DNA of 64,000 nucleotides from Methylomonas sp. EFPC3 (GTDB taxonomy: Bacteria; Pseudomonadota; Gammaproteobacteria; Methylococcales; Methylomonadaceae): contig NZ_CP116398.1 in NCBI RefSeq assembly GCF_029643245.1, forward strand, positions 2,976,001-3,040,000, given 5' to 3'. Both the position numbers and the translations under genes were made by a program. Under the pieces are notes generated by a model. That model was given only the letters and a program-made list of their open reading frames with translations. It did not search any database and had not been told where the DNA came from. Positions 1 through 64,000 of the stretch are shown here, piece after piece; within the stretch, counting starts at the first letter, position 1, and every line of letters begins with the position of its first letter.

Positions 1-1593
1 GCCGACAGCTTCTGGAGCATCGACGGCAACGCGGTGAAGCGGCCCAAGCACATTCAGGATAAGAAGTTGCGGGGGCTGTTCGACATCCGCAACTACAAAA
101 AAATGGATGCGGTGATTTCGGCCGGCCTGGGCGGCGGCTCGCTGATTTATGCCAACGTGTTTTTGGAGCCACCGGCCCAAGTCTTCGAACAAGGCTGGCC
201 CGCGGCGATAAACCAAGACACGCTAAAGCCCTACTATCAGGTGGCCAAGCAAGTGCTTGGCGCGCGGCCGGTACCGTCCTGGCAATCCGATCCGCGCCGC
301 CAAATCGTCCGCACCGAACTGTTTCAGGAATTCGCCGCCCACGACAACCGCACCAGTAAGCTGGCCGACATTTGCGTATTTTTCGGCAACGATTACAGCT
401 ACAACGGCCGGGAGCAACCACTGGCCATCGGCCTCCAGGAGAAAAACCGCTACGGCGCCACTCAAACCTCCTGCACCTACTGCGGCGAGTGCGATATCGG
501 CTGCAACACCCATTCCAAGAACACACTGGACCTGAACTACCTCTACGCCGGCGAACACCACCACGGCGGCCAGATCCAGACCGACCGCCAAGCCGAGAAA
601 ATCGTCCCGCTCGGTGCCGACGGCCGCGACGACCCGCAAGCGGGCGGCGAACACGGCTATCGGGTTGAGTTCCGCGATCTGGAAGCAGACACATTGCAAA
701 GCGTTACCGCGCGGCGCGTGGTCGTATCGGCCGGCACCTTCGGCACCAACGAGCTATTGCTGCGCTGCCGCGACGTATTCGGCACGTTGCCGAAATTAAG
801 CGCGCAACTGGGCCGCTGGTTTTCCGGCAACGGCGATTTTCTGTCGTTCGCAATCGAAGGCAAAAAGGACGCCGATCCGAACTATGGCCCGGTGATAACC
901 CAATACACCGACTACCACCTGTTCGACCGTTTCCAGCGCAACCGGGCCTTCATAATGGAAGACGCCTCTTACCCGGCCACATTGGCTTGGTATATCGAAG
1001 GCGCCTTCCCGACCAGTCTGTTGCGTAAACTGGTCCGTGCGGCGAAGGCATTCATTGCCTGGCTGAAAAAATATCTGGTCAACGGTATCTGGAACGGCTC
1101 ACTGGGCTTTTCGCTGCACGAAATCCTGAAAGACGACTTGTCTTCGAAAAGCGGCGTGCTGCTCTGCATGGGATTGGATAACGGCGACGGCACCCTGACC
1201 CTGAACCAAGAAGGCCGCATCGACCTGGACTGGCCGCAAGACACCAGCATGGGCCTGTATCAGGCCATTCTCGACACCGGCAAACGCTTTAACGCCTTTA
1301 TCAAAGGCAAGCTGTTTTTGCCATTGCCGACTTGGGAGTTGCCGGTCAAACACAACGTAACGGTGCATCCGTTGGGCGGCTGTATCCTGGCCGACTCGGC
1401 GGAGAAAGGCGTAGTCTCCGCCGCCCCGCTCAGCCGGGGCCAGGCCTTCGGTTACCAAGGCCTATACGTAGCCGACGGCTCCATCCTGCCAAGCGCAGTC
1501 GGCGCCAATCCGATCGCCACCATTTCCGCTACTGCCGAGTGGATTGCCGAAGGCATCACCGGCATCTCACCCGACGCCAGCCTGGGCGTGTAG
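1..1593 (+). CDS. GMC-family oxidoreductase, cholesterol-oxidase-like (5' end outside window)
   Basis: Flavin-dependent alcohol/sterol oxidoreductase of the GMC family, probably oxidising a hydroxyl group with FAD. The frame is open from base 1 (ADSFWSIDG...), so the N-terminal FAD-binding GxGxxG segment lies outside the window and the GTG at 34 is internal. Visible: AGLGGGSLIYANV near the start (FAD-contact region), a C-x2-C-x2-C-x3-C cluster (CTYCGECDIGC), AGTFGTNELLLR typical of the cholesterol-oxidase branch, and the C-terminal HPLGGC and VGANPIATISA blocks holding the catalytic His and Asn. A CxxCGxCxxGC cluster is common in this bacterial subgroup. It is followed 23 bases later by an alpha/beta hydrolase, a pairing (sometimes a fusion) known for this subgroup. 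The substrate is unknown. Confidence 0.88.
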   Translation, partial: ADSFWSIDGNAVKRPKHIQDKKLRGLFDIRNYKKMDAVISAGLGGGSLIYANVFLEPPAQVFEQGWPAAINQDTLKPYYQVAKQVLGARPVPSWQSDPRRQIVRTELFQEFAAHDNRTSKLADICVFFGNDYSYNGREQPLAIGLQEKNRYGATQTSCTYCGECDIGCNTHSKNTLDLNYLYAGEHHHGGQIQTDRQAEKIVPLGADGRDDPQAGGEHGYRVEFRDLEADTLQSVTARRVVVSAGTFGTNELLLRCRDVFGTLPKLSAQLGRWFSGNGDFLSFAIEGKKDADPNYGPVITQYTDYHLFDRFQRNRAFIMEDASYPATLAWYIEGAFPTSLLRKLVRAAKAFIAWLKKYLVNGIWNGSLGFSLHEILKDDLSSKSGVLLCMGLDNGDGTLTLNQEGRIDLDWPQDTSMGLYQAILDTGKRFNAFIKGKLFLPLPTWELPVKHNVTVHPLGGCILADSAEKGVVSAAPLSRGQAFGYQGLYVADGSILPSAVGANPIATISATAEWIAEGITGISPDASLGV

Positions 1594-1616
1594 CCCCATC
1601 GCCAGAGGACACAGAC

Positions 1617-3359
1617 ATGACTGACTCCACCGCAAAAACTTCGTTCGAATTCACCGAAGAAATGAAAGGCTACCTCAGCCCCGGCCAAACTGCATTTCAA
1701 GACGGTTACGACCAAGGCAAGACCGACGGCCATTACTTCATGTTTCATCTGACCATCCAGAGCGATGATCTGGATACGTTTTTGGATAACGATCGCCACC
1801 AGGCCGCCGCTATCGGCTGGGTGGAAGGCGATCTGGTCGGCGGCCGTCGCACTGTCGACCAGGGCGTGTTCAACCTGTTCGTCGACAGTGCCGACGCCAA
1901 CCGCAAACAAATGCTGTACCGGCTGTTTTTCACCGACAGCAACGGCCAAAAGCTGACGCTGAGCGGCGCCAAACAAATCCAGGACAATGTCGGGCCGGAT
2001 CTGTGGGCCGACACCACGACCTTGTTCACCAACCTGTTCAAAGGCCACGTCGAAGCCGACCAGAAAGCCAAAGCCAAGGTCTACGCCACCGGTATCCTGC
2101 ACATCGAGATCATGGACTTCGCCAAACAATTGACCACGATCCGCGCCAGCGGCGATACCTTAGCCGACCGGCTGCACGCCGTGGAACGCTTCGGCGGCTT
2201 TTTCCTCGGCGCCTTGTGGGAAGTCTATAAACCGGCGCTGACGCCGAAAATGGGCGCCTTCGTCCGCGAAATTCCGTTGTATACGCTGGAAGGCGTCAAG
2301 GATGCCGAAGTCTCGACCCACCCGTTCACCACCGCCGACCGACTGGGCTTGAGCCTGTTGCGCTTCAAGCGGGCGCCGAGCAAAGACGTGGTGGTTCTGG
2401 TTCCGGGCCTGACTGCCGCCAGCGACATGTTCATCATGCCGGAACATTACAACCTGACCAGCTATCTGCTGGATCAGGGCTTTACCGACGTCTGGACCCT
2501 GGACGGCCGAATCAGCAACCGCTACTCGTACAACCTGCAACGCCACCGCTACAACGTCGACGATCTGGCCTTGTACGACATGCCGGCGGCGATCTCGACC
2601 GTGCGCCAAGCCGTCGGTCCGGATGCGCGGATCCATGTGATCAGCCATTGCTTCGGTGCGTTGGCGTTCAGTATGAGCCTGTTCGGCAAAGCCGTCACCG
2701 GCATTCGCAGCCTGATCGCCAACGGCGTATCGCTGACGCCGTGCGTGCCGCTACCGGCCAAGATCAAACTGTACTTGGGGCCGTTGGCCGCCGATTACAT
2801 TTTGGGCGTGGATTATCTGAATCCGCATTGGCGGCGCGACCCCGGCTTCGGCGCCGGCAAATTGCTGGCGATGGCGATCTCGGCCTTCCACCACGAATGC
2901 GATTCGCCGGAATGCCACATGCTGAGTTTCATGTGGGGCTGGGGTTTTCCGGTACTGTACAAACACGAGAATCTGCACGACGTCACCCACCGCCGCTGCG
3001 GCGACCTGTTCGGCGGCAGCTCAGTCAATTACTACCGCCACGTGTTGAAGATGGTCAACGCCGGCAACACCGCCGTCAAGTATCTGCCCAACGAACCGCG
3101 CTACCGCAGCCTGCCGGACAACTATCTGGCCGACGCCGCCGACATCCAGACCCCGTGCCTGCTGGTCGCCGGCCAGGACAACGCTCTGTTCCGCGACTCC
3201 AACATCGTCTGCCACCAGCGCCTGGAAAAAATCGTACCGGGCCGCCACGAGCTGGCCGTGATCCCGGACTACGGCCATGCCGACGTCATCATGGGTAAGA
3301 ACGCCGCGCAAGACGTGTTTCCGCGCTTCGTGGAATTTTTGAACAAACACCGGAATTGA
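1617..3359 (+). CDS. Alpha/beta hydrolase with Cys-type nucleophile elbow, partner of GMC oxidoreductase
   Basis: About 580 aa. The frame is open upstream into the GMC gene, but the ATG at 1617 is preceded by a purine-rich AGAGGAC and starts a sensible N-terminus (MTDSTAKTSFEFTEEMKG). Residues about 1-230 form a domain seen with or fused to cholesterol-oxidase-like GMC proteins. Residues about 250-580 are an alpha/beta hydrolase: VVLVPGL oxyanion region, elbow HVISHCFGA, acid residue in VAGQDNALFRD and catalytic His in PDYGHADVI. The elbow reads S-H-C-F-G-A, so the residue at the nucleophile position appears to be Cys, as in PHA synthases and dienelactone hydrolases, rather than Ser. It probably acts on an ester or thioester linked to the product of the upstream oxidase; this is inference. 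Confidence 0.8.
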   Translation: MTDSTAKTSFEFTEEMKGYLSPGQTAFQDGYDQGKTDGHYFMFHLTIQSDDLDTFLDNDRHQAAAIGWVEGDLVGGRRTVDQGVFNLFVDSADANRKQMLYRLFFTDSNGQKLTLSGAKQIQDNVGPDLWADTTTLFTNLFKGHVEADQKAKAKVYATGILHIEIMDFAKQLTTIRASGDTLADRLHAVERFGGFFLGALWEVYKPALTPKMGAFVREIPLYTLEGVKDAEVSTHPFTTADRLGLSLLRFKRAPSKDVVVLVPGLTAASDMFIMPEHYNLTSYLLDQGFTDVWTLDGRISNRYSYNLQRHRYNVDDLALYDMPAAISTVRQAVGPDARIHVISHCFGALAFSMSLFGKAVTGIRSLIANGVSLTPCVPLPAKIKLYLGPLAADYILGVDYLNPHWRRDPGFGAGKLLAMAISAFHHECDSPECHMLSFMWGWGFPVLYKHENLHDVTHRRCGDLFGGSSVNYYRHVLKMVNAGNTAVKYLPNEPRYRSLPDNYLADAADIQTPCLLVAGQDNALFRDSNIVCHQRLEKIVPGRHELAVIPDYGHADVIMGKNAAQDVFPRFVEFLNKHRN

Positions 3360-3370
3360 GGCATACGACC

Positions 3371-4996
3371 ATGGCAATCACCCAAGAAGATCTGCAGCTG
3401 ACGCTGGATACGCTGCAACCGGCAACGTCCGGTTCCGGCACGGCCTCGAACCGGCTCTGCGTCGTAATTAGCGACGTCCATTTCACCGACGGCACGGTCG
3501 GCACCCAAAGCGCCGAAGAAACAGTCTGGGCCGATTTTTTCTCCGACCTGGCCGACACCTGCGAAAACCAGCACATCGACCAATTGACGCTGATATTGGA
3601 CGGCGATGTCGTGGATATGATCCGCACCTCGGTTTGGGCCAAAGCCGGAGTTTACCCGTGGCAACGCAGCAAGCCGGAATTCAAGGAATGCCTGCATAAG
3701 ATCATGGACGGGATTCTGCTTCTGCACGACCGGCCACCGGCAAAAGGCGAGCATTCAGGCGGTTTTTTCTACCACCTGAAAGCTCTTCCCAAGCAATTGC
3801 TCGAGGCCCAAAAAACCAAACGCAAGCTCAATACCAGTGCCGATACCACGCCTACGACGGTGGAAGTGCTGGTATTGCTCGGCAACCACGACAAGGAAAT
3901 ATTCGCCGATCCCGATATTCTGAAGCGGTTTTACGAAGACTGTCTGGGGCAGCCGCTTGGCGAACTCACACCGGCATACCGGGCCTGGATCGGCAACATG
4001 TACTTCGGCGACCCCGAGCGCTTTACCGCAGCCGACAGCGTGCCGTGGCTGCCGTTTTACTGGGGTGACACCGATTTGCGACTGTTCGTCACTCACGGCC
4101 AGTGGCGCGACCGGGCCAATTGTCTAGCCATCGCCGCCACCGACAGCCTGCCGGGTTGGAACACCCAGGACGGATGGGCAGCAAAAACCTGGCAAAAGCT
4201 GAATTACCGGCCGTTCACCGAAGCCTGTTTCGGCGATACCGTGGCGGCCGGCGTATTATCCACCTTTATCTGGCGCAGCAAGGATGAGCTGGAGAAAGCA
4301 TTCAAAACGCCCGCGGCAGCCCCGCCCGATCTGGCCCGCATCATCCGGATTTTGGACGAGTTGGACCTGTACCGACCCAGTTCGGCCGCAGTAAGCCGGA
4401 TACTGCACGAAACCAGCCGTTCGTCGACCGACGCCAGGATTCGCGACATCATCGAAAACCAGCTGTTCCGCGCCTTGAAGGACTGGCTGAATTGGGACTA
4501 TACCCTGGCCAGCGCTCCGAGCTCGCAACGCCTGGGTTTGACGCTGGCCAGATACTGGTTGAAATTCACCGAATCCTTCCTGATGTACCGCATTCAATTG
4601 CAGTTCGTGCGTGGCGTCCTGAAAGTGCTGGACTGGCTGGAACGAATCCGGCCTAGCTCGGTGTACAGCGAGGACGGCGCCAGTTTGAAAAACTTGCTGG
4701 CCTTTCCGACCTTTCAAGAAGCACTATTGCAACAGGGCTTCCAAATCCACGGCGAGGGGCATACCCATATCCCGCTGCAAGCCGAGGCCGACATCGACAG
4801 CCCGACCCGCAAGAACTTCACCTACGTCAATTTCGGCGCCTGGCGCGACCAAATCGTCGACAAGGAAAACGGTGGTTACCGCCGGCGCGGCATCGGCCGT
4901 TCGCTTTACGTGTTGAATCTGCAAAAACAGGCGGAATACCGTTATTTTGTCCGCGATAACCTCAACTGGAGCGACCAAATGGACAAACTCGACTAA
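3371..4996 (+). CDS. Calcineurin-like metallophosphoesterase
   Basis: About 541 aa, with metallophosphoesterase motifs in order: VVISDVHFTDG (motif I, D-x-H), LDGDVVDMI (motif II, GDxxD-like), LLGNHDKE (motif III, GNHD), VTHGQWRD (motif IV His) and GEGHTHIP (GHTH). All metal ligands expected for a two-metal centre are present. The ATG at 3371 is chosen because a GAGG sits 9-12 bases before it; a TTG at 3356 overlapping the previous stop is the alternative. It is nearly contiguous with the hydrolase gene, so the first three genes probably form one operon. A long C-terminal half (about residues 280-450) separates motif IV from the last motif, and I recognise nothing in it. Substrate unknown. 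Confidence 0.82.
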   Translation: MAITQEDLQLTLDTLQPATSGSGTASNRLCVVISDVHFTDGTVGTQSAEETVWADFFSDLADTCENQHIDQLTLILDGDVVDMIRTSVWAKAGVYPWQRSKPEFKECLHKIMDGILLLHDRPPAKGEHSGGFFYHLKALPKQLLEAQKTKRKLNTSADTTPTTVEVLVLLGNHDKEIFADPDILKRFYEDCLGQPLGELTPAYRAWIGNMYFGDPERFTAADSVPWLPFYWGDTDLRLFVTHGQWRDRANCLAIAATDSLPGWNTQDGWAAKTWQKLNYRPFTEACFGDTVAAGVLSTFIWRSKDELEKAFKTPAAAPPDLARIIRILDELDLYRPSSAAVSRILHETSRSSTDARIRDIIENQLFRALKDWLNWDYTLASAPSSQRLGLTLARYWLKFTESFLMYRIQLQFVRGVLKVLDWLERIRPSSVYSEDGASLKNLLAFPTFQEALLQQGFQIHGEGHTHIPLQAEADIDSPTRKNFTYVNFGAWRDQIVDKENGGYRRRGIGRSLYVLNLQKQAEYRYFVRDNLNWSDQMDKLD

Positions 4997-5014
4997 TGTA
5001 AGCCTGTTTATCCG

Positions 5015-5057
5015 ACACAGACCGGCCGCAGTTCAAGGCTGCCCGGCCGGCCTGTGT
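5015..5057. promoter_or_regulatory. Inverted repeat over the marR-type gene promoter, candidate operator
   Basis: ACACAGACCGGCCG (5015-5028) and CGGCCGGCCTGTGT (5044-5057) are inverted copies matching at 13 of 14 bases with a 15-base spacer. A -10-like TAGAAT (5058-5063) abuts the right arm and lies only 7 bases before the ATG of the MarR-type gene, so the transcript would be almost leaderless. There is no T-run after the right arm, so an intrinsic terminator for the upstream gene is less likely than an autoregulatory operator. Function is inferred. Confidence 0.45.
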
Positions 5058-5070
5058 TAGAATCGGGCCG

Positions 5071-5655
5071 ATGCATGAATTAGAAACCTTCAAGCTGATC
5101 GAACGGATCAGCGCCATACTGCGTTCGGAAGAACGCCGAAAATACGCAACCATCGGCTTACAACCGGTCCACGGCCAGGTTCTGGAATATTTGGCACGCT
5201 GCAACCGCTACAGCAATACGCATACGGCGGTTGCCGAATATCTGGGCCTGACCAAGGGCACCGTGTCGCAGAGCATCCAAATTCTGGAACGCAAACAGTA
5301 TTTGGAAAAGTCGGTCGACACGCTGGACGGCCGTATCTTCCATTTAAGCCTGACTGCCAGCGGCAAACGCTTGGTCGACGAATTGAAGCCGCTGGACATC
5401 TTCAAGCAAGCCGAATCGCGTATCAGCCGCCAGGAAGTGGACAGTGTGGGCGAGGCCTTGCAAAATGCGCTAGGCTTATTGCAAAAAGTCAACCAATCCA
5501 AAAGTTTCGGTTTATGCCGTTCCTGCCATTATTTCCGAGTGGAACAGCACCATTACCAGTGCGGCTTGACCGAACAACCGCTAGACCGGGATGATACCGA
5601 CAAGATTTGCCGAGACCATTTACCGACACCCAACCCCTTTATTGACCACGAGTGA
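5071..5655 (+). CDS. MarR-family winged-helix regulator with Cys-rich C-terminal tail
   Basis: 194 aa. Residues about 10-140 fit a MarR winged helix: the recognition-helix region reads HTAVAEYLGLTKGTVSQSIQILERKQYL and the wing DTLDGRIFHLSLTASGKRL, where D-x-R-x-x-x-L-x-L-T is the family hallmark. MarR proteins usually end after about 145-150 residues. This one continues with a tail reading CRSCHYF...CGL...C in about 40 residues, with four Cys and several His, which could bind Zn or an Fe-S cluster or act as a thiol redox switch. The gene sits behind a palindrome that may be its own operator, and its stop overlaps the start region of ubiK. Ligand and targets are unknown. Confidence 0.8.
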   Translation: MHELETFKLIERISAILRSEERRKYATIGLQPVHGQVLEYLARCNRYSNTHTAVAEYLGLTKGTVSQSIQILERKQYLEKSVDTLDGRIFHLSLTASGKRLVDELKPLDIFKQAESRISRQEVDSVGEALQNALGLLQKVNQSKSFGLCRSCHYFRVEQHHYQCGLTEQPLDRDDTDKICRDHLPTPNPFIDHE

Positions 5656-5660
5656 TGACC

Positions 5661-5912
5661 ATGTTCGATCCCAAAGCCATTGATAATTTAGCCGAGCGCA
5701 TCGCCGGCGCAATTCCGCCCGGCCTGACCAACCTGAAGGACGATGTCGAAAAAAACGTCCACGCCTTGCTGCAAAGCGGCTTGGCAAAACTGGATCTGGT
5801 CAGCCGCGAAGAATTCGAAGTACAAAAGGCCGTGTTGGCGAAAACCCGCGCCCGCCTGGAAGAGCTGGAACAACGCATCGCCGAACTGGAACAGCGCCTG
5901 TCGCCAGAATAA
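5661..5912 (+). CDS. ubiK: UbiK-like ubiquinone biosynthesis accessory factor (YqiC family)
   Basis: About 83 aa, starting MFDPKAIDNLA; ATGs at 5655 and 5661 and a GTG at 5652 are in frame, and 5661 gives the family's usual N-terminus. The protein shows the two features of the BMFP/UbiK family: an amphipathic N-terminal helix and the signature LDLVSREEFEVQ followed by a C-terminal coiled coil (VLAKTRARLEELEQRIAELE). UbiK assists the aerobic ubiquinone-synthesis enzymes with lipid intermediates. It sits directly before comM, the order seen in many gammaproteobacteria, and its start region touches the end of the MarR-type gene, suggesting co-transcription. Confidence 0.88.
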   Translation: MFDPKAIDNLAERIAGAIPPGLTNLKDDVEKNVHALLQSGLAKLDLVSREEFEVQKAVLAKTRARLEELEQRIAELEQRLSPE

Positions 5913-5915
5913 GCG

Positions 5916-7424
5916 ATGTCGCTGGCCGTGGTTTACAGCCGGGGCCGGTCCGGCATCGACGCGCCGTTGGTAACGGTGGAGGTCCACGTCAGCAACGGTT
6001 TGCCGGCGCTGAACATCGTCGGCTTGCCGGAAACCGCGGTGAAGGAAAGCAAGGATCGGGTACGCGGCGCGATCGTCAACTCGCATTTCGAATTTCCGAT
6101 CCAACGCATCACCGTCAATCTGGCGCCGGCCGACCTGCCCAAAGAGGGCGGCCGCTTCGATTTGGCTATCGCCTTGGGGATTTTGGCCGCGTCCGGCCAG
6201 ATCCCGAAGAATTCGTTGGCCGAATACGAGTGCATCGGCGAATTGTCGCTGGGTGGCGAGCTACGGCCGATACCCGGCGCCTTGCCAGTGGCGATTCATT
6301 GCCGCGACGCGCACAGGCAACTGATTCTGCCAGTTGGCTGCGTTGCCGAGGCGAGTTTAATCAAAGACGCCGGCTTATTGCCGGCCGCACATTTGCTGGA
6401 AGTTTGCGCGCATTTGAGCGGACACAAACCAATCGAACCGCCCGCCCCGAGCACAATCAGCACCGCCGCGGCCTTTGTAGTCGACTTCGCCGACGTTCAC
6501 GGCCAGTACCACGTCAAACGGGCGTTGGAAATCGCGGCCAGCGGTCAACATAATCTGCTGATGCTCGGCCCGCCAGGCACCGGCAAATCGATGCTGGCAG
6601 CGCGGCTGCCGACCATTCTGCCGGAACTGACCGAACAACAAGCCCAGGAAACCGCCGCGCTCGCCTCGATCAGCGACCATGGTCTGGACATCGGCCGCTG
6701 GCGGCAACCGCCGTTTCGGGCACCGCATCATACCGCGTCGGCCGCAGCCCTGGTCGGCGGCGGCAGCAACCCCAAACCCGGCGAAATTTCGCTATCGCAT
6801 AACGGCGCGCTGTTTTTGGACGAACTGCCCGAATTCGACCGCAAAGTGCTGGAAGTGTTGCGCGAACCGCTGGAAACCGGCCATATCACGATATCCCGCG
6901 CCAATCGCCAAGCCGATTTTCCGGCCCGATTCCAACTGATTGCGGCGATGAACCCGTGCCCGTGCGGCTATCTGGGGGACGCTTCCGGCCGCTGCCGCTG
7001 CACCTCGGAGCAAGTCGCCCGCTACCGGGCGCGAGTCTCCGGGCCGTTGCTGGACCGGATCGACATGCACCTGGAAGTGCCGCGAGTCTCGCTGGAAATG
7101 TTGCGCAAAGGCGCGGCGGAAGGCGAGGAACGCAGCGAAACCATCCGCCGCCGGGTAGTCGCGGCCCGGCAAATCGCTGATGCCCGCAGCGGTAAACCCA
7201 ACGCGGCACTGACCGCTGCCGAAGTCAAAGTCGTATGCAAACTGACGGACGCCGGCCACCAATTGCTGGAGCAGGCCATGGAGAAATTCGGCTTGTCGCA
7301 TCGCGCCTACCATCGCATCCTGAAACTGGCCCGCACTATCGCCGACATGGCCGACGCAAAGACAATCGAAATCCCCCACCTCAGCGAAGCGATCGGCTAC
7401 CGTAAACTGGACCGCAACCGCTAG
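5916..7424 (+). CDS. comM: ComM/YifB-family Mg-chelatase-like AAA+ ATPase
   Basis: 502 aa, the normal length. The N-terminal ChlI-like domain begins [37 protein letters not shown] in pieces typical of the family; Walker A is GPPGTGKS and Walker B is [10 protein letters not shown] Cys-rich insert ([17 protein letters not shown]) precedes an arginine-finger region ([16 protein letters not shown]-like, here [12 protein letters not shown]). ComM is a hexameric helicase that extends heteroduplex DNA during natural transformation. It starts 4 bases after the ubiK stop and is probably in the same operon. Confidence 0.92.
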
Positions 7425-7428
7425 CGCT

Positions 7429-9786
7429 TCAATCCTTCAACAATTGGTCGCGAATCGGTAACTCGCGGATGCGCTGGCCGGTGGCGGCGAAAATCGCATT
7501 GCACAAGGCCGGCGCGATCGGCGGCACGCCGGGTTCGCCGACGCCACCGAGCGGCGCGTCGTATTCCGCCGACGGCAGCAAATGCACCCGAATTTCGCGC
7601 GGGGCATCGTCGATCCGGGTCAATTGGTAGGTATGAAAATTATCCTGCACTACCGCACCGTCCTTGAAGCTGATCTCGCCCAGCGTCGCCAAGCTGACGC
7701 CCATGATGCAGGCCCCCTCCAATTGCGAGCGAATCCGTTCCGGATTGACTTGCGGCCCGCAATCCACGGCGATATCGACCCGCGGAATGCTGAGTTTGCC
7801 GCCGACATCGACGGCAACGTCAACCACCACCGCCACGTAGGTAACGAAGCTGTAATGCGCCGCCAGCCCCAAACCGCGGCCGGCTTGAGCCGGCCGGCCC
7901 CAGCCGGACTCGCGGCTTGCGGTTTCGATCACCCGCCGCAAACGCCCGGTATCCAGCGGATACAAAACCGGTGATTCGCCCTGGTTCCACATGTCTTTCA
8001 GGTCGCGCGGATCGATCCGGCGATCCGGACCGAGCAGTTCCAGCAGAAAATCGCGGTGGTCGCGTCCGGCCGCGGCGGCCAGTTCGGCGACGAAGGATTG
8101 AATCGCGAACGCGCGCGGAATATTCGACACCGAACGAAACCAGCCGATCCGGGTATGCGCGGCGGCCGGCGGATTTTCGATCCGCAAGTTCGGAATCGCG
8201 AACGGGTTATTGATAACGCCCATGCCCAGTTCCACCGGCATCTGCTGTTTGCTGTCGGGACCGAAGGTCGACGAGATCGACGGCGCCGCGGTGCGGTGCA
8301 GCCAAGCCACCGGCTTGCCGGCGGCATCCAGGCCGGCCTCCAGCCGCTCCAGCGACACGGTATGGAAATAGGAATGGCGCAGATCGTCTTCGCGAGTCCA
8401 AGTCATCTTCACCGGCTTGCCGCGCATTGCCTTGGACAACAAAGCCGCTTCGATCACGTAGTCCGGTTTGGACTTGCGGCCGAATCCGCCGCCGAGCAGC
8501 GTGACGTGCACCGTGACTTTCGCCACCGGCAACTTCAACCATTTGGCGACGCGCTCGCGAGTCAGTTGCGGCGCTTGGGTGCAGGTCCAGACTTCGCAGG
8601 CGCCGTTGGCGATACGCACCGTCGCGGCCGGCGGCTCCATCGGCGCCTGCGCCAGATGCGGCGCGTAATATTCGGCTTCCAGGCGTTTGGCCGCATTTTG
8701 CAACGCTATATCGACGTCGCCCTCGTTCCGCACCACTTTGCCCGGCGCCCGCACCGCTGCCTCCAATTCGGCCTTGTAAGCGGCGGAATCGTAGCCGGCG
8801 TGCGGCCCGTGGTCCCATTCGATCTTCAAGGCCTTACGGCCCTGGATCGCCGCCCAGGTATTGCGCGCAATCACCGCAACGCCGCCCAGCGGATTGAAAT
8901 CGGCCGGCAACGGACTGCTCGGCAATTCCACGACTTTAACCACACCGGGGACTTTCATGGCCGCGCTGGCGTCGTAGCTCACCACTTTACCGCCCAGCAC
9001 CGGCGGCCGCGCGGCAACGGCATACAGCATATCTTTCAAATGAATATCGATACCGTATTGCGCCGCGCCGGACACGATGTCCCGACCGTCGTACAAACCT
9101 TGCTTGCCCTTGCCGATGTAACGAAACTGGTCGGCAGTTTTCAAGCGCAGGCTATCGCGCGCCGGTACCGGCAATTTCGCGGCAGCTTTGGCCAATGCGC
9201 CGTAATCCAGGGTGCGGCCGGTCGGTATATGCAAAACGGCGTGGCGCTCGGCCCGCACTTCGCTGATCGCCACCCGCCAATGTCGGGCCGCTGCGGTTTC
9301 CAGCATCTGCCGAGCGGCGGCGCCAACCCGGCGCATCGGCTGAAAAAAGTGGCGGGTGCTGCGCGAGCCGTCGGTATCCTGGTTGCCGAAGCGCACCTCG
9401 TCGCCGGGCGCTTGCACCACCTTGACCCGCTCCCAATCGGCTTCCATTTCGTCGGCGACCACCATCGGCAGACTGGTGCGCACCCCCTGACCCATTTCCG
9501 AGCGGTGGCAGACGATGGTCACGGCGCCGTCGGCGGCAATCGCGACGAATACCAAAGGATTATCGACCCAGCCATGCGGCATCGCCTCGGCGCCGAACTT
9601 TTCGGCTTGCGCCGGTGCGGCGGTTTCGTCGGCTTGCAAAAGCTGCGGCACCCCGGCCGCCAACACCAAGCCGGTCAAGGCTAAATCCTTCAAAAACTCG
9701 CGGCGGCTGATGTTGGCAATTTCAAAGCCATCGATGTCGGCCGGGCTGACGCCGGAAGTCTCAAGATCCTGAGCCAAACGGTTCAT
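7429..9786 (-). CDS. Molybdopterin-binding subunit of a xanthine-dehydrogenase-family enzyme (IorB-like), Tat-exported
   Basis: 785 aa large subunit of a molybdenum hydroxylase, closest in layout to isoquinoline 1-oxidoreductase beta subunits and membrane-associated aldehyde dehydrogenases. A twin-arginine signal lies at about residues 28-50 ([20 protein letters not shown]), so the enzyme is predicted to act outside the cytoplasm. Family motifs include [31 protein letters not shown] and the C-terminal [18 protein letters not shown], whose Glu is the catalytic base in this superfamily. Its start overlaps the stop of the 2Fe-2S subunit by 4 bases (ATGA). The substrate (aldehyde or N-heterocycle) cannot be told from sequence. 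Confidence 0.88.
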
Positions 9787-10250
9787 GGCTGCACCTCCGC
9801 TTTAGCAGCGACCTGTTTGATCGCGGCCCTGATTCTAGGGTAGGTACCGCAACGGCAGATATTGCCGCTCATGGCTTTGTCGATGTCGGCATCGTCGGGC
9901 TGCGGCTTTTGCTTCAGCAACGCAGTCGCGGCCATGATCTGGCCCGATTGGCAATAACCGCATTGCGGCACGCATAAATCCAGCCAGGCATCCTGCACCT
10001 TCTTACCGACGGCGTCCTGAGCTATGGCCTCTATGGTAACGATGGCTTTGCCCTCTGCGGCCGAAATCGGCGTCACGCAAGCGCGGATCGGCTGGCCGTC
10101 CATATGTACAGTACAAGCTCCGCACATGGCGATACCGCAACCGAACTTGGTGCCGGTCAAGCCCAATTCGTCGCGTAACAGCCACAATAGCGGCGTGTCG
10201 GGCGGCAAATGGGTTTTTCGGCTTTTGCCGTTGATGTTGAGTATGGTCAT
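9783..10250 (-). CDS. (2Fe-2S)-binding small subunit of molybdenum hydroxylase (IorA-like)
   Basis: 155 aa. The N-terminal plant-ferredoxin-type cluster is [15 protein letters not shown] and the C-terminal helical cluster [10 protein letters not shown]...[12 protein letters not shown]; both 2Fe-2S sites are complete. It passes electrons from the Mo site of the downstream subunit to an outside acceptor. No signal peptide is visible, so it would be exported together with its Tat-signalled partner, as described for related periplasmic enzymes. There is no FAD subunit or cytochrome c gene beside it, so the electron acceptor must be encoded elsewhere. Confidence 0.9.
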
Positions 10251-10351
10251 CTGGCACTCCCCTGGGTTCGTTGGACGCGGTAAGAACGTGGCTACACCGG
10301 AATTGGCCGAGGATGTTACACGCCGGCTTGCGACCGGTAAAGGTCGGCGGA

Positions 10352-11146
10352 TCAGGCCGGTGCTATGGCCCGACTCAGCGGCAAGCCGCTACCGCCGCGA
10401 CGAAGCGCGACCATTTCGCTGACGATGGACAAGGCGATCTCTTCCGGCGATTTCGCCGCCAAATCCAGGCCGGCCGGCGCTCTGACTGCGGCTAATGTAG
10501 TCTGAGAGAAGCCCTCGCCAGCCAGTCGATCCAGCACCAATTTCGCCCTTTTCCGGCTGGAAACCAGCGCGATGTAACAGGCTTGGGAATGCAAAGCCTG
10601 GCTCAGCGCATCGTAATCGCCTTTATGGTGGGTTGCGATCACAACGAAATCGCCAGAACCGGGCTGAAGTTGGCGGTAGCGGACATCATCATCGATCAGC
10701 CTGGTCGCAGCCGGGAAGCGGTCGGCGCAAGCTTGCGGGTCGTCGACGATCACGTCGAAGCCAAGCCGATGGGCAAATTCGCACACCGCCTCGACGATGC
10801 GGCCGTGGCCCAGTAACCAAAGCTGCGGCTTGGGCAGCACCGGCTCCACGTACACCCGCATCGCGCCGCCGCAAGGCATGCCGGCGCCGAATATTTCATC
10901 GTTCAAATCAATATCGATCACGCACGGCTCTCCCGTTTTCAGACACTCCAACGCGGCGCGAGCCACCATGGACTGCGCGCAGCCGCCGCCAACCCAACCG
11001 GCCAAGACCTTGCCGTCGTGATCCAACAACGCCTTCGCCGCCGGCTTTGCCGATGACGAACCCAGAATTTCGGTAACGGTGGCCAAAACGTAAGGCTGGC
11101 GTTGTTTGCGCAACGAAAGTTGCAAGTCGAGTATGTCGGGAATCAC
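10352..11146 (-). CDS. xdhC: XdhC/CoxI-family molybdenum cofactor maturation protein
   Basis: 264 aa with a GTG start. The N-terminal XdhC_CoxI domain includes [14 protein letters not shown] and GWVGGGCAQ, with conserved Cys residues in GGGCAQ and PCGGAM. The C-terminal Rossmann-like XdhC_C domain includes [22 protein letters not shown] and [14 protein letters not shown]. Proteins of this family bind, protect and sulfurate the molybdenum cofactor and insert it into hydroxylases. It starts 8 bases after mocA and lies 101 bases upstream of the 2Fe-2S subunit, all on the minus strand, so it most likely serves that enzyme. Confidence 0.88.
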
Positions 11147-11154
11147 GCGGTTTT

Positions 11155-11727
11155 TTATAGTTGGATAAGATCGGTCGGCGTATCGATATCGCGCAGAATA
11201 CCGGGATCGGCGACTTCGACCAATTGCAATTGCGCCCGGTAGCGCTCGATTATGCTCTTCGCCCCGTTATCGCCATGCAAAGCGAGCAAATCGGCGGCCA
11301 AATGCCGGGCAAATCCGACCGGATGGCCGCGCCGGCCTTGTCGGCAGGGAGCAGCGATTGCCGCGCCGTTTCGCAACGCGTCCACTACCGAAGCAACGGT
11401 TTGCGGCGCAATCCACGGCATGTCCGCTAAAGCGACCAGCCAGGCATCGGCATCGGCGCTGGCCGCAACCCCGCAAGCCAAACTGGCGCCCATGCCGCTA
11501 TCGGCTTCTGCGCAGACCACAACCCGAGCTCCAGCTGCTTTCAGCGCCTCGGCGACAACATCGGCCCCTGGACGCACCACGGCTAACACCCGATCCACGG
11601 CTTGACCTAAATTACGACACGCTTGCTCGGCAACGGCTGAGCCGTTGGGAAGGGTATAACTGAGTTTATCGCCGCCGAAGCGTCGGCTCGCTCCCGCCGC
11701 CAGTAGTATTCCGGTAATTTGCGCCAT
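11155..11727 (-). CDS. mocA: MocA-like molybdenum cofactor cytidylyltransferase (MobA-like NTP transferase)
   Basis: About 190 aa from the ATG at 11727 (MAQITGILLAAGAS); the frame runs further upstream to 11778 but that extension has no family character. The nucleotide-binding signature is LLAAGASRRFGGDK, and LVALADMPWI carries the metal-binding Asp. RRGHPVGF is typical of the MocA branch, which makes molybdopterin cytosine dinucleotide, the cofactor form used by many bacterial xanthine-oxidase-family enzymes. Its position at the head of the xdhC-iorA-iorB cluster supports that role. MobA (GMP transfer) is the alternative but fits the neighbours less well. Confidence 0.82.
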   Translation of the reverse strand: MAQITGILLAAGASRRFGGDKLSYTLPNGSAVAEQACRNLGQAVDRVLAVVRPGADVVAEALKAAGARVVVCAEADSGMGASLACGVAASADADAWLVALADMPWIAPQTVASVVDALRNGAAIAAPCRQGRRGHPVGFARHLAADLLALHGDNGAKSIIERYRAQLQLVEVADPGILRDIDTPTDLIQL

Positions 11728-11850
11728 CCGCCGTTTAAGGTCGAGTCGAATCACATGCCATTCGCGGCACCTTAGCATTGGTCAGACAGGCAAGCAATAA
11801 TTCGGCTGGCTAGTGCAGTTGGCTCACCGCCTCTGCAAATTCTTCAGGGC

Positions 11851-11882
11851 AAAAAAAAGGCGTATCACCGAAACGATACGCC
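11851..11882 (-). terminator. Intrinsic terminator of the peroxiredoxin gene
   Basis: GGCGTATC (11859-11866) and GATACGCC (11875-11882) form a perfect 8-bp stem with an 8-base loop. Read on the minus strand the stem is followed directly by eight T residues. It lies 25 bases past the peroxiredoxin stop codon. Confidence 0.85.
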
Positions 11883-11906
11883 CTGCTTTTCGATGCCGGC
11901 TAACGC

Positions 11907-12509
11907 TTACAATTTGTCAGCATTTTTGCTCAGATATTCAGCCACACCCGCTGGGTTGGCATTCATACCGGCGTCGCCTTTGTTCCAACCGGCCGGGCAG
12001 ACTTCGCCGTGCTCTTCGTGGAATTGCAGCGCGTCGACCATGCGCAGCATCTCGTCGAAATTACGGCCCAGCGGCAGATCGTTAACCACTTGGTGACGTA
12101 CTACGCCGGCCTTGTCGATCAGGAAGCTACCGCGATAAGCCACGCCGATGGCGGATTCGACATCGTAGTCTTGTGCGATCGTATGTTTCAGGTCGGCCGC
12201 CAGGGTATAACGGACCGGGCCGATACCGCCTTGGTTGACCGGAGTGTTACGCCAGGCGTTGTGGGTGAAATGCGAATCGATGGAAACGCCGATGACTTCG
12301 ACGCCGCGGCTTTTGAATTCGTCGATACGGTGATCCAAAGCGATCAATTCGCTAGGGCAAACGAAAGTGAAGTCCAGCGGATAGAAGAAAAGTACCGCAT
12401 ACTTGCCACGAGTTGCTTCAGAAAAGCTGAAAGAATCAACAATTTGGCCATCGCCCAACACCGCAGGAACTGTAAAATCAGGGGCTTGCTTACCTACTAA
12501 AACGCTCAT
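11907..12509 (-). CDS. Typical 2-Cys peroxiredoxin (AhpC/TSA family)
   Basis: 200 aa thiol peroxidase of the Prx1/AhpC group. The peroxidatic Cys lies in FYPLDFTFVCPSELIAL, with the conserved Pro, Thr and Cys of the active site, and the resolving Cys in GEVCPAGW, so both cysteines of a typical 2-Cys enzyme are present. It reduces hydrogen peroxide and organic peroxides in the cytoplasm using thioredoxin or AhpF-like donors; no donor gene is adjacent. A clear ribosome site (GGAG) precedes the ATG, and an intrinsic terminator follows the gene, so it is probably monocistronic. Confidence 0.93.
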   Translation of the reverse strand: MSVLVGKQAPDFTVPAVLGDGQIVDSFSFSEATRGKYAVLFFYPLDFTFVCPSELIALDHRIDEFKSRGVEVIGVSIDSHFTHNAWRNTPVNQGGIGPVRYTLAADLKHTIAQDYDVESAIGVAYRGSFLIDKAGVVRHQVVNDLPLGRNFDEMLRMVDALQFHEEHGEVCPAGWNKGDAGMNANPAGVAEYLSKNADKL

Positions 12510-12754
12510 CGAATTTCTCCATATTTATTTATAAAACAGAAGGTTAAGACCTTTTTTCCGCCTCTGCGAGAAGGCTGAACCCTATTCTACACTAAAATAG
12601 TTGGTAATCGGCCAATAATCCCATCAAATTCCGCTTGCAAGACAGTAAATTTCGCGCTAACGTGTAATCCACGGCTTACATAAATAACAGACGGTCTGCG
12701 TACATTGTTATTCACCATTATGCGGGCTGTTGTCAAACACCTGGTTTACAACGT

Positions 12755-13267
12755 ATGGCAAAAGTAAAACACATCACTGAACCCGACGCATTCGGCTTTC
12801 AAGTCCGCATCGTCCGCCGCGGCAAAGAGAGCAGCCGTTATTTTTCTCACAAATTGTGGGGCAGCAAAACCAAGTCACTGAAGGCCGCCATCACTTGGCG
12901 CGACCAGATGCTGGTGGTGCTGAAAGGCAGTAAGACCCGTTTCTTGAAACCGCCGAAAAATAAAACAACCACCGGCGTGACCGGCGTTTCCAGAACAATC
13001 AAATTCGACCATCGGAAGGACAAAAGCTATCTTTGTTACACGGTGTTCTGGGTCAAAGACAGCAAATCCCGCAACAAAACCTTCCAGGTAGGCAATGTCG
13101 AAACGGTCACTGCAGACGACGAATTGCATGCCTTCAGAACCGCTCGCCTGTTCCGTAGCTGCTACGAACACGCCATCGACCACGATGCGCAATTCGACGA
13201 CAGCAAATTCGCCAACTGGAAAAAATTGCGGCTCTACGAAAACGAGATGCTGAACGCGGTCAACTGA
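12755..13267 (+). CDS. AP2/ERF-like domain protein, function unknown
   Basis: 170 aa basic protein. Two segments resemble the three-strand-plus-helix AP2 fold of plant ERF factors and bacterial AP2 proteins: residues about 11-50 (FGFQVRIVRRGKESSRYFS...AITWRDQ) and about 74-135 (GVTGVSRTIKFDHRKDKSYLCYTVFW...KTFQVGNVETVTADDELHAFRTARLFR). In bacteria such domains are often tied to homing endonucleases or integrases, but no nuclease domain is present here. It may bind DNA. It stands alone between the peroxiredoxin promoter region and nadC, and its homologs could not be searched. The assignment rests on pattern only. Confidence 0.5.
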   Translation: MAKVKHITEPDAFGFQVRIVRRGKESSRYFSHKLWGSKTKSLKAAITWRDQMLVVLKGSKTRFLKPPKNKTTTGVTGVSRTIKFDHRKDKSYLCYTVFWVKDSKSRNKTFQVGNVETVTADDELHAFRTARLFRSCYEHAIDHDAQFDDSKFANWKKLRLYENEMLNAVN

Positions 13268-13286
13268 CCAAACTTGCGAGATCGGA

Positions 13287-14114
13287 TCAGCCGATGCGCA
13301 TGTCGATGCGCATCGATAAATCCACCGCTTTGATATTTTTGGTCAGTGCGCCGATCGAAATAAAATCGACTCCGGTCTCAGCGACACTACGGATATTTTG
13401 CAGCGTGATATTGCCGGAAGCTTCCAATTCGACTTGGCCTTGATTGCGACTGACCGCCGCCACCAGTTCCGCCACGCTAAAGTTGTCCAGCATGACCCTA
13501 TCGGGCCTTGCCGCCAAAGCCTGCTCAAGCTCGTCCAGATTTTCCACCTCAACCTCTACCGGCACGCTTGCCTGACTCCTGGCTTCACGCACCGCTTCCG
13601 CTATGGACCCGGCGGCCAAAATGTGGTTCTCCTTGATCAAAATGGCATCGAACAAGCCGATCCGGTGATTGAAACAGCCACCACACTGGACCGCGTATTT
13701 TTGCGCCAGCCGCAAGCCGGGCAAGGTTTTGCGCGTATCCAACACTTTACAGCCGGTGCCGGCCACCGCATTGGCATATTCGCGGGCGACGCTGGCTGTG
13801 GCGGACAGGGTTTGCAGTAAATTCAGCGCAGTACGTTCTCCAGTCAACAGAGCTCTCGCCGGACCGCTCAGGCGGCACAGTACCGTATCGGCGGCCACCC
13901 AATCGCCGTCGCTAACCACCCATTCGATCATCAACTGCGGGCTAAGCCGTTCGAACACGGCATCGAACCAAGCGCTACCGCATAACACCATGTTCTCGCG
14001 AGTGACAACTGTCGCGCTGGCTTGTATCGCTTCGGGAATGATATTGGCGGTCAAATCGCCATCACCGATATCTTCGGCTAAAAAGCGGTCAATTTCTGCG
14101 GGATCAGGTTGCAT
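13287..14114 (-). CDS. nadC: Nicotinate-nucleotide pyrophosphorylase (carboxylating)
   Basis: 275 aa from the ATG at 14114 (MQPDPAEIDRFLAEDIGDGDLTA), the usual length of NadC; longer in-frame starts at 14147 and 14261 exist, but the first overlaps a TATAAT box and the second gives atypical sequence. The enzyme makes nicotinate mononucleotide from quinolinate and PRPP in NAD synthesis. Motifs visible: ERTALNLLQTLSATAS, DTRKTLPGLR (substrate-binding Arg/Lys), VQCGGCFNHRIGLFDAILIKENH, and EVEVENLDE. No other nad gene is adjacent. Confidence 0.95.
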   Translation of the reverse strand: MQPDPAEIDRFLAEDIGDGDLTANIIPEAIQASATVVTRENMVLCGSAWFDAVFERLSPQLMIEWVVSDGDWVAADTVLCRLSGPARALLTGERTALNLLQTLSATASVAREYANAVAGTGCKVLDTRKTLPGLRLAQKYAVQCGGCFNHRIGLFDAILIKENHILAAGSIAEAVREARSQASVPVEVEVENLDELEQALAARPDRVMLDNFSVAELVAAVSRNQGQVELEASGNITLQNIRSVAETGVDFISIGALTKNIKAVDLSMRIDMRIG

Positions 14115-14145
14115 GCCGTATCGAATTGTCTGAAACAAAACGGAC

Positions 14146-14151
14146 ATTATA
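14146..14151 (-). promoter_or_regulatory. Candidate -10 box of nadC
   Basis: A perfect TATAAT on the minus strand lies about 32 bases before the chosen nadC start. It overlaps the ATG of a longer in-frame start at 14147, which argues for the shorter NadC. No convincing -35 hexamer is seen at the usual distance. Confidence 0.4.
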
Positions 14152-14215
14152 AACAAAGCCGTGACCGAGGTTCGGCCTGGCGCTGTACAATGCCGCGATT
14201 GCCTGAGCGAGATCG

Positions 14216-14758
14216 ATGAAAATTCAAGACCATTACCTGGACCAAGCCCACCAAGTCCCATCGCCGAACTGCGACGACAGGCCTGATGCGCAAGACATCT
14301 CGCTACTGGTCATTCATTGCATCAGCTTGCCGCCGGAACAATTCGGCGGCCCCTATATCGATCAATTGTTCTGCAACCAGCTGGACCCCGACAGCGATCC
14401 TTATTTCCAGGCAATTTACCAACTGCAGGTGTCCGCTCACTTGCTGATCCGTCGCGACGGCAGCATCCGGCAATATGTGCCCTTCAACCGCCGCGCCTGG
14501 CATGCCGGAGTTTCGAATTATCAAGGCCGCGAACGGTGTAACGATTTCTCTATCGGTATCGAGCTGGAAGGCTCGGTAACCCAACCTTACACCGACGCGC
14601 AGTACATACAATTAGCCAAAGCAGTCAAAACCTTACTGGCAACCTACCCTGGCTTATCAGCGCAAAGAATTGCCGGCCACAGCGACATTGCCCCGCTACG
14701 CAAGGCCGACCCCGGCCCATTGTTCGACTGGCAACGTTTTTACGATTTACTGAACTGA
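14216..14758 (+). CDS. ampD: 1,6-anhydro-N-acetylmuramyl-L-alanine amidase AmpD
   Basis: 180 aa amidase of the N-acetylmuramoyl-L-alanine amidase 2 family, which cleaves the peptide from anhydromuropeptides during cell-wall recycling in the cytoplasm. Zinc ligands are visible: His in LLVIHCISLP, His in the C-terminal GHSDIAPLRKADPGP and Asp in the same block; the Lys of RKADPG corresponds to the catalytic Lys of AmpD. The absence of a signal peptide fits the cytoplasmic AmpD rather than secreted amidases. It is divergent from nadC, with only about 100 bases between the two starts, and a TACAAT box at 14186-14191 may serve as its -10. Confidence 0.93.
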   Translation: MKIQDHYLDQAHQVPSPNCDDRPDAQDISLLVIHCISLPPEQFGGPYIDQLFCNQLDPDSDPYFQAIYQLQVSAHLLIRRDGSIRQYVPFNRRAWHAGVSNYQGRERCNDFSIGIELEGSVTQPYTDAQYIQLAKAVKTLLATYPGLSAQRIAGHSDIAPLRKADPGPLFDWQRFYDLLN

Positions 14759-14786
14759 CGCAATAGCCGAGTCGCTGCCGAAACAG

Positions 14787-16718
14787 CTAGTCGGAGGGCG
14801 GTGCCAAATGCACCGATTTCATGATGTCCAGCAATTCCTGGTACTGGGTTTGTAACGGCCCCAACTCGGCTTCCAATTGGGCGATACTTTCCGCCAAACC
14901 GCCTTTGGATTCGTTAATTTTGCGCAGCATGATCAACCGACTTTCGATCTGCTTTTTGTGGTCTTTGATCTGGTGCATCAACGGCGACAATACGCTGTTG
15001 CTCCAGGTTACGGCGTCGCGTTGCGCCTGCTGCAATATGTTGCGGGCTTTGGCGATCAGCGTGCTGTAAAGCTTGTTTACCACGACGCTCTGCTCAGTCA
15101 TCGTCGTTCGGGCGCTATTGCGAAACGCCTCGCCTTCCTCGAAAATCTGCTCCAATTCAAATTGATGCTGTTTGATCGAAAACAGCTGCGGCTCGATTTC
15201 CTTGAAACCGTATTCGTCCTGGAATTTCTTGTGAATTGCCTTGATCAGGCGCCGGGTCTCCTCGGTTAAATCCACCGAATCCTGCAATAAGTCGCGCAAC
15301 TCGTCGAACAACTTGCGCATGTTCTGTTTCATGCCGTAGGTAGTCAGGCTTTTGCTCATATCCTCTTTGGTACGGCGAATGATATCGTCGATTTTCTCTT
15401 TTGCGAACGAATCGATCAGCATTTTCGCCTGCACGGCAAACACTTTGCGACTGGCCTGAAAGTTCTCGATATTCGCCATATAAGTGTTTTGCCGATCGCG
15501 GGTTTCCGCCATCAACTTGCCGGTCAACTCCTGATTTTCGAAATCGACCTGCTTGAATTCTTCCAACTGCTTCTGGGCGTGATTGATCTTGGCATCCATC
15601 AGCTTCACCGATTCGCTGATCAAGAAACCGATCTCTTTGTCCACAACACCTTTCAGGATATCGCGACGCTGATTCAAAATGTCTTCGGAAAGGTAGTTCT
15701 CCAATTGCCGCAGCCGGCTTTTTTCCAACAAGGCTTCGTCGCCTTTGACTTTTGCCAGCAATGCCTGCTTGGCGGACACCGGGAAAATTACGTCTTTTTC
15801 CAGGTTTAGAATCGTCGCCGAGGTTTCGATCTGCTTCTGGATCGCGGCTTCGTAACCGGTTTCTCCGGCCAAGTCGTCCCACATCGAATCGATTTTATTC
15901 ATCACCACCGCTAAGCCCTGGCGACGGTTACCGCGGGAACTGCAAACGTGGCTCTTCCACATTTCCAAATCGCTTTTGGTCACGCCGGTATCGGCCGCCA
16001 ACACGAAAACGATAGCCTGGGCGCTGGGCAACATGCTCAGGGTCAACTCCGGCTCGGTACCCAATGCGTTAAGGCCCGGGGTATCCAGAATACACAATCC
16101 CTCCTTCAGCAGCGGATGCGGAAAGCTGATCATCGCGTGACGCCAGCACGGGACTTCCACGGCTTCCGGGTTGATGATGCCCTGTTCGGCGGCTTCGCGT
16201 TCGTTCCAGAGCCCGAGCTTATCGGCCATATCCTTGGACACTTTTTTGGTCGCAATCAACTCACGGAAGGCTTCTTGCATCTGGGTTGGCGAGTCGCAAT
16301 TCAAATCGATTTGGGTCCACCGATCCGGGTTACGCTTATAGTCCATCAGCGAAATGTCTTCCAAACGGCTTTCAATATTCAACAACCGGATGTAACTGCC
16401 GCCTTTCTCATCCCAAAACAATTCGGTGGGCGACATCGTCGTGCGTCCCGGCGAGGACGGCAGCAGGCGTACGCCGGTTTCGGCGAAGAACAGCGAGTTG
16501 ATCAATTCGGTTTTACCGCGGGAAAACTCGGCGACAAACGCCAGCGTCACACGGTCGTTATGCAAGCCCTGCAAAATATTCAGCAACGTATCGGTGCTTT
16601 GCGGGTCGTTAAACCGATACCGATTGCGCCAGTCGCGATACATCTCGATGCCTTGAATCAGTTGTTCACGCCAATGCGTGTATTCGTGCAACTGTTCTTT
16701 AAATTCCAGAGTTCTCAT
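14787..16718 (-). CDS. Bacterial dynamin-like GTPase
   Basis: 643 aa. The N-terminal dynamin-type GTPase domain (about residues 50-330) has G1 FVAEFSRGKTELINSLFF, G3 LDTPGLNAL and G4 VMNKIDSMWDD. The rest is long helices with coiled-coil character (about 360-640), ending in a heptad-like segment with a conserved-looking Leu/Glu pattern. Bacterial dynamins remodel or protect membranes; single-gene forms of this length occur in many proteobacteria, and no second dynamin gene is adjacent. It lies downstream of pyrE on the same strand with a gap of about 100 bases. No transmembrane segment is evident, so membrane contact would be through an amphipathic paddle. Confidence 0.8.
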   Translation of the reverse strand: MRTLEFKEQLHEYTHWREQLIQGIEMYRDWRNRYRFNDPQSTDTLLNILQGLHNDRVTLAFVAEFSRGKTELINSLFFAETGVRLLPSSPGRTTMSPTELFWDEKGGSYIRLLNIESRLEDISLMDYKRNPDRWTQIDLNCDSPTQMQEAFRELIATKKVSKDMADKLGLWNEREAAEQGIINPEAVEVPCWRHAMISFPHPLLKEGLCILDTPGLNALGTEPELTLSMLPSAQAIVFVLAADTGVTKSDLEMWKSHVCSSRGNRRQGLAVVMNKIDSMWDDLAGETGYEAAIQKQIETSATILNLEKDVIFPVSAKQALLAKVKGDEALLEKSRLRQLENYLSEDILNQRRDILKGVVDKEIGFLISESVKLMDAKINHAQKQLEEFKQVDFENQELTGKLMAETRDRQNTYMANIENFQASRKVFAVQAKMLIDSFAKEKIDDIIRRTKEDMSKSLTTYGMKQNMRKLFDELRDLLQDSVDLTEETRRLIKAIHKKFQDEYGFKEIEPQLFSIKQHQFELEQIFEEGEAFRNSARTTMTEQSVVVNKLYSTLIAKARNILQQAQRDAVTWSNSVLSPLMHQIKDHKKQIESRLIMLRKINESKGGLAESIAQLEAELGPLQTQYQELLDIMKSVHLAPPSD

Positions 16719-16820
16719 TGCTCGCCTTTGTGCTGACTGTACTCGATGTAAGGGCTAATAATAACGGCTAAGTGTAGACCAATAATCCACAAGCATTTCG
16801 CCGGTAACTCGCGTCGCGGC

Positions 16821-17459
16821 TCAAATTCCGTATTGTTGGCGGTAAGCGCGAATCACCGGCAATTTCCCGGCAAATGCCGGCTCTTGATTAATAAACTCGA
16901 TGATGTCCGCCAAACCGATAATTGCCAGCACCGGAATATCGAATTGAGCCGAGACTTCCTGCACTGCCGACAACTCGTTCTGGCCTTTTTCCTGGCGGTC
17001 CAACGCGATAACCACGCCGGCCACGGTGGCGCCGGCCGCACGAATAATATCTACCGATTCCCGCACCGAAGTCCCGGCGGTAATCACGTCGTCCAGAATC
17101 CAGACCTTGCCTTGCAGTGGTGCACCGACCAGGGTGCCGCCCTCGCCATGGTCTTTGGCTTCTTTGCGGTTAAAGGCAAACGGAATGTCCGCTTTTAACC
17201 GGGAATAAGCGATCGACGTCGTGCTGACCAATGGGATGCCCTTATACGCCGGGCCGTACAGCACATCGACTTCGACCCCGGCGTTAATCAAGGTTTGCGC
17301 GTAAAATTGGCCCAACTTATCGAGTTGGGCGCCGGTATTGAATAAACCGGTATTAAAAAAATAAGGACTGATCCGCCCCGACTTTAATTGAAATTCGCCG
17401 AATTTCAGTACACCGCACGCCAAAGCGTACTGAATAAACTGTTTCTGGTAATCGAGCAT
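16821..17459 (-). CDS. pyrE: Orotate phosphoribosyltransferase
   Basis: 212 aa from the ATG at 17459 (MLDYQKQFIQYAL), matching E. coli PyrE in length; the frame extends upstream to 17528 without homology and crosses a palindromic repeat. PyrE joins orotate to PRPP to form orotidylate. The PRPP-binding motif is VWILDDVITAGTSVRES and the flexible catalytic loop reads NRKEAKDHGEGGTLVG; the N-terminal GRISPYFFNTGLFNTG is family-typical. The REPIN-like palindrome at 17507-17569 separates it from hemW on the same strand. Confidence 0.95.
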   Translation of the reverse strand: MLDYQKQFIQYALACGVLKFGEFQLKSGRISPYFFNTGLFNTGAQLDKLGQFYAQTLINAGVEVDVLYGPAYKGIPLVSTTSIAYSRLKADIPFAFNRKEAKDHGEGGTLVGAPLQGKVWILDDVITAGTSVRESVDIIRAAGATVAGVVIALDRQEKGQNELSAVQEVSAQFDIPVLAIIGLADIIEFINQEPAFAGKLPVIRAYRQQYGI

Positions 17460-17506
17460 GGTAGGAATATTACGAGTTAGTGGCATTGTTGCCCGGGCCT
17501 TGAATT

Positions 17507-17569
17507 CCGTTCGGGCTGAGCATGTCAAGTTAGAACGGCCTTGGGCTTAGAACTGCTCAGCCCGAACGG
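17507..17569. repeat. REPIN-like palindromic element
   Basis: CCGTTCGGGCTGAGCA (17507-17522) and TGCTCAGCCCGAACGG (17554-17569) are perfect 16-bp inverted copies 31 bases apart. The interior holds two direct copies of TTAGAAC. The arm resembles the widespread extragenic palindrome family containing GCTCAGCCCGAACGG. Two inverted REP units around a short spacer define a REPIN. It sits in the gap between hemW and pyrE and may also slow transcription between them. Confidence 0.65.
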
Positions 17570-17616
17570 GATACTAGTAACAAAAGATCCGGGCTACCAA
17601 TTATAACCGCGCCCCT

Positions 17617-18765
17617 CTAATCGATAAATTTTTCTAGGACCAAATCCAACAGATCCCAACCTCGCTCGGTACAGGCGTATTGGTTTTCTTGTCGACTCAA
17701 AAGGCCTTGCTGCAGACATAGCGACAATCCAGGCTGTAAGCTGACTACCGTTAATCCGGTGGCTGCGCGAAAGTGCACCAAATCGAAACCGGCTTTCAAG
17801 CGCAATTGATTCATCAAGAACTCCAGTGGCAATTGGCCGACCGCTATCGGCTCCGCGATTGCCGTCCAATCGCGGCGCAAATACTGCTCCGGACTCCTTG
17901 GTTTGACGGTACGTACGATATCGTCCGGCAAACGGCGACTGATTTTGCCGTGGGCGCCGGCGCCAATCCCCAAGTAATCGCCGAATTGCCAATAGTTTTT
18001 ATTGTGGCGGGATTGCCGTCCAACCTGGGCGTAAGCCGAAACTTCGTACTGTTGAAAACCGTGATCTGCTAATAAGCTCTGGCAACGCTTCTGCGCGGCG
18101 AATATCTCGTCGCCGTCCGGCAATTGCGGCGGAAATTTGTGGAAGTAGGTATTGGGCTCCAACGTCAACTGATAAAATGAAATATGCGTCGGCGCCAGAT
18201 TGATCGCGGTTTGCACATCAGCCAGCATCTGGTCGGAACTTTGTTCCGGCAAACCGAACATCAGATCCAGATTGAAATTGTCGAACCCTGCCTGAATCGC
18301 AATCTCCGATGCCGCCATGGCTTCCGCGGAGGAGTGCACCCTTCCCAGAACTTGCAAGTGACGGTCAGAAAAAGTTTGGATGCCCACAGATAAGCGGTTG
18401 ATGCCCAAAGCGCGGAATTCGGCAAATTTGGCGCTCTCGAAGGTTCCCGGATTGGCTTCGAGCGTGATCTCGCAATCGGCGGTCAGCCCTGCCAGCTGTC
18501 TTATCCCGGCGAACAAGCGGTTGAGCGCGTCCGGCGAAAACAAGCTGGGTGTACCTCCGCCCATAAAAATACTTGCGATTTCGCGCGGCGTTGCCAGCAA
18601 ATTCAAATCCGCTTGTAAGTCGGCCAGCAAGGCATCGACGTAAAGCTGTTCAGGGATTGGTTGCTTGACGGCGTGGGAATTGAAGTCGCAATAAGGGCAT
18701 TTGCGGATGCACCACGGAAAATGAATGTACAGACCTAAGGGTAGCAAAGGTGTATGCCCTACCAA
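17617..18765 (-). CDS. hemW: HemW-type radical SAM protein (heme chaperone)
   Basis: 382 aa radical SAM protein of the HemN/HemW group. The cluster motif is [16 protein letters not shown] (C-x3-C-x2-C), followed by [10 protein letters not shown] and LEANPGTFE. It lacks the N-terminal extension of true coproporphyrinogen dehydrogenase HemN and starts [12 protein letters not shown], as HemW does; HemW inserts heme into respiratory proteins. Its first codons overlap the last 7 bases of the upstream glyoxalase gene, so the two are translationally coupled. Confidence 0.9.
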
Positions 18766-19199
18766 ACCCCGGTATTCGCCATAGAGACCCAGGGCTCTTG
18801 CGGGGGCAACGCGGCGCCTTTTTGCAGCAACTCGATGGAAATCTGGTCCGGCGAACGAATGAAGGCCATAAAGCCATCCCGCGGTGGGCGGTTGATGGTG
18901 ACACCTTGATCCGCCAGCTTTTGGCAGCTTGCGTAGATGTCGTCGACTTCGAATGCCAGATGGCCGAAATTGCGGCCACCGGTGTAATCCTCAGCATCCC
19001 AGTTATAGGTCAATTCCAACAGTGGAGCACCGTTGGCGCCGCCGCTCTCCCGATCTAACGGCGCAGCCAAATACACTAAAGTAAACCGGCCTGACTCGTT
19101 ATCCAGCCGCCGAATTTCCGTCAAACCCAGCTTATTGCAATAAAAATCCAGCGATTCGGCAAGGTCTCGCACCCTCACCATAGTGTGTAAATAACGCAT
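18759..19199 (-). CDS. gloA: Glyoxalase I (lactoylglutathione lyase) family protein
   Basis: 146 aa. The sequence begins [26 protein letters not shown], the standard GloA opening, with metal-ligand His in LHTMVRV, Glu in LELTYNW, His in [10 protein letters not shown] and Glu in SIELLQKG. GloA converts the hemithioacetal of methylglyoxal and glutathione to S-lactoylglutathione in the cytoplasm. It is about 10 residues longer at the C-terminus than E. coli GloA. It is the first gene of a two-gene unit with hemW (7-base overlap). Confidence 0.9.
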
Positions 19200-19270
19200 G
19201 CTTACGATCCCGGCAATAAAACGGCAATTATGACCGAGACGGAAACGAAATTTGTATTTTTTGAACGGAT

Positions 19271-20359
19271 TTACTTGCCGTATTGCTCGATCAGGCCGGC
19301 AATCGCTTGCAACGGCACTTCTTGCTGCACAGCGCCCAACTTCACCGCTTCTCTGGGCATGCCGTAGACCACGCAGGTTTTTTCATCCTGGCCTGCTGTG
19401 CGGGCTCCGGCCGAGTGCATTTCTTTCAAACCCCGCGCGCCGTCGTCCCCCATACCGGTCATAATGATTCCAAACGCATTTTTACCGGCCCATTTCGCTA
19501 CCGAACGAAACAACACATCCACCGACGGCCGATGCCGATTGACCAACGGCCCGTCCTGGACTTCGACCACGTATTGGGCACCACTACGCAATATCGACAT
19601 ATGTTTACCGCCCGGTGCAATCAAGGCCCGCCCCGGTATTACCCGGTCGCCGCTGACGGCTTCTTTGACTTCAATTTCGCAAATACTGTTAAGTCGGGCG
19701 GCAAAGGCGCCGGTAAACTTCTCCGGCATATGCTGTACGATCACAATTCCCGGCGCGATCCGGGACAACTGAGTCAAAACCACTTCCAAAGCCTGGGTTC
19801 CGCCGGTCGACGTGCCGATTGCAACCAGCCGGTCGGTAGTGGCAGCCATCGCCGAGGCATGCCCGACGCCTCCCGTTCCGGTTGCGGCCGAGTCCATGGT
19901 TTTCACCGGCTTCGCGTGAGAGGCCATCGTCATTGCTTTCATGCGCCGCATATCGGTCATTGCCGCGGCTTTCACGGCGTGAACGATATCACCGCAGTCA
20001 TCCTCCAAAAACGACTTCAAGCCGGCTTTCGGTTTGGTCACGATACCGGTAGCGCCCGCGGACAGCGCTTGCATCGTCGTCTCGGCACCTTTTTCAGTCA
20101 ACGTCGAGCAAATTACCACCGGCGTCGGCCTAACCGACATAATCTTTTTCAGGAAGGTAATACCGTCCATTCGCGGCATTTCCACATCCAGCACAACCAC
20201 ATCAGGCCAGTCCTGATTCATTTTTGCCATCGCAAAAATCGGGTCGGATACCGAACCGATGACATCGATATCGGCCGACTTACTTAGAATTTGCGTCAAC
20301 ACTTGGCGCACAACCGCCGAATCGTCGACGATCAGCACTCTGATTTTCTTCTCGCTCAT
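19271..20359 (-). CDS. cheB: CheB: chemotaxis response regulator protein-glutamate methylesterase
   Basis: 362 aa. The N-terminal receiver domain (about 5-125) has IVDDSAVVR, the phospho-acceptor Asp in [12 protein letters not shown] and the Thr/Lys positions [10 protein letters not shown] and VTKPKAG. The C-terminal methylesterase domain (about 170-355) has catalytic Ser in [11 protein letters not shown], His in VQHMPEKFT and Asp in [11 protein letters not shown]. It removes methyl groups from, and deamidates, receptors of the cluster. The linker between domains (about 130-165) is low in complexity. It is the last gene of the chemosensory operon. Confidence 0.95.
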
Positions 20360-20371
20360 ATTCTCACTCGC

Positions 20372-20863
20372 TCAAGCCCCTTTCGAAACGTGCTTCATCC
20401 AGACATGGCCGCTCCACAAATCGAAAATCACATTGCGGTGACCAGTTCCGCCCAAGTGCTCCGCTTTGATCTTAAAGCCATGATGTGCCAGCAATTCCCT
20501 AGCGGCTATCACATTGTTATCGGAAACGCTGAGCCGGTTAGGCTTGGCTTGTCCGGGGAACTGGTCCCCTCCGCCGAACACTTTTACTTCGTAATCCTTT
20601 GGCGAAGTTTTGGACTTCCGCAACTCATGCATAAACATCAATACCGCTTCATCTGCGTAACGCCCGTCCAACTCGTTGGACCGTTGCTGGCGCCGGCTTC
20701 CCGGCAACATAAAATGGCACATGCCGCCGATATGCAATGCGGGGTGCCACAATGTGATTGCAACGCAAGAACCCAAAACCGTGCGAATTCTGGTCTCCCT
20801 GTCGCCGAAATACAGCTCCCCCGGTTGTAAAAAAATCTCCAGAAAAAATTCCGGCTTGCTCAT
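20372..20863 (-). CDS. cheD: CheD: chemoreceptor glutamine deamidase
   Basis: 163 aa. The catalytic Cys and His are in TVLGSCVAITL and IGGMCHFMLP, with Thr/Ser in the expected place, followed by KVFGGGDQF. CheD deamidates specific Gln residues in receptors so they can be methylated, and can also interact with CheC-type phosphatases; no cheC is seen here. It lies between cheR and cheB with gaps of 12-13 bases, consistent with one operon. Confidence 0.93.
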   Translation of the reverse strand: MSKPEFFLEIFLQPGELYFGDRETRIRTVLGSCVAITLWHPALHIGGMCHFMLPGSRRQQRSNELDGRYADEAVLMFMHELRKSKTSPKDYEVKVFGGGDQFPGQAKPNRLSVSDNNVIAARELLAHHGFKIKAEHLGGTGHRNVIFDLWSGHVWMKHVSKGA

Positions 20864-20876
20864 GCCTCTCCTAAAA

Positions 20877-21716
20877 TCAAGCTTCTACCGGCTTGCGGTA
20901 GATGGATGGCGTCACTATCTGCAAATCGGTTTTCATCCCGTTCAACGATTCGGAGTGGCTGACGTAAAAGTAACCACCCGGCAACAAATATTTGGTAATT
21001 CGCTCAAGCAAACGTTGTTTGGTTTCCATATCGAAGTAAATCATGACATTACGTAGAAAAATCACGTCGAACATCTCCATCTTGGGCAAGTTTCCAATCA
21101 AATTGGCATAGATAAATTTGACATGCTTGCGCAAAGCCGGATCGATCAAAAAATATCCGTCGAACTCGCCGGTACCTTTCAAACAATATTTTTTAAGCAA
21201 CGATGGCGGAATCTTTTCCGAGCCGTGAGTTGGATACAATCCCCGCCTGGCCTTCTCCAAAATCCGGTTGGAAATGTCGGTCCCGACGATTTCCCATGGC
21301 CCTAGCCGGGCATGATCGGCCAACAACATCGCCAAGGTGTAAGCTTCCTCACCGCTCGAGCTGGCCGCACTCCAGACTCTGAACGTCCTGCTAGGCGAAT
21401 GATTCGGCAGAATATGCTGAGTCAAATATTCGAAATGTTTGGGCTCACGAAAAAAATATGTTTCGTTCGTGGTCAACAAATCGATCGCCATCGTCGTTTC
21501 GTTTTCGAATCCTGGCCGGCCGAACAAACGAAAATATTCGGTATAGCTGGTCAAGCCATGATGGCGCAGGCGTTTTTCCAAACGCCCAACCACCATCGCC
21601 TGCTTATTGTCGTTGAGCACAATTCCCGCGCGCTTGTATAAAAAATCCTTGATCCAGACAAACTCATGTTGTTGCAAGACAGGAGCCGACCCGGATTGAT
21701 GACTAATGGCCGCCAT
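20877..21716 (-). CDS. cheR: CheR: chemotaxis protein methyltransferase
   Basis: 279 aa. The N-terminal all-helical CheR_N domain (about 15-75) is followed by a SAM-dependent methyltransferase domain with TNETYFFREPKHF, RVWSAASSSGEEAYTLAM (SAM-binding) and FDVIFLRNVMIYFD. It methylates glutamates in receptor cytoplasmic helices. Both giant receptors of the cluster end in a QFERF pentapeptide that fits the x-aromatic-x-x-aromatic rule for CheR tethering. The position between cheW and cheD supports its role in adaptation. Confidence 0.95.
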   Translation of the reverse strand: MAAISHQSGSAPVLQQHEFVWIKDFLYKRAGIVLNDNKQAMVVGRLEKRLRHHGLTSYTEYFRLFGRPGFENETTMAIDLLTTNETYFFREPKHFEYLTQHILPNHSPSRTFRVWSAASSSGEEAYTLAMLLADHARLGPWEIVGTDISNRILEKARRGLYPTHGSEKIPPSLLKKYCLKGTGEFDGYFLIDPALRKHVKFIYANLIGNLPKMEMFDVIFLRNVMIYFDMETKQRLLERITKYLLPGGYFYVSHSESLNGMKTDLQIVTPSIYRKPVEA

Positions 21717-21726
21717 TGCGTCCTCC

Positions 21727-22287
21727 CTAATCGGCTATTCCTTCCTGAGCAAACCCGGAAACCGTCTGCCCCAGTGCGGCCATTTCATCCACCGATAGCA
21801 CTTTGTTAACGTTCAACAAAATTACGAAACTGCTATCGCACTTTGCCATGCCATTAATGAAATCCGGCCGGATACCGGCGCCGAAACTTGGCGGTGGCTC
21901 GATATCCTGATTGCCGATATCCACCACCTCGTTGACCGCGTCGACGATGATGCCGATATCCTGGCTATGCTCGTCTTCCTGGTCGCTCGTTGCCGTCTCG
22001 ACGATCACGATACCGGTACGCTTGGCAATTTGAGTTGCACCTTTGCCGAATCGGGCCAACAAGTCGATTACCGGCACCACGCTACCGCGCAGATTGATCA
22101 CGCCGCGTACAAAAGACGGCATCATCGGTACTTCGGTCAGTTGGCCGTAATCGATAATTTCCTTGATATTCAAAATCCCCAGCGCATAAACCTCGCCGCC
22201 AAGGACAAATGTCAAATACTGGCCTGCAGTAGCTACGGACTCTACTGCCACCGGCAGTTGGCTTGATGTTGTCGCGATTGCACCCAT
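21727..22287 (-). CDS. cheW: CheW: chemotaxis coupling protein
   Basis: 186 aa, a single CheW domain (about 22-165) with the characteristic YLTFVLGGEVYALGILNIKEIIDY, PSFVRGVINLRGSVVPVIDL and GIIVDAVNEVVDI. It links CheA to receptors at the base of the array. A short N-terminal tail (about 20 residues rich in Ala/Thr/Val) and a C-terminal tail of about 20 residues extend beyond the core domain. It is 10 bases from the stop-to-start junction with the upstream giant receptor. Confidence 0.94.
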   Translation of the reverse strand: MGAIATTSSQLPVAVESVATAGQYLTFVLGGEVYALGILNIKEIIDYGQLTEVPMMPSFVRGVINLRGSVVPVIDLLARFGKGATQIAKRTGIVIVETATSDQEDEHSQDIGIIVDAVNEVVDIGNQDIEPPPSFGAGIRPDFINGMAKCDSSFVILLNVNKVLSVDEMAALGQTVSGFAQEGIAD

Positions 22288-22296
22288 GCCGACCTC

Positions 22297-25200
22297 CTAG
22301 AAACGTTCGAACTGGCTGAGGTCGAATTCGGCTTCGCCTTCGTCGTGGGACGCAGGGCTCGAGACCGGCTTGACCTTTGCCACCCGCCGCGAGGCTTTCG
22401 CGCTGCTGCGCGACCCGCTGCTGTTGCCGTGGCCGATTTTGAAGAAGGCCATCAGCGTTTGCAGTTGTTCCGACTGCCCGGTCATTTCTTCCGCCGTCGC
22501 CGCCAATTGTTCGCTCGCCGACGCGTTTTGCTGGGTGATCTGGTTCATTTGGTTCATGGCGTTGTTGACTTGGCTGACTCCCGCCGATTGTTCTTGCGAG
22601 GCCGCTGCGATCTCTTGCACCAGGTCCGAGGTTTTGGCAATGCTCGGTACGATTTCGTCCAGCAATTTGCCGGCGGTTTCCGCCGTTTTCACGCTGCTAT
22701 CCGCCAATTCGCCGATTTCCTGCGCCGCCACTTGGCTGCGTTCGGCCAGTTTGCGCACTTCCGCCGCCACCACGGCAAAGCCTTTGCCGTGGTCGCCGGC
22801 CCGCGCCGCTTCGATGGCGGCGTTCAACGCCAGCATGTTGGTTTGGTAGGCGATGTCGTCGATGATGCCGATTTTGGCGGCGATTTCTTTCATCGCGTCT
22901 ACGGTTTGCTTGACCGCGCCACCGCCTTCCACCGCTTCTTTGGAGGCTTTGCCGGCCATGCCGTCGGTAACTTTGGCGTTCTCGGCGTTCTGGTTGATGC
23001 TGGCGGCCATTTCTTCGATGCTGGCGCTGGTCTCTTCGACGCTGGCCGCTTGTTCGCTGGCTGCTTGCGACAACGATTGCGAGGTGGAGCTGATTTGCTC
23101 GGCGGCATTGGTCAGCTGGTCGGCGGCGATGATGACGTCGCCGATGGTTTTCGACAGGTTGGCGATGGTGTTGTTGACGGTATCCTTGAAGTCGCCCAGT
23201 TGGCCTTTGTAGTCGCCGTTGACGGTCCGGGTCAGGTCGCCTTGTTCGACCAAGCTCAGCACTTCGACCGCTTCGTTCAGCGGCAGGATCACGCCGTCCA
23301 GGGTTTCGTTGACGCCTTGGACGATTTTGCGGAAGTCGCCTTGGTGTTTGCTGGCGTCGGCTCGGGTCGACAGTTTGCCTTCCACCGCTGCTTGCGCCAG
23401 CAGGTTGGCGTCGGCCACCAGGGCGTTGACGGCATCAATACAGGTGTTGAGGTTGTTTTTGATGACGTTGAAGTCGCCGTTGTAGCTGTCCGTGATTTTG
23501 GCCGGAATGGCGCCGCGCGAGATTTTGTCGACGTAGTCGGCGGCGACGTTGAGCGGGCCGATCACGGCGTCCAGGGTGTTGTTTACGCCTTGGACGATTT
23601 TACGGTAGTCGCCTTGGTATTGGCTGGCGTCGGCGCGGGTGGCCAGGCGGCCTTCGATCGCGGCTTTTTCCAGGGCGGCGGCTTCCGCCACCATGTTGCT
23701 GATGGCGTCGATGCAGTTGTTCAGGTTGTTTTTGATGGTGTTGAAGTCGCCGTTGTAGTGGTCGCTGATTTTGGCCGGGATGGCGCCTTTGGAGATGTTG
23801 TCGACGTAGTCGGCGGCGACGTTGAGCGGGCCGATCACGGCGTCCAGGGTGTGGTTGACGCCTTCCACCACTTTGCGGAAGTCGCCTTGGTGTTTGCTGG
23901 CGTCGGCTCGGGTCGACAGTTTGCCTTCCACTGCCGCTTGCGCCAGCAGGTTGGCGTCCGCCACCAGGGCGTTCACCGCATCAATACAGGTGTTGAGGTT
24001 GTTTTTGATGACGTTGAAGTCGCCGTTGTAGCTGTCCGTGATTTTGGCCGGAATGGCGCCGCGCGAGATTTTGTCGACGTAGTCGGCGGCGACGTTGAGC
24101 GGGCCGATCACGGCGTCCAGGGTGTTGTTTACGCCTTGGACGATTTTACGGTAGTCGCCTTGGTATTGGCTGGCGTCGGCGCGGGTGGCCAGGCGGCCTT
24201 CGATCGCGGCTTTTTCCAGGGCGGCGGCTTCCGCCACCATGTTGCTGATGGCGTCGATGCAGTTGTTCAGGTTGTTTTTGATGGTGTTGAAGTCGCCGTT
24301 GTAGTGGTCGCTGATTTTGGCCGGGATGGCGCCTTTGGAGATGTTGTCGACGTAGTCGGCAGCGACGTTGAGCGGGCCGATCACGGCGTCCAGGGTGTGG
24401 TTGACGCCTTCCACCACTTTGCGGAAGTCGCCTTGGTGTTTAGTTGCATCCGCCCGGGTCGACAGTTTGCCTTCCACTGCCGCTTGCGCCAGCAGGTTGG
24501 CGTCGGCTACCAGGGCGTTCACCGCATCAATACAGGTGTTGAGGTTGTTTTTGATGACGTTGAAGTCGCCGTTGTAGCTGTCCGTGATTTTGGCCGGAAT
24601 GGCGCCGCGCGAGATTTTGTCGACGTAGTCGGCGGCGACGTTGAGCGGGCCGATCACGGCGTCCAGGGTGTTGTTTACGCCTTGGACGATTTTACGGTAG
24701 TCGCCTTGGTATTGGCTGGCGTCGGCCCGGGTGGCCAGGCGGCCTTCGATCGCGGCTTTTTCCAGGGCGGCGGCTTCCGCCACCATGTTGCTGATGGCGT
24801 CGATGCAGTTGTTCAGGTTGTTTTTGATGGTGTTGAAGTCGCCGTTGTAGTGGTCGCTGATTTTGGCCGGGATGGCGCCTTTGGAGATGTTGTCGACGTA
24901 GTCGGCAGCGACGTTGAGCGGGCCGATCACGGCGTCCAGGGTGTGGTTGACGCCTTCCACCACTTTGCGGAAGTCGCCTTGGTGTTTAGTTGCATCCGCC
25001 CGGGTCGACAGTTTGCCTTCCACTGCCGCTTGCGCCAGCAGGTTGGCGTCGGCTACCAGGGCGTTCACCGCATCAATACAGGTGTTGAGGTTGTTTTTGA
25101 TGACGTTGAAGTCGCCGTTGTAGCTGTCCGTGATTTTGGCCGGAATGGCGCCGCGCGAGATTTTGTCGACGTAGTCGGCGGCGACGTTGAGCGGGCCGAT

Positions 25201-26649
25201 CACGGCGTCCAGGGTGTTGTTTACGCCTTGGACGATTTTACGGTAGTCGCCTTGGTATTGGCTGGCGTCGGCCCGGGTGGCCAGGCGGCCTTCGATCGCG
25301 GCTTTTTCCAGGGCGGCGGCTTCCGCCACCATGTTGCTGATGGCGTCGATGCAGTTGTTCAGGTTGTTTTTGATGGTGTTGAAGTCGCCGTTGTAGTGGT
25401 CGCTGATTTTGGCCGGGATGGCGCCTTTGGAGATGTTGTCGACGTAGTCGGCGGCGACGTTGAGCGGGCCGATCACGGCGTCCAGGGTGTCGTTGACGCC
25501 TTGGACTAATTTTTTGAAATCACCTTGGTGTTTGCTGGCGTCGGCTCGGGTCGACAGTTTGCCTTCCACTGCCGCTTGCGCCAGCAGGTTGGCGTCAGCC
25601 ATAACGGCTTTCAAATTACCGCGTACCAACTCGACCGTCTCATTGATAAAGGCTTTTTTACCCGGCAATTTTTCTATCGGCGCATCAAAATCACCTTCCC
25701 CGAAAGCCTTGAACACGCCAACGGCCATCTTTTTGACGGTGATATGCGCATTGACCATATCATTAACGCCTTTCGCCACGGTTTTAAAACTGCCATGGAA
25801 TTTAGAAGTATTCACGACAACATCGATATCGCCTTTTTCGTGTTCGGCGGCCATGTGCTCCATTTCATCCAGCAAGGCTTTAATGTTGTCGCTCAAGCTT
25901 TTCATATTGGCCATGACACTGGTTTGATCGCCGGCTTTCAGGCCAATCACCGTGCTCAAGTCACCTTGCGAGATCTTGTAAGCCAGATCCGCCACGAAAT
26001 CAGGTTCGCCGCCCAATTGCCTCATCAGACTGCGCGCGATGAATAGTCCGAGCAAGCCCATCACCGCAATAGCCAATACCGCAATGATGGTAGAAACCAG
26101 AACAGCAGATGATTTGATCGAGATAGCCTCGTCCGACGAATTTTTTCCCAAGCGCTGGTTATATTCGCTATGGCTTTTGAATGCGCTCAACATTTTGTCG
26201 ACGATCGCTTGGTTCGTCATCATTAAATCGCGAGCTTCGGCGTTTTTATTCTGTCTCGACAAGTCGCGCACTTTGGCGCTCAGTTTGTCGTACTCCGCCA
26301 GCCGGGCTCTATCGTCCTGAAGCAAACGCTTGTCTTCGTCGTCCGCCAGCATTGGCTCGTAATCTTTCAACAACTTATCGATATTTCGGCGTCTGGTTTC
26401 GATTTCTCGTTCGACGCTCTGCATCGCCGAATCGTCGGTCTCTGTCAGATGCTGCCAAACGTGGGCGCGAACACCGGATATTTCGCCGACGATATCGTTC
26501 AGCAGTAATACGCTAGGCAAGGTGTTGACGGTATTGAAATTAGTCGCGGTATAAACTCTGTCGATCTGGACATAATTAAAGCCCGCCAACCCGGCCAGAC
26601 CCAATACGGCCGAACCGATTAATATCAACAAACGCTGTGTGACTGTCAT
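22297..26649 (-). CDS. Giant methyl-accepting chemotaxis protein with 8-unit HAMP-like array
   Basis: 1450 aa. TM1 at about 7-28, a helical periplasmic part at about 30-180 of four-helix-bundle type, TM2 at about 181-205, then HAMP-like segments ([20 protein letters not shown] and others). Residues 353-1080 are exactly eight units of 91 residues that alternate between two types ([20 protein letters not shown] and [20 protein letters not shown]). A diverged last unit (about 1081-1175) joins the array to the signalling domain, whose tip reads [22 protein letters not shown]. The C-terminus SQFERF fits a CheR-tethering pentapeptide. Most receptors have one HAMP; long HAMP chains are known but rarely so uniform. 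Ligand unknown. Confidence 0.9.
23410..25593 (-). repeat. Coding tandem repeat: 8 x 273 bp (4 x 546 bp) in receptor 1
   Basis: Eight uninterrupted 273-bp units encode 91 residues each. Odd units carry QGVNDTL or EGVNHTL with NISKG, even units QGVNNTL with KISRG, so the true period is 546 bp. Successive copies are nearly identical at base level; visible variants are DASKHQ versus DATKHQ codons and synonymous changes such as GCGTCGGCTCGG versus GCATCCGCCCGG. Such identity over 2.2 kb implies recent expansion or ongoing conversion. Confidence 0.95.
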
Positions 26650-26812
26650 GATGAATCCTCGTTAAAAAACAATATCTTTGATTCCATCCGCGTTCCTGAA
26701 ACGGCGCAGCATTCCCGCCGCGGCCCAAACAACGTTCCTTGCGCCAGCCACTACAAAGCTTTTATTTCTGTTTTGGTTTGGCGTTTGTCGCAGTTATTCT
26801 TTCGCTGGCCTC
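26650..26812. other. Intergenic gap between the two giant receptor genes
   Basis: 163 bases without a gene. A CCTCC (an AGGAGG-like string on the minus strand) just outside both receptor stop codons is part of the shared 3' end of the two genes. I see no terminator hairpin, so read-through from the upstream receptor is expected. Confidence 0.5.
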
Positions 26813-29800
26813 CTAGAAACGTTCGAACTGGCTGAGGTCGAATTCGGCTTCGCCTTCGTCGTGGGACGCAGGGCTCGAGACCGGCTTGACCTTTGCCACC
26901 CGCCGCGAGGCTTTCGCGCTGCTGCGCGACCCGCTGCTGTTGCCGTGGCCGATTTTGAAGAAGGCCATCAGCGTTTGCAGTTGTTCCGACTGCCCGGTCA
27001 TTTCTTCCGCCGTCGCCGCCAATTGTTCGCTCGCCGACGCGTTTTGCTGGGTGATCTGGTTCATTTGGTTCATGGCGTTGTTGACTTGGCTGACTCCCGC
27101 CGATTGTTCTTGCGAGGCCGCTGCGATCTCTTGCACCAGGTCCGAGGTTTTGGCAATGCTCGGTACGATTTCGTCCAGCAATTTGCCGGCGGTTTCCGCC
27201 GTTTTCACGCTGCTATCCGCCAATTCGCCGATTTCCTGCGCCGCCACTTGGCTGCGTTCGGCCAGTTTGCGCACTTCCGCCGCCACCACGGCAAAGCCTT
27301 TGCCGTGGTCGCCGGCCCGCGCCGCTTCGATGGCGGCGTTCAACGCCAGCATGTTGGTTTGGTAGGCGATGTCGTCGATGATGCCGATTTTGGCGGCGAT
27401 TTCTTTCATCGCGTCTACGGTTTGCTTGACCGCGCCACCGCCTTCCACCGCTTCTTTGGAGGCTTTGCCGGCCATGCCGTCGGTAACTTTGGCGTTCTCG
27501 GCGTTCTGGTTGATGCTGGCGGCCATTTCTTCGATGCTGGCGCTGGTCTCTTCGACGCTGGCCGCTTGTTCGCTGGCTGCTTGCGACAACGATTGCGAGG
27601 TGGAGCTGATTTGCTCGGCGGCATTGGTCAGCTGGTCGGCGGCGATGATGACGTCGCCGATGGTTTTCGACAGGTTGGCGATGGTGTTGTTGACGGTATC
27701 CTTGAAGTCGCTCAATTGGCCTTTGTAGTCGCCGTTGACGGTCCGGGTCAGGTCGCCTTGTTCGACCAAGCTCAGCACTTCGACCGCTTCGTTCAGCGGC
27801 AGGATCACGCCGTCCAGGGTTTCGTTGACGCCTTGGACGATTTTGCGGAAGTCGCCTTGGTGTTTGCTGGCGTCGGCTCGGGTCGACAGTTTGCCTTCCA
27901 CCGCTGCTTGCGCCAGCAGGTTGGCGTCGGCCACCAGGGCGTTGACGGCATCAATACAGGTGTTGAGGTTGTTTTTGATGACGTTGAAGTCGCCGTTGTA
28001 GCTGTCCGTGATTTTGGCCGGAATGGCGCCGCGCGAGATTTTGTCGACGTAGTCGGCGGCGACGTTGAGCGGGCCGATCACGGCGTCCAGGGTGTTGTTT
28101 ACGCCTTGGACGATTTTACGGTAGTCGCCTTGGTATTGGCTGGCGTCGGCGCGGGTGGCCAGGCGGCCTTCGATCGCGGCTTTTTCCAGGGCGGCGGCTT
28201 CCGCCACCATGTTGCTGATGGCGTCGATGCAGTTGTTCAGGTTGTTTTTGATGGTGTTGAAGTCGCCGTTGTAGTGGTCGCTGATTTTGGCCGGGATGGC
28301 GCCTTTGGAGATGTTGTCGACGTAGTCGGCAGCAACGTTGAGCGGGCCGATCACGGCGTCCAGGGTGTGGTTGACGCCTTCCACCACTTTGCGGAAGTCG
28401 CCTTGGTGTTTGCTGGCGTCGGCTCGGGTCGACAGTTTGCCTTCCACTGCCGCTTGCGCCAGCAGGTTGGCGTCCGCCACCAGGGCGTTCACCGCATCAA
28501 TACAGGTGTTGAGGTTGTTTTTGATGACGTTGAAGTCGCCGTTGTAGCTGTCCGTGATTTTGGCCGGGATGGCGCCGCGCGAGATTTTGTCGACGTAGTC
28601 CGCCGCCACGTTGAGCGGGCCGATCACGGCGTCCAGGGTGTTGTTCACGCCTTGGACGATTTTACGGTAGTCGCCTTGGTATTGGCTGGCGTCGGCGCGG
28701 GTGGCCAGGCGGCCTTCGATCGCGGCTTTTTCCAGGGCGGCGGCTTCCGCCACCATGTTGCTGATGGCGTCGATGCAGTTGTTCAGGTTGTTTTTGATGG
28801 TGTTGAAGTCGCCGTTGTAGTGGTCGCTGATTTTGGCCGGGATGGCGCCTTTGGAGATGTTGTCGACGTAGTCGGCGGCGACGTTGAGCGGGCCGATCAC
28901 GGCGTCCAGGGTGTGGTTGACGCCTTCCACCACTTTGCGGAAGTCGCCTTGGTGTTTGCTGGCGTCGGCTCGGGTCGACAGTTTGCCTTCCACTGCCGCT
29001 TGCGCCAGCAGGTTGGCGTCCGCCACCAGGGCGTTCACCGCATCAATACAGGTGTTGAGGTTGTTTTTGATGACGTTGAAGTCGCCGTTGTAGCTGTCCG
29101 TGATTTTGGCCGGAATGGCGCCGCGCGAGATTTTGTCGACGTAGTCGGCGGCGACGTTGAGCGGGCCGATCACGGCGTCCAGGGTGTTGTTTACGCCTTG
29201 GACGATTTTACGGTAGTCGCCTTGGTATTGGCTGGCGTCGGCGCGGGTGGCCAGGCGGCCTTCGATCGCGGCTTTTTCCAGGGCGGCGGCTTCCGCCACC
29301 ATGTTGCTGATGGCGTCGATGCAGTTGTTCAGGTTGTTTTTGATGGTGTTGAAGTCGCCGTTGTAGTGGTCGCTGATTTTGGCCGGGATGGCGCCTTTGG
29401 AGATGTTGTCGACGTAGTCGGCAGCGACGTTGAGCGGGCCGATCACGGCGTCCAGGGTGTGGTTGACGCCTTCCACCACTTTGCGGAAGTCGCCTTGGTG
29501 TTTAGTTGCATCCGCCCGGGTCGACAGTTTGCCTTCCACTGCCGCTTGCGCCAGCAGGTTGGCGTCGGCTACCAGGGCGTTCACCGCATCAATACAGGTG
29601 TTGAGGTTGTTTTTGATGACGTTGAAGTCGCCGTTGTAGCTGTCCGTGATTTTGGCCGGAATGGCGCCGCGCGAGATTTTGTCGACGTAGTCGGCGGCGA
29701 CGTTGAGCGGGCCGATCACGGCGTCCAGGGTGTTGTTTACGCCTTGGACGATTTTACGGTAGTCGCCTTGGTATTGGCTGGCGTCGGCCCGGGTGGCCAG

Positions 29801-31978
29801 GCGGCCTTCGATCGCGGCTTTTTCCAGGGCGGCGGCTTCCGCCACCATGTTGCTGATGGCGTCGATGCAGTTGTTCAGGTTGTTTTTGATGGTGTTGAAG
29901 TCGCCGTTGTAGTGGTCGCTGATTTTGGCCGGGATGGCGCCTTTGGAGATGTTGTCGACGTAGTCGGCAGCGACGTTGAGCGGGCCGATCACGGCGTCCA
30001 GGGTGTGGTTGACGCCTTCCACCACTTTGCGGAAGTCGCCTTGGTGTTTGCTGGCGTCGGCTCGGGTCGACAGTTTGCCTTCCACTGCCGCTTGCGCCAG
30101 CAGGTTGGCGTCCGCCACCAGGGCGTTCACCGCATCAATACAGGTGTTGAGGTTGTTTTTGATGACGTTGAAGTCGCCGTTGTAGCTGTCCGTGATTTTG
30201 GCCGGAATGGCGCCGCGCGAGATTTTGTCGACGTAGTCGGCGGCGACGTTGAGCGGGCCGATCACGGCGTCCAGGGTGTTGTTTACGCCTTGGACGATTT
30301 TACGGAAATCGCCCTGGTGTTTGCCGGCATCGGCTCGGGTCGACAGTTTGCCTTCCACCGCCGCTTGCGACAGCATGCTGGCGTCGGCAATCAAGGACTG
30401 CACCGAGAACACAGCGGCTTTAATACCCTCGTTAAGTTGATTGAATTCCAAGCCGTAATTGTTATCGTCCCGGGGCGGCATCTCGCCGCGTCCAAGCAAG
30501 GTCATCGCATTGATCATGGATTTGACCGGGCGTAATACACCCATAACGATGTACCAGCTCATACTTAGAAAGCCTAAAAAGCACAACGAGAGCACCAGCA
30601 AAGTAGCGTTTATATCCCCGTCCAAGCGTGCCACACGAGCATCCAAACCGTCGTGCAGTAACTGTCCGAATGAGGCAGATAAAGAAAAATTCTGTTGGAT
30701 AGCAGCCGTTAACGCATTGAAAAAATCGGTACCTGACATTTCGAGCTTGGTTGCTTGCAATATTTCCGATTCTGCAACAGTTATAACTTTTTTGGCTTCG
30801 GCACTGGATTTTTGTAAAGCGGAACGGGTGGCATCATCCAAATTACCTAGCTTGGCAATGTCCTCGTCAATCAACTCTAAAGTTTCTTCCGTATTCGAGA
30901 TCAATTCCCTCAAATATGATGCTTCCGCCGGGGTTACCGTTTTTCTCAGCAAAATCGGTGAGCCGATACCTCGGAGCATGCCCAATTGCTCGGACAGGTC
31001 CGGGAATAAATTAATAGCCAAGGCTTGAGCGTAATAGGTATTGACTTCAGGATCCAGGGTTAATCCCGATGCGTCGGCTACCTTACGGTTAAACGCATGC
31101 AACTGAGCAATAAATTCGGCATGTTTGGCAATATTGGTTTGCGCATCGAACCCGTTCGCCGAAGCGACTAATGCCTGCCACTTGTCCTGCATGGCACGCC
31201 ACGCTAAGGTCAATCCCAATTCCGAAAAGCGGCCGTCCACGGCTGAGATGTTCGCGATCTGACGACTGATTTCTTCGCGTTTGGTTTCCCTGCGGCCTGA
31301 CTCCTGCCCATTGCCGGCAATGACCATTGCGTTCAAGCCGCGGTGGTCCACCACTAACTGCATCAGCTTGATAGTTTCGGTGGCATAATCGACGCCTTGT
31401 TTTTCTTTTAACGCGAAATTTTTATCCTCAATATTGCGCCCTACCATAAAGTAGGTTGGCACAGCGAACATAACGATAGCCAGTACGATCAGGGCAACGA
31501 ATTTTTGCCATAGTTTGATGTTGTTTAACATGGTGTCCAATTTTTTGGGGCGAAACGGATTTTTGATGCGGCCAGATTTGATGCCGGCATATAACTTAGC
31601 GGCCTCGTCGACTTCCTGACGGGACGGTTTATAGCGCAGAGAACGATAACCGACGATTTTGCCATCGGTGTATACCGGAGAGGCGTTGGCTTCCACCCAG
31701 TAAAAGTCGCCTTGCTTAGAACGGTTTTTTACTAGGCCGCGCCAGGTTTTACCTGCCGCGATAGTCCGCCACAGCCATTCGTAGGCCTCTTCCGGCATGT
31801 CCGGATGGCGCACGATGTTGTGGGGCTGGCCCATCAGTTCTTGTTCGCTAAATCCACTCAATTTAACGAATGCCGGGCTGGCACTGGTGATATGCCCTTC
31901 TAAATCGGTTGTGGAACTCAGTATTTCGTCTTCGGAAAAATTCAGTTCGATATTGGTAACGGGTTGATTATTTCTCAT
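26813..31978 (-). CDS. Giant Aer-like PAS chemoreceptor with 9-unit HAMP-like array
   Basis: 1721 aa. Residues about 10-120 are a PAS domain very like that of the E. coli redox receptor Aer ([49 protein letters not shown]), which binds FAD. Unlike Aer it then has TM1 (about 157-179), a periplasmic helical part (about 180-455) and TM2 (about 458-480). Residues 533-1351 are nine 91-residue HAMP-like units of the same two types as in the neighbouring receptor, followed by an almost identical signalling domain and a QFERF end. It may sense cytoplasmic redox state and a periplasmic cue together. It lies between cheA and the other giant receptor. Confidence 0.9.
27926..30382 (-). repeat. Coding tandem repeat: 9 x 273 bp in receptor 2
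   Basis: Nine uninterrupted 273-bp units. The first, next to TM2, is a hybrid (DASMLSQ start, KISRG core); the other eight are four 546-bp pairs almost identical to those of the neighbouring receptor. The array occupies the same place relative to the signalling domain, and an offset of exactly 4516 bases aligns the two genes from their stop codons into the arrays. Confidence 0.95.
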
Positions 31979-32019
31979 GGCTTAATTCCCAATTCGCAAA
32001 GAGAATGATCGGTACAGCA

Positions 32020-34200
32020 TCATGCCGACAGGGACAGGGCGTGACGCTGCATTTTTTGTTCGAAGGAACCAACTAACACAGGCACATCAAGGATTAACGC
32101 AACTTCGCCGCTACCGAGGATGGTCGAACCGCCCAAGCCCTGAACATGAGCAAACAGCTTTCCAAGCGGCTTAATCACGGTTTGAAACTCGCCAAGCAAG
32201 CGGTCTACGACCAAGCCGGTCTTGGCCCCGGCAACATCAACCACCACCACATTCGCCCGCCGCGGGGGTTGCTCGTTGATGCCGAACAGGCTGCGCAAAC
32301 GGATGAACGGCAATACCTCGCCGCGTAAATCCATGTAGTCGTTGTGGCCGGTGTCGTTAGTCAATTCCACGCATTCTACGACCCGATCCAGCGGCACTAC
32401 GAACGAGGACTTGCCCACACCGACCAAAAAGCCGTCGATAATCGCTAACGTTAAAGGCAAGCGGATACGCATGGTAGTACCGACGCCGATGGCGCTGTCG
32501 ACCTCGATACTGCCGCGTAAGTCGGTCACGTTGCGTTTCACCACGTCCATACCGACGCCGCGGCCGGACAGGTTGGAAATTTGCGCGGCTGTGGAGAAAC
32601 CAGGTTCGAAGATCAAGGCGTAGACTTCTTGATCGGATAGCTTGGCATCGGCAGAGACCATGCCTTTTTCGACGGCTTTGGCCAGAATGCGCTCGCGATT
32701 CAAGCCGCCACCATCGTCGCTGACTTCGATCGCAATAGTTCCGGATTCGTGATAGGCATTCAGCCGTAGCGTGCCCTGGCTGGGTTTACCTTTTTGATGA
32801 CGAACTTCGGCCGATTCGATGCCGTGATCCATTGCATTGCGCACCAAGTGCATCAGCGGATCGCCGATTTTTTCGACCACGGATTTGTCGACTTCGGTTT
32901 CGCCGCCGGTAATCACCAAATTGATGTCTTTACCCAATTCTTTACTAACGTCGCGAACCACCCGTTGGAAACGGCTGAATGTGGTCCCAATCGGCACCAT
33001 GCGCAATTGCAACGCGCTGTCGCGAACTTCTTCTACCAGCCGCATCATTTCGCCGGTAGCTTCCAACAACGCCGATTGCGCGGTTTGCAAGGCGCGCAGA
33101 TTAACGCCGGCGCTGGAAATCACCAATTCGCCGATCAAGTCGATCAATTTATCCAGACGTTCGGCATCGACGCGAATGCTTTGGCTTTCGCGGGCTTTGT
33201 TGTCTTTGATCTGTTTTTGCTTTTCCAGCGCCGCCGTGACCAAGGGCTGCTGCACGACTTGCTGCTCGACCAGGATTTCTCCGATCGGTTGCGCCTGATG
33301 ACTGGTTTCGGAATCGATTTTCTGTTTACTCAGGCCGTCTTCCAATTCGCGTTTGGTCAGCACGCCGCTTTTCACCAGTAATTCGCCCAGGAAAACATCG
33401 TCTTCCGGCAAGGAACGGATCAGTTCGATGTAATCGGCTATCGCGCTTTCCAAGGGCAAAATGTGGATGATACTGTCGGCCCTGACGAATTCGAATACGT
33501 TTTCCAGAGCTTCTTTACCGGCATCGCTTTTAACGTCGATTTCGAAGCCCAGATAATTGGTTTCCGGATCCATTTCTTCTACAGCGGGTATCCGGCTGGT
33601 AATCGTGGTCAAATTAACGATGCTTCCCAACGTCGTCATATAACGAATAAAAGACAACGGATCCATGCCGTTGCGCAGAGAATCTTCGCCGAACCGGAGC
33701 GAGATATGCCAATTGCCGGTCTCGACTTCACCGCCGCCGCTGGTTTCCACCCGCTCCTGAGTCGAGGCAACCGTTGCCACCGGGCCAGCTTTGTTGCCAT
33801 CCAGAAACGGCCGCAGTTCGGCCAACAGCACATCTCCGGCCGCGGTCATATCGGGGTTCTCGTCGACATCCCCGTCAACTACAGCCCGAATCAATAGTGC
33901 GATGTGGTCGCAACAAGGTAACAATACCGCCACCAGATCGGAGCTGACGTCGAGTTTACCTTCGCGTACGGCATCCAGAATGCTTTCGACCACGTGGGTG
34001 AATTTGACGATGTGGTCCAGGCCGAATAAACCGGACGAACCCTTGATGGTATGGGCGGCGCGGAAAATCGAATTGATCCGTTCCGTCGGGTCTTCCCCGT
34101 CTTCCAGACTCAGGAGCCCGTCTTCCATGTCTTGCAACAGTTCCAGACTCTCTATTGTGAACGTGACCAGAGCGGCCTTCATTTCGGCGTCGATACTCAT
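32020..34200 (-). CDS. cheA: CheA: chemotaxis histidine kinase
   Basis: 726 aa. The N-terminal Hpt domain has the phospho-acceptor His50 in FRAAHTIKGSSGLFG. A second region (about 155-330) includes a segment LLVKSGVLTKRELEDGLSKQK of the kind found in proteobacterial CheA linkers. The dimerisation domain starts near RVDAERLDKLIDLIGELVISS. The kinase domain has the N box LMHLVRNAMDHGIE and G boxes DDGGGLNRERI and GRGVGMDVV, and a CheW-like domain ends the protein. It receives signals from the cluster's receptors and phosphorylates CheY and CheB. No separate P2 CheY-binding domain is obvious. Confidence 0.94.
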   Translation of the reverse strand: MSIDAEMKAALVTFTIESLELLQDMEDGLLSLEDGEDPTERINSIFRAAHTIKGSSGLFGLDHIVKFTHVVESILDAVREGKLDVSSDLVAVLLPCCDHIALLIRAVVDGDVDENPDMTAAGDVLLAELRPFLDGNKAGPVATVASTQERVETSGGGEVETGNWHISLRFGEDSLRNGMDPLSFIRYMTTLGSIVNLTTITSRIPAVEEMDPETNYLGFEIDVKSDAGKEALENVFEFVRADSIIHILPLESAIADYIELIRSLPEDDVFLGELLVKSGVLTKRELEDGLSKQKIDSETSHQAQPIGEILVEQQVVQQPLVTAALEKQKQIKDNKARESQSIRVDAERLDKLIDLIGELVISSAGVNLRALQTAQSALLEATGEMMRLVEEVRDSALQLRMVPIGTTFSRFQRVVRDVSKELGKDINLVITGGETEVDKSVVEKIGDPLMHLVRNAMDHGIESAEVRHQKGKPSQGTLRLNAYHESGTIAIEVSDDGGGLNRERILAKAVEKGMVSADAKLSDQEVYALIFEPGFSTAAQISNLSGRGVGMDVVKRNVTDLRGSIEVDSAIGVGTTMRIRLPLTLAIIDGFLVGVGKSSFVVPLDRVVECVELTNDTGHNDYMDLRGEVLPFIRLRSLFGINEQPPRRANVVVVDVAGAKTGLVVDRLLGEFQTVIKPLGKLFAHVQGLGGSTILGSGEVALILDVPVLVGSFEQKMQRHALSLSA

Positions 34201-34204
34201 TTGG

Positions 34205-34498
34205 TTAGTCCTCGTTATGCGAAATTACCACTTGGTCGCCAAACGCCGTGGTCAGATTGGCGAGTTCCAAAATTTCCAGAACCACCTTGCTATGCATGAC
34301 AAAACGCAGTGCCTTCCCGGCGCGAGCCGCCTCCCGTTTGGCCAGAATCAACAACTGCAAACCGGCAGTATCCATTTCGGAGACCTGGGATAAATTGATT
34401 TCCAAATCGTCGCCCGACCCTAGAAAATTCAGCAGACCGGATTTCTGTTCCGCGGCGGTAAAGATGGTCAATTCATCTTCTATCGTTAGCGTTTGCAT
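34205..34498 (-). CDS. STAS-domain protein (anti-anti-sigma-like) in chemosensory operon
   Basis: 97 aa from the ATG at 34498, which has a GAGG ribosome site; a TTG at 34504 is the alternative. A single STAS domain with the switch motif SEMDTAGLQLLILAKREA, in which the Thr of D-T-A-G is at the position phosphorylated in SpoIIAA-type antagonists. Such proteins often sit between cheY and cheA in gammaproteobacterial chemosensory clusters, where they may modulate the array or a partner kinase; no serine kinase gene of the RsbW type is adjacent. It lies 4 bases from cheA. Confidence 0.85.
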   Translation of the reverse strand: MQTLTIEDELTIFTAAEQKSGLLNFLGSGDDLEINLSQVSEMDTAGLQLLILAKREAARAGKALRFVMHSKVVLEILELANLTTAFGDQVVISHNED

Positions 34499-34566
34499 CG
34501 TCAAAACCTCGCCATATAAGTTGGATAAGCCTGAAACCGTCGACCTGGAATAACCGGCAAAAGCTA

Positions 34567-34935
34567 TTAGGGCAAAATCAATTTCGACACGGCAGCCAGC
34601 ATTTGCGCCGGCTGAAACGGTTTAACCACCCAGGCTTTGGCACCGGCGGCTTGCCCTTCCTGCTTCTTGCTTTCTTGCGACTCGGTGGTCAGCATGATGA
34701 CCGGAGTAAACTTATAAGCGGGCAATTGCTTGAGTTCTTTAACGAAGGTGATGCCGTCCATATTCGGCATGTTTACGTCAGAAATCACCAAATGCACTTT
34801 TTGCCCATTCAATTTGCTCAGCGCATCTTTGCCGTCGACGCCTTCGATAACGTCGTAGCCGGCACCTTTCAGAGCAATACTGACAACTTGACGGACCGAT
34901 GCTGAGTCATCAACCACTAAAATTGTTTTGGCCAT
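34567..34935 (-). CDS. cheY: CheY-like response regulator
   Basis: 122 aa, a stand-alone receiver domain: acidic pair in ILVVDDSASVR, phospho-acceptor Asp in LVISDVNMPNMDG, switch Thr in VIMLTTESQE and the conserved Lys in WVVKPFQP. The partner output (flagellar motor or type IV pilus machinery) cannot be told because no motility genes are in the window. Spacing of 9 bases to the upstream receptor and 68 to the STAS gene supports one operon. Confidence 0.93.
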   Translation of the reverse strand: MAKTILVVDDSASVRQVVSIALKGAGYDVIEGVDGKDALSKLNGQKVHLVISDVNMPNMDGITFVKELKQLPAYKFTPVIMLTTESQESKKQEGQAAGAKAWVVKPFQPAQMLAAVSKLILP

Positions 34936-34944
34936 TTTTTGTTC

Positions 34945-36024
34945 CTAGAAAAAAGTAATTTCGGTAGAAGGTTGTTCGTGGTGCGCACTACCGCCGTGGG
35001 CGCTGTGCTCGGAAACCATAGTGTATGTGCTGCGCAACTCGTGCAGAATGTCGTCGGTAGCCAACGGCTTGAGTCCAAAAACGCCGTCGCCTTGGCTGCG
35101 CATGATATGGCGCGGCAGATCGGTGATGCTGTCGCGCACATGCGACAACACCTGACCAATCCGATCCTGAAATTGAAATTGCACCAGCGACTCGTCGATC
35201 TCGCGCTTGATCACACGGGCCTGTTTATTCATCTCTTCGGAATGCCGCTGCAGCGTTTCGAACACCCCGTGCAACGCACTCATCACGTTTTGGATATTGC
35301 CTTGCGACGCGGCAACCGCCGCGGTTTCGTTTTCGGTGCTTTTCTCCACGGCTGCCAAGGTGGTTTGAATCGCTCCGCTGACTTGATCGACTTTAGAACC
35401 GATCAGTTTGCCGGTCTCACCGGACAGGTTGGAAAGCTTACGCACCTCATCGGCAACCACGGCAAATCCCCGGCCGGCTTCGCCGGCTCTGGCCGCCTCG
35501 ATCGCCGCATTCAATGCGATCAAATTGGTCTGCTCGGCGATCCGCGCCACTTCTTTGGCCATGGTTTTCAATTCTTCTATGAAACCGGCTAAGGAACGGA
35601 TTTTGGTCAGTACCTGTAAATTTTCCTGTAGCGCGGCGTCCAGTGAACCGACAACTTTCTGCAAATTGGCGTTACTCGTCGAAAAAATATCCTCGTTGCG
35701 GCCGAATGCCGGATTGCTAGAAGAGCCAACCAAGACGTCGAGGCCGCTGGTGATGCCGGCAAAGCGCCCGGTTAATTCGCCAATGGCCTGTTCCATTTCC
35801 TGGCGCGACGATTCAATGTGCTTGGACCAAACCGGAGCGACTTCGTTGGCAAACTTGTCGATCCCGATAAGGTATTTTTCCACATCAGGAACCGGCAACG
35901 ATGGCGGCGGTTTGGGCATGCTGGCCTGTTCCAAAAGCAAACGGCGCTTGGTATACGAAGAAGCAAGCCAAGCGCTCAACAACGAGCAGGCGAGCAACAA
36001 TAGTATTACTTGAAACATAGGCAC
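34945..36024 (-). CDS. Short membrane-anchored methyl-accepting chemotaxis protein
   Basis: 359 aa. The GTG at 36024 is preferred because GGGAGG lies 8 bases before it; the ATG at 36018 is too far from that site. One N-terminal membrane segment (about 4-24, [15 protein letters not shown]) and no periplasmic or HAMP domain, then an MCP signalling domain (about 90-280) with tip [25 protein letters not shown]-terminal stretch [18 protein letters not shown] is seen in receptors that head chemosensory operons. It has no QFERF-type end. As the first gene of the operon it may be a core structural receptor. Confidence 0.88.
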
Positions 36025-36100
36025 GGGATCCGCCTCCCTTTTCCGTTTAATCGAATTGCTAGGATTTATTCAAAGATTCGGTAGCAATCATGTGTCAAGC

Positions 36101-36152
36101 AGTATAGACAGAGAATTCCGTATTGCTAATACGGACATGTAGGAAATGTCCG
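36101..36152. promoter_or_regulatory. Upstream region of chemosensory operon with two inverted repeats
   Basis: Read on the minus strand, a -10-like TATACT (36106-36101) lies about 75 bases before the first receptor gene. Behind it are two perfect short palindromes, CCGTATT-GCT-AATACGG (36118-36134) and GGACAT...ATGTCC (36133-36150). The same gap also separates the divergent ASCH gene. These could be regulator sites; no specific regulator is recognised. Confidence 0.35.
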
Positions 36153-36260
36153 ACTCGCCGCAATCGGCCAATAAATTTTGTGGATCAGTTACGGCTGAGG
36201 CTTGTCATGCTTGAATAAGGCTCTTAAAGTGTGGCGCTTTTACGCACTTTGAAGATGACT

Positions 36261-36596
36261 ATGCACGACTATCCGGAAAAAACTTGCGATATCGATCGGT
36301 TGGTCCGCCACCCCAAACTGGTGGCGGCTGCGCTAGCCGGGGAAAAGACCCAGCAACGCCGCGACGGCCTCTATGCCTATCCGGGCGAGAGGTTTATTCT
36401 GGAAGGAGTGGAATTCGAGGTAACGGAAGTCGAGCGGCAACGAATCGGCGATATGACGGACGCCGACGCCCGCGCCGAGGGCTATCCGAATTTAGCGATG
36501 TACAAGGATTTGATCTTACGCATGCACAGCGGCATGGAATGGAACGAAGACGGCTTGGTCTGGCTGCACTGCTTCAAGCGTCGCCAGCCGGAATAA
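36261..36596 (+). CDS. ASCH-domain protein
   Basis: About 111 aa from the ATG at 36261 with GAAG 6 bases before it; in-frame starts at 36231 (GTG) and 36255 exist. The sequence has the ASCH pattern: an N-terminal helix, KTQQRRDGLYAYPGERFILEGVEFEVTEVERQRIGDMT and the C-terminal W-x-x-D-G-L-V-W-L-H. ASCH domains share the PUA-like beta barrel and are thought to bind RNA or modified nucleosides (compare E. coli YqfB, an N4-acetylcytidine amidohydrolase). The 3' end overlaps the convergent bufC-like gene by 23 bases. The exact role is unknown. Confidence 0.7.
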   Translation: MHDYPEKTCDIDRLVRHPKLVAAALAGEKTQQRRDGLYAYPGERFILEGVEFEVTEVERQRIGDMTDADARAEGYPNLAMYKDLILRMHSGMEWNEDGLVWLHCFKRRQPE

Positions 36597-37332
36597 CAAT
36601 CCCTTTTTCGGCCAGCTCCCGCAGCATCGATAGACCGTTGCTCTGAATCAGTTGCGGCTCGATCTGCGGGAACTCGGCTGCCACGTTTTGCAAACATTGC
36701 GCGGCCGGCATTGGCCCCCGGTCTTGCAGGATTTGCAACACGCTTAGCGTCAGACCGCTAACCTGCAAAAAGTGGACTTGGTCCATCCCGTCGCGATAAA
36801 CGACCAGACAGGTGGCCTGCTCGGGCGGCTGCAACGGCAGGAAATCGGGACCGATCCGATGCACCGGATATTGGTACAACAACGGCAAAGCCAGTTCTGA
36901 CAGCGCAATCCTTTGGGTCGTTAGGCTGTCCAAAAACGCTTGATCACCTAGTTTCGGCGCGTCCTTGGCAATCGACAGCGCCATTTCCACCCACTCATAA
37001 TGCGCTAGCTCCAGCAGGAAGGGATAATCCTCCGGATTGCTGCGCTCGTTTTGCAAATACTCCAAAAACTCTTCGGCAATCTCGGAAAAATACGGCGTTC
37101 GGCAACGGTGGCGGGAAAAAAAATCCCGGGTCAATTCCAGCCATTGGGCATCATCCAGAATCGCCCTGACCACCGGGAAATTGCTGGCGATGAAGCTGTC
37201 TATATTGTTAAAAAACAATTCACGGTACATCGCCATCCGTCCAGGCTCGACATCGGCCGGGGGCGGATTACTATGCGGATCGCGGATATAGGCGGCAAAG
37301 CGCTGTTGCGTAATTTGAAAAGATGCCGCCAT
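36574..37332 (-). CDS. DUF2063 protein, HvfC/BufC-like partner of the MNIO enzyme
   Basis: 252 aa from the ATG at 37332, which overlaps the TGA of the MNIO gene in TGATG; the frame extends upstream but only inside that gene. The N-terminal DUF2063 signature is QQRFAAYIRDP...RMAMYRELFFNNIDSFIASNFPVVRAIL followed by LTRDFFSRHRCRTPYFSEI. In HvfBC/BufBC systems this protein binds the precursor and positions it for the MNIO (DUF692) enzyme. Translational coupling to the MNIO gene agrees with a 1:1 complex. The C-terminal half (about 150-250) is a second domain with winged-helix-like predicted content. Confidence 0.88.
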   Translation of the reverse strand: MAASFQITQQRFAAYIRDPHSNPPPADVEPGRMAMYRELFFNNIDSFIASNFPVVRAILDDAQWLELTRDFFSRHRCRTPYFSEIAEEFLEYLQNERSNPEDYPFLLELAHYEWVEMALSIAKDAPKLGDQAFLDSLTTQRIALSELALPLLYQYPVHRIGPDFLPLQPPEQATCLVVYRDGMDQVHFLQVSGLTLSVLQILQDRGPMPAAQCLQNVAAEFPQIEPQLIQSNGLSMLRELAEKGIVIPAGDA

Positions 37333-38180
37333 CACGCCACCCGTTTTTCGGCGGCAACGGCATGCTGTTGAACGGCGCGGATCGTGTCCACTTCCTGTAA
37401 CAATTCGGCCAAAGGTGGAATGTTGAAATCCCGTTCCAATAAGGTTGGGAAAACGCCGAACAGGCGGTAAGCCGTCTCCAGTAACTTCCAAACCGGATCG
37501 ATCACCGTCGCGCCGTGGGTATCGACCAAAAAGTCTTCGGCTTCAACGTAATGACCGGCGATGTGGGCGTAAGCGATGCGGTCGCCGGGCATGGCCCGTA
37601 GAAAGGCTTCCGCGTCGTACCCGTGGTTGACGCTATTGACGTAGATGTTATTGATGTCGATCAGCACATCGCAATCGGCCTCTGCGACGACGGCATTGAA
37701 GAAATCGATCTCGGCCATCTCCCGGCCTGGCGCGGCATAGTAAGAAATATTTTCGATGGCAATGCGCTGTTCGAGAATGTCTTGCACCCGGCGAATTCGC
37801 GCGGCGACATGTTTGACCGCATCCTCGGTAAACGGCATCGGCATCAAATCGTACAGATGTCCGCCGTGGCTGCAATAACTGAGGTGTTCGCTGTAAAACT
37901 TGATGCCGTGTTCGGCGATGAACCGTTTCAAATCGCGCACGAATTGCTCGTCGAGCGGATCGCTGCTGCCAATGGACAAAGACAAGCCGTGGCAAACAAA
38001 GTCGAAACGCTCGGTCATGGCCCGAAATTGTTTGCCGAACTTGCCGCCTATCGGCATCCAATTCTCCGGCGCTACCTCGTAAAACCCGACTTGCGCCGGC
38101 GGCTGCTCGACAATCTCGCTCAAAAACGAACGACGCAAACCCAGGCCGACACCGTGGACCAGATTGCGGACGCTTTGCAT
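37332..38180 (-). CDS. MNIO-family (DUF692) peptide-modifying enzyme, HvfB/BufB-like
   Basis: 282 aa multinuclear non-heme-iron oxidative enzyme with a TIM-barrel fold. Family motifs in order: HGVGLGLRRSFLSEI, GFYEVAPENWM, FVCHGLSLSIG, YSEHLSYC, IENISYY, LIDINNIYVNS, YAHIAGH, VDTHGATV and LLERDFNIPP, which include the His, Glu and Asp metal ligands of the MbnB/HvfB family. Relatives modify cysteines in peptide precursors to oxazolone-thioamide or thiooxazole groups. The secreted CG-rich protein two genes upstream is the obvious substrate. It starts 4 bases from the DedA stop and is coupled to the DUF2063 gene. Confidence 0.92.
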   Translation of the reverse strand: MQSVRNLVHGVGLGLRRSFLSEIVEQPPAQVGFYEVAPENWMPIGGKFGKQFRAMTERFDFVCHGLSLSIGSSDPLDEQFVRDLKRFIAEHGIKFYSEHLSYCSHGGHLYDLMPMPFTEDAVKHVAARIRRVQDILEQRIAIENISYYAAPGREMAEIDFFNAVVAEADCDVLIDINNIYVNSVNHGYDAEAFLRAMPGDRIAYAHIAGHYVEAEDFLVDTHGATVIDPVWKLLETAYRLFGVFPTLLERDFNIPPLAELLQEVDTIRAVQQHAVAAEKRVA

Positions 38181-38183
38181 CGC

Positions 38184-38747
38184 TTATTCTTCCGGTTTAT
38201 GCGTCGAACGCCAAAACAAGGCCAAGCCTATCGCCACCAGCACGCCCAGGATATACATTTCGTATTTTTTGACCTGGCCCATGATGGACTCGGCAAACTG
38301 GCCAAAGGTATAACCCAAGTAACCGACTGCTATCGCCCAGATCGCCGCACCCAAAAAATTCAAGGCAAAAAACTTAAGCGGATGAATCTTGCTGGCGCCG
38401 ATTACGAACGGCGTTACGTTACGCACACCGTAAAGAAAGCGGAAACCGAGAATCACCGGTATCTGGTGCTTGTGCAGTAGATCGAACACTTTGTCGGTTT
38501 TACTGTGCCAGAGCGGCCTTTTTTCCAAAAAGGAGATGCCTTTCCACCGCCCCAGATAAAAAAAGGTCTGGTCGCCGGCAAAAGTACCGAGGAACGCTGT
38601 CAACATGACCCATTCCAACGCCAAATAGCCGCTATGCGCCAAAAAGCCGGCAATCACCAAAATGGTTTCGCCTTCCAGATAGGTACCGATAAATAAGGCC
38701 AGATAACCGTAATCGATAACCAGCTGTTGTATATCCTGAAAATCCAT
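38184..38747 (-). CDS. DedA-family membrane protein
   Basis: 187 aa integral membrane protein. DedA (VTT domain) features: GTYLEGETILVIAGFLAHSGYL with the conserved Glu, LGTFAGDQTFFYLGRWKG, and RFLYGVRNVTPFVIGASKI with the conserved Arg pair and Gly, then two further membrane segments. DedA proteins include undecaprenyl-phosphate and lipid scramblases/transporters that depend on the proton gradient. It lies inside the RiPP operon, 31 bases after the precursor and 3 bases before the MNIO gene, where related operons usually carry DoxX. This suggests a role in the pathway, or simple co-transcription. Confidence 0.9.
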   Translation of the reverse strand: MDFQDIQQLVIDYGYLALFIGTYLEGETILVIAGFLAHSGYLALEWVMLTAFLGTFAGDQTFFYLGRWKGISFLEKRPLWHSKTDKVFDLLHKHQIPVILGFRFLYGVRNVTPFVIGASKIHPLKFFALNFLGAAIWAIAVGYLGYTFGQFAESIMGQVKKYEMYILGVLVAIGLALFWRSTHKPEE

Positions 38748-38778
38748 AACGTCGATTCAATACCGTCAGGTCGGAGAA

Positions 38779-39333
38779 TTAATGGCCGGCCGCTTTGTCG
38801 GCATCCATTTTGCTGCCGCAACTGCCTTCACCGCCTTTCATCATGGCGCCGCAGCTATGTTCACCGGCTTTTTTATCCGGATTCATCATCGCACCGCAGC
38901 TACCTTCTTCGGCTTGTTTCGGTTTGTCGGCGTTACCATGATCCATACCGCCCATCATGCCCATGCCGCAGGCGCCTTCCTTGCCTTTCATCATCGCACC
39001 GCACATGTTTTCCATGCCCGGCTTCATTTTGCCGCCGCTCATCATGCCGCCGCACATGCCTTCGCCACAGGAACCTTCGGTTTTCTTCGCATCGGATTTT
39101 TTAGCGCCGGCAGCCACTTTCTTACCGTTGCTGTCCATCGCATTGGAACCGCAGGCACCTTGGCTGATTTTGCCGTTGGAATGCTCGGCGTGTGAGGTTG
39201 CAACCTGCATGTAACCGCCGGCCAGTTCCGACAACGCAAACGGATTGGGCTCGGCTTGCGCGTTCGCAGCGATACCGGACAAAAGGGCACCGCCCATTGC
39301 AGCGGCCAACGGAGATTTATTGAATTTTTTCAT
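38779..39333 (-). CDS. Secreted Cys-Gly/Met-rich RiPP precursor, HvfA/bufferin-like
   Basis: 184 aa. A Sec signal peptide (about 1-27, ending ANAQA) is followed by NPFALSELAGGYMQVA, the conserved start of mature proteins in this family. The rest is low in complexity with eight Cys, every one followed by Gly: GACGSN, GSCGEGMCGGMM, NMCGAMM, GACGMGMM, GSCGAMM, HSCGAMM and GSCGSKM. Three sites read EGSCG, close to the EGKCG sites modified in HvfA, and five are followed by Met pairs. Cys and Met richness suggests binding of copper or another soft metal outside the cytoplasm. A good ribosome site (GAGAGGA) precedes the ATG. It heads the operon with DedA, MNIO and DUF2063. Confidence 0.85.
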   Translation of the reverse strand: MKKFNKSPLAAAMGGALLSGIAANAQAEPNPFALSELAGGYMQVATSHAEHSNGKISQGACGSNAMDSNGKKVAAGAKKSDAKKTEGSCGEGMCGGMMSGGKMKPGMENMCGAMMKGKEGACGMGMMGGMDHGNADKPKQAEEGSCGAMMNPDKKAGEHSCGAMMKGGEGSCGSKMDADKAAGH

Positions 39334-39437
39334 TTAGCTATCCTCTCGTGCGTTTTTGTAATTATGTTATCCGGCCTTCGTCCGGCCGCATTACGACGGG
39401 CAAACGTCCTGCTGCTTCGATTCTGATTATTGCATAC

Positions 39438-40073
39438 TCACGCTAGATTCTTGTCCTTAAATTCGCAAAGGTCGGCAATACAACAAGCCTCGCAGCGGGG
39501 TTTGCGGGCGATACAGATGTAGCGGCCGTGCAGAATCAACAAATGATGTGCATCTTTCTTGTGGGATTTCGGCACCGTCTTGTCCAATTTTTTCTCCACC
39601 TCAAGCACGTTTTTTCCCGGCGCCAGACCGGTGCGGTTCGCGACCCGGAAAATATGGGTATCGACCGCGATGGTCGGTTGCCCAAACGCGGTATTCAAAA
39701 TCACGTTAGCCGTCTTGCGGCCGACGCCGGCCAGCGCCTCTAACGCTTCTCGCTCGCGGGGCACCTCGCCTTGGTGCTTTTCCAACAGAGTCTGACAAAG
39801 TTTTATGACATTTGCCGCCTTGCTGTTAAATAAACCGATGGTTTTGATATGTTCTTTTAAGCCGTCTTCGCCCAAAGCCAAAATCGCCTGCGGTGTATTC
39901 GCCACCGGAAACAGCTTGGCGGTAGCTTTATTAACCCCCTTATCGGTCGCCTGTGCCGACAGCACCACCGCCACCAATAATTCGAACGGCGAACTGTAAT
40001 TTAACTCTGTCGTGGGGTTAGGCGTGGCCTCGGCCAGACGTTCGAAAATGGCCAGGCGTTTGTCGTTATTCAT
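39438..40073 (-). CDS. nth: Endonuclease III (DNA glycosylase/AP lyase)
   Basis: 211 aa, the normal length. The helix-hairpin-helix region is LEALAGVGRKTANVILNTAFG with catalytic Lys in GRKTAN, the catalytic Asp in AVDTHIFRVANR, and the C-terminal [4Fe-4S] cluster C-x6-C-x2-C-x5-C appears as CIARKPRCEACCIADLC. Nth removes oxidised pyrimidines in base-excision repair. It is upstream of the precursor gene on the same strand with about 100 bases between, so it is probably a separate unit. Confidence 0.96.
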   Translation of the reverse strand: MNNDKRLAIFERLAEATPNPTTELNYSSPFELLVAVVLSAQATDKGVNKATAKLFPVANTPQAILALGEDGLKEHIKTIGLFNSKAANVIKLCQTLLEKHQGEVPREREALEALAGVGRKTANVILNTAFGQPTIAVDTHIFRVANRTGLAPGKNVLEVEKKLDKTVPKSHKKDAHHLLILHGRYICIARKPRCEACCIADLCEFKDKNLA

Positions 40074-40269
40074 ACCGGATCGATACCCTCGGGTTTAAGT
40101 TTTCCAGGCAATTAAACATTCGGCAAGCAAGTCCAGGCAATCCCTCTGCTGCCCGCCACCTGAAATTCGATAACGCGGATTTGGCCGGAACCATTCCGCG
40201 CCCCGCCAGTCTCTAGCTGGCACCCAAGCGGGTGCGCAGAACCACTACACACATCAATTCGGGGGAATT

Positions 40270-40605
40270 ATGAAAACGTTATCAAGCATTATCCTAAGCG
40301 CACTGTTGCTAGCCGCTACCGGCGCCCTTGCAGAAGAACACGCCGCCACCGCACTGGAACACGCCAATCAGGCCGTCACCCACGGCAAAGCCGGCCATGC
40401 CTCGGTATTGGTAGAACACGCCGAAGCCGCTCTGCCTCATGCCAAAAAAGGCGCCGAAGTTGCCAAAGGCGAAGCCAAAACCCATCTCGATGCCGGCGTC
40501 AAATCGTTGGAAAGCGCGATAGAACACGGCAAGATGGGCCATGCCGACGTTGCGACCAAAGCCGCCGAGGAAGCCGTCGAACATATCAAGGCCGGCAATA
40601 AATAA
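40270..40605 (+). CDS. SmbP-like small His-rich periplasmic metal-binding protein
   Basis: 111 aa. A Sec signal peptide (about 1-21, ending ALAEE) precedes an Ala/His-rich helical protein built from irregular repeats such as ALEHANQAVTHGKAGHA, LVEHAEAALPHAKKGAE and SAIEHGKMGHADVA. This is the pattern of SmbP, the small copper-binding protein first known from Nitrosomonas. Regular placement of His on one helix face fits surface metal binding. A strong ribosome site GGGGG precedes the ATG. It lies 1 kb from the Cys/Met-rich precursor operon, in the opposite orientation. Confidence 0.85.
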   Translation: MKTLSSIILSALLLAATGALAEEHAATALEHANQAVTHGKAGHASVLVEHAEAALPHAKKGAEVAKGEAKTHLDAGVKSLESAIEHGKMGHADVATKAAEEAVEHIKAGNK

Positions 40606-40692
40606 CCTGTCAAACTCCCGCAATCAGAATTCAACCGCGGCCTGAGGCCGCCGGGTAGAGACGCCATCGACTGCTTCTCTACCCGCAATCCA

Positions 40693-41526
40693 TCATACCG
40701 ACACGGCTCCGGCTATGTGCGGGTGGGCTTGATAATCCAATAACTGAAAATCGGCGAATCGGTAATCGAAAATCGACTCCGGCCGGCGCCCGAACTGCAA
40801 ACGCGGCGGCGGCAAAGGTTGGCGACTCAACTGCAACTCGACTTGGGCAAAATGGTTGCGGTAAACGTGCACATCGCCGAACGACATGATCAATTCGCCG
40901 ACTTCGAAGCCACATTGCTGGGCCAACATGTGCGTAAATAACGCCACACTGGCTTGGTTGTACGGCACGCCCAAAAAACAGTCGGCACTGCGTTGGGTCA
41001 TCATGCAGGACAATTTACCGTTCGCCACGTAAAACTGGTACAGCACGTGGCACGGCGGCAATGCCATTCTGCCGGCCGCCGCATTTTCACGCGGCCCGAT
41101 CGATTCGTCCGGCAGAAAACCCACGTTCCAGGCGCTGACCAGGTGCCGGCGCGAGTCGGGTTTGCGCTTCAAGCCATCAACCAGAATCTCGATCTGATCA
41201 AAACGCCTTCCATCCGGCCCCAACCAGTTGCGCCACTGCGCGCCGTAAACCGGGCCCAGCTCGCCATCCGGCGTTGCCCATTCGTCCCAGATCGTGACGC
41301 CGTGGTCGTTCAGGTATTTGATATTGGTGTCGCCGCGCAAAAACCAGAGCAACTCGTAAGCTATCGACTTGAAGTGCAGTTTTTTGGTGGTTAACAACGG
41401 AAACCCATCGGCCAGGTTGTAACGGATTTGCCGGCCGAAAACCGAACGGGTACCGGTGCCGGTACGGTCGCTTTTATCGACGCCGTTGGCCATGATATCG
41501 GCCAGAAGCTCTAAATATGGTTGCAT
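40693..41526 (-). CDS. thyA: Thymidylate synthase
   Basis: 277 aa, ThyA type. Motifs: [14 protein letters not shown], the catalytic Cys in [25 protein letters not shown] and the dUMP contact HVYRNH. ThyA makes dTMP from dUMP with methylenetetrahydrofolate. It has an 11-residue insert-like region ([12 protein letters not shown]) before the catalytic block, compatible with E. coli-type variation. It is convergent with the SmbP-like gene; the gap of about 87 bases has no clear terminator. Confidence 0.96.
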
Positions 41527-41611
41527 AGCAAGTTAAGCGGACAAATTGCCTCAGTATAACGGGGACGGGGGATAACGCGTAAACGGTTATGCACGTACCG
41601 GCAGCCCTTGG

Positions 41612-42760
41612 CTATAAATATTGCAACCAACGCCACTGCGGCCGCGCCGCTTTGAACGCCTCGAACCAACGGCAAACCGGATACAGCATCATCAACACCA
41701 GCAGCCAGACACCGTAAACGCCGGGCAGTCCGAAGCCGTAATAGGCCGGCCAATCTTTTTGCCAGATACCGCCGCCGACCACGACCGCCACCGGTCCGCC
41801 GCTAACCAAGGCCACCAGCACCGCCAAACCGTGGATTGCATGGAGATGGATCAGATAATAAAACAACGGCGTTCTGCCGAACACCTGCAGCACCGCTATC
41901 GGCCGGGACGCAAGCGCCAGAAACATCAATGCCGGCCCCAGCGTCATCAATAGATACAACAAGGAAGGCGGATATTTGTGGCAGTTTAAAAACGACAACA
42001 ACGTAAATACCGGATCGGGGTAAGCTTGCCACGGCTGCGGATCGCCGTATGAATTGCTGTAGCGCAACAATATGAAGGCAGCAAACAAGCCGCCGCCCAA
42101 GCACGCCAGCCGCCGCGGTTTGCGCCATTGCTCTGCATCCAACAAATGGCCGAAACCGTAGCCCAAGGCCATCACGCCGATCCACGGAATCAGGGGGTAG
42201 TAAGGATTCAACACAAACCCGCCGCCGAAATCGATGTCATCGCCGGTATGTAACACCGACCACCAGGGCCCGAACCACCCCATCTCGGCCGGTTTCAAGC
42301 CGTCAAACACGTTATGGCCGACAACCATCAAGCCGCCGATGGCGACCACCCAACCCAGCGGCAATTTGACCAGCACCGCCAAAACCATCATCGACCAACC
42401 CAGCGCCCACAACACGCCGGCGTCGACGTGGCGCAAATCGGCACGAAAATTCCAGGCCCAAGCTTCAACCGTAACCACCAGCAGCAGCAATAACAAACCG
42501 CGCTTGGCCAGAAAGCCGCTGACCGGTGCGGCCGGCCCACGTTTAGCCGCCCACAACCAGGCGCTGGTACCGGCCAGAAACACGAACACCGCCGCACAGA
42601 AATGGGTAATCCAGCGGGTCATGAACAGTGCCGCGGAGGTTTTCTGCAAATCGGTAGGATCGAAATGAGAGATGCTGAAAAAATCGCGAGTATGGTCTAG
42701 CGTCATCAATATCATGACCAAACCGCGCAGATTATCCAAACAAGCGATACGTCGGACCAT
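41612..42760 (-). CDS. DUF1624/HGSNAT-type multi-pass membrane protein
   Basis: About 382 aa from the ATG at 42760, preceded by GGGTGG; the longer TTG start is less likely. The opening RIACLDNLRGLVMILMTLDHTRDFF with the catalytic-looking His, followed by about ten membrane segments, is typical of the heparan-alpha-glucosaminide N-acetyltransferase-like (DUF1624/YeiB-related) family. Members are thought to move acyl groups across the membrane to sugars. The substrate is unknown, and its neighbours give no clue. Confidence 0.75.
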   Translation of the reverse strand: MVRRIACLDNLRGLVMILMTLDHTRDFFSISHFDPTDLQKTSAALFMTRWITHFCAAVFVFLAGTSAWLWAAKRGPAAPVSGFLAKRGLLLLLLVVTVEAWAWNFRADLRHVDAGVLWALGWSMMVLAVLVKLPLGWVVAIGGLMVVGHNVFDGLKPAEMGWFGPWWSVLHTGDDIDFGGGFVLNPYYPLIPWIGVMALGYGFGHLLDAEQWRKPRRLACLGGGLFAAFILLRYSNSYGDPQPWQAYPDPVFTLLSFLNCHKYPPSLLYLLMTLGPALMFLALASRPIAVLQVFGRTPLFYYLIHLHAIHGLAVLVALVSGGPVAVVVGGGIWQKDWPAYYGFGLPGVYGVWLLVLMMLYPVCRWFEAFKAARPQWRWLQYL

Positions 42761-42853
42761 ATTGCGTGCCACCCAAGCCAAATCGGCTTAGCTTATCGGC
42801 GGAGTAGCGGAAGTCAATCGATGCCGGCCGATGAAACCTCCGGATTTGATGAA

Positions 42854-42899
42854 AGCCGACCGGCAGATCCGTAATAATCTTGGACCTGACCGGTCGGCT
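42854..42899. repeat. Perfect 10-bp inverted repeat
   Basis: AGCCGACCGG (42854-42863) and CCGGTCGGCT (42890-42899) are perfect inverted copies with a 26-base spacer, in the gap between a small membrane-protein gene and the DUF1624 gene. No T-run follows on either strand. It may be an extragenic palindrome or a weak transcription stop. Confidence 0.4.
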
Positions 42900-42960
42900 A
42901 CTGCCCAGACAATTGCAGCCCTAACTGTTGGTTTAGCGGCATCGCCTGTGCTTCGGGTAC

Positions 42961-43155
42961 TTAAATCACACCCAAGCTGGTGCAAAGCAATAGCAGGCTG
43001 GAACAGCAAATCGAGATCAGGACAGTCAATGCCAGCGCGACATCGGCAAAACAAGCCAAGTAAGCGAATATCTTATGCCCGTCGATGGCTTTGGCTTGAA
43101 CTACGGCAACCTGGGCAAAATCTGCGATTTTCGGGTGATGGTGTAAGGTGTTCAT
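42961..43155 (-). CDS. Small single-pass membrane protein, unknown
   Basis: 64 aa from the ATG at 43155, which has GGGGG 5-9 bases before it; the frame extends to 43308 without support. The sequence MNTLHHHPKIADFAQVAVVQ begins with three His; a hydrophobic stretch (about 40-60, ALALTVLISICCSSLLLLC) follows with three Cys. No family is recognised. It is the only gene in about 700 bases between the DUF1624 and the His-rich genes. The good ribosome site argues that it is real. Confidence 0.5.
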   Translation of the reverse strand: MNTLHHHPKIADFAQVAVVQAKAIDGHKIFAYLACFADVALALTVLISICCSSLLLLCTSLGVI

Positions 43156-43450
43156 AATCGCCCCCGGTATATGGTTTTGTGGCGTCAAAACACCTGCATA
43201 AAGCGAACCTGGGCATAAAACCTGTTGAAAATCAAAGCCGACAACCGCCGCAACAGCCGAACACCGCTGCGACCCAGCGGCAATTGTCAAAAAACGCGAC
43301 ACGCGCAACGTCGCGCGATCGCCTCAATCGGCTGTCAGAACTCAGCAAATTCGAGGACCGATGCGCCAACGCCGGCCGTCAGTTCCCGCACTCACGGCTG
43401 ACGCCGTCAAATATTCCGACACCCGGCCGGGATCGGCTAAGCGACGGCAA

Positions 43451-43639
43451 TCAGTGATGCCAATGGTGGCGGTGATGGCGATGATGCCAACCGCCGTGGT
43501 GCGGGCCGGCGTCGTAGCCATAGCCGCCGTAAGGCGCGTAGTAACCGGCCGAACGCTGACCGTAGGGCACATAGGCCACGCATCCCGACAGCAACAACAG
43601 TCCGGCCAACAAAAACAATAAACGCAGGTAGCGACGCAT
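43451..43639 (-). CDS. Small His/Tyr/Gly-rich lipoprotein
   Basis: 62 aa. A lipoprotein signal peptide with lipobox LLSGC (Cys at about residue 20) is followed by VAYVPYGQRSAGYYAPYGGYGYD and a C-terminal block with about ten His in 15 residues (GGWHHRHHRHHWHH). It probably sits in the outer or inner membrane by its lipid. The His tail suggests metal binding. It starts 2 bases after the stop of the preceding small secreted His-rich gene, so the two are co-translated. Confidence 0.65.
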   Translation of the reverse strand: MRRYLRLLFLLAGLLLLSGCVAYVPYGQRSAGYYAPYGGYGYDAGPHHGGWHHRHHRHHWHH

Positions 43640-43641
43640 GA

Positions 43642-43920
43642 CTACCAGCCTCGCCGGTAGTCGAAATCCCGATACGGGCCGGATCGGTCATAGCGGTAGT
43701 ATCTGGGCGGCGTCAGCTCGCGATACCCCGGCGGTATGGGGCGAACACCCCAGTACGGCTGAGAGTACGCGGGATAGTAAGGCCGGTCGTAGCCCCAGAA
43801 ACGGGGGTGATGATGTCTGTGGTGATGATCGTGGCGACCATAGCCCCAATCCCCGCCGTGCGCGGCCGCCACACCGGAAAACGATAAACAAAATACCGTG
43901 ATTGCTAATAGCCTGAACAT
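43642..43920 (-). CDS. Small secreted His/Tyr/Arg-rich protein
   Basis: 92 aa. A Sec signal peptide (about 1-20, ending VAAAHG) is followed by GGDWGYGRHDHHHRHHHPRFWGYDRPYYPAYS and an aromatic, Arg- and Pro-rich tail. A very strong ribosome site (GGAGGATAT before the ATG) supports expression. No known family is recognised; His clusters suggest metal binding and the Tyr/Arg pattern resembles short envelope proteins of unknown role. It forms a pair with the lipoprotein gene immediately downstream. Confidence 0.65.
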   Translation of the reverse strand: MFRLLAITVFCLSFSGVAAAHGGDWGYGRHDHHHRHHHPRFWGYDRPYYPAYSQPYWGVRPIPPGYRELTPPRYYRYDRSGPYRDFDYRRGW

Positions 43921-44348
43921 ATATCCTCCTTCGCGGACTGTTTCAGTTGCGGCAGATTGTTCTCGGTTCAGCTTAATGGCCGCTTAGCCGGACGCTAACG
44001 GGTATCTTGTACTTGGGGCTGCGGGGGGCGCCATGACGGACTCCGAAAGCCGATCCTATTTTTGTCCGGCACCAACGCCGATTTCGACTACAGTTTTGCT
44101 TGCTGCTGCCAAACAAACTGCATCACCGGAAAGTCGATACGGAATCGGCAACCACCCGAAACGGCCGGAAATTGCATCAGGTTTGCAGCACTTTGCTTGG
44201 CTGCTGGCGTTGCTGAGAGTCGGCGGTTAACCCAAAACCGGTTGAACCTCCCGCAAAAATTTAACTGACTTTATGGGCTACCCTGGCTAAAGCCAAACCA
44301 AACCGCGGAAAACAACAAAAGCTTAATCTTAAAGAAGGTAGGTAAACG
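43921..44348. other. 428-base gap without a supported gene
   Basis: I see no convincing gene. A 65-codon plus-strand frame at 44033-44230 lacks a ribosome site and any family pattern. The end of the gap carries AAGAAGG, the ribosome site of the next gene. The stretch must contain the divergent promoters for the His-rich pair and the 173-aa gene, but I could not pick out clear hexamers. Confidence 0.4.
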
Positions 44349-44870
44349 ATGGGATATTGCGACTATTTATATCGGCCGGACAACATAATTGGCTACAGTG
44401 GAGACTTGGACAATAATCCTACAGTGTATTTTGTTACCGAATCGAGAGATGAAAACGGGGCCATAAAAACCAAACAAGTCGGTGACGTCGCCCAGATTCT
44501 GTTTCTGAACGGCCACATCACCCAGGCGCATGGCCAGGCAAACAACATAGGCAGAGAGCTGGTAACCGAATCGTATTCTTACAGCATAATGAACGTCGAA
44601 CCGGACAAGATAGACGGTTTTAATCCGAACCAAATTCAGGGAAAAAGGTTGCAGGAAACCTATCATCAAAGCGAAGTGCCTCTGCCCACTCCCGGTTTTT
44701 ACCCAACTCCCGATGGTTTTTCGGATTTTCATGTCAGCCGCAGTGTCTTCAAACCCGTGGATATGAAGGATTACGCCACGCTAATGAAATTAGCCAACGC
44801 GATTGCAAAATTTCCGCGGCTGAAGCAAATGTTTGGCCCTCTAGACGATGGATATATCAGGCGCCTATAG
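44349..44870 (+). CDS. Hypothetical protein, 173 aa
   Basis: Begins MGYCDYLYRPDNIIGYSGDLDNNPTVY in two parts, with ribosome site AAGAAGGTAGG before the ATG. There is no signal peptide, membrane segment or recognised motif. The middle is hydrophilic (TKQVGDVAQILFLNGHITQAHGQ) and a Pro-rich loop (VPLPTPGFYPTPDGFSD) separates it from a helical end (DYATLMKLANAIAKFPRLKQMFG). Codon use and AT content differ somewhat from the housekeeping genes, as expected for an accessory gene. Function unknown. Confidence 0.65.
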   Translation: MGYCDYLYRPDNIIGYSGDLDNNPTVYFVTESRDENGAIKTKQVGDVAQILFLNGHITQAHGQANNIGRELVTESYSYSIMNVEPDKIDGFNPNQIQGKRLQETYHQSEVPLPTPGFYPTPDGFSDFHVSRSVFKPVDMKDYATLMKLANAIAKFPRLKQMFGPLDDGYIRRL

Positions 44871-45280
44871 TCGGTGACCCGATCTTGAATGCTTTACCGG
44901 ATAACCATTCTCGGTCCCTTGGTCTCGGCCTGGGTCGAATGCCTCTCAGAACGCTCTGATTACGCCGCACGGAGCCTGGATTGCGCAACGCCGTCCAGGC
45001 TGGTCAGGATGGGCCAAGCGGACTGACCACGCAAAGCTCGGCAGATTCGGCCGCAGGCCTTTAGAAATCGACAAACCAACCGCCTTGTTCCAAACCTGAC
45101 AGTTTGTCAGTTTTCCACTACCCCTTCGTACCCCAAACCCCCTGATTCCATTCGGCCGGATAGGGCTTAACGCGCTAACAAACCACGGCTGGCGACACTT
45201 CTCCAACCGCTGTCGTGCTTGGTATTCATCTTGCTGGCTTAACAGAAAATTCTTGCTCATCAGCCAATCAGGTAAAGACC
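44871..45280. other. 410-base gap without a supported gene
   Basis: No gene is supported. A small hairpin CTGACA-GTT-TGTCAG followed by TTTT (45101-45119 region) could be a weak terminator on the plus strand. The last bases carry the ribosome site of the J-domain gene. Confidence 0.35.
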
Positions 45281-45817
45281 ATGCACCACAATCCGTGGCC
45301 GGAAGAAGAACAGCTATGGGTCATTTGGAACGGCTCGCTCGGCATCGTCGATACCGTGACCATCGGCCTGATTAAAGCCAGTCCGCAGGCGAGGTATGCC
45401 TGGCTGGAAGAGCCCTACGACATGGTTGGCCCGTTCAACCTCGACGAGCTGGAAACGAACGGTTGGATAGGCTTCGAAGCTTGCACGGTGATGTCGCGGC
45501 AAAAATGGCAGGACGACCAAGTGGAATTGCGCCGGGAGTCGTTGAAACTCCGCCGCGCGGCACAGGAAAGACTTTACGAATACCAGGCCCGGCACAACCA
45601 AAGCCGTTTTCAGGCTCTCAGCCAGGATCGCCGCTTCAGCGAACGGCGACACCGGGAAGCATTGCACCTGCCGCTCGACGGCGTACTGAAAGCCTCCCAG
45701 ATTAAAACCGCATTTCAGCGCCTCGCCCAAAAAACCCACCCCGACGTCGGCGGCAGCCACGAGCAATTCATTCGAATTACCGAAGCCCGCAATGCCTTAC
45801 TGGAACGAGCATCGTAA
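45281..45817 (+). CDS. Protein with C-terminal J domain
   Basis: 178 aa from the ATG at 45281 (AGGTAAAGACC before it); an upstream in-frame start at 45215 lacks support. The N-terminal part (about 1-75, WPEEEQLWVIWNGSLGIVDTVTIGLIKASPQ) is unknown. A charged helical linker leads to a C-terminal J-domain-like segment (about 125-178): LPLDGVLKASQIKTAFQRLAQKTHPDVGGSHEQFIRITEARNALL, with an intact HPD. J domains stimulate DnaK; in most co-chaperones they are N-terminal, so the C-terminal place suggests a DnaK-recruiting adaptor for an unknown client or complex. Confidence 0.7.
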   Translation: MHHNPWPEEEQLWVIWNGSLGIVDTVTIGLIKASPQARYAWLEEPYDMVGPFNLDELETNGWIGFEACTVMSRQKWQDDQVELRRESLKLRRAAQERLYEYQARHNQSRFQALSQDRRFSERRHREALHLPLDGVLKASQIKTAFQRLAQKTHPDVGGSHEQFIRITEARNALLERAS

Positions 45818-46038
45818 ATGAACCCGGCAAACAGGCAATGGCAGCGGCGACCTTGGCTTAACGTGCTGTTTGGCCTGCCGTAATTGGCGTTGCCAACAGT
45901 GCAATCCGCGGTTACGCCGATTTGGCGAATGACGCGGGAAGAAAAGAATTCGGCCGCAAATGCCGGACTAACCAGACCGAATAGACAACGTTGTCCAACG
46001 GTCAGCTGATGATAATAATCCAAACGAATGAGAGATTT

Positions 46039-46281
46039 ATGGCTAAAGATTTAAACGAATTACGCGCGGTCTTGGACAAAATGGAAGAAATCGTCAAAAG
46101 CATGAGCGAAATGGACTCGGAAATCCTGGATTTCGTCGACGCGAATTATCCGGCTGCACTGAACGATCAAAAAGTCTTGCAGGCCTTCAAAAATATCGGC
46201 GACGCCGAAGACGAATTGCAAAGACAACTGGGTTTGTTACGTTCCCGGTTGGCGGCCAATATTCCGGAATTGAACGGCTGA
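46039..46281 (+). CDS. Small coiled-coil protein, unknown
   Basis: 80 aa from the ATG at 46039 (GAGAG a few bases before it). Acidic helical protein (MAKDLNELRAVLDKMEEIV..., GDAEDELQRQLGLLRSRLAAN) with heptad-like spacing of Leu and Met. No family is recognised. It is followed by a strong hairpin, so it probably is a single-gene unit or the end of one with the J-domain gene. Confidence 0.6.
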   Translation: MAKDLNELRAVLDKMEEIVKSMSEMDSEILDFVDANYPAALNDQKVLQAFKNIGDAEDELQRQLGLLRSRLAANIPELNG

Positions 46282-46298
46282 CAAATGGCTGAAACTAA

Positions 46299-46320
46299 CT
46301 AGGCGAGTAAACTCGCCTAG
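46299..46320. terminator. Strong hairpin between convergent genes
   Basis: CTAGGCGAG (46299-46307), loop TAAA, CTCGCCTAG (46312-46320): a perfect 9-bp stem. The plus strand continues CTTAAATTTT, a partial T-run. It lies between the convergent coiled-coil and secreted-protein genes and may end both transcripts. Confidence 0.7.
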
Positions 46321-46333
46321 CTTAAATTTTGAC

Positions 46334-46963
46334 CTATTGGAATTTAAGGTGCGACTTGATACGGACTGGCTTTGAATGACGATGCTTTGGGCAATCATTC
46401 TGTTCTACAGAGGACTCAATCGAATCAACCGAAAACTGTACCAGTTGTCCATTCGGCCCACCATCTTTCTGAAGCCAGCCATAAGTTAAAGTTGGACCAC
46501 CGTCAAATTTAGACAAGTCGAATGATAATGGCAGATTGGTATCTACCAGCGCTTCGGTACTGCCGGATTTGCTGGAAAGATTAATACCGATTGAACCTTC
46601 AGAATAAAGCTCATTGTCCACTAATATAGAATTGCCAGAAATAGTAACCATATCCTCTACATTACCGCCTTGGTTATCATATAGTGTGATGTTTATCCCT
46701 TTAGAAATTACAATATGATCGCCAAAGCTTGCCGACACTACAAAGGGAGCTGGAATACTGTAAGAAGCGTAATTCGGTGCCGAGAGGTCTTGAGGCTGAC
46801 TCTCGTAAGACAAAATGCCGGTAACAGTGTCTCCTGACGCGGCCAAACCGCCACCATATATAACTTTACCGGTAAACTTAAGTGTCACCAATTCAGCCTG
46901 CGCAAATCCGGACGCAAAAATCAAAACGGATGCCAACACTGGAAGCTTTTTATTTGAGGACAT
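46334..46963 (-). CDS. Secreted protein, unknown
   Basis: 209 aa from the ATG at 46963 with AGGTG before it. A Sec signal peptide (about 1-24, ASVLIFASGFAQA) is followed by a beta-rich sequence: LVTLKFTGKVIYGGG, GDTVTGILSYESQPQDL, ASFGDHIVISKGINITLYDN. This pattern (fusion of a short beta protein with G-D-x-V-x-G-x-x-S-Y) is common in proteins that carry PEP-CTERM sorting tails, but here the C-terminus (HRHSKPVRIKSHLKFQ) has no PEP motif or membrane anchor. The last 20 residues could be out-of-frame replacement of such a tail. Function unknown. Confidence 0.65.
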   Translation of the reverse strand: MSSNKKLPVLASVLIFASGFAQAELVTLKFTGKVIYGGGLAASGDTVTGILSYESQPQDLSAPNYASYSIPAPFVVSASFGDHIVISKGINITLYDNQGGNVEDMVTISGNSILVDNELYSEGSIGINLSSKSGSTEALVDTNLPLSFDLSKFDGGPTLTYGWLQKDGGPNGQLVQFSVDSIESSVEQNDCPKHRHSKPVRIKSHLKFQ

Positions 46964-46969
46964 AAACAC

Positions 46970-47300
46970 CTATTAATCGAAATTTAAAAAACGGAAAAAC
47001 TCGGCTTAGAAACAAACTGCAACAGATAAAGCTTCCCCCTTTAGGAAATTAATCAACCTTCGCTCATTCAATTGCAGTATGGGCATAATATGCCTAGCAA
47101 AAGCCATTTAATGTGCGCCCACTCACATTGGCCGCTATATCCGTCAATTAAACCTATTTTTGTGATCCCCCTCAAACCAAACAAGGAGAAAACTAGCAGA
47201 CCCAAAGTGATAAATGCTTTGGATTCAGAATATCAGCAAATGTAGTACGCATCGCGTAACATTACGAAGGCGTATTAATATGACGAAACCCGAAAAAATG
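46970..47300. other. Intergenic stretch with nothing recognised
   Basis: About 330 bases, AT-richer than the surroundings. It holds the upstream region of the secreted-protein gene and no supported coding sequence or hairpin of note. Confidence 0.35.
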
Positions 47301-47651
47301 GGTCAACCGCGACGGGTTTTGTCCCCTGATACCGCGCGTTTTCGGAGGGTTAGGACAGCCCTTTCGAAAACCCCGCTCGAATCCGCAGGCGCGCAGGACT
47401 CAAACGGCATGGGGTGGCCTACTGACTCGCGCCATCCAGGCGCTCGCACTTCGTGCGCCGATGGCGTCCAAATCCGCTCCCGGCGGATTTGTCTTTGGTT
47501 TGTTTCTTTTGACCAAGCACAAATTCGCCTGGAGCGAATTTGAACAGCCGATAGGCTGGCCCGCAGGGCGAAAACCACGGATGGTTTTCGTAGCGAAAGA
47601 AACTCGGCTGTCGGGCCGAGACCCGACATTAAAACCAGACGCGGCAATTCA
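47301..47651. repeat. Palindrome-rich repeat block, copy A
   Basis: Shares four segments in the same order with copy B: GGTCAACCGCGACGGGTTTT (47301-47320), a TTTTCGGAGGG hairpin segment (47339-47375), a 28-base segment beginning CTCGGCTGTCGGG (47603-47630) and a 20-base end containing CGCGGCAATTCAA. Unlike copy B it holds two extra small palindromes of one design: AAATCCGC-TCCCG-GCGGATTT (47470-47490) and AAATTCGC-CTGGA-GCGAATTT (47521-47541). No gene is supported inside. Confidence 0.7.
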
Positions 47652-47693
47652 ATTCCGCGTGGGCACAAAAAAACGCTGGAGCGTGGGAACGAT

Positions 47694-47962
47694 GGTCAAC
47701 CGCGACGGGTTTTTTCCCCTTTTGCCGCGCCGAGCACCGAAGGGTTTGGACGGATCAGCCCGCAGGGGAGCGGCAGGGATGCCGCTCGTTTTCGGAGGGC
47801 TAGGACAGCCCTTCCGAAAACCCCGTTCAAACCCTTCGGAGCGGAGGATACAAGCGGCATCGGGGGTGTCTTTTCTTTTGGATACTTTTCTTTGGACAAG
47901 CAAAGAAAAGTATCTCGGCTGTCGGGCCGAGACCCGACATTGAAACCAGCCGCGGCAATTCA
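47694..47962. repeat. Palindrome-rich repeat block, copy B
   Basis: Second copy of the block. GGTCAACCGCGACGGGTTTT (47694-47713), hairpin segment (47789-47825), and the 28-base segment (47914-47941), identical to copy A. It contains a perfect 13-bp hairpin, ATACTTTTCTTTG (47882-47894) and CAAAGAAAAGTAT (47901-47913), of which copy A keeps only the outer parts around an insertion. Copies of this kind are probably dispersed in the genome. Confidence 0.7.
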
Positions 47963-47971
47963 AAATCATGC

Positions 47972-47998
47972 GTACGATTACGCTACCGCTAATCGTAC
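47972..47998. repeat. REP-like palindrome beside the RAYT remnant
   Basis: GTACGATTA (47972-47980) and TAATCGTAC (47990-47998) are perfect 9-bp inverted copies with a 9-base GC-rich loop. The design (stem around a CGCTACCGC loop) is that of extragenic palindromes associated with RAYT transposases. Confidence 0.6.
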
Positions 47999-48325
47999 CT
48001 ACGCGGGCTGTTTTTGGTATTGCCTTGGAAAATCCAATTTTTATCAAACGTATTCTTGTCGCGTAATCGGTATCGTTTTCCGGCAATTCAATCAAACAAT
48101 GCATATGTTCGGGCAATACCACCCAACCGTGAATTTTAAACGGATGATCCGCCTTTGCCGTTTTGATCGAGTCTCGTAAAAGTTGAATATGCCTTATCAA
48201 TAAGTCGTTATTTTTTCTTTGTAACAAATTGATCGTAAAAAAATAGGTTCCGCCTGGATGCCAAATTCGCCGGTAATCCATTTTTTAATATCAATATCAG
48301 ATTGATTAACTGCTACGCGGGCTGG
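47999..48325. repeat. 12-bp direct repeats flanking the RAYT remnant
   Basis: CTACGCGGGCTG occurs at 47999-48010 and again at 48314-48325 in the same orientation. The recognisable RAYT coding part (about 48010-48281) lies between. They could mark the ends of an insertion or be parts of flanking REP units. Confidence 0.5.
48008..48281 (-). pseudogene. Truncated REP-associated tyrosine transposase (RAYT, Y1/TnpA_REP family)
   Basis: About 90 recognisable codons: MDYRRIWHPGGTYFFTINL, then PFKIHGWVVLPEHMHCLIELPE with the catalytic His-x-His (HMH) of the HUH/Y1 fold, and TRIRLIKIGFSKAIP. After about 48008 the frame stays open but runs through REP-like palindromes and loses all family character; the helix with the catalytic Tyr, usually about 50 residues further on, is missing. 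Complete family members are about 150-220 residues. The gene is therefore a remnant, flanked by 12-bp direct repeats. Confidence 0.75.
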
Positions 48326-48335
48326 TTATGAAAAT

Positions 48336-48653
48336 TCATCCTTCAACCTCAGAAAGCTTGCCATTTACGAAGAAAAACTTGACGCCATCAACATCAATTA
48401 AGTTCTCTTCTTCAACAATGAATGCGTCCTTATTCACTTGGCGCAAAATATGAAGAATATCTTTCTTCGTGTATTGCTGCCCACCTTTGACCACTAAGGC
48501 TCCGAGCATTCCGACTGCTTTTGATTTTTCATCAAGGCTTACTTGTTGGTAAGTGTATGTAACGCCAGCATCAATAGCCGAATAGAGCCAGAAAATGTTG
48601 GTGGTGATTAGTAACGCCAAGGCTACAAAGGACGAAACTTTCCACTTGTTCAT
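48336..48653 (-). CDS. Small membrane-anchored protein, possibly Imm58-like immunity protein
   Basis: 105 aa. Starts MNKWKVSSFVALALLITTNIFWLYSAIDAGVTYTY: one membrane segment or uncleaved signal (about 8-27), then a hydrophilic domain (KAVGMLGALVVKGGQQYTKKDILHILRQVN). The opening and length recall the Imm58 immunity family as I remember it; no toxin gene is adjacent. The AT-richer composition and its place next to a transposase remnant suggest acquisition. Alternatively, an unrelated small membrane protein. Confidence 0.5.
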   Translation of the reverse strand: MNKWKVSSFVALALLITTNIFWLYSAIDAGVTYTYQQVSLDEKSKAVGMLGALVVKGGQQYTKKDILHILRQVNKDAFIVEEENLIDVDGVKFFFVNGKLSEVEG

Positions 48654-48862
48654 GATGTTGACTTGTTATGCATAACTAGTTATTAGATGGTTCCGTATAT
48701 CTACCGAAAATAGCCCCGAAGCGACAATTTATTGATCAACATAAGAATTTCCCTTCTGTATATCATCGGAACCGAGGAAATACACACCAAATCTCGGTCA
48801 TTGAATCAGATCAGCCGATAGACTGCAACGGGTCGAACTGCCTATTCGCAGCTGCCCCCAAC

Positions 48863-51800
48863 TCACCTCTCCCCCAACACCGCATAACAAACCGGCGTCA
48901 AAATCAAACTGGCGGCCATGCCGATCAGCAGGCCGGCGGAGAGGGATAGCGTCATCGGGATCAGGAATTGGGCTTGCGGGCTGGTTTCCAGCAGGGTGGG
49001 CAGGAAGCCGGCGAAGTTGGTCAGAAAGGCCAGCAGGATGGGCCGGAAGCGGGAGCAGCAGGCTTCGGCGATCAGCACGTCCACCGGCCGCTGGTCGCCG
49101 TCGTGCTGGCGCAGATAGTCCAGCAACACCAGGCTGTCGTTAACCACCACGCCGCTGGCGGCGATCATGCCGACCAAGGATTCCATCGACAGCGGCAGGC
49201 CGGCGGCCCAGTGGGCCAGCACCGCGCCGCACCAGGCCACCGGCGCGGCCAGCAGAAAGATCAGCGGTTTGGCGTAGGACCGGAACGGCACGGCGATCAA
49301 GGCGTAGATCACCAACAGCGCGATCAGCGTGTTTTTGCCGAAAGCGGCCAGCAGCTCTTTCTGTTCCTGGCGTTGCTGGCCGATTTTGACGTTCAAGCCG
49401 GGAAAGCGGCTTTCCAGCGCCGGGAACACGTCGCGCTCCAACACCGCGTAAACTTCGTTGGCGTCGGCCAGGGTCGGATCGACCCTGGCCTGGACTTTCA
49501 AGACCCGTTGCCGGTCTTCGCGCACGATGCGGGCGTAGCCTTGCAGCACTTCAACGTCGGCCAGGCTAGACAGCGGTGCGCTGGCGCCGTTGGGCAGGCG
49601 CACCGGCTGGGCCTTGAGTTGATCCAGCGAACGCCGCTCGCGCAGCGGAAAACGCACCATCACCTTGACTTCCTTGCGGCCGCGCATGAAGCGGTGCACT
49701 TCCTCGCCGTAATAGCCGTTGCGGACCTGCTCGGCCAGTTGTTCCAGGCGCATGCCCAGCCGTTCGGCGTCGGGTTTCAGGGTCAAGTGAATCTCCGGCT
49801 TGCCGGGTTCGCCGGAATCGATCACGTCGTAGGCACCGGGAAAGCCCTTGATCTGTTGTTTGAGCTGCTCGACCGCCGGGCCGAGTTGGGCCGGATTGTC
49901 GGCGCCGACAGTCAGTTCCAGGTCGTAGGGCTGGTCGCCCTCCTTGAAAATGAAATCGACCTGGCCGATTTGAATGTCGCCGATGCGCTGGCGCCAGTCG
50001 CGGATGAAGTCCTCGACCTTGATGCGCTGGCGGCCGGCCGCCGACAATTCCAGCCACAGGCCGGCGCCGTGTTCCCAGACGATGGTTTCGACACCAACAA
50101 TGACGCTGTGCTCGGGGTGTTGGCCGCGCTTGCCGGTGCCGGGCGGCACGCCGTCCAGTTCGTCGCGCAATTCAAACAACGCACTTTCGACCCGGTTGGC
50201 CAAGGCTTGGGTTTCGCTGTACGGCGCGCTTTGCGGCAGCCGGATCGACACCCAAAAACTGTCCTTGGACACGTCCGGGTTGATCGACTGGCGCACCCGG
50301 TCGCTGGCGACCAGCCCCCAGCAAATAATCAGCAAGGCGGCGAACAGCGCGACGGTCAGATAGCGCCAGCGCAGCGCGGCTGCCAGCAGCGGCCGGTACA
50401 CCCGCGCGACGAAGCGGTCCAGACCACAGTTGAGCCGGGCGCGCAACCGCTGCAAACCGTTGGCGGCGCTCGGCGCCGATACCGGCGCGACCAGATGCGA
50501 GGGCAGGATCAGCAGGGCTTCGACCAGCGAGAACACCAGCGTCAGGATCATAATGACGCAGATCGGCCGCATCATTTGCCCGGCCCAGCCCGGCAAATAC
50601 AAGCCCGGCAAAAACGCCACCAACACAATCAGCACCGACAAGGTCACCGGCAAGGCCACGGCGCGCACGCCGTTGACGGCGGCTTGCAGCGGGGTTTCGC
50701 CGCCTTCGAGCTGGCGGCTGTGCACACTTTCGCCGATGATGATCGCATCGTCCACCAGCACGCCCATCGCCAGCAAAAAGCCGAACAAGGACAGCATGTT
50801 CAGCGAAATATCCAGCGCCGGCATCAGCCAGAACGCGCCCAGCACCGAAGTAAAAATGCCGACGCCGGCCCACAGCGCCACCCGCACTCGCAGGAACAGC
50901 GTCAACACCAAACACACCAGCAAAAAGCCGCTCAAGCCGTCTTCGAGCAAGGTGCCGATGCGTTCGTCGTAGGCCTGGGAATCGTCCCACCAGGTAATCA
51001 AACGCAAACCTTCGGGCAGGCCGGCGCGCATGGCCGCGATTTCCGATTTGACCTTGCGCGCCACTGCCACGCTGTCGCGTTCGGTATGCACCTCCCAACC
51101 TTGCGCGGTTTCGCCATTGTGGCGCCAGTCGTACAAGCGTTCTTCCAGGCCGTCGCGGATCGTGGCGATCTGGTCCAGCCGCAGCCGATTGCCGTCCGGC
51201 AAAGTCTTGACCACCAACGCGCCGACCGCGTCGGCATCCTTGGCCCGGCCGGCCACCCGCAACAATAATTCGCCGTCGGGGTTGCGGACCAGACCGCCGG
51301 GCAGATCGACCGACGCCGCCCGCACGGCCTGGGTGACATCGTCCAGCGTCAGCTGGTATTTGCGCATTTGTTCCGGCGCGACTTCGATGCCGATCTCGTA
51401 ATTGCGTTCGCCGTAATTGCGCACCCGGCTGACGCCCGGTATCGTCGACAATTGCTGTTGAATCCGATCGCCGAACTGCTGCAGCTTAAAGGCATCGGTA
51501 GCGCCGTGCAGCGCCACCCAGATCACGCCGTCGTCGTCTTTGCGGTCGGCCGGCAATACGTCGATTTTTTCCAGTTGCTTGGGCAGGCGCGGAATGGCTT
51601 GCACCCTGGCCCGCAGCAAGGCCATCATTTGCTCGCGGTCCCGGTCGGGCATCATCTCGACCGCCAAGGTGCAGGTGTCGCCCTGGATTTCGCCGTGCAA
51701 ATGCTTGATGCCGGGCAGGTCGTGCACCGCTTCTTCGATTGGGATGCACACCGCTTCCTCGACTTCGGACGGCCCGGCGCCGGGGAAGACGGCGGTAACT

Positions 51801-51967
51801 TCGATCTGATGCGGACTGAAGCGCGGAAACACTTCCTTGTCGACGTCCAACATGCCGATCACGCCCCCGGCCAGGATCAGCAACATCAATAAATTGGCCG
51901 CGACCGGATTGCCGGCAAACCAGGCTAAGACCCCACCCAGGCGGGCCGCGCCGTTCGAGCCGCTCAT
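48863..51967 (-). CDS. RND efflux transporter permease (AcrB/HAE family)
   Basis: 1034 aa inner-membrane proton/substrate antiporter. Twelve membrane segments are expected; TM1 is visible at about 21-41 (VAANLLMLLILAGGVIGML), the proton-relay Asp pair in LLAMGVLVDDAIIIGESV and the second-half counterpart in GVVVNDSLVLLDYLR. Two large periplasmic loops lie between. Sequence features (DRDREQMMALLRARVQAIP, HWAAGLPLSMESLVG) place it with the AcrB/MdtBC-like subfamily often paired with HlyD-type adaptors. It overlaps the adaptor gene by 4 bases. Substrate unknown. Confidence 0.92.
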   Translation of the reverse strand: MSGSNGAARLGGVLAWFAGNPVAANLLMLLILAGGVIGMLDVDKEVFPRFSPHQIEVTAVFPGAGPSEVEEAVCIPIEEAVHDLPGIKHLHGEIQGDTCTLAVEMMPDRDREQMMALLRARVQAIPRLPKQLEKIDVLPADRKDDDGVIWVALHGATDAFKLQQFGDRIQQQLSTIPGVSRVRNYGERNYEIGIEVAPEQMRKYQLTLDDVTQAVRAASVDLPGGLVRNPDGELLLRVAGRAKDADAVGALVVKTLPDGNRLRLDQIATIRDGLEERLYDWRHNGETAQGWEVHTERDSVAVARKVKSEIAAMRAGLPEGLRLITWWDDSQAYDERIGTLLEDGLSGFLLVCLVLTLFLRVRVALWAGVGIFTSVLGAFWLMPALDISLNMLSLFGFLLAMGVLVDDAIIIGESVHSRQLEGGETPLQAAVNGVRAVALPVTLSVLIVLVAFLPGLYLPGWAGQMMRPICVIMILTLVFSLVEALLILPSHLVAPVSAPSAANGLQRLRARLNCGLDRFVARVYRPLLAAALRWRYLTVALFAALLIICWGLVASDRVRQSINPDVSKDSFWVSIRLPQSAPYSETQALANRVESALFELRDELDGVPPGTGKRGQHPEHSVIVGVETIVWEHGAGLWLELSAAGRQRIKVEDFIRDWRQRIGDIQIGQVDFIFKEGDQPYDLELTVGADNPAQLGPAVEQLKQQIKGFPGAYDVIDSGEPGKPEIHLTLKPDAERLGMRLEQLAEQVRNGYYGEEVHRFMRGRKEVKVMVRFPLRERRSLDQLKAQPVRLPNGASAPLSSLADVEVLQGYARIVREDRQRVLKVQARVDPTLADANEVYAVLERDVFPALESRFPGLNVKIGQQRQEQKELLAAFGKNTLIALLVIYALIAVPFRSYAKPLIFLLAAPVAWCGAVLAHWAAGLPLSMESLVGMIAASGVVVNDSLVLLDYLRQHDGDQRPVDVLIAEACCSRFRPILLAFLTNFAGFLPTLLETSPQAQFLIPMTLSLSAGLLIGMAASLILTPVCYAVLGER

Positions 51968-53130
51968 GGTTGGCTTGGCGCCGCTTCGACCCGCATGCCG
52001 GCCACCGGCAGCGGCATTTCCGAAACCACCACCCGGTCGCCGGCCTGCAAACCGGACTTGACCACGACCCGGCCCGGCTCGCTGCGCAGGATCTCGACGT
52101 CGCGGAACACCAGGCGATGCTCGGCATCGACCAGTTTGACCTGCTGCAGATTGTTCAACGCGCTACGCGGCAAGGCATACAGCCCGGCGCGGGCCACGCC
52201 CTCGATTTCGGCTTGGACGAACAGGCCGCTCAACAACGGCGCGGCGCCGTCGCGGCTGCTATCGGGTTGCTCGACTTGGGCGACCAGAAACAACTGGCCG
52301 CTGCTACTGTCCAGCTCGGCCTCGCTGCGAACGATGCGCCCGCGCCAGGTTTGCGGCTGGCCGGCCACCTCCGCGCTCAAGGTCACCGCCGGCCAATGCG
52401 CCGCGCGGCCGGCTTGGCCCAGCGGCAAATCCAGAAAAGCCAATTCGTTGATGCCGACCGGTAGCCGAATTTCGGCGATGTCGTTGGCGTAAATCCTTGC
52501 AATCGTCGCGCCGGCCGGCAGAAACTGGCCGCGGCCGACTTGCTTGCTCAACACCCGGCCGGAGAACGGCGCCCGGATCTCGCAGCGGCTGCGGTCGAGT
52601 TTGGCTTTGGCCAGATCCGCTGCGGCGGCCTGCAATTTGGCTTCGGCTTCGGCCAGTTGCGGTTTGCGCAAGGCCAGATCGCTGGCTTCTCCCTGGCCCA
52701 ATGCCTGCCATTCGCTCAGCGCCTGTTCGGCCTGGGCGCGTTCGTTGATCAGTACCCGTTTGGCTTCGGCAATCTTGGCTTGGGTGGCGACGATGGCGTA
52801 ATCGTAGTCGCGCGGGTCTATCGTCGCCAACAGTTCGTCGGCCTTGAAAAAACCGCCGGACACCAGCGCCGGATGCATCTGCTCGACTTTGCCGGAGACT
52901 TGGGCGATCAGGTCGATCGCTTCGCGCGGGGCCACCACGCCTTGCGAATGCACGTTCAGTTTCAAGGTTTGCGGCTCGGCATTGACGAACTCGACGCGCG
53001 GGATTGGCGGCTCGGCCGGCGCCGGCAAACTGCTCGGCCGCAAGGCGATCATGGCCCAGGCCGCGCCGACGGCCGCGCTCAACACCGCAGCCGGCAAGAT
53101 GATTTGTAACCAACGGGATTTTTCGTTCAC
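51964..53130 (-). CDS. Membrane fusion protein (periplasmic adaptor) of RND system
   Basis: 388 aa with a GTG start overlapping the stop of the outer-membrane gene by 4 bases. An N-terminal membrane anchor (about 9-28, IILPAAVLSAAVGAAWAMI) is followed by the lipoyl/barrel layout: LNVHSQGVVAPREAIDLIAQVSGKVEQMHPALVSGGFF, a helical hairpin (AKIAEAKRVLINERAQAEQALS...) and FSGRVLSKQVGRGQFLPAGA. It bridges the permease to the outer-membrane channel. Confidence 0.92.
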   Translation of the reverse strand: MNEKSRWLQIILPAAVLSAAVGAAWAMIALRPSSLPAPAEPPIPRVEFVNAEPQTLKLNVHSQGVVAPREAIDLIAQVSGKVEQMHPALVSGGFFKADELLATIDPRDYDYAIVATQAKIAEAKRVLINERAQAEQALSEWQALGQGEASDLALRKPQLAEAEAKLQAAAADLAKAKLDRSRCEIRAPFSGRVLSKQVGRGQFLPAGATIARIYANDIAEIRLPVGINELAFLDLPLGQAGRAAHWPAVTLSAEVAGQPQTWRGRIVRSEAELDSSSGQLFLVAQVEQPDSSRDGAAPLLSGLFVQAEIEGVARAGLYALPRSALNNLQQVKLVDAEHRLVFRDVEILRSEPGRVVVKSGLQAGDRVVVSEMPLPVAGMRVEAAPSQP

Positions 53131-54530
53131 ACCGGGCCGCCCAAGGCCAAATATAAGTTGATGCGATTGGCTAGTAATTGCCGCCGCACCGCCAGATGCG
53201 CGCTTTGCGCGTTCAGGGTGCTGCGGTAGCTGTCCAGCAGGGTCAAGATTTCGATCAAACCCTGCTGGTAGGAATACACCGCCAGTTTGCGGCTGGCTTC
53301 GGTTTGCTCGACGGCCTCGCGTAGCGCCTGTTCCTGCTCCCGCAAGCGAGTTTCGGCGGCCAGGGCTTGTTCGACTTCGCGGAACGCGTTCAACGCCACG
53401 CTTTGGTATTGTTGATAGGCCTCGCGAACTCGGGCCTGATTCAAGCGAATCTCGGCTTGCAAACGGTCGCCGGTAAACAAGGGTTGAGCCAGGCCGGCCG
53501 CCAAGTTCCAGGCCGCTGCGCGCGGATCGACAATTTCGGCCAGGGCCGGGCTGGCGCTGCCGCCGGCAGCCGTCAACGTCAGCCGCGGCAACAACGCTTT
53601 TTCGGCGCTTTCCAGGCCGGAGTCGGCAGCTTGCAAGCGCTGGAAAGCCGCAGTGATGTCGGGGCGGCGCTGCAGCAGCTCGGCCGGCAGGCCGGCAGCC
53701 AGACCGGGCGGCGGCTCCGGCAAGCTGTGCGGCGTCTGGCCGGCTGGGTTGTTCGCCGGGGCTTGAGCGATCCGGCCGTCCGGATAACGGCCGAGCAGGG
53801 TTTGCAGTAGCCGCGCCAACAATTGCACGTCGTTTTCGGCTTGAGCCAGTTGGGCTTGGGCATTCGCCAGATCGGTCAATGCCAGCCGCAAATCCAGACC
53901 GCGGGTCAAACCTCTATTAAATCGGCCGCGTACCAGGTCGACGATCACGCCGCGGTCGTGGACCGATTGCGCCGCAACATGAGCCTGCAAGCGGGCTTCG
54001 GCCAGGGCGAAATAAGCTTGGGCAATCCGCGCCGCCAGCGAGAGCCGGGCCGCCCGATAATCGTCGGCGACCGCAGCGGCATTGAGGACGGCGGCCTGCT
54101 GCCCGGCCTTGATCCGACCCCAGACATCCAGCTCCCAACTCAAGTTGAATAGCGCGGCAAAGCGGCCGGATTCGACGCCGAGATCGCGGCTGCGTTGGTA
54201 ACCCGGATTGAAATAAGCTTGCGGCCAACGCCCGGCGCCGGCTACCACCGCTTGTTCGCGGGCCGCATCGATACGGGCCGCGGCGACCTGCAGATCGAAA
54301 TTGCCGGCCAAACCATCGGCCACTAACGCCGTCAATTGCGCGTCGGCAAAGCGATCCAGCCACGCCGAGACCGACTGCTCCGGCGCCGTCGGCTGTTCCG
54401 ACCATTGCGGCGGCGTCGCAAAGGCTAAATCTTCCGGATCGCGGGGCGATAGCGGCTGGCAAGCGCACGCCGCCGCAACCAGCCCAGCGCAGAGCGTTAA
54501 AGTCGAGGCCGGTTTGCGGGGTAAGGGCAT
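53127..54530 (-). CDS. Outer-membrane efflux lipoprotein (NodT/TolC-like)
   Basis: 467 aa. A lipoprotein-type signal (LCAGLVAAACACQPL) suggests lipidation at a Cys near residue 22-24. The body shows two OEP repeats (about 60-250 and 265-460) rich in Ala, Gln and Leu helices: LAGNFDLQVAAARIDAAREQAVVAGAG, VGLGLTR-type coil NRGLTRGLDLRLALTDLANAQAQLAQAENDV. It is the first gene of the efflux operon; gene order OMF-MFP-RND with overlaps shows tight coupling. Confidence 0.92.
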   Translation of the reverse strand: MPLPRKPASTLTLCAGLVAAACACQPLSPRDPEDLAFATPPQWSEQPTAPEQSVSAWLDRFADAQLTALVADGLAGNFDLQVAAARIDAAREQAVVAGAGRWPQAYFNPGYQRSRDLGVESGRFAALFNLSWELDVWGRIKAGQQAAVLNAAAVADDYRAARLSLAARIAQAYFALAEARLQAHVAAQSVHDRGVIVDLVRGRFNRGLTRGLDLRLALTDLANAQAQLAQAENDVQLLARLLQTLLGRYPDGRIAQAPANNPAGQTPHSLPEPPPGLAAGLPAELLQRRPDITAAFQRLQAADSGLESAEKALLPRLTLTAAGGSASPALAEIVDPRAAAWNLAAGLAQPLFTGDRLQAEIRLNQARVREAYQQYQSVALNAFREVEQALAAETRLREQEQALREAVEQTEASRKLAVYSYQQGLIEILTLLDSYRSTLNAQSAHLAVRRQLLANRINLYLALGGPV

Positions 54531-54724
54531 GCGTCGATGAATGAACGGTTTTGGACAGTGAGGCGGCCCTTTGCTTACAGGGCCTCTTCAGTTAAGACGT
54601 TTCAAAAGTCAAAATCCCCACCGACTCGCCAAAAAATAGGGCATATGCCGCATATACCGGGAACTCCAACCGGCCGCCGGCACCGAGTCCGCCCGGTAAA
54701 GTCAGGCGCTTGCGCGCGACTTAC

Positions 54725-56245
54725 CTACTCCGCGACCACCTTGATTTTGCCGATTTTCGCTTGCCACAGCTTAGGTGCGCTGTTGTGAATAGACTCGCCG
54801 CGGCTGTCCACCGCCACGGTAACCGGCATGTCCTCGACCACGAATTCGTGGATCGCTTCCATGCCCAATTCGGGAAAGGCCACGACCCGCGCCTGTTTGA
54901 TGGCTTTGGATACCAGATAAGCGGCGCCGCCGACTGCAATCAAATACACGGCCCTGTGTCTGGCGATGGCCTCGATGGCTTTGGGACCGCGTTCGGATTT
55001 GCCGATCATACCCAGCAGACCGGTCTGTTCCAGCACCGTGTCGGTGAAGCTGTCCATCCGCGTCGCGGTGGTCGGGCCGGCCGGGCCGACCACTTCCTCG
55101 CGCACCGGATCGACCGGGCCGACGTAGTAAATGAATTTGTCCTTTAAATCGACCCCGTCCGGCAACGCTTCGCCTTTGTTCAGCAAATCGACGATGCGTT
55201 TATGGGCGGCATCGCGGCCGGTCAACAAGGTGCCGCTAAGCAGCAGGGTTTCGCCGGGCTGCCAATCGGCAACATCCTGCTTGGTCAGGCCGTCGATGTT
55301 GACGCGACGGGCGGTGCTGGCCGATTGGGTAATGGCCGGCCAATCGGCCAGTTTTGGCGGCGTCAAGATGGCCGGCCCGGGACCGTCCAGCACGAAATGG
55401 GCGTGGCGAGTCGCGGCGCAGTTGGGGATCATCGCCACCGGTTTGTTGGCGGCGTGGGTTGGGTAATCCAGGATTTTGATGTCCAGCACCGTGGTCAAGC
55501 CGCCCAGGCCTTGCGCACCGATACCCAGCGCATTGACCTTGTCGTAAAGCTCCAGACGCAATTCTTCCAGCGCATTGCTGGGGCCGCGCGCGATCAAGTC
55601 CTGAATGTCGATCGAGCCCATGCAGGCCTGCTTCGCCAAAATCATGGCTTTTTCGGCAGTGCCGCCGATGCCGATACCCAGGATGCCGGGCGGACACCAG
55701 CCGGCACCCATGGTCGGCACGGTTTTCAACACCCAATCGACGATGTTGTCGGCCGGGTTCAACATGACGAACTTGGATTTGGCTTCCGAGCCGCCGCCCT
55801 TCGCGGCGACTTCCACGTCCACTTTGTCGCCCGGCACCAGTTCCATATGTACCACCGCCGGCGTGTTGTCCTTGGTGTTGATGCGCTTTCCGGCCGGATC
55901 GGACAGGATAGAGGCGCGCAGCACGTTGTCCGGATGCAAATAGGCCTGGCGCACGCCGGCGTTGACCATCTCGGTCACGCTCAATGCGGCGTCCCAGCGT
56001 ACGTCCATGCCGATCTTCAAAAACACCGTAACGATGCCGGTATCCTGGCAAATCGGCCGCCGGCCTTCGGCGCACATCCTGGAGTTGATCAGAATCTGCG
56101 CCATCGCGTCCTTCGCCGCCGGGCTTTGTTCTTGCTGATACGCGGCGTACAGCGCGTCGATGAAGTCCTTAGGGTGGTAATAGGAAATGAACTGCAAGGC
56201 ATCGGCGATGCTTTGGATAAAATCGGCTTGGCGGATCGTGGTCAT
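54725..56245 (-). CDS. fumA: Class I (iron-sulfur) fumarate hydratase
   Basis: About 506 aa from the ATG at 56245 (MTTIRQADFIQSI). Iron-sulfur ligands are visible as Cys in RRPICQDTGIVTVF, GWCPPGILGIGIGG and MIPNCAATRHAHFVLDG. The C-terminal swivelling domain has RMDSFTDTVLEQTGLLGMIGKSERG. It hydrates fumarate to malate in the TCA cycle and is oxygen sensitive, unlike FumC. It is monocistronic in this window and lies between the efflux operon and a divergent secreted-protein gene. Confidence 0.94.
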   Translation of the reverse strand: MTTIRQADFIQSIADALQFISYYHPKDFIDALYAAYQQEQSPAAKDAMAQILINSRMCAEGRRPICQDTGIVTVFLKIGMDVRWDAALSVTEMVNAGVRQAYLHPDNVLRASILSDPAGKRINTKDNTPAVVHMELVPGDKVDVEVAAKGGGSEAKSKFVMLNPADNIVDWVLKTVPTMGAGWCPPGILGIGIGGTAEKAMILAKQACMGSIDIQDLIARGPSNALEELRLELYDKVNALGIGAQGLGGLTTVLDIKILDYPTHAANKPVAMIPNCAATRHAHFVLDGPGPAILTPPKLADWPAITQSASTARRVNIDGLTKQDVADWQPGETLLLSGTLLTGRDAAHKRIVDLLNKGEALPDGVDLKDKFIYYVGPVDPVREEVVGPAGPTTATRMDSFTDTVLEQTGLLGMIGKSERGPKAIEAIARHRAVYLIAVGGAAYLVSKAIKQARVVAFPELGMEAIHEFVVEDMPVTVAVDSRGESIHNSAPKLWQAKIGKIKVVAE

Positions 56246-56549
56246 AATGGCTCTCGGCTTGGCGGGCAATCGCCGTTGCGCCTATGGCGTCAGGCATTCC
56301 CGATGGCGAACGATGCGGCACAAACGGCCGCGGCAATGAAGCCCGGATTGTACTTGAAACCGCGGCGCTGCCGGTCGGCAAAAATCTCGGTCTGCTGCTA
56401 GCCGGAATGGAGCGGCGCAGGCAATATTGGCAATTGGATCGATAATCGGCCGCGTCCCGGTTTGAAATCGAGTCCGCGTCGGCTATGCTCGGGGTTTGAC
56501 CGGCCGCCGGCTTATCGGACCGGGTCGCCCCTTTCTGAAGGAGAATCGA

Positions 56550-57608
56550 GTGTTCAACGCCAAACCGTTTCAATTGTTGCGGCTGATATTGGCCTTGGCC
56601 TGCTTGCCCGGCCGCGTGCAGGCCGAGGCGATTTCGCCGTTGTACCGCCCGGCGCCGGCCCTAAGCGGCCACGATCTGGCGGTGATCGTCAACGATGCCG
56701 ATCCGCTGAGCCGGCAGATCGGCGAATATTACAGCCAGCAGCGTCAAATTCCGGCCGAGCAGATCATCCATCTGCAGTTTCCGCCGCGGCAGGCGGTGAT
56801 GTCGCAACGTACCTTCGAAGCCCTGAAACAACAGGTCGACGCCAAAACCCCGGCCCACGTGCAGGCGTATGCCTTGACCTGGCTGCTGCCGTTTCGAGTG
56901 GATTGCATGTCGATCACGACGGCATTCGCGGCCGGTTACGATCCGGCGTTTTGCGCCAAAGGCTGCCAAACCACGCGCAACAGTCCCTATTTCACTTCCG
57001 AAACCGACAAACCGTTTAAAGCCCACGCCTGGCGGCCGACCATGGCGGTGGCCGGCAAAACCTTCGCCGAGGCCAAGAAATTGATCGATACCGGCGTGGC
57101 GTCCGATTACTCGCATCCGCAAGGCGCCGCTTATCTGCTGAAAACTTCGGACAAGGCGCGCAGCTCCCGCGCCCAAACCTTTCCGAAAGTGGCCGAGGCG
57201 CTGCAGAATTTCTGGCCGGTGCACTATCTGGAGCAGGACTACATCAGCGGCCGCCAGGACGTGATGTTTTACTTCACCGGCCTGACCCATGTGCCGCATC
57301 TGGCCGAAAACCATTATCTGCCGGGGGCGATTGCCGACCATTTGACGTCGGCCGGCGGCGTGCTGTCCGGCGGCGGCCAAATGAGCATCACCGAATGGCT
57401 GAACGCCGGAGCGACGGCCAGCTACGGCGCGGTGGTGGAACCGTGTAATTTTCCGGCCAAGTTTCCGAATCCCGGCGTGGTGCTCTATTTTTACCTGCGC
57501 GGCAGCAGTTTGATCGAAGCGTACTGGAAGAGCGTGCAGCAGCCGGGACAAGGCATATTTGTCGGCGAACCGCTGGCCAAACCGTTCGCCTACCGGCCGA
57601 AGACTTGA
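56550..57608 (+). CDS. TIGR03790-like secreted protein
   Basis: 352 aa from the GTG at 56550, with AAGGAG exactly 6 bases before it; the in-frame ATG at 56496 has no such site. A signal peptide (about 1-23, LLRLILALACLPGRVQA) is followed by HDLAVIVNDADPLSRQIGEYYSQQRQIPAEQIIHL in pieces, the opening of the TIGR03790 family, and by an SGGGQMSITEWLNAGATASYGAVVEPC block near the end that may hold the active site of a caspase-like/cysteine-hydrolase fold. Function is unknown in general. Confidence 0.75.
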   Translation: MFNAKPFQLLRLILALACLPGRVQAEAISPLYRPAPALSGHDLAVIVNDADPLSRQIGEYYSQQRQIPAEQIIHLQFPPRQAVMSQRTFEALKQQVDAKTPAHVQAYALTWLLPFRVDCMSITTAFAAGYDPAFCAKGCQTTRNSPYFTSETDKPFKAHAWRPTMAVAGKTFAEAKKLIDTGVASDYSHPQGAAYLLKTSDKARSSRAQTFPKVAEALQNFWPVHYLEQDYISGRQDVMFYFTGLTHVPHLAENHYLPGAIADHLTSAGGVLSGGGQMSITEWLNAGATASYGAVVEPCNFPAKFPNPGVVLYFYLRGSSLIEAYWKSVQQPGQGIFVGEPLAKPFAYRPKT

Positions 57609-57614
57609 CCGCCG

Positions 57615-58988
57615 CTAGCCGGCTACGATCAGCCGGTTACGACCGGCTTCCTTGGCGACATACAGCGCCTGGTCGGCCCGGTTCAGCAGCTCGGTCCGGT
57701 TGCTGCCGTGATCCGGAAAAATTGCGACGCCGATCGAGACGCTCAGTTCCGGCAATTGCTGATTGCCGAACTTGACGTGCAGATGCTCCACTTCCATCCG
57801 TAAATGCTCCAGCCGGCGCAAAATTTTATCCGGGTCCACTTCCGAAGTAACCACGACGAATTCCTCGCCGCCGTAGCGGCAAACGATGTCGCTACCCTCG
57901 CGAAAGCCGTTCATCAATTGGCCGGTTTTGGTCAAAACTTCGTCGCCGGCATCGTGGCCGTAGTTGTCGTTGAAAACCTTGAAATGGTCAATGTCGATCA
58001 TCGCCACGGCCAACATTTTGTTGCTACGCCCCATCCGCAAGATTTCCCGATCCAGCACTTCCTCCAGAAAGCGGCGATTGAACAAGCCGGTCAACGGGTC
58101 GCGGATCGATAATTCGTGCAGTTCTTCGCGCAAGGTCAGATTGGCCAAAGCCAAGCGTGCGCTATCTGCCGCCGCTTCGGCGATAGATAGGGTGCGTTCA
58201 ATGTCGTCGCCGTTGGGATCGGCGAAACGGGGCTCGATATAGATCAATCCCAGACCGCGGGAATGGGCCAACAACGGGATGCATAGATACGGAACGGATT
58301 CGGAGCAAACGTGGCCGCAGCTGGGATTGATCGAATTACCGCAACGGGCAATGTGGATACGGCCGCGGCGCATGCCCCAGCATTCGTCAGGGTTGAATAC
58401 CGCTTCCAGCCGGGTATCGCCCCAAGAGTCTTCCAGCACCAACGAATTGCCGGCGGCGTCCAGCATGTACAGGCCGCCGCTGGATTCCGGGAACAGGCGG
58501 ACGAACGCTGCCTTCATGATCGGATAGGCTTCGTCCATTTTCTGGCAGCTTTGCAGCAGATCGGTCATTTCCCGGACCAATTGCATGTGCAAGATCGCCG
58601 CTTCCAATTCGCGCTGAGCCTTATTCAAGGCCGTAATGTCGCGGGCAGCGGCAAAAATACCGGCGATATTGTCGTCTTCGTCGCGGTAGACCGAGGCGTT
58701 GTACAGCACCTCGGTAATCTTGCCGGAAACGTGGCAAATCGCCAGCGGGTAATCGGTAACCTTGCCTTGCGAAAACGCCAGACGGTAGCCGTCTCGGGCT
58801 TTTTGCGGATCGGTGAAATAGTTGGAGAAATCGCTACCGATCAATTCCTTGCGCGGCACGCCGGTGACTTTTTCGGTGGCGCTGTTGACGTCCATGATTT
58901 TACCGTCGGCGCTGATGGTGACCAACGGATCGAGACTGGCCTCGATCAGGCTCCGCGCATACGATGTTTTTGCAGATTTCACCAACAT
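57615..58988 (-). CDS. PAS-GAF-GGDEF diguanylate cyclase
   Basis: 457 aa cytoplasmic protein: PAS domain at about 12-120 (LVTISADGKIMDVNSATEKVTG), GAF domain at about 135-280 with a Cys-rich stretch (CWGMRRGRIHIARCGNSINPSCGHVC), and GGDEF domain at about 295-455 with active site RYGGEEFVV. It makes cyclic di-GMP in response to the sensor domains. The inhibitory I-site RxxD expected before GGEEF reads EGSD here, so product feedback may be lost. It is convergent with the secreted-protein gene. Confidence 0.92.
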   Translation of the reverse strand: MLVKSAKTSYARSLIEASLDPLVTISADGKIMDVNSATEKVTGVPRKELIGSDFSNYFTDPQKARDGYRLAFSQGKVTDYPLAICHVSGKITEVLYNASVYRDEDDNIAGIFAAARDITALNKAQRELEAAILHMQLVREMTDLLQSCQKMDEAYPIMKAAFVRLFPESSGGLYMLDAAGNSLVLEDSWGDTRLEAVFNPDECWGMRRGRIHIARCGNSINPSCGHVCSESVPYLCIPLLAHSRGLGLIYIEPRFADPNGDDIERTLSIAEAAADSARLALANLTLREELHELSIRDPLTGLFNRRFLEEVLDREILRMGRSNKMLAVAMIDIDHFKVFNDNYGHDAGDEVLTKTGQLMNGFREGSDIVCRYGGEEFVVVTSEVDPDKILRRLEHLRMEVEHLHVKFGNQQLPELSVSIGVAIFPDHGSNRTELLNRADQALYVAKEAGRNRLIVAG

Positions 58989-59022
58989 GCCGAACCGCCG
59001 GATTGGATGTTAAGAGTACGGA

Positions 59023-59625
59023 TCAGTCGAAGGTTTTGCCCCAGTGTCCGCAATAGAAGCGCTGCTCCAAAGCCGCCCGGCTGCGTTCGCCGCGCTCTCC
59101 GGCCTGAAAATCCTCGGGCAGGATCGCGGCGTCCGCCGGATAGCCCACCGCAATCATCGCCATCGGCGTGCAGTCATCCGGCAGACCGAAACTTTGCCGG
59201 GCCAGATCGGCATCGAAACCGCCCATTTGGTGAGCCGCCAAACCCAACGCCGTGGCCTGCAAGCAGGTGCTCAACGCGGCCGCGCCGGTATCGTAGGCTG
59301 CCCAACGGTTCGGCTTACCGTTGTGATTAAAATTATTCATGGCTACCGCCAGCAGCAACAGCGGCGCGTTTTGCGCCCATAGCCGGTTCTTTTCGGCAAC
59401 GACATTCAGCGCGATTTGCCATGCCGCCCCATCGCCGAATTTGTCGCACACGATAAATCGCCAGGGTTGGTCGTTGAAACAGGACGGCGCCCACCGCGCC
59501 GCCTCCAGCAAAGCGGTCAGATCGCGCCGGCTGACCGGTTGGTCGGCGGCAAGCGCGCGCGGGCTCCAGCGTTCGGCGATCAAGCCGTTAATTTCGACCG
59601 CGGTTTGGGCTGGTTTTCTATGCAT
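59023..59625 (-). CDS. Nitroreductase-family protein
   Basis: About 200 aa from the ATG at 59625; a GTG at 59634 is the alternative. FMN-binding nitroreductase features: ERWSPRALAADQPVSRRDLTALLEAARWAPSCFNDQPWRF, GGFDADLARQSFGLPDDCTPMAMIAVGYP. It uses NAD(P)H to reduce nitro or quinone-like compounds; the in vivo substrate is unknown. It has no co-directional close neighbour except the GGDEF gene 35 bases downstream. Confidence 0.88.
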   Translation of the reverse strand: MHRKPAQTAVEINGLIAERWSPRALAADQPVSRRDLTALLEAARWAPSCFNDQPWRFIVCDKFGDGAAWQIALNVVAEKNRLWAQNAPLLLLAVAMNNFNHNGKPNRWAAYDTGAAALSTCLQATALGLAAHQMGGFDADLARQSFGLPDDCTPMAMIAVGYPADAAILPEDFQAGERGERSRAALEQRFYCGHWGKTFD

Positions 59626-59734
59626 AAGGATCACCCGAAATCAGGAATGAAAAAAAGGTTTGCGCGTTCCGGTTTTGTCGCTAACATGATAGCGAATCAA
59701 AACTATAACAATAAATTCAACCGGGAGCGGTATC

Positions 59735-59944
59735 ATGCCAAAAAAAAGCCTGTGGTGGTTATTCAGCATTTGCGCACTGGCCGCCGCGGCCGGACCGGGG
59801 CGTTCTTGGGCGGCAAACCTGCTGGCATTCGAGACGGTGTTCGCCGCAAGCGCTTCCGAATACGACCACCCGTTGACGGCAATCGGCGTCAGCCTGCTGA
59901 TCGGCGCGGTATACGGGCTGTACTGGCTGCGTAACCGGGCCTGA
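59735..59944 (+). CDS. Small membrane protein with two hydrophobic segments, unknown
   Basis: 69 aa with a good ribosome site (GGGAGCGG before the ATG). Hydrophobic stretches at about 5-26 (signal peptide or membrane segment, LWWLFSICALAAAAG) and 45-63 (PLTAIGVSLLIGAVYGLYW). It may be a secreted two-segment small protein; nothing is known of the family. Confidence 0.55.
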   Translation: MPKKSLWWLFSICALAAAAGPGRSWAANLLAFETVFAASASEYDHPLTAIGVSLLIGAVYGLYWLRNRA

Positions 59945-60172
59945 ACCGCCGCCATCATCCGCCGCCGAAAATACCGATTCGGCGGCCCTGCAAAGCTCTA
60001 CCCTCGCCATTACGGTTCCCTGCTTCGCGCAGCCGGCGCTTTATAGCGCTTGCCGGTTGGTGCTAGAATCGCGCGTTTACCATTATTAAACCGTTCGGCA
60101 AATCGGCGCAAGCGTTCGGCTTCAGCGGCCGGTGTCGGCGATTACGCGCCGGAATGCTACGCAGAAAACACC

Positions 60173-63004
60173 ATGACCATCGATTATAAACAAACCCTGA
60201 ACCTGCCCAAGACCGAATTTGCGATGAAGGCCAATCTGGCTCAGCGCGAACCGGAGATGCTGAAACAGTGGAACGAAAACCAGCTGTATCAAAAGATTCG
60301 CGAGGCTTGCGCCGGCCGGCCTAAATTCATTCTGCACGACGGCCCGCCGTATGCGAACGGCGCGATTCACATCGGCCACGCGGTGAACAAGGTGTTGAAG
60401 GACATCATCGTCAAATCCAAAACCCTGGCCGGTTTCGACGCCCCCTACGTGCCGGGCTGGGATTGCCACGGCTTGCCGATCGAATTGATGGTGGAAAAGT
60501 CGGTCGGCAAGGCCGGCGTCAAAGTATCGCCGGCCGAGTTTCGCAAGGAGTGCCGCGCTTACGCCAAGAAGCAGGTCGGCATTCAAAAAGAAGAATTCAT
60601 CCGCTTGGGCGTATTGGGCGATTGGGACAATCCTTATTTGACGATGGATTTCGCGTTCGAGGCCGACATCGTCCGCGCCCTGGGCCGAATCGCCGCCAAG
60701 GGCCATCTCAGCAAGGGCTTCAAGCCGGTGCATTGGTGTACCGATTGCGGCTCGGCGCTGGCCGAAGCGGAAGTGGAATACGAAGACAAACACTCGCCGG
60801 CGATCGACGTGCGTTTTGCCGTCGTCGACGAGCATGCCTTCATGGAAAAGTGCCATCATGCCGGCGATCGCGAAGGCCAAGGCCCGCTGTCGGTGGTGAT
60901 CTGGACCACCACACCCTGGACACTGCCGGCCAACCAAGCGGTGGCATTGAATCCGGAGCTGGAATACGCGGTGGTGCAATGCGAAATCGACGGCCAAACC
61001 GAACGGCTGTTGCTGGCTGAAGCATTATTAAAAGATGCGGTATTGCGTTACGGCATCGGCGAGCACCACATCGTCGGCTACTGCAAGGGCAACGCGCTGG
61101 AAGGCCTGTTGTTGCAGCACCCGTTCTACGACCGGCAGGTGCCGATCATCCTCGGCGACCACGTTACCACCGACGCCGGCACCGGCGCCGTGCATACCGC
61201 GCCCGGCCACGGCCAGGAAGACTATGTGGTCGGCATGAAATACGACCTGCCGGTCGACAACCCGGTCGGCAGCAACGGCGTGTTCCTGCCCGGTACCGAG
61301 TTATTCGCAGGCTTGCACGTATTCAGCGCGAACGACAAGGTCTTGGAAGTTTTGCGCGAGCGCGGCCGCTTGCTGCACCACCACGCCTTGCTGCACAGCT
61401 ATCCGCATTGCTGGCGCCACAAAACCCCGATCATTTTCCGCGCCACGCCGCAGTGGTTTATTTCGATGGAAAAGAACGGTTTGCGCGATACCGCCTTGAA
61501 CGAAGTCAAACGCGTCGATTGGGTGCCGGACTGGGGCCAGGCGCGGATCGAGGCGATGATTTCCAACCGCCCGGACTGGTGCATCTCGCGCCAGCGTACT
61601 TGGGGTGTGCCGATCGCCTTTTTCGTGCATAAAGAAAGCGGCGAACTGCATCCGCGTAGCGCCGAATTGATCGAGCAAGTCGCGCAGCGCATCGAGCAAC
61701 AAGGCATCGATGCCTGGTTCGAGCTGGATGCTGCCGAATTGCTGGGCGCCGACGCCGAGCACTACGAAAAAGTCGCCGACACGCTGGATGTCTGGTTCGA
61801 CTCCGGCGTCACCCATGCCGCGGTACTGGAACGCCGCGAGCAACTGCGTTTCCCGGCCGATTTGTATCTGGAAGGCTCGGACCAGCATCGCGGCTGGTTT
61901 CAGTCGTCGTTGATGGCGTCGGTGGCGATGAACGACGTCGCGCCATATAAAGAGGTGCTGACCCACGGCTTCACCGTCGATGCCGAGGGCAAGAAAATGT
62001 CCAAATCCAAGGGCAACGTGGTACTGCCGCAGACGGTGATGAAATCGCTGGGTGCCGACGTGTTGCGCTTGTGGGTGGCCAGCACCGACTACCGCTACGA
62101 AATGTCGGTGTCCGACGAGATTCTGAAACGCACCTCCGACGCCTACCGCCGCTTGCGCAACACCGCGCGCTTTTTATTGGCGAACCTGGACGGCTTCGAC
62201 CCGACGCAACATCTGGTCGGCAAGGACGATTTAGTGGCGCTGGACCGCTGGGTGGTCGACAAAGCCTGGCAATTGCAGGAAGAAATCAAGGCGGCTTACA
62301 ACGAATACCAATTCCAGGTGATCTACCAAAAAGTGCTGAATTTTTGCAGCATCGACTTGGGCGGTTTTTATCTGGACATCGTCAAGGACCGCCAGTACAC
62401 CGCCAAGGAAGATTGCCTGGCGCGCCGTTCCGGCCAGACCGCGATGTACCATGTCATTGAGGCACTGGTGCGCTGGCTGGCGCCAATCACCAGCTATACC
62501 GCCGACGAAATCTGGCACTTCATCCCCGGCCAACGCGGCGAGTCGGTATTCCTGGAAACCTGGTACCAAGGCTTGTTTCCGCTGGAAGCCGATGCCGCGA
62601 TCAACCGCGACACCTGGGACAGGGTCATGGCGGTGCGCGCGGCGGTGTCCAAGGAACTGGAAGCCTTGCGCAAAGACGGCGCGATCGGCGCATCGTTGAA
62701 TGCCGAAGTCGATTTGTATTGCAACGAAGTTTACGGCGCCGAATTGAACAAACTGGGCAAAGAGTTGCACTTTATTTTCATCACTTCCAATGCCGGCGTT
62801 TCCGATATGCAGTTCTGCCCGGACGATGCGGTTGCGACCGATATCGACGGTTTGAGAATAAAGGTCAGAGTATCCGAGCAGCAAAAGTGCGTGCGCTGCT
62901 GGCACCAACGTTACGACATCGGCGAGCATCCGGAGCATCCGGAGTTGTGCGGCCGTTGCGTGGAAAACGTGGCCGGCAATGGCGAGACCCGTCGTTATGC
63001 TTAA
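60173..63004 (+). CDS. ileS: Isoleucyl-tRNA synthetase
   Basis: 943 aa from the ATG at 60173 ([27 protein letters not shown]), close to E. coli IleS; the frame is open to 60050 without support. Class I motifs: HIGHAVNK (HIGH) and KMSKSKGN (KMSKS). The editing domain lies between about residues 180 and 400 ([30 protein letters not shown]) and the C-terminal zinc site is [24 protein letters not shown]. No T-box or other leader signal is apparent upstream. It overlaps lspA, the common gammaproteobacterial order. Confidence 0.97.
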
Positions 63005-63476
63005 GTGGCTTTGGGTTTCGGCGCTGGTGCTGATATTGGACCAAGCCAGCAAACTGACGGTCGACGCGACGATGCAACTCTATGAATCGATTCCGTTGCT
63101 GCCGAATTTCAATCTGACTTACGCCCGCAATACCGGCGCCGCCTTCAGTTTTCTGGCTCAGGCCGGCGGCTGGCAGCGCTGGCTGTTCGCAGGGCTGGCA
63201 GTGGTGATGAGCGGCATCATCGGCGTCTGGTTGTACCGACTGAAACCATATGAAACCCTGATGGCCTGGGCCTTGTCGCTGGTACTTGGCGGCGCGATCG
63301 GCAATCTGATCGACCGGGTGGCTTACGGTTACGTGATCGATTTTCTCGACGTTTATTACCAAAACTGGCATTGGCCGGCGTTCAATATCGCCGATTCGGC
63401 GATTTGCATCGGCGTCGGCCTGATGTTGCTGGAAAGCTTCGGCGTCGGCCGCAAAAGCGCCGATTCGCCGGCATAA
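62997..63476 (+). CDS. lspA: Lipoprotein signal peptidase
   Basis: 159 aa from the ATG at 62997, which overlaps the last 8 bases of ileS; an ATG at 62979 is an alternative. Aspartic peptidase of the inner membrane with four membrane segments. Catalytic Asp residues lie in [17 protein letters not shown] and [11 protein letters not shown], and [13 protein letters not shown] is family-typical. It cleaves prolipoprotein signal peptides, including the small lipoproteins in this window. Confidence 0.95.
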
Positions 63477-63633
63477 TCCACAACAGTTCCAATGCGCCGT
63501 CCGGCAATTCGGCGGCGCGCGCTCCATCTGCCTCAGCCTGCCCCGAGTCGGCGTCTGCCCGGTTCGCCCCCGAAGTCCTGAAAAGTCCGCTCCCAGCCAT
63601 TATCATGTCGCTTTTGCCGCGAGGAAACACAGC

Positions 63634-64000
63634 ATGGCGCTCGAAGTGGAACACAAATTTTTATTGGCTAACGACGCTTGGCGTGACGAAGTCGAGGATT
63701 CGGTTTTATACAAACAAGGCTATCTGAGCGGGAGTCCGCTCAGCTCGATCCGAGTACGGATTTCCGACAGCCAAGCCTGGTTGAATATTAAAAGCGCGAC
63801 AATCGGAACCCATCGCCTCGAATTCGAATACGAGATCCCGTTGGCCGATGCCGAGCAATTGCTGGCGGAGCTCTGCCATAAGCCGGTGATTGAAAAAGTC
63901 CGCCATTTCGTGCGCCGCGAGCCGCATCTGTGGGAAATCGACGAATTCCTCGGCGACAATCAAGGCTTGATCGTGGCTGAGATCGAGTTGTCGCAAATTG
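63634..64000 (+). CDS. CYTH-domain protein, 3' end outside window
   Basis: The first 122 codons are visible from the ATG at 63634 (GAGG 10-13 bases before it). MALEVEHKFLL holds the CYTH hallmark E-x-E-x-K; further basic and acidic residues typical of the tunnel fold follow (RVRISDSQAWLNIKSA, LEFEYEIPLADAEQLL, CHKPVIEKVRH, WEIDEF and AEIELSQ). Bacterial relatives are inorganic triphosphatases such as YgiF or thiamine-triphosphatase-like enzymes; no CHAD domain can be seen before the window ends. Confidence 0.85.
   Translation, partial: MALEVEHKFLLANDAWRDEVEDSVLYKQGYLSGSPLSSIRVRISDSQAWLNIKSATIGTHRLEFEYEIPLADAEQLLAELCHKPVIEKVRHFVRREPHLWEIDEFLGDNQGLIVAEIELSQI

Follow-up and report, generated by a model that had tools for sequence, protein, structure and literature searches.

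The window, the whole stretch of 64,000 nucleotides of Methylomonas sp. EFPC3 DNA analyzed here, carries a four-gene operon which, judged by its genes, is a captophorin operon of the EGKCG type (oxazolin/fontiphorin-like). The general operon type is already known; the new part appears to be the core of the precursor, in which Lys before Cys is replaced and CG-x-Met-Met is added. Taken as a whole, the locus is best explained as a captophorin-type RiPP operon yielding a periplasmic copper buffer, a reading which we consider probable and from which we infer the modification, the metal, the location and the role of the product. Gammaproteobacterial methanotrophs are copper-dependent. A candidate RiPP copper binder that occurs in nearly all genomes sampled from this methanotroph family (precursor and MNIO genes together in 144 of 151) and has a lineage-specific Met-pair core would make the way in which methanotrophs hold copper directly testable, and would extend the substrates of captophorin MNIOs from EGKCG to EGSCG, EGACG and EGMCG.

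All four genes lie on the minus strand. The first encodes the putative RiPP precursor (38779..39333, 184 aa), with eight Cys-Gly and four CGxMM in its core, and is preceded by a Shine-Dalgarno-like element read from the sequence (GAGAGGAT, 39340..39347, minus strand), and a comparable element is seen in the majority of the 13 upstream regions that were aligned. It is followed, after 31 bp, by a gene for a DedA/VTT-domain membrane protein (38184..38747, 187 aa; PF09335, E 2.1e-19) and, after a further 3 bp, by that of an HvfB-type MNIO (DUF692) peptide maturase (37332..38180, 282 aa; PF05114, E 9.8e-108; NF003818). The last gene encodes a DUF2063/HvfC-type MNIO partner (PME1; 36574..37332; PF09836, E 3.4e-28; PF22106 (NGO1945_C); NF050145). 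The stop codon of the MNIO gene (TGA, 37334-37332) and the start codon of the DUF2063 gene (ATG, 37332-37330) have one base in common, and this TGATG, together with the Pfam matches, bears out the coupling proposed in the initial annotation. No DoxX gene is present in the operon, and promoter and terminator scans of the locus returned sites at about the level of shuffled sequence (4 versus 3.5 and 7 versus 7.0, respectively).

The two enzyme genes place the locus most clearly. The MNIO scored 440.8 bits on the HvfB profile NF003818 (cut-off 360) and the DUF2063 protein 308.4 bits on the HvfC profile NF050145 (cut-off 142), in agreement with the RiPP-type locus with HvfABC-like enzymes that had been proposed. 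The methanotroph host suggested at the same time is likewise correct, the genome being a Methylomonas and the MNIO being 99% identical to that of M. koyamae SM2. The nearest solved relative of the MNIO is 3BWW, and the DUF2063 protein matches the structure 3DEE (E 2.2e-11). Residues R16, R17, D251 and F252 of the MNIO correspond to R15, R16, D249 and F250 of FonB, which are described for Lys-Cys captophorin MNIOs in PMC13097082 (cited here and below from part of its text). Among 79 methanotroph MNIOs, taken from the best 80 of 354 loci without L069, whose MNIO is cut at the locus end, the same residues occupy the four positions in 78, 79, 78 and 77 cases, respectively. The BufB-type paralogue of the same genome has S at the second R position and A at the F position. 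By its profile score and these residues, the MNIO belongs to the HvfB/Lys-Cys group. FonBC accepts sites in which Ala, Arg or Thr precedes Cys, and it prefers Gly or Ala in the position that follows (PMC13097082), a tolerance that by analogy would suit EG[S/A]CG sites. Ser and Met before Cys are not among the position-3 variants of FonBC given in that part of PMC13097082, an observation that counts against the main reading.

The precursor itself is as described in the initial annotation, with a signal-like N-terminus, eight of eight Cys followed by Gly and three EGSCG; beyond these, it carries one EGACG, one EGMCG and four CGxMM. A Sec-type signal peptide, MKKFNKSPLAAAMGGALLSGIAANAQA, was called by eye from the sequence, with the N-terminus ending in AQA, and is followed by a leader-like segment, NPFALSELAGGYMQVA. 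The mature part has 157 residues, 19 of them Met (12.1%); when it was shuffled 200,000 times, no permutation reached eight CG, four CGxMM or seven E..CG. The protein is identical to that of locus L005, and comparison with Methylomonas sp. SURF-1 (L003; dS 0.264, dN 0.016), with L086 (dS 0.39, dN 0.018) and within the pair L006/L007 (dS 0.54, dN 0.038) gave dN/dS of 0.05-0.07 in three pairs; purifying selection acts on the precursor. Neither a Pfam search nor a tblastn search of plasmids with the precursor gave a match.

The precursor contains no EGKCG and missed both HvfA profiles (NF050188, 26.5 bits, cut-off 95; NF050137, 16.0 bits, cut-off 19.5), which counts against the main reading. Four of five family relatives passed NF050137, the fifth reaching 19.1, and none of the five passed NF050188; since relatives pass one HvfA cut-off, they connect the precursor of the window to the HvfA family. 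Our precursor model A1 also picks up class-wide EGKCG proteins with a similar signal and an NPF...GY leader. The genome holds a second precursor, of the EGKCG type, beside iscR-iscS-iscA and without an MNIO nearby, which implies modification in trans, and the MNIO pair of the window probably modifies it as well. PMC12452194 (also cited in part) leaves it open whether a single MNIO pair can act on more than one substrate, and the isc-linked precursor would provide a test case. Its neighbourhood, found in 5/5 Methylomonas loci examined, and the identification of the gold-induced 'gig' operons as bufferin operons (PMC12452194) could also be taken to mean that a different stress (from gold, oxidation or Fe-S damage) is what the system responds to, with copper binding being secondary. 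We regard this as very unlikely, given that the published members bind copper and that the isc neighbourhood occurs in 0/12 loci of other genera.

The distribution of the variant was analyzed in the best 80 of 354 MNIO loci, where the upstream ORF richest in CG motifs, with at least three CG and a leader-like motif, was taken as the linked precursor, and L069 was added by hand. A precursor was found upstream of the MNIO in 67/80 of these loci, a rule under which precursors with fewer than three CG are missed (L056 was found separately), and 7/80 had no adjoining precursor; HvfC adjoins the MNIO in 79/80, the sequence of the remaining locus stopping at the MNIO. CGxMM occurs in 64/67 linked precursors of the methanotroph family versus 0/27 usable homologues elsewhere in the class; the latter were picked with a model built on methanotroph rows, which favours methanotroph-like sequences (28 best loci of 97 class genomes with a match outside the family; L136, having no precursor, was dropped, and L128, cut by a contig end, is among the 27). 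Among the genomes sampled, the CG-x-MM core is thus restricted to the methanotroph family, where, as anticipated in the initial annotation, the EGSCG/CG-MM variant recurs in other members. Ala or Ser mostly stands in for Lys before Cys in the family, and the linked homologues from the best 80 of 354 loci contain 61 EGKCG among 589 Cys. Abundant Met is by itself no distinguishing feature, since Met makes up 11.8-11.9% of two class homologues from beyond the family.

The initial annotation had counted homologues regularly lacking a neighbouring MNIO against its own reading. This objection applies in part: such homologues exist in the seven loci above and in at most 21 of the 128 genomes with a precursor among the 150 matches listed. 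In these 21, no listed precursor lies closer than 3 kb to the best MNIO, and two of them are without any MNIO match; 21 is an upper bound since, beyond the matches listed, G002 has a linked one. They are offset by the genomes of the family: the precursor model matches 147/151 and precursor and MNIO occur together in 144/151, so that unlinked precursors probably use an MNIO in trans; three genomes (G006, G035 and G116) have a precursor match without an MNIO match.

Even when unmodified, CGxMM motifs and Met-rich repeats are able to bind Cu(I), and the precursor might accordingly be an unmodified Cys/Met-rich periplasmic copper sponge, the MNIO mainly serving the other, EGKCG-type precursor. The loss of Lys before Cys would fit such a sponge, as would the sampled genus g13, where in 11/11 genomes the best MNIO and the precursors among the matches listed, which include the Met-rich L154, L155, L156 and L163, are on separate contigs. 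However, the precursor linked to the MNIO in the window is the Met-rich one, linkage is the rule in the named loci indicated above, and Gly, favoured by FonBC in the part of PMC13097082 cited, is kept after every Cys, which makes an unmodified sponge quite unlikely.

The DedA gene was left out of the initial annotation. It lies between precursor and MNIO in 10/80 named loci (best 80 of 354) and also in L146, and a 79% identical homologue in G079 is far from the MNIO. A constant functional role was dropped on these grounds, and we treat the gene, from its placement, as a putative lineage-specific passenger or optional accessory.

The copper-buffer reading suggests a model in which the DUF2063 partner would hold the precursor in the cytoplasm via its signal/leader part, while the iron-dependent MNIO would oxidise up to eight of its X-Cys-Gly sites, turning each into a 5-thiooxazole with a loss of 4 H per Cys; probably, the isc-linked precursor would be modified by the same pair. 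After export by Sec, the modified product would stay in the periplasm and bind Cu(I) through its thiooxazole sulfur, probably together with neighbouring Met thioethers, the most likely job being copper buffering for a host with a copper-demanding methane monooxygenase. The product could instead be a secreted, methanobactin-like metallophore acquiring copper for this enzyme: the host is a methanotroph, and neither of its own MNIOs passes the MbnB cut-off (325; the one outside the window, 69.0 bits), so that no methanobactin maturase was found. With a Sec-type signal only, a four-gene operon without TonB receptor or exporter, 157 residues after the signal being large for re-uptake, and bufferins and EGKCG relatives described as copper protection (PMC12452194, in part), such a role seems improbable. 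Extending the copper-buffer reading, the family might harbor a metallophore class with mixed-sulfur Cu(I) sites of thiooxazole and flanking Met pairs, tuned for storage and hand-over to methane monooxygenase beyond detoxification, in which one MNIO pair matures both the Met-rich operon precursor and a second precursor, of the EGKCG type, that is coupled with Fe-S assembly; this is a tentative and rather unlikely proposal.

Among known systems, methanobactin (MbnABC) shares MNIO chemistry on Cys and methanotroph hosts, whereas its precursors lack a signal peptide (PMC12452194, in part); membership is ruled out by 53.9 bits on the MbnB profile versus the cut-off of 325. Bufferins with BufB are similar in MNIO, DUF2063 and a secreted Cys precursor, and one operon of this kind occurs in the genome (L002; BufB, 372.8 bits, cut-off 310). 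However, the MNIO of the window reaches 274.8 bits on BufB, and its precursor has no BufA or DUF2282 match in Pfam or NCBIfam, which rules out BufA1/BufA2 membership. Among the papers listed in literature searches, none describes this variant or locus in methanotrophs in its title or abstract, although supplementary tables may list these proteins; 'Methylo' is absent from the main texts of PMC12452194 and PMC13097082 outside their reference lists, as are 'EGSCG', 'Met-rich' and 'DedA' from the main text of PMC13097082.

Bulbicupramide (MmrABC, Microbulbifer; PMC12538549, in part) shares MNIO and DUF2063, 5-8 Cys in repeats and lineage-wide conservation of the cluster, but has EGKCG cassettes, and CGxMM is not described in that part. 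Fontiphorin (FonABC) and the captophorins of PMC13097082 share the minimal A-B-C logic, the R-R and D-F active-site residues and Cys-Gly dyads, and the fontiphorin operon also lacks DoxX, whereas its precursor carries EGKCG/EAKCG repeats. The initial view that the precursor is 'expanded' and that known systems carry fewer sites does not hold, as fontiphorin has seven modified sites (PMC13097082), MmrA five to eight Cys (PMC12538549) and known precursors up to 58 Cys (PMC12452194). Oxazolin (HvfABC, Haemophilus influenzae) resembles the locus in its signal peptide, its Cys-Gly repeats and an HvfB-type MNIO and HvfC above their cut-offs; it is of the EGKCG type, and the window differs in having no EGKCG, in the Ser, Ala or Met that precedes Cys, in CGxMM, and in a DedA but no DoxX gene. 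According to published work, fontiphorin, gonophorin, oxazolin and bulbicupramide bind copper.

Four genes form a single run on the minus strand of the window, which lies at 2976001-3040000 on a 4.44 Mb chromosome: the precursor gene (39333-38779), a DedA/VTT membrane-protein gene absent from the initial annotation (38747-38184), the MNIO (DUF692) gene (38180-37332) and the gene of its DUF2063 partner (37332-36574), with spacings of 31 bp and 3 bp followed by a one-base TGATG overlap. The locus put forward in that annotation is real, with precursor, MNIO, DUF2063 gene and TGATG overlap all present, and its assignment to HvfABC-like systems was right, as the MNIO exceeds the NCBI cut-off for HvfB (440.8; cut-off 360) and the partner that for HvfC (308.4; cut-off 142). 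For BufB and MbnB the MNIO scored 274.8 (cut-off 310) and 53.9 (cut-off 325), respectively. Solved relatives are 3BWW for the MNIO (E 2.3e-74) and 3DEE for the partner (E 2.2e-11), and the MNIO shares 99% identity with its counterpart in Methylomonas koyamae SM2. No DoxX gene was found among the four genes of the operon.

The precursor is preceded, on its own strand, by nth (endonuclease III). Directly past the nth stop, TATGCAATAATCAG (39423-39436, minus strand) is identical in 8/13 aligned upstream regions and could be a promoter element. Past nth from the precursor, we observed a gene for a small metal-binding protein (SMBP, PF16785, E 3e-37; 40270-40605, plus strand); the product contains several His and starts like a signal peptide, and the gene may likewise serve in metal handling. 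Beyond the DUF2063 end, a 121-aa ORF (36231-36596) runs opposite to the operon; it has no significant family match (weakly ASCH-like, E 0.15), and a similar protein adjoins the operon in locus L146.

Among 80 named MNIO loci, the best of 354, HvfC adjoins the MNIO in 79, the sequence of the 80th stopping at the MNIO, and a precursor lies upstream of the MNIO in 67. The 13 precursor-less loci comprise four with less than 250 bp upstream, seven without any precursor beside the MNIO, one with a short two-Cys homologue (L056) and one with a homologue broken by unknown bases (L073). In the same 80 loci, DedA lies between precursor and MNIO in 10 (plus L146). A DedA homologue is present in 33/37 genus genomes (best match 66-100% identical), and that of genome G079 is far from the MNIO, so that a constant role in maturation is unlikely. 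The term 'DedA' is absent from the main text of PMC12452194 and PMC13097082.

The N-terminus of the window precursor is signal-like, and the protein further contains a leader-like NPFALSELAGGYMQVA and an eight-Cys core. Gly follows every one of these Cys, seven have Glu three residues earlier (E..CG) and four are in CGxMM; in 200,000 rounds of shuffling of the mature part, none matched its Cys-Gly, E..CG or CGxMM count. Strong purifying selection acts on this low-complexity protein, since dN is far lower than dS in three Methylomonas pairs (window versus Methylomonas sp. SURF-1, dS 0.264, dN 0.016; window versus L086, 0.39 and 0.018; L006 versus L007, 0.54 and 0.038). The precursor falls below the cut-off of both HvfA profiles (NF050137 and NF050188); because 4/5 tested relatives pass NF050137, it represents a diverged branch of the HvfA family rather than a separate family.

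In the 67 linked precursors from the best 80 of 354 loci, Gly follows Cys at 502/589 positions, the preceding residue being Ala (223), Ser (169) or Lys (103), and EGACG (97) and EGSCG (90) stand beside EGKCG (61). CGxMM occurs in 64/67 (absent from L053, L057 and L064), and a four-Cys module, roughly CGE..CG.MM...KM..GME..CG.MMK..EG.CG, in 38/67. For comparison, the best 28 loci outside the family obtained with the same precursor model gave 27 precursors, one locus lacking one; all 27 carry at least one EGKCG, one has a single EGSCG and none (0/27) has CGxMM. Met content overlaps between these sets (6.8-17.5% versus up to 11.9%), and what distinguishes the family is therefore that a Met pair follows Cys-Gly, and not how much Met the precursor contains.

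At the level of genomes, the MNIO query matches 145/151 sampled family members, the precursor model 147/151 and both 144/151; three have neither (G059, G106, G134), three a precursor without an MNIO match (G006, G035, G116) and one an MNIO, more weakly matched (E 1.8e-65), without precursor (G045). The motif C-G-x-M-M-K-G, written as a DNA pattern, was found in 130/151 family genomes (26/29 genera). In a class sample of 369 genomes, which includes two family members, it was found in 2 of the 367 others, and neither of these two sites (G276, G491) coincides with a precursor-model match. Among the genomes sampled, the Met-pair core thus characterises this methanotroph family, but not all of its genera, as five genomes of genus g11 (G010, G037, G060, G078, G093) have a precursor and lack the pattern. 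No title or abstract among the papers listed by literature searches describes the Met-pair variant or this locus in methanotrophs.

Precursors also occur without an MNIO nearby. All 12 sampled genus genomes have two precursor matches. The own genome carries its second HvfA-like precursor (match at 4345943-4346281; gene at about 4345940-4346281, L144 4941-5282 on the minus strand; ~113 aa from its inner Met) at a great distance from both MNIOs; its neighbours are iscR, an iscS-like gene, iscA and def, a neighbourhood found in 5/5 Methylomonas loci examined versus 0/12 loci of other genera. It retains EGKCG-like sites (CGEGKCG, EGKCA) and scores 19.3 with NF050137, narrowly under the cut-off of 19.5. 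Among the matches listed, a precursor and the best MNIO are no more than 3 kb apart in 107/128 genomes, at most 21 being without, and 14 of those 107 also have an unlinked precursor. Such precursors are common outside the family too, as 10/27 EGKCG precursors from the best 28 loci had no MNIO match within a flank of ~1.5 kb (L118, L125, L127, L128, which ends at a contig edge, L130, L135, L137, L138, L142, L143). In genus g13, unlinked homologues (Met-rich in L154 and L155; short, with two Cys, in L158) adjoin a putative BamA-like gene, by reading. The arrangement is not new in kind, since the discussion of PMC12452194 already describes genomes in which a single MNIO pair stands against several precursors.

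The function of the operon is one that we infer by analogy. By homology, the MNIO-partner pair would turn X-Cys-Gly into 5-thiooxazole. The recognition and catalytic residues described for the Lys-Cys group in the accessible text of PMC13097082 (FonB Arg15, Arg16, Asp249, Phe250) correspond to R16, R17, D251 and F252 in the window MNIO. At these positions, 79 methanotroph MNIOs have R 78 (S 1), R 79, D 78 (one gap) and F 77 (Y 1, one gap), 17 MNIOs elsewhere in the class R 14 (K 3), R 17, D 17 and F 16 (L 1), and the other MNIO of the own genome R, S, D and A. According to the same portion of PMC13097082, the fontiphorin pair FonBC tolerates Ala, Arg or Thr in front of Cys. Behind Cys, the position-5 series allowed Gly and, as the sole substitute, Ala, although modification of a Cys-Tyr substrate was seen on one occasion. 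This makes EGSCG and EGACG sites plausible substrates; Ser or Met before Cys, as in the window precursor, are not among the position-3 results given there. The role of leader probably falls to the signal peptide (passages of PMC13419390; discussion of PMC12452194). Sec export would then be followed by Cu(I) binding in the periplasm. By established chemistry, Met pairs a short way behind each CG are well suited as further ligands for Cu(I), and those of the window precursor may act in this way.

The own genome also holds a separate bufferin-type operon (L002 1096-3567, near 1486906), whose MNIO passes BufB (372.8; cut-off 310), whose precursor and DUF2063-like partner fall under the BufA2 (31.9; cut-off 60) and HvfC (36.1; cut-off 142) cut-offs, and which includes a membrane protein, putatively DoxX-like by reading. 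The Met-pair variant of the captophorin operon is open to direct testing. The initial description of the window precursor as 'expanded' was wrong: it has eight Cys, whereas known precursors reach 58 (PMC12452194). Compared to the known EGKCG captophorin operon (oxazolin HvfABC, fontiphorin FonABC), the locus is a strongly conserved variant of this methanotroph family in which the core has been remodelled with Met pairs.
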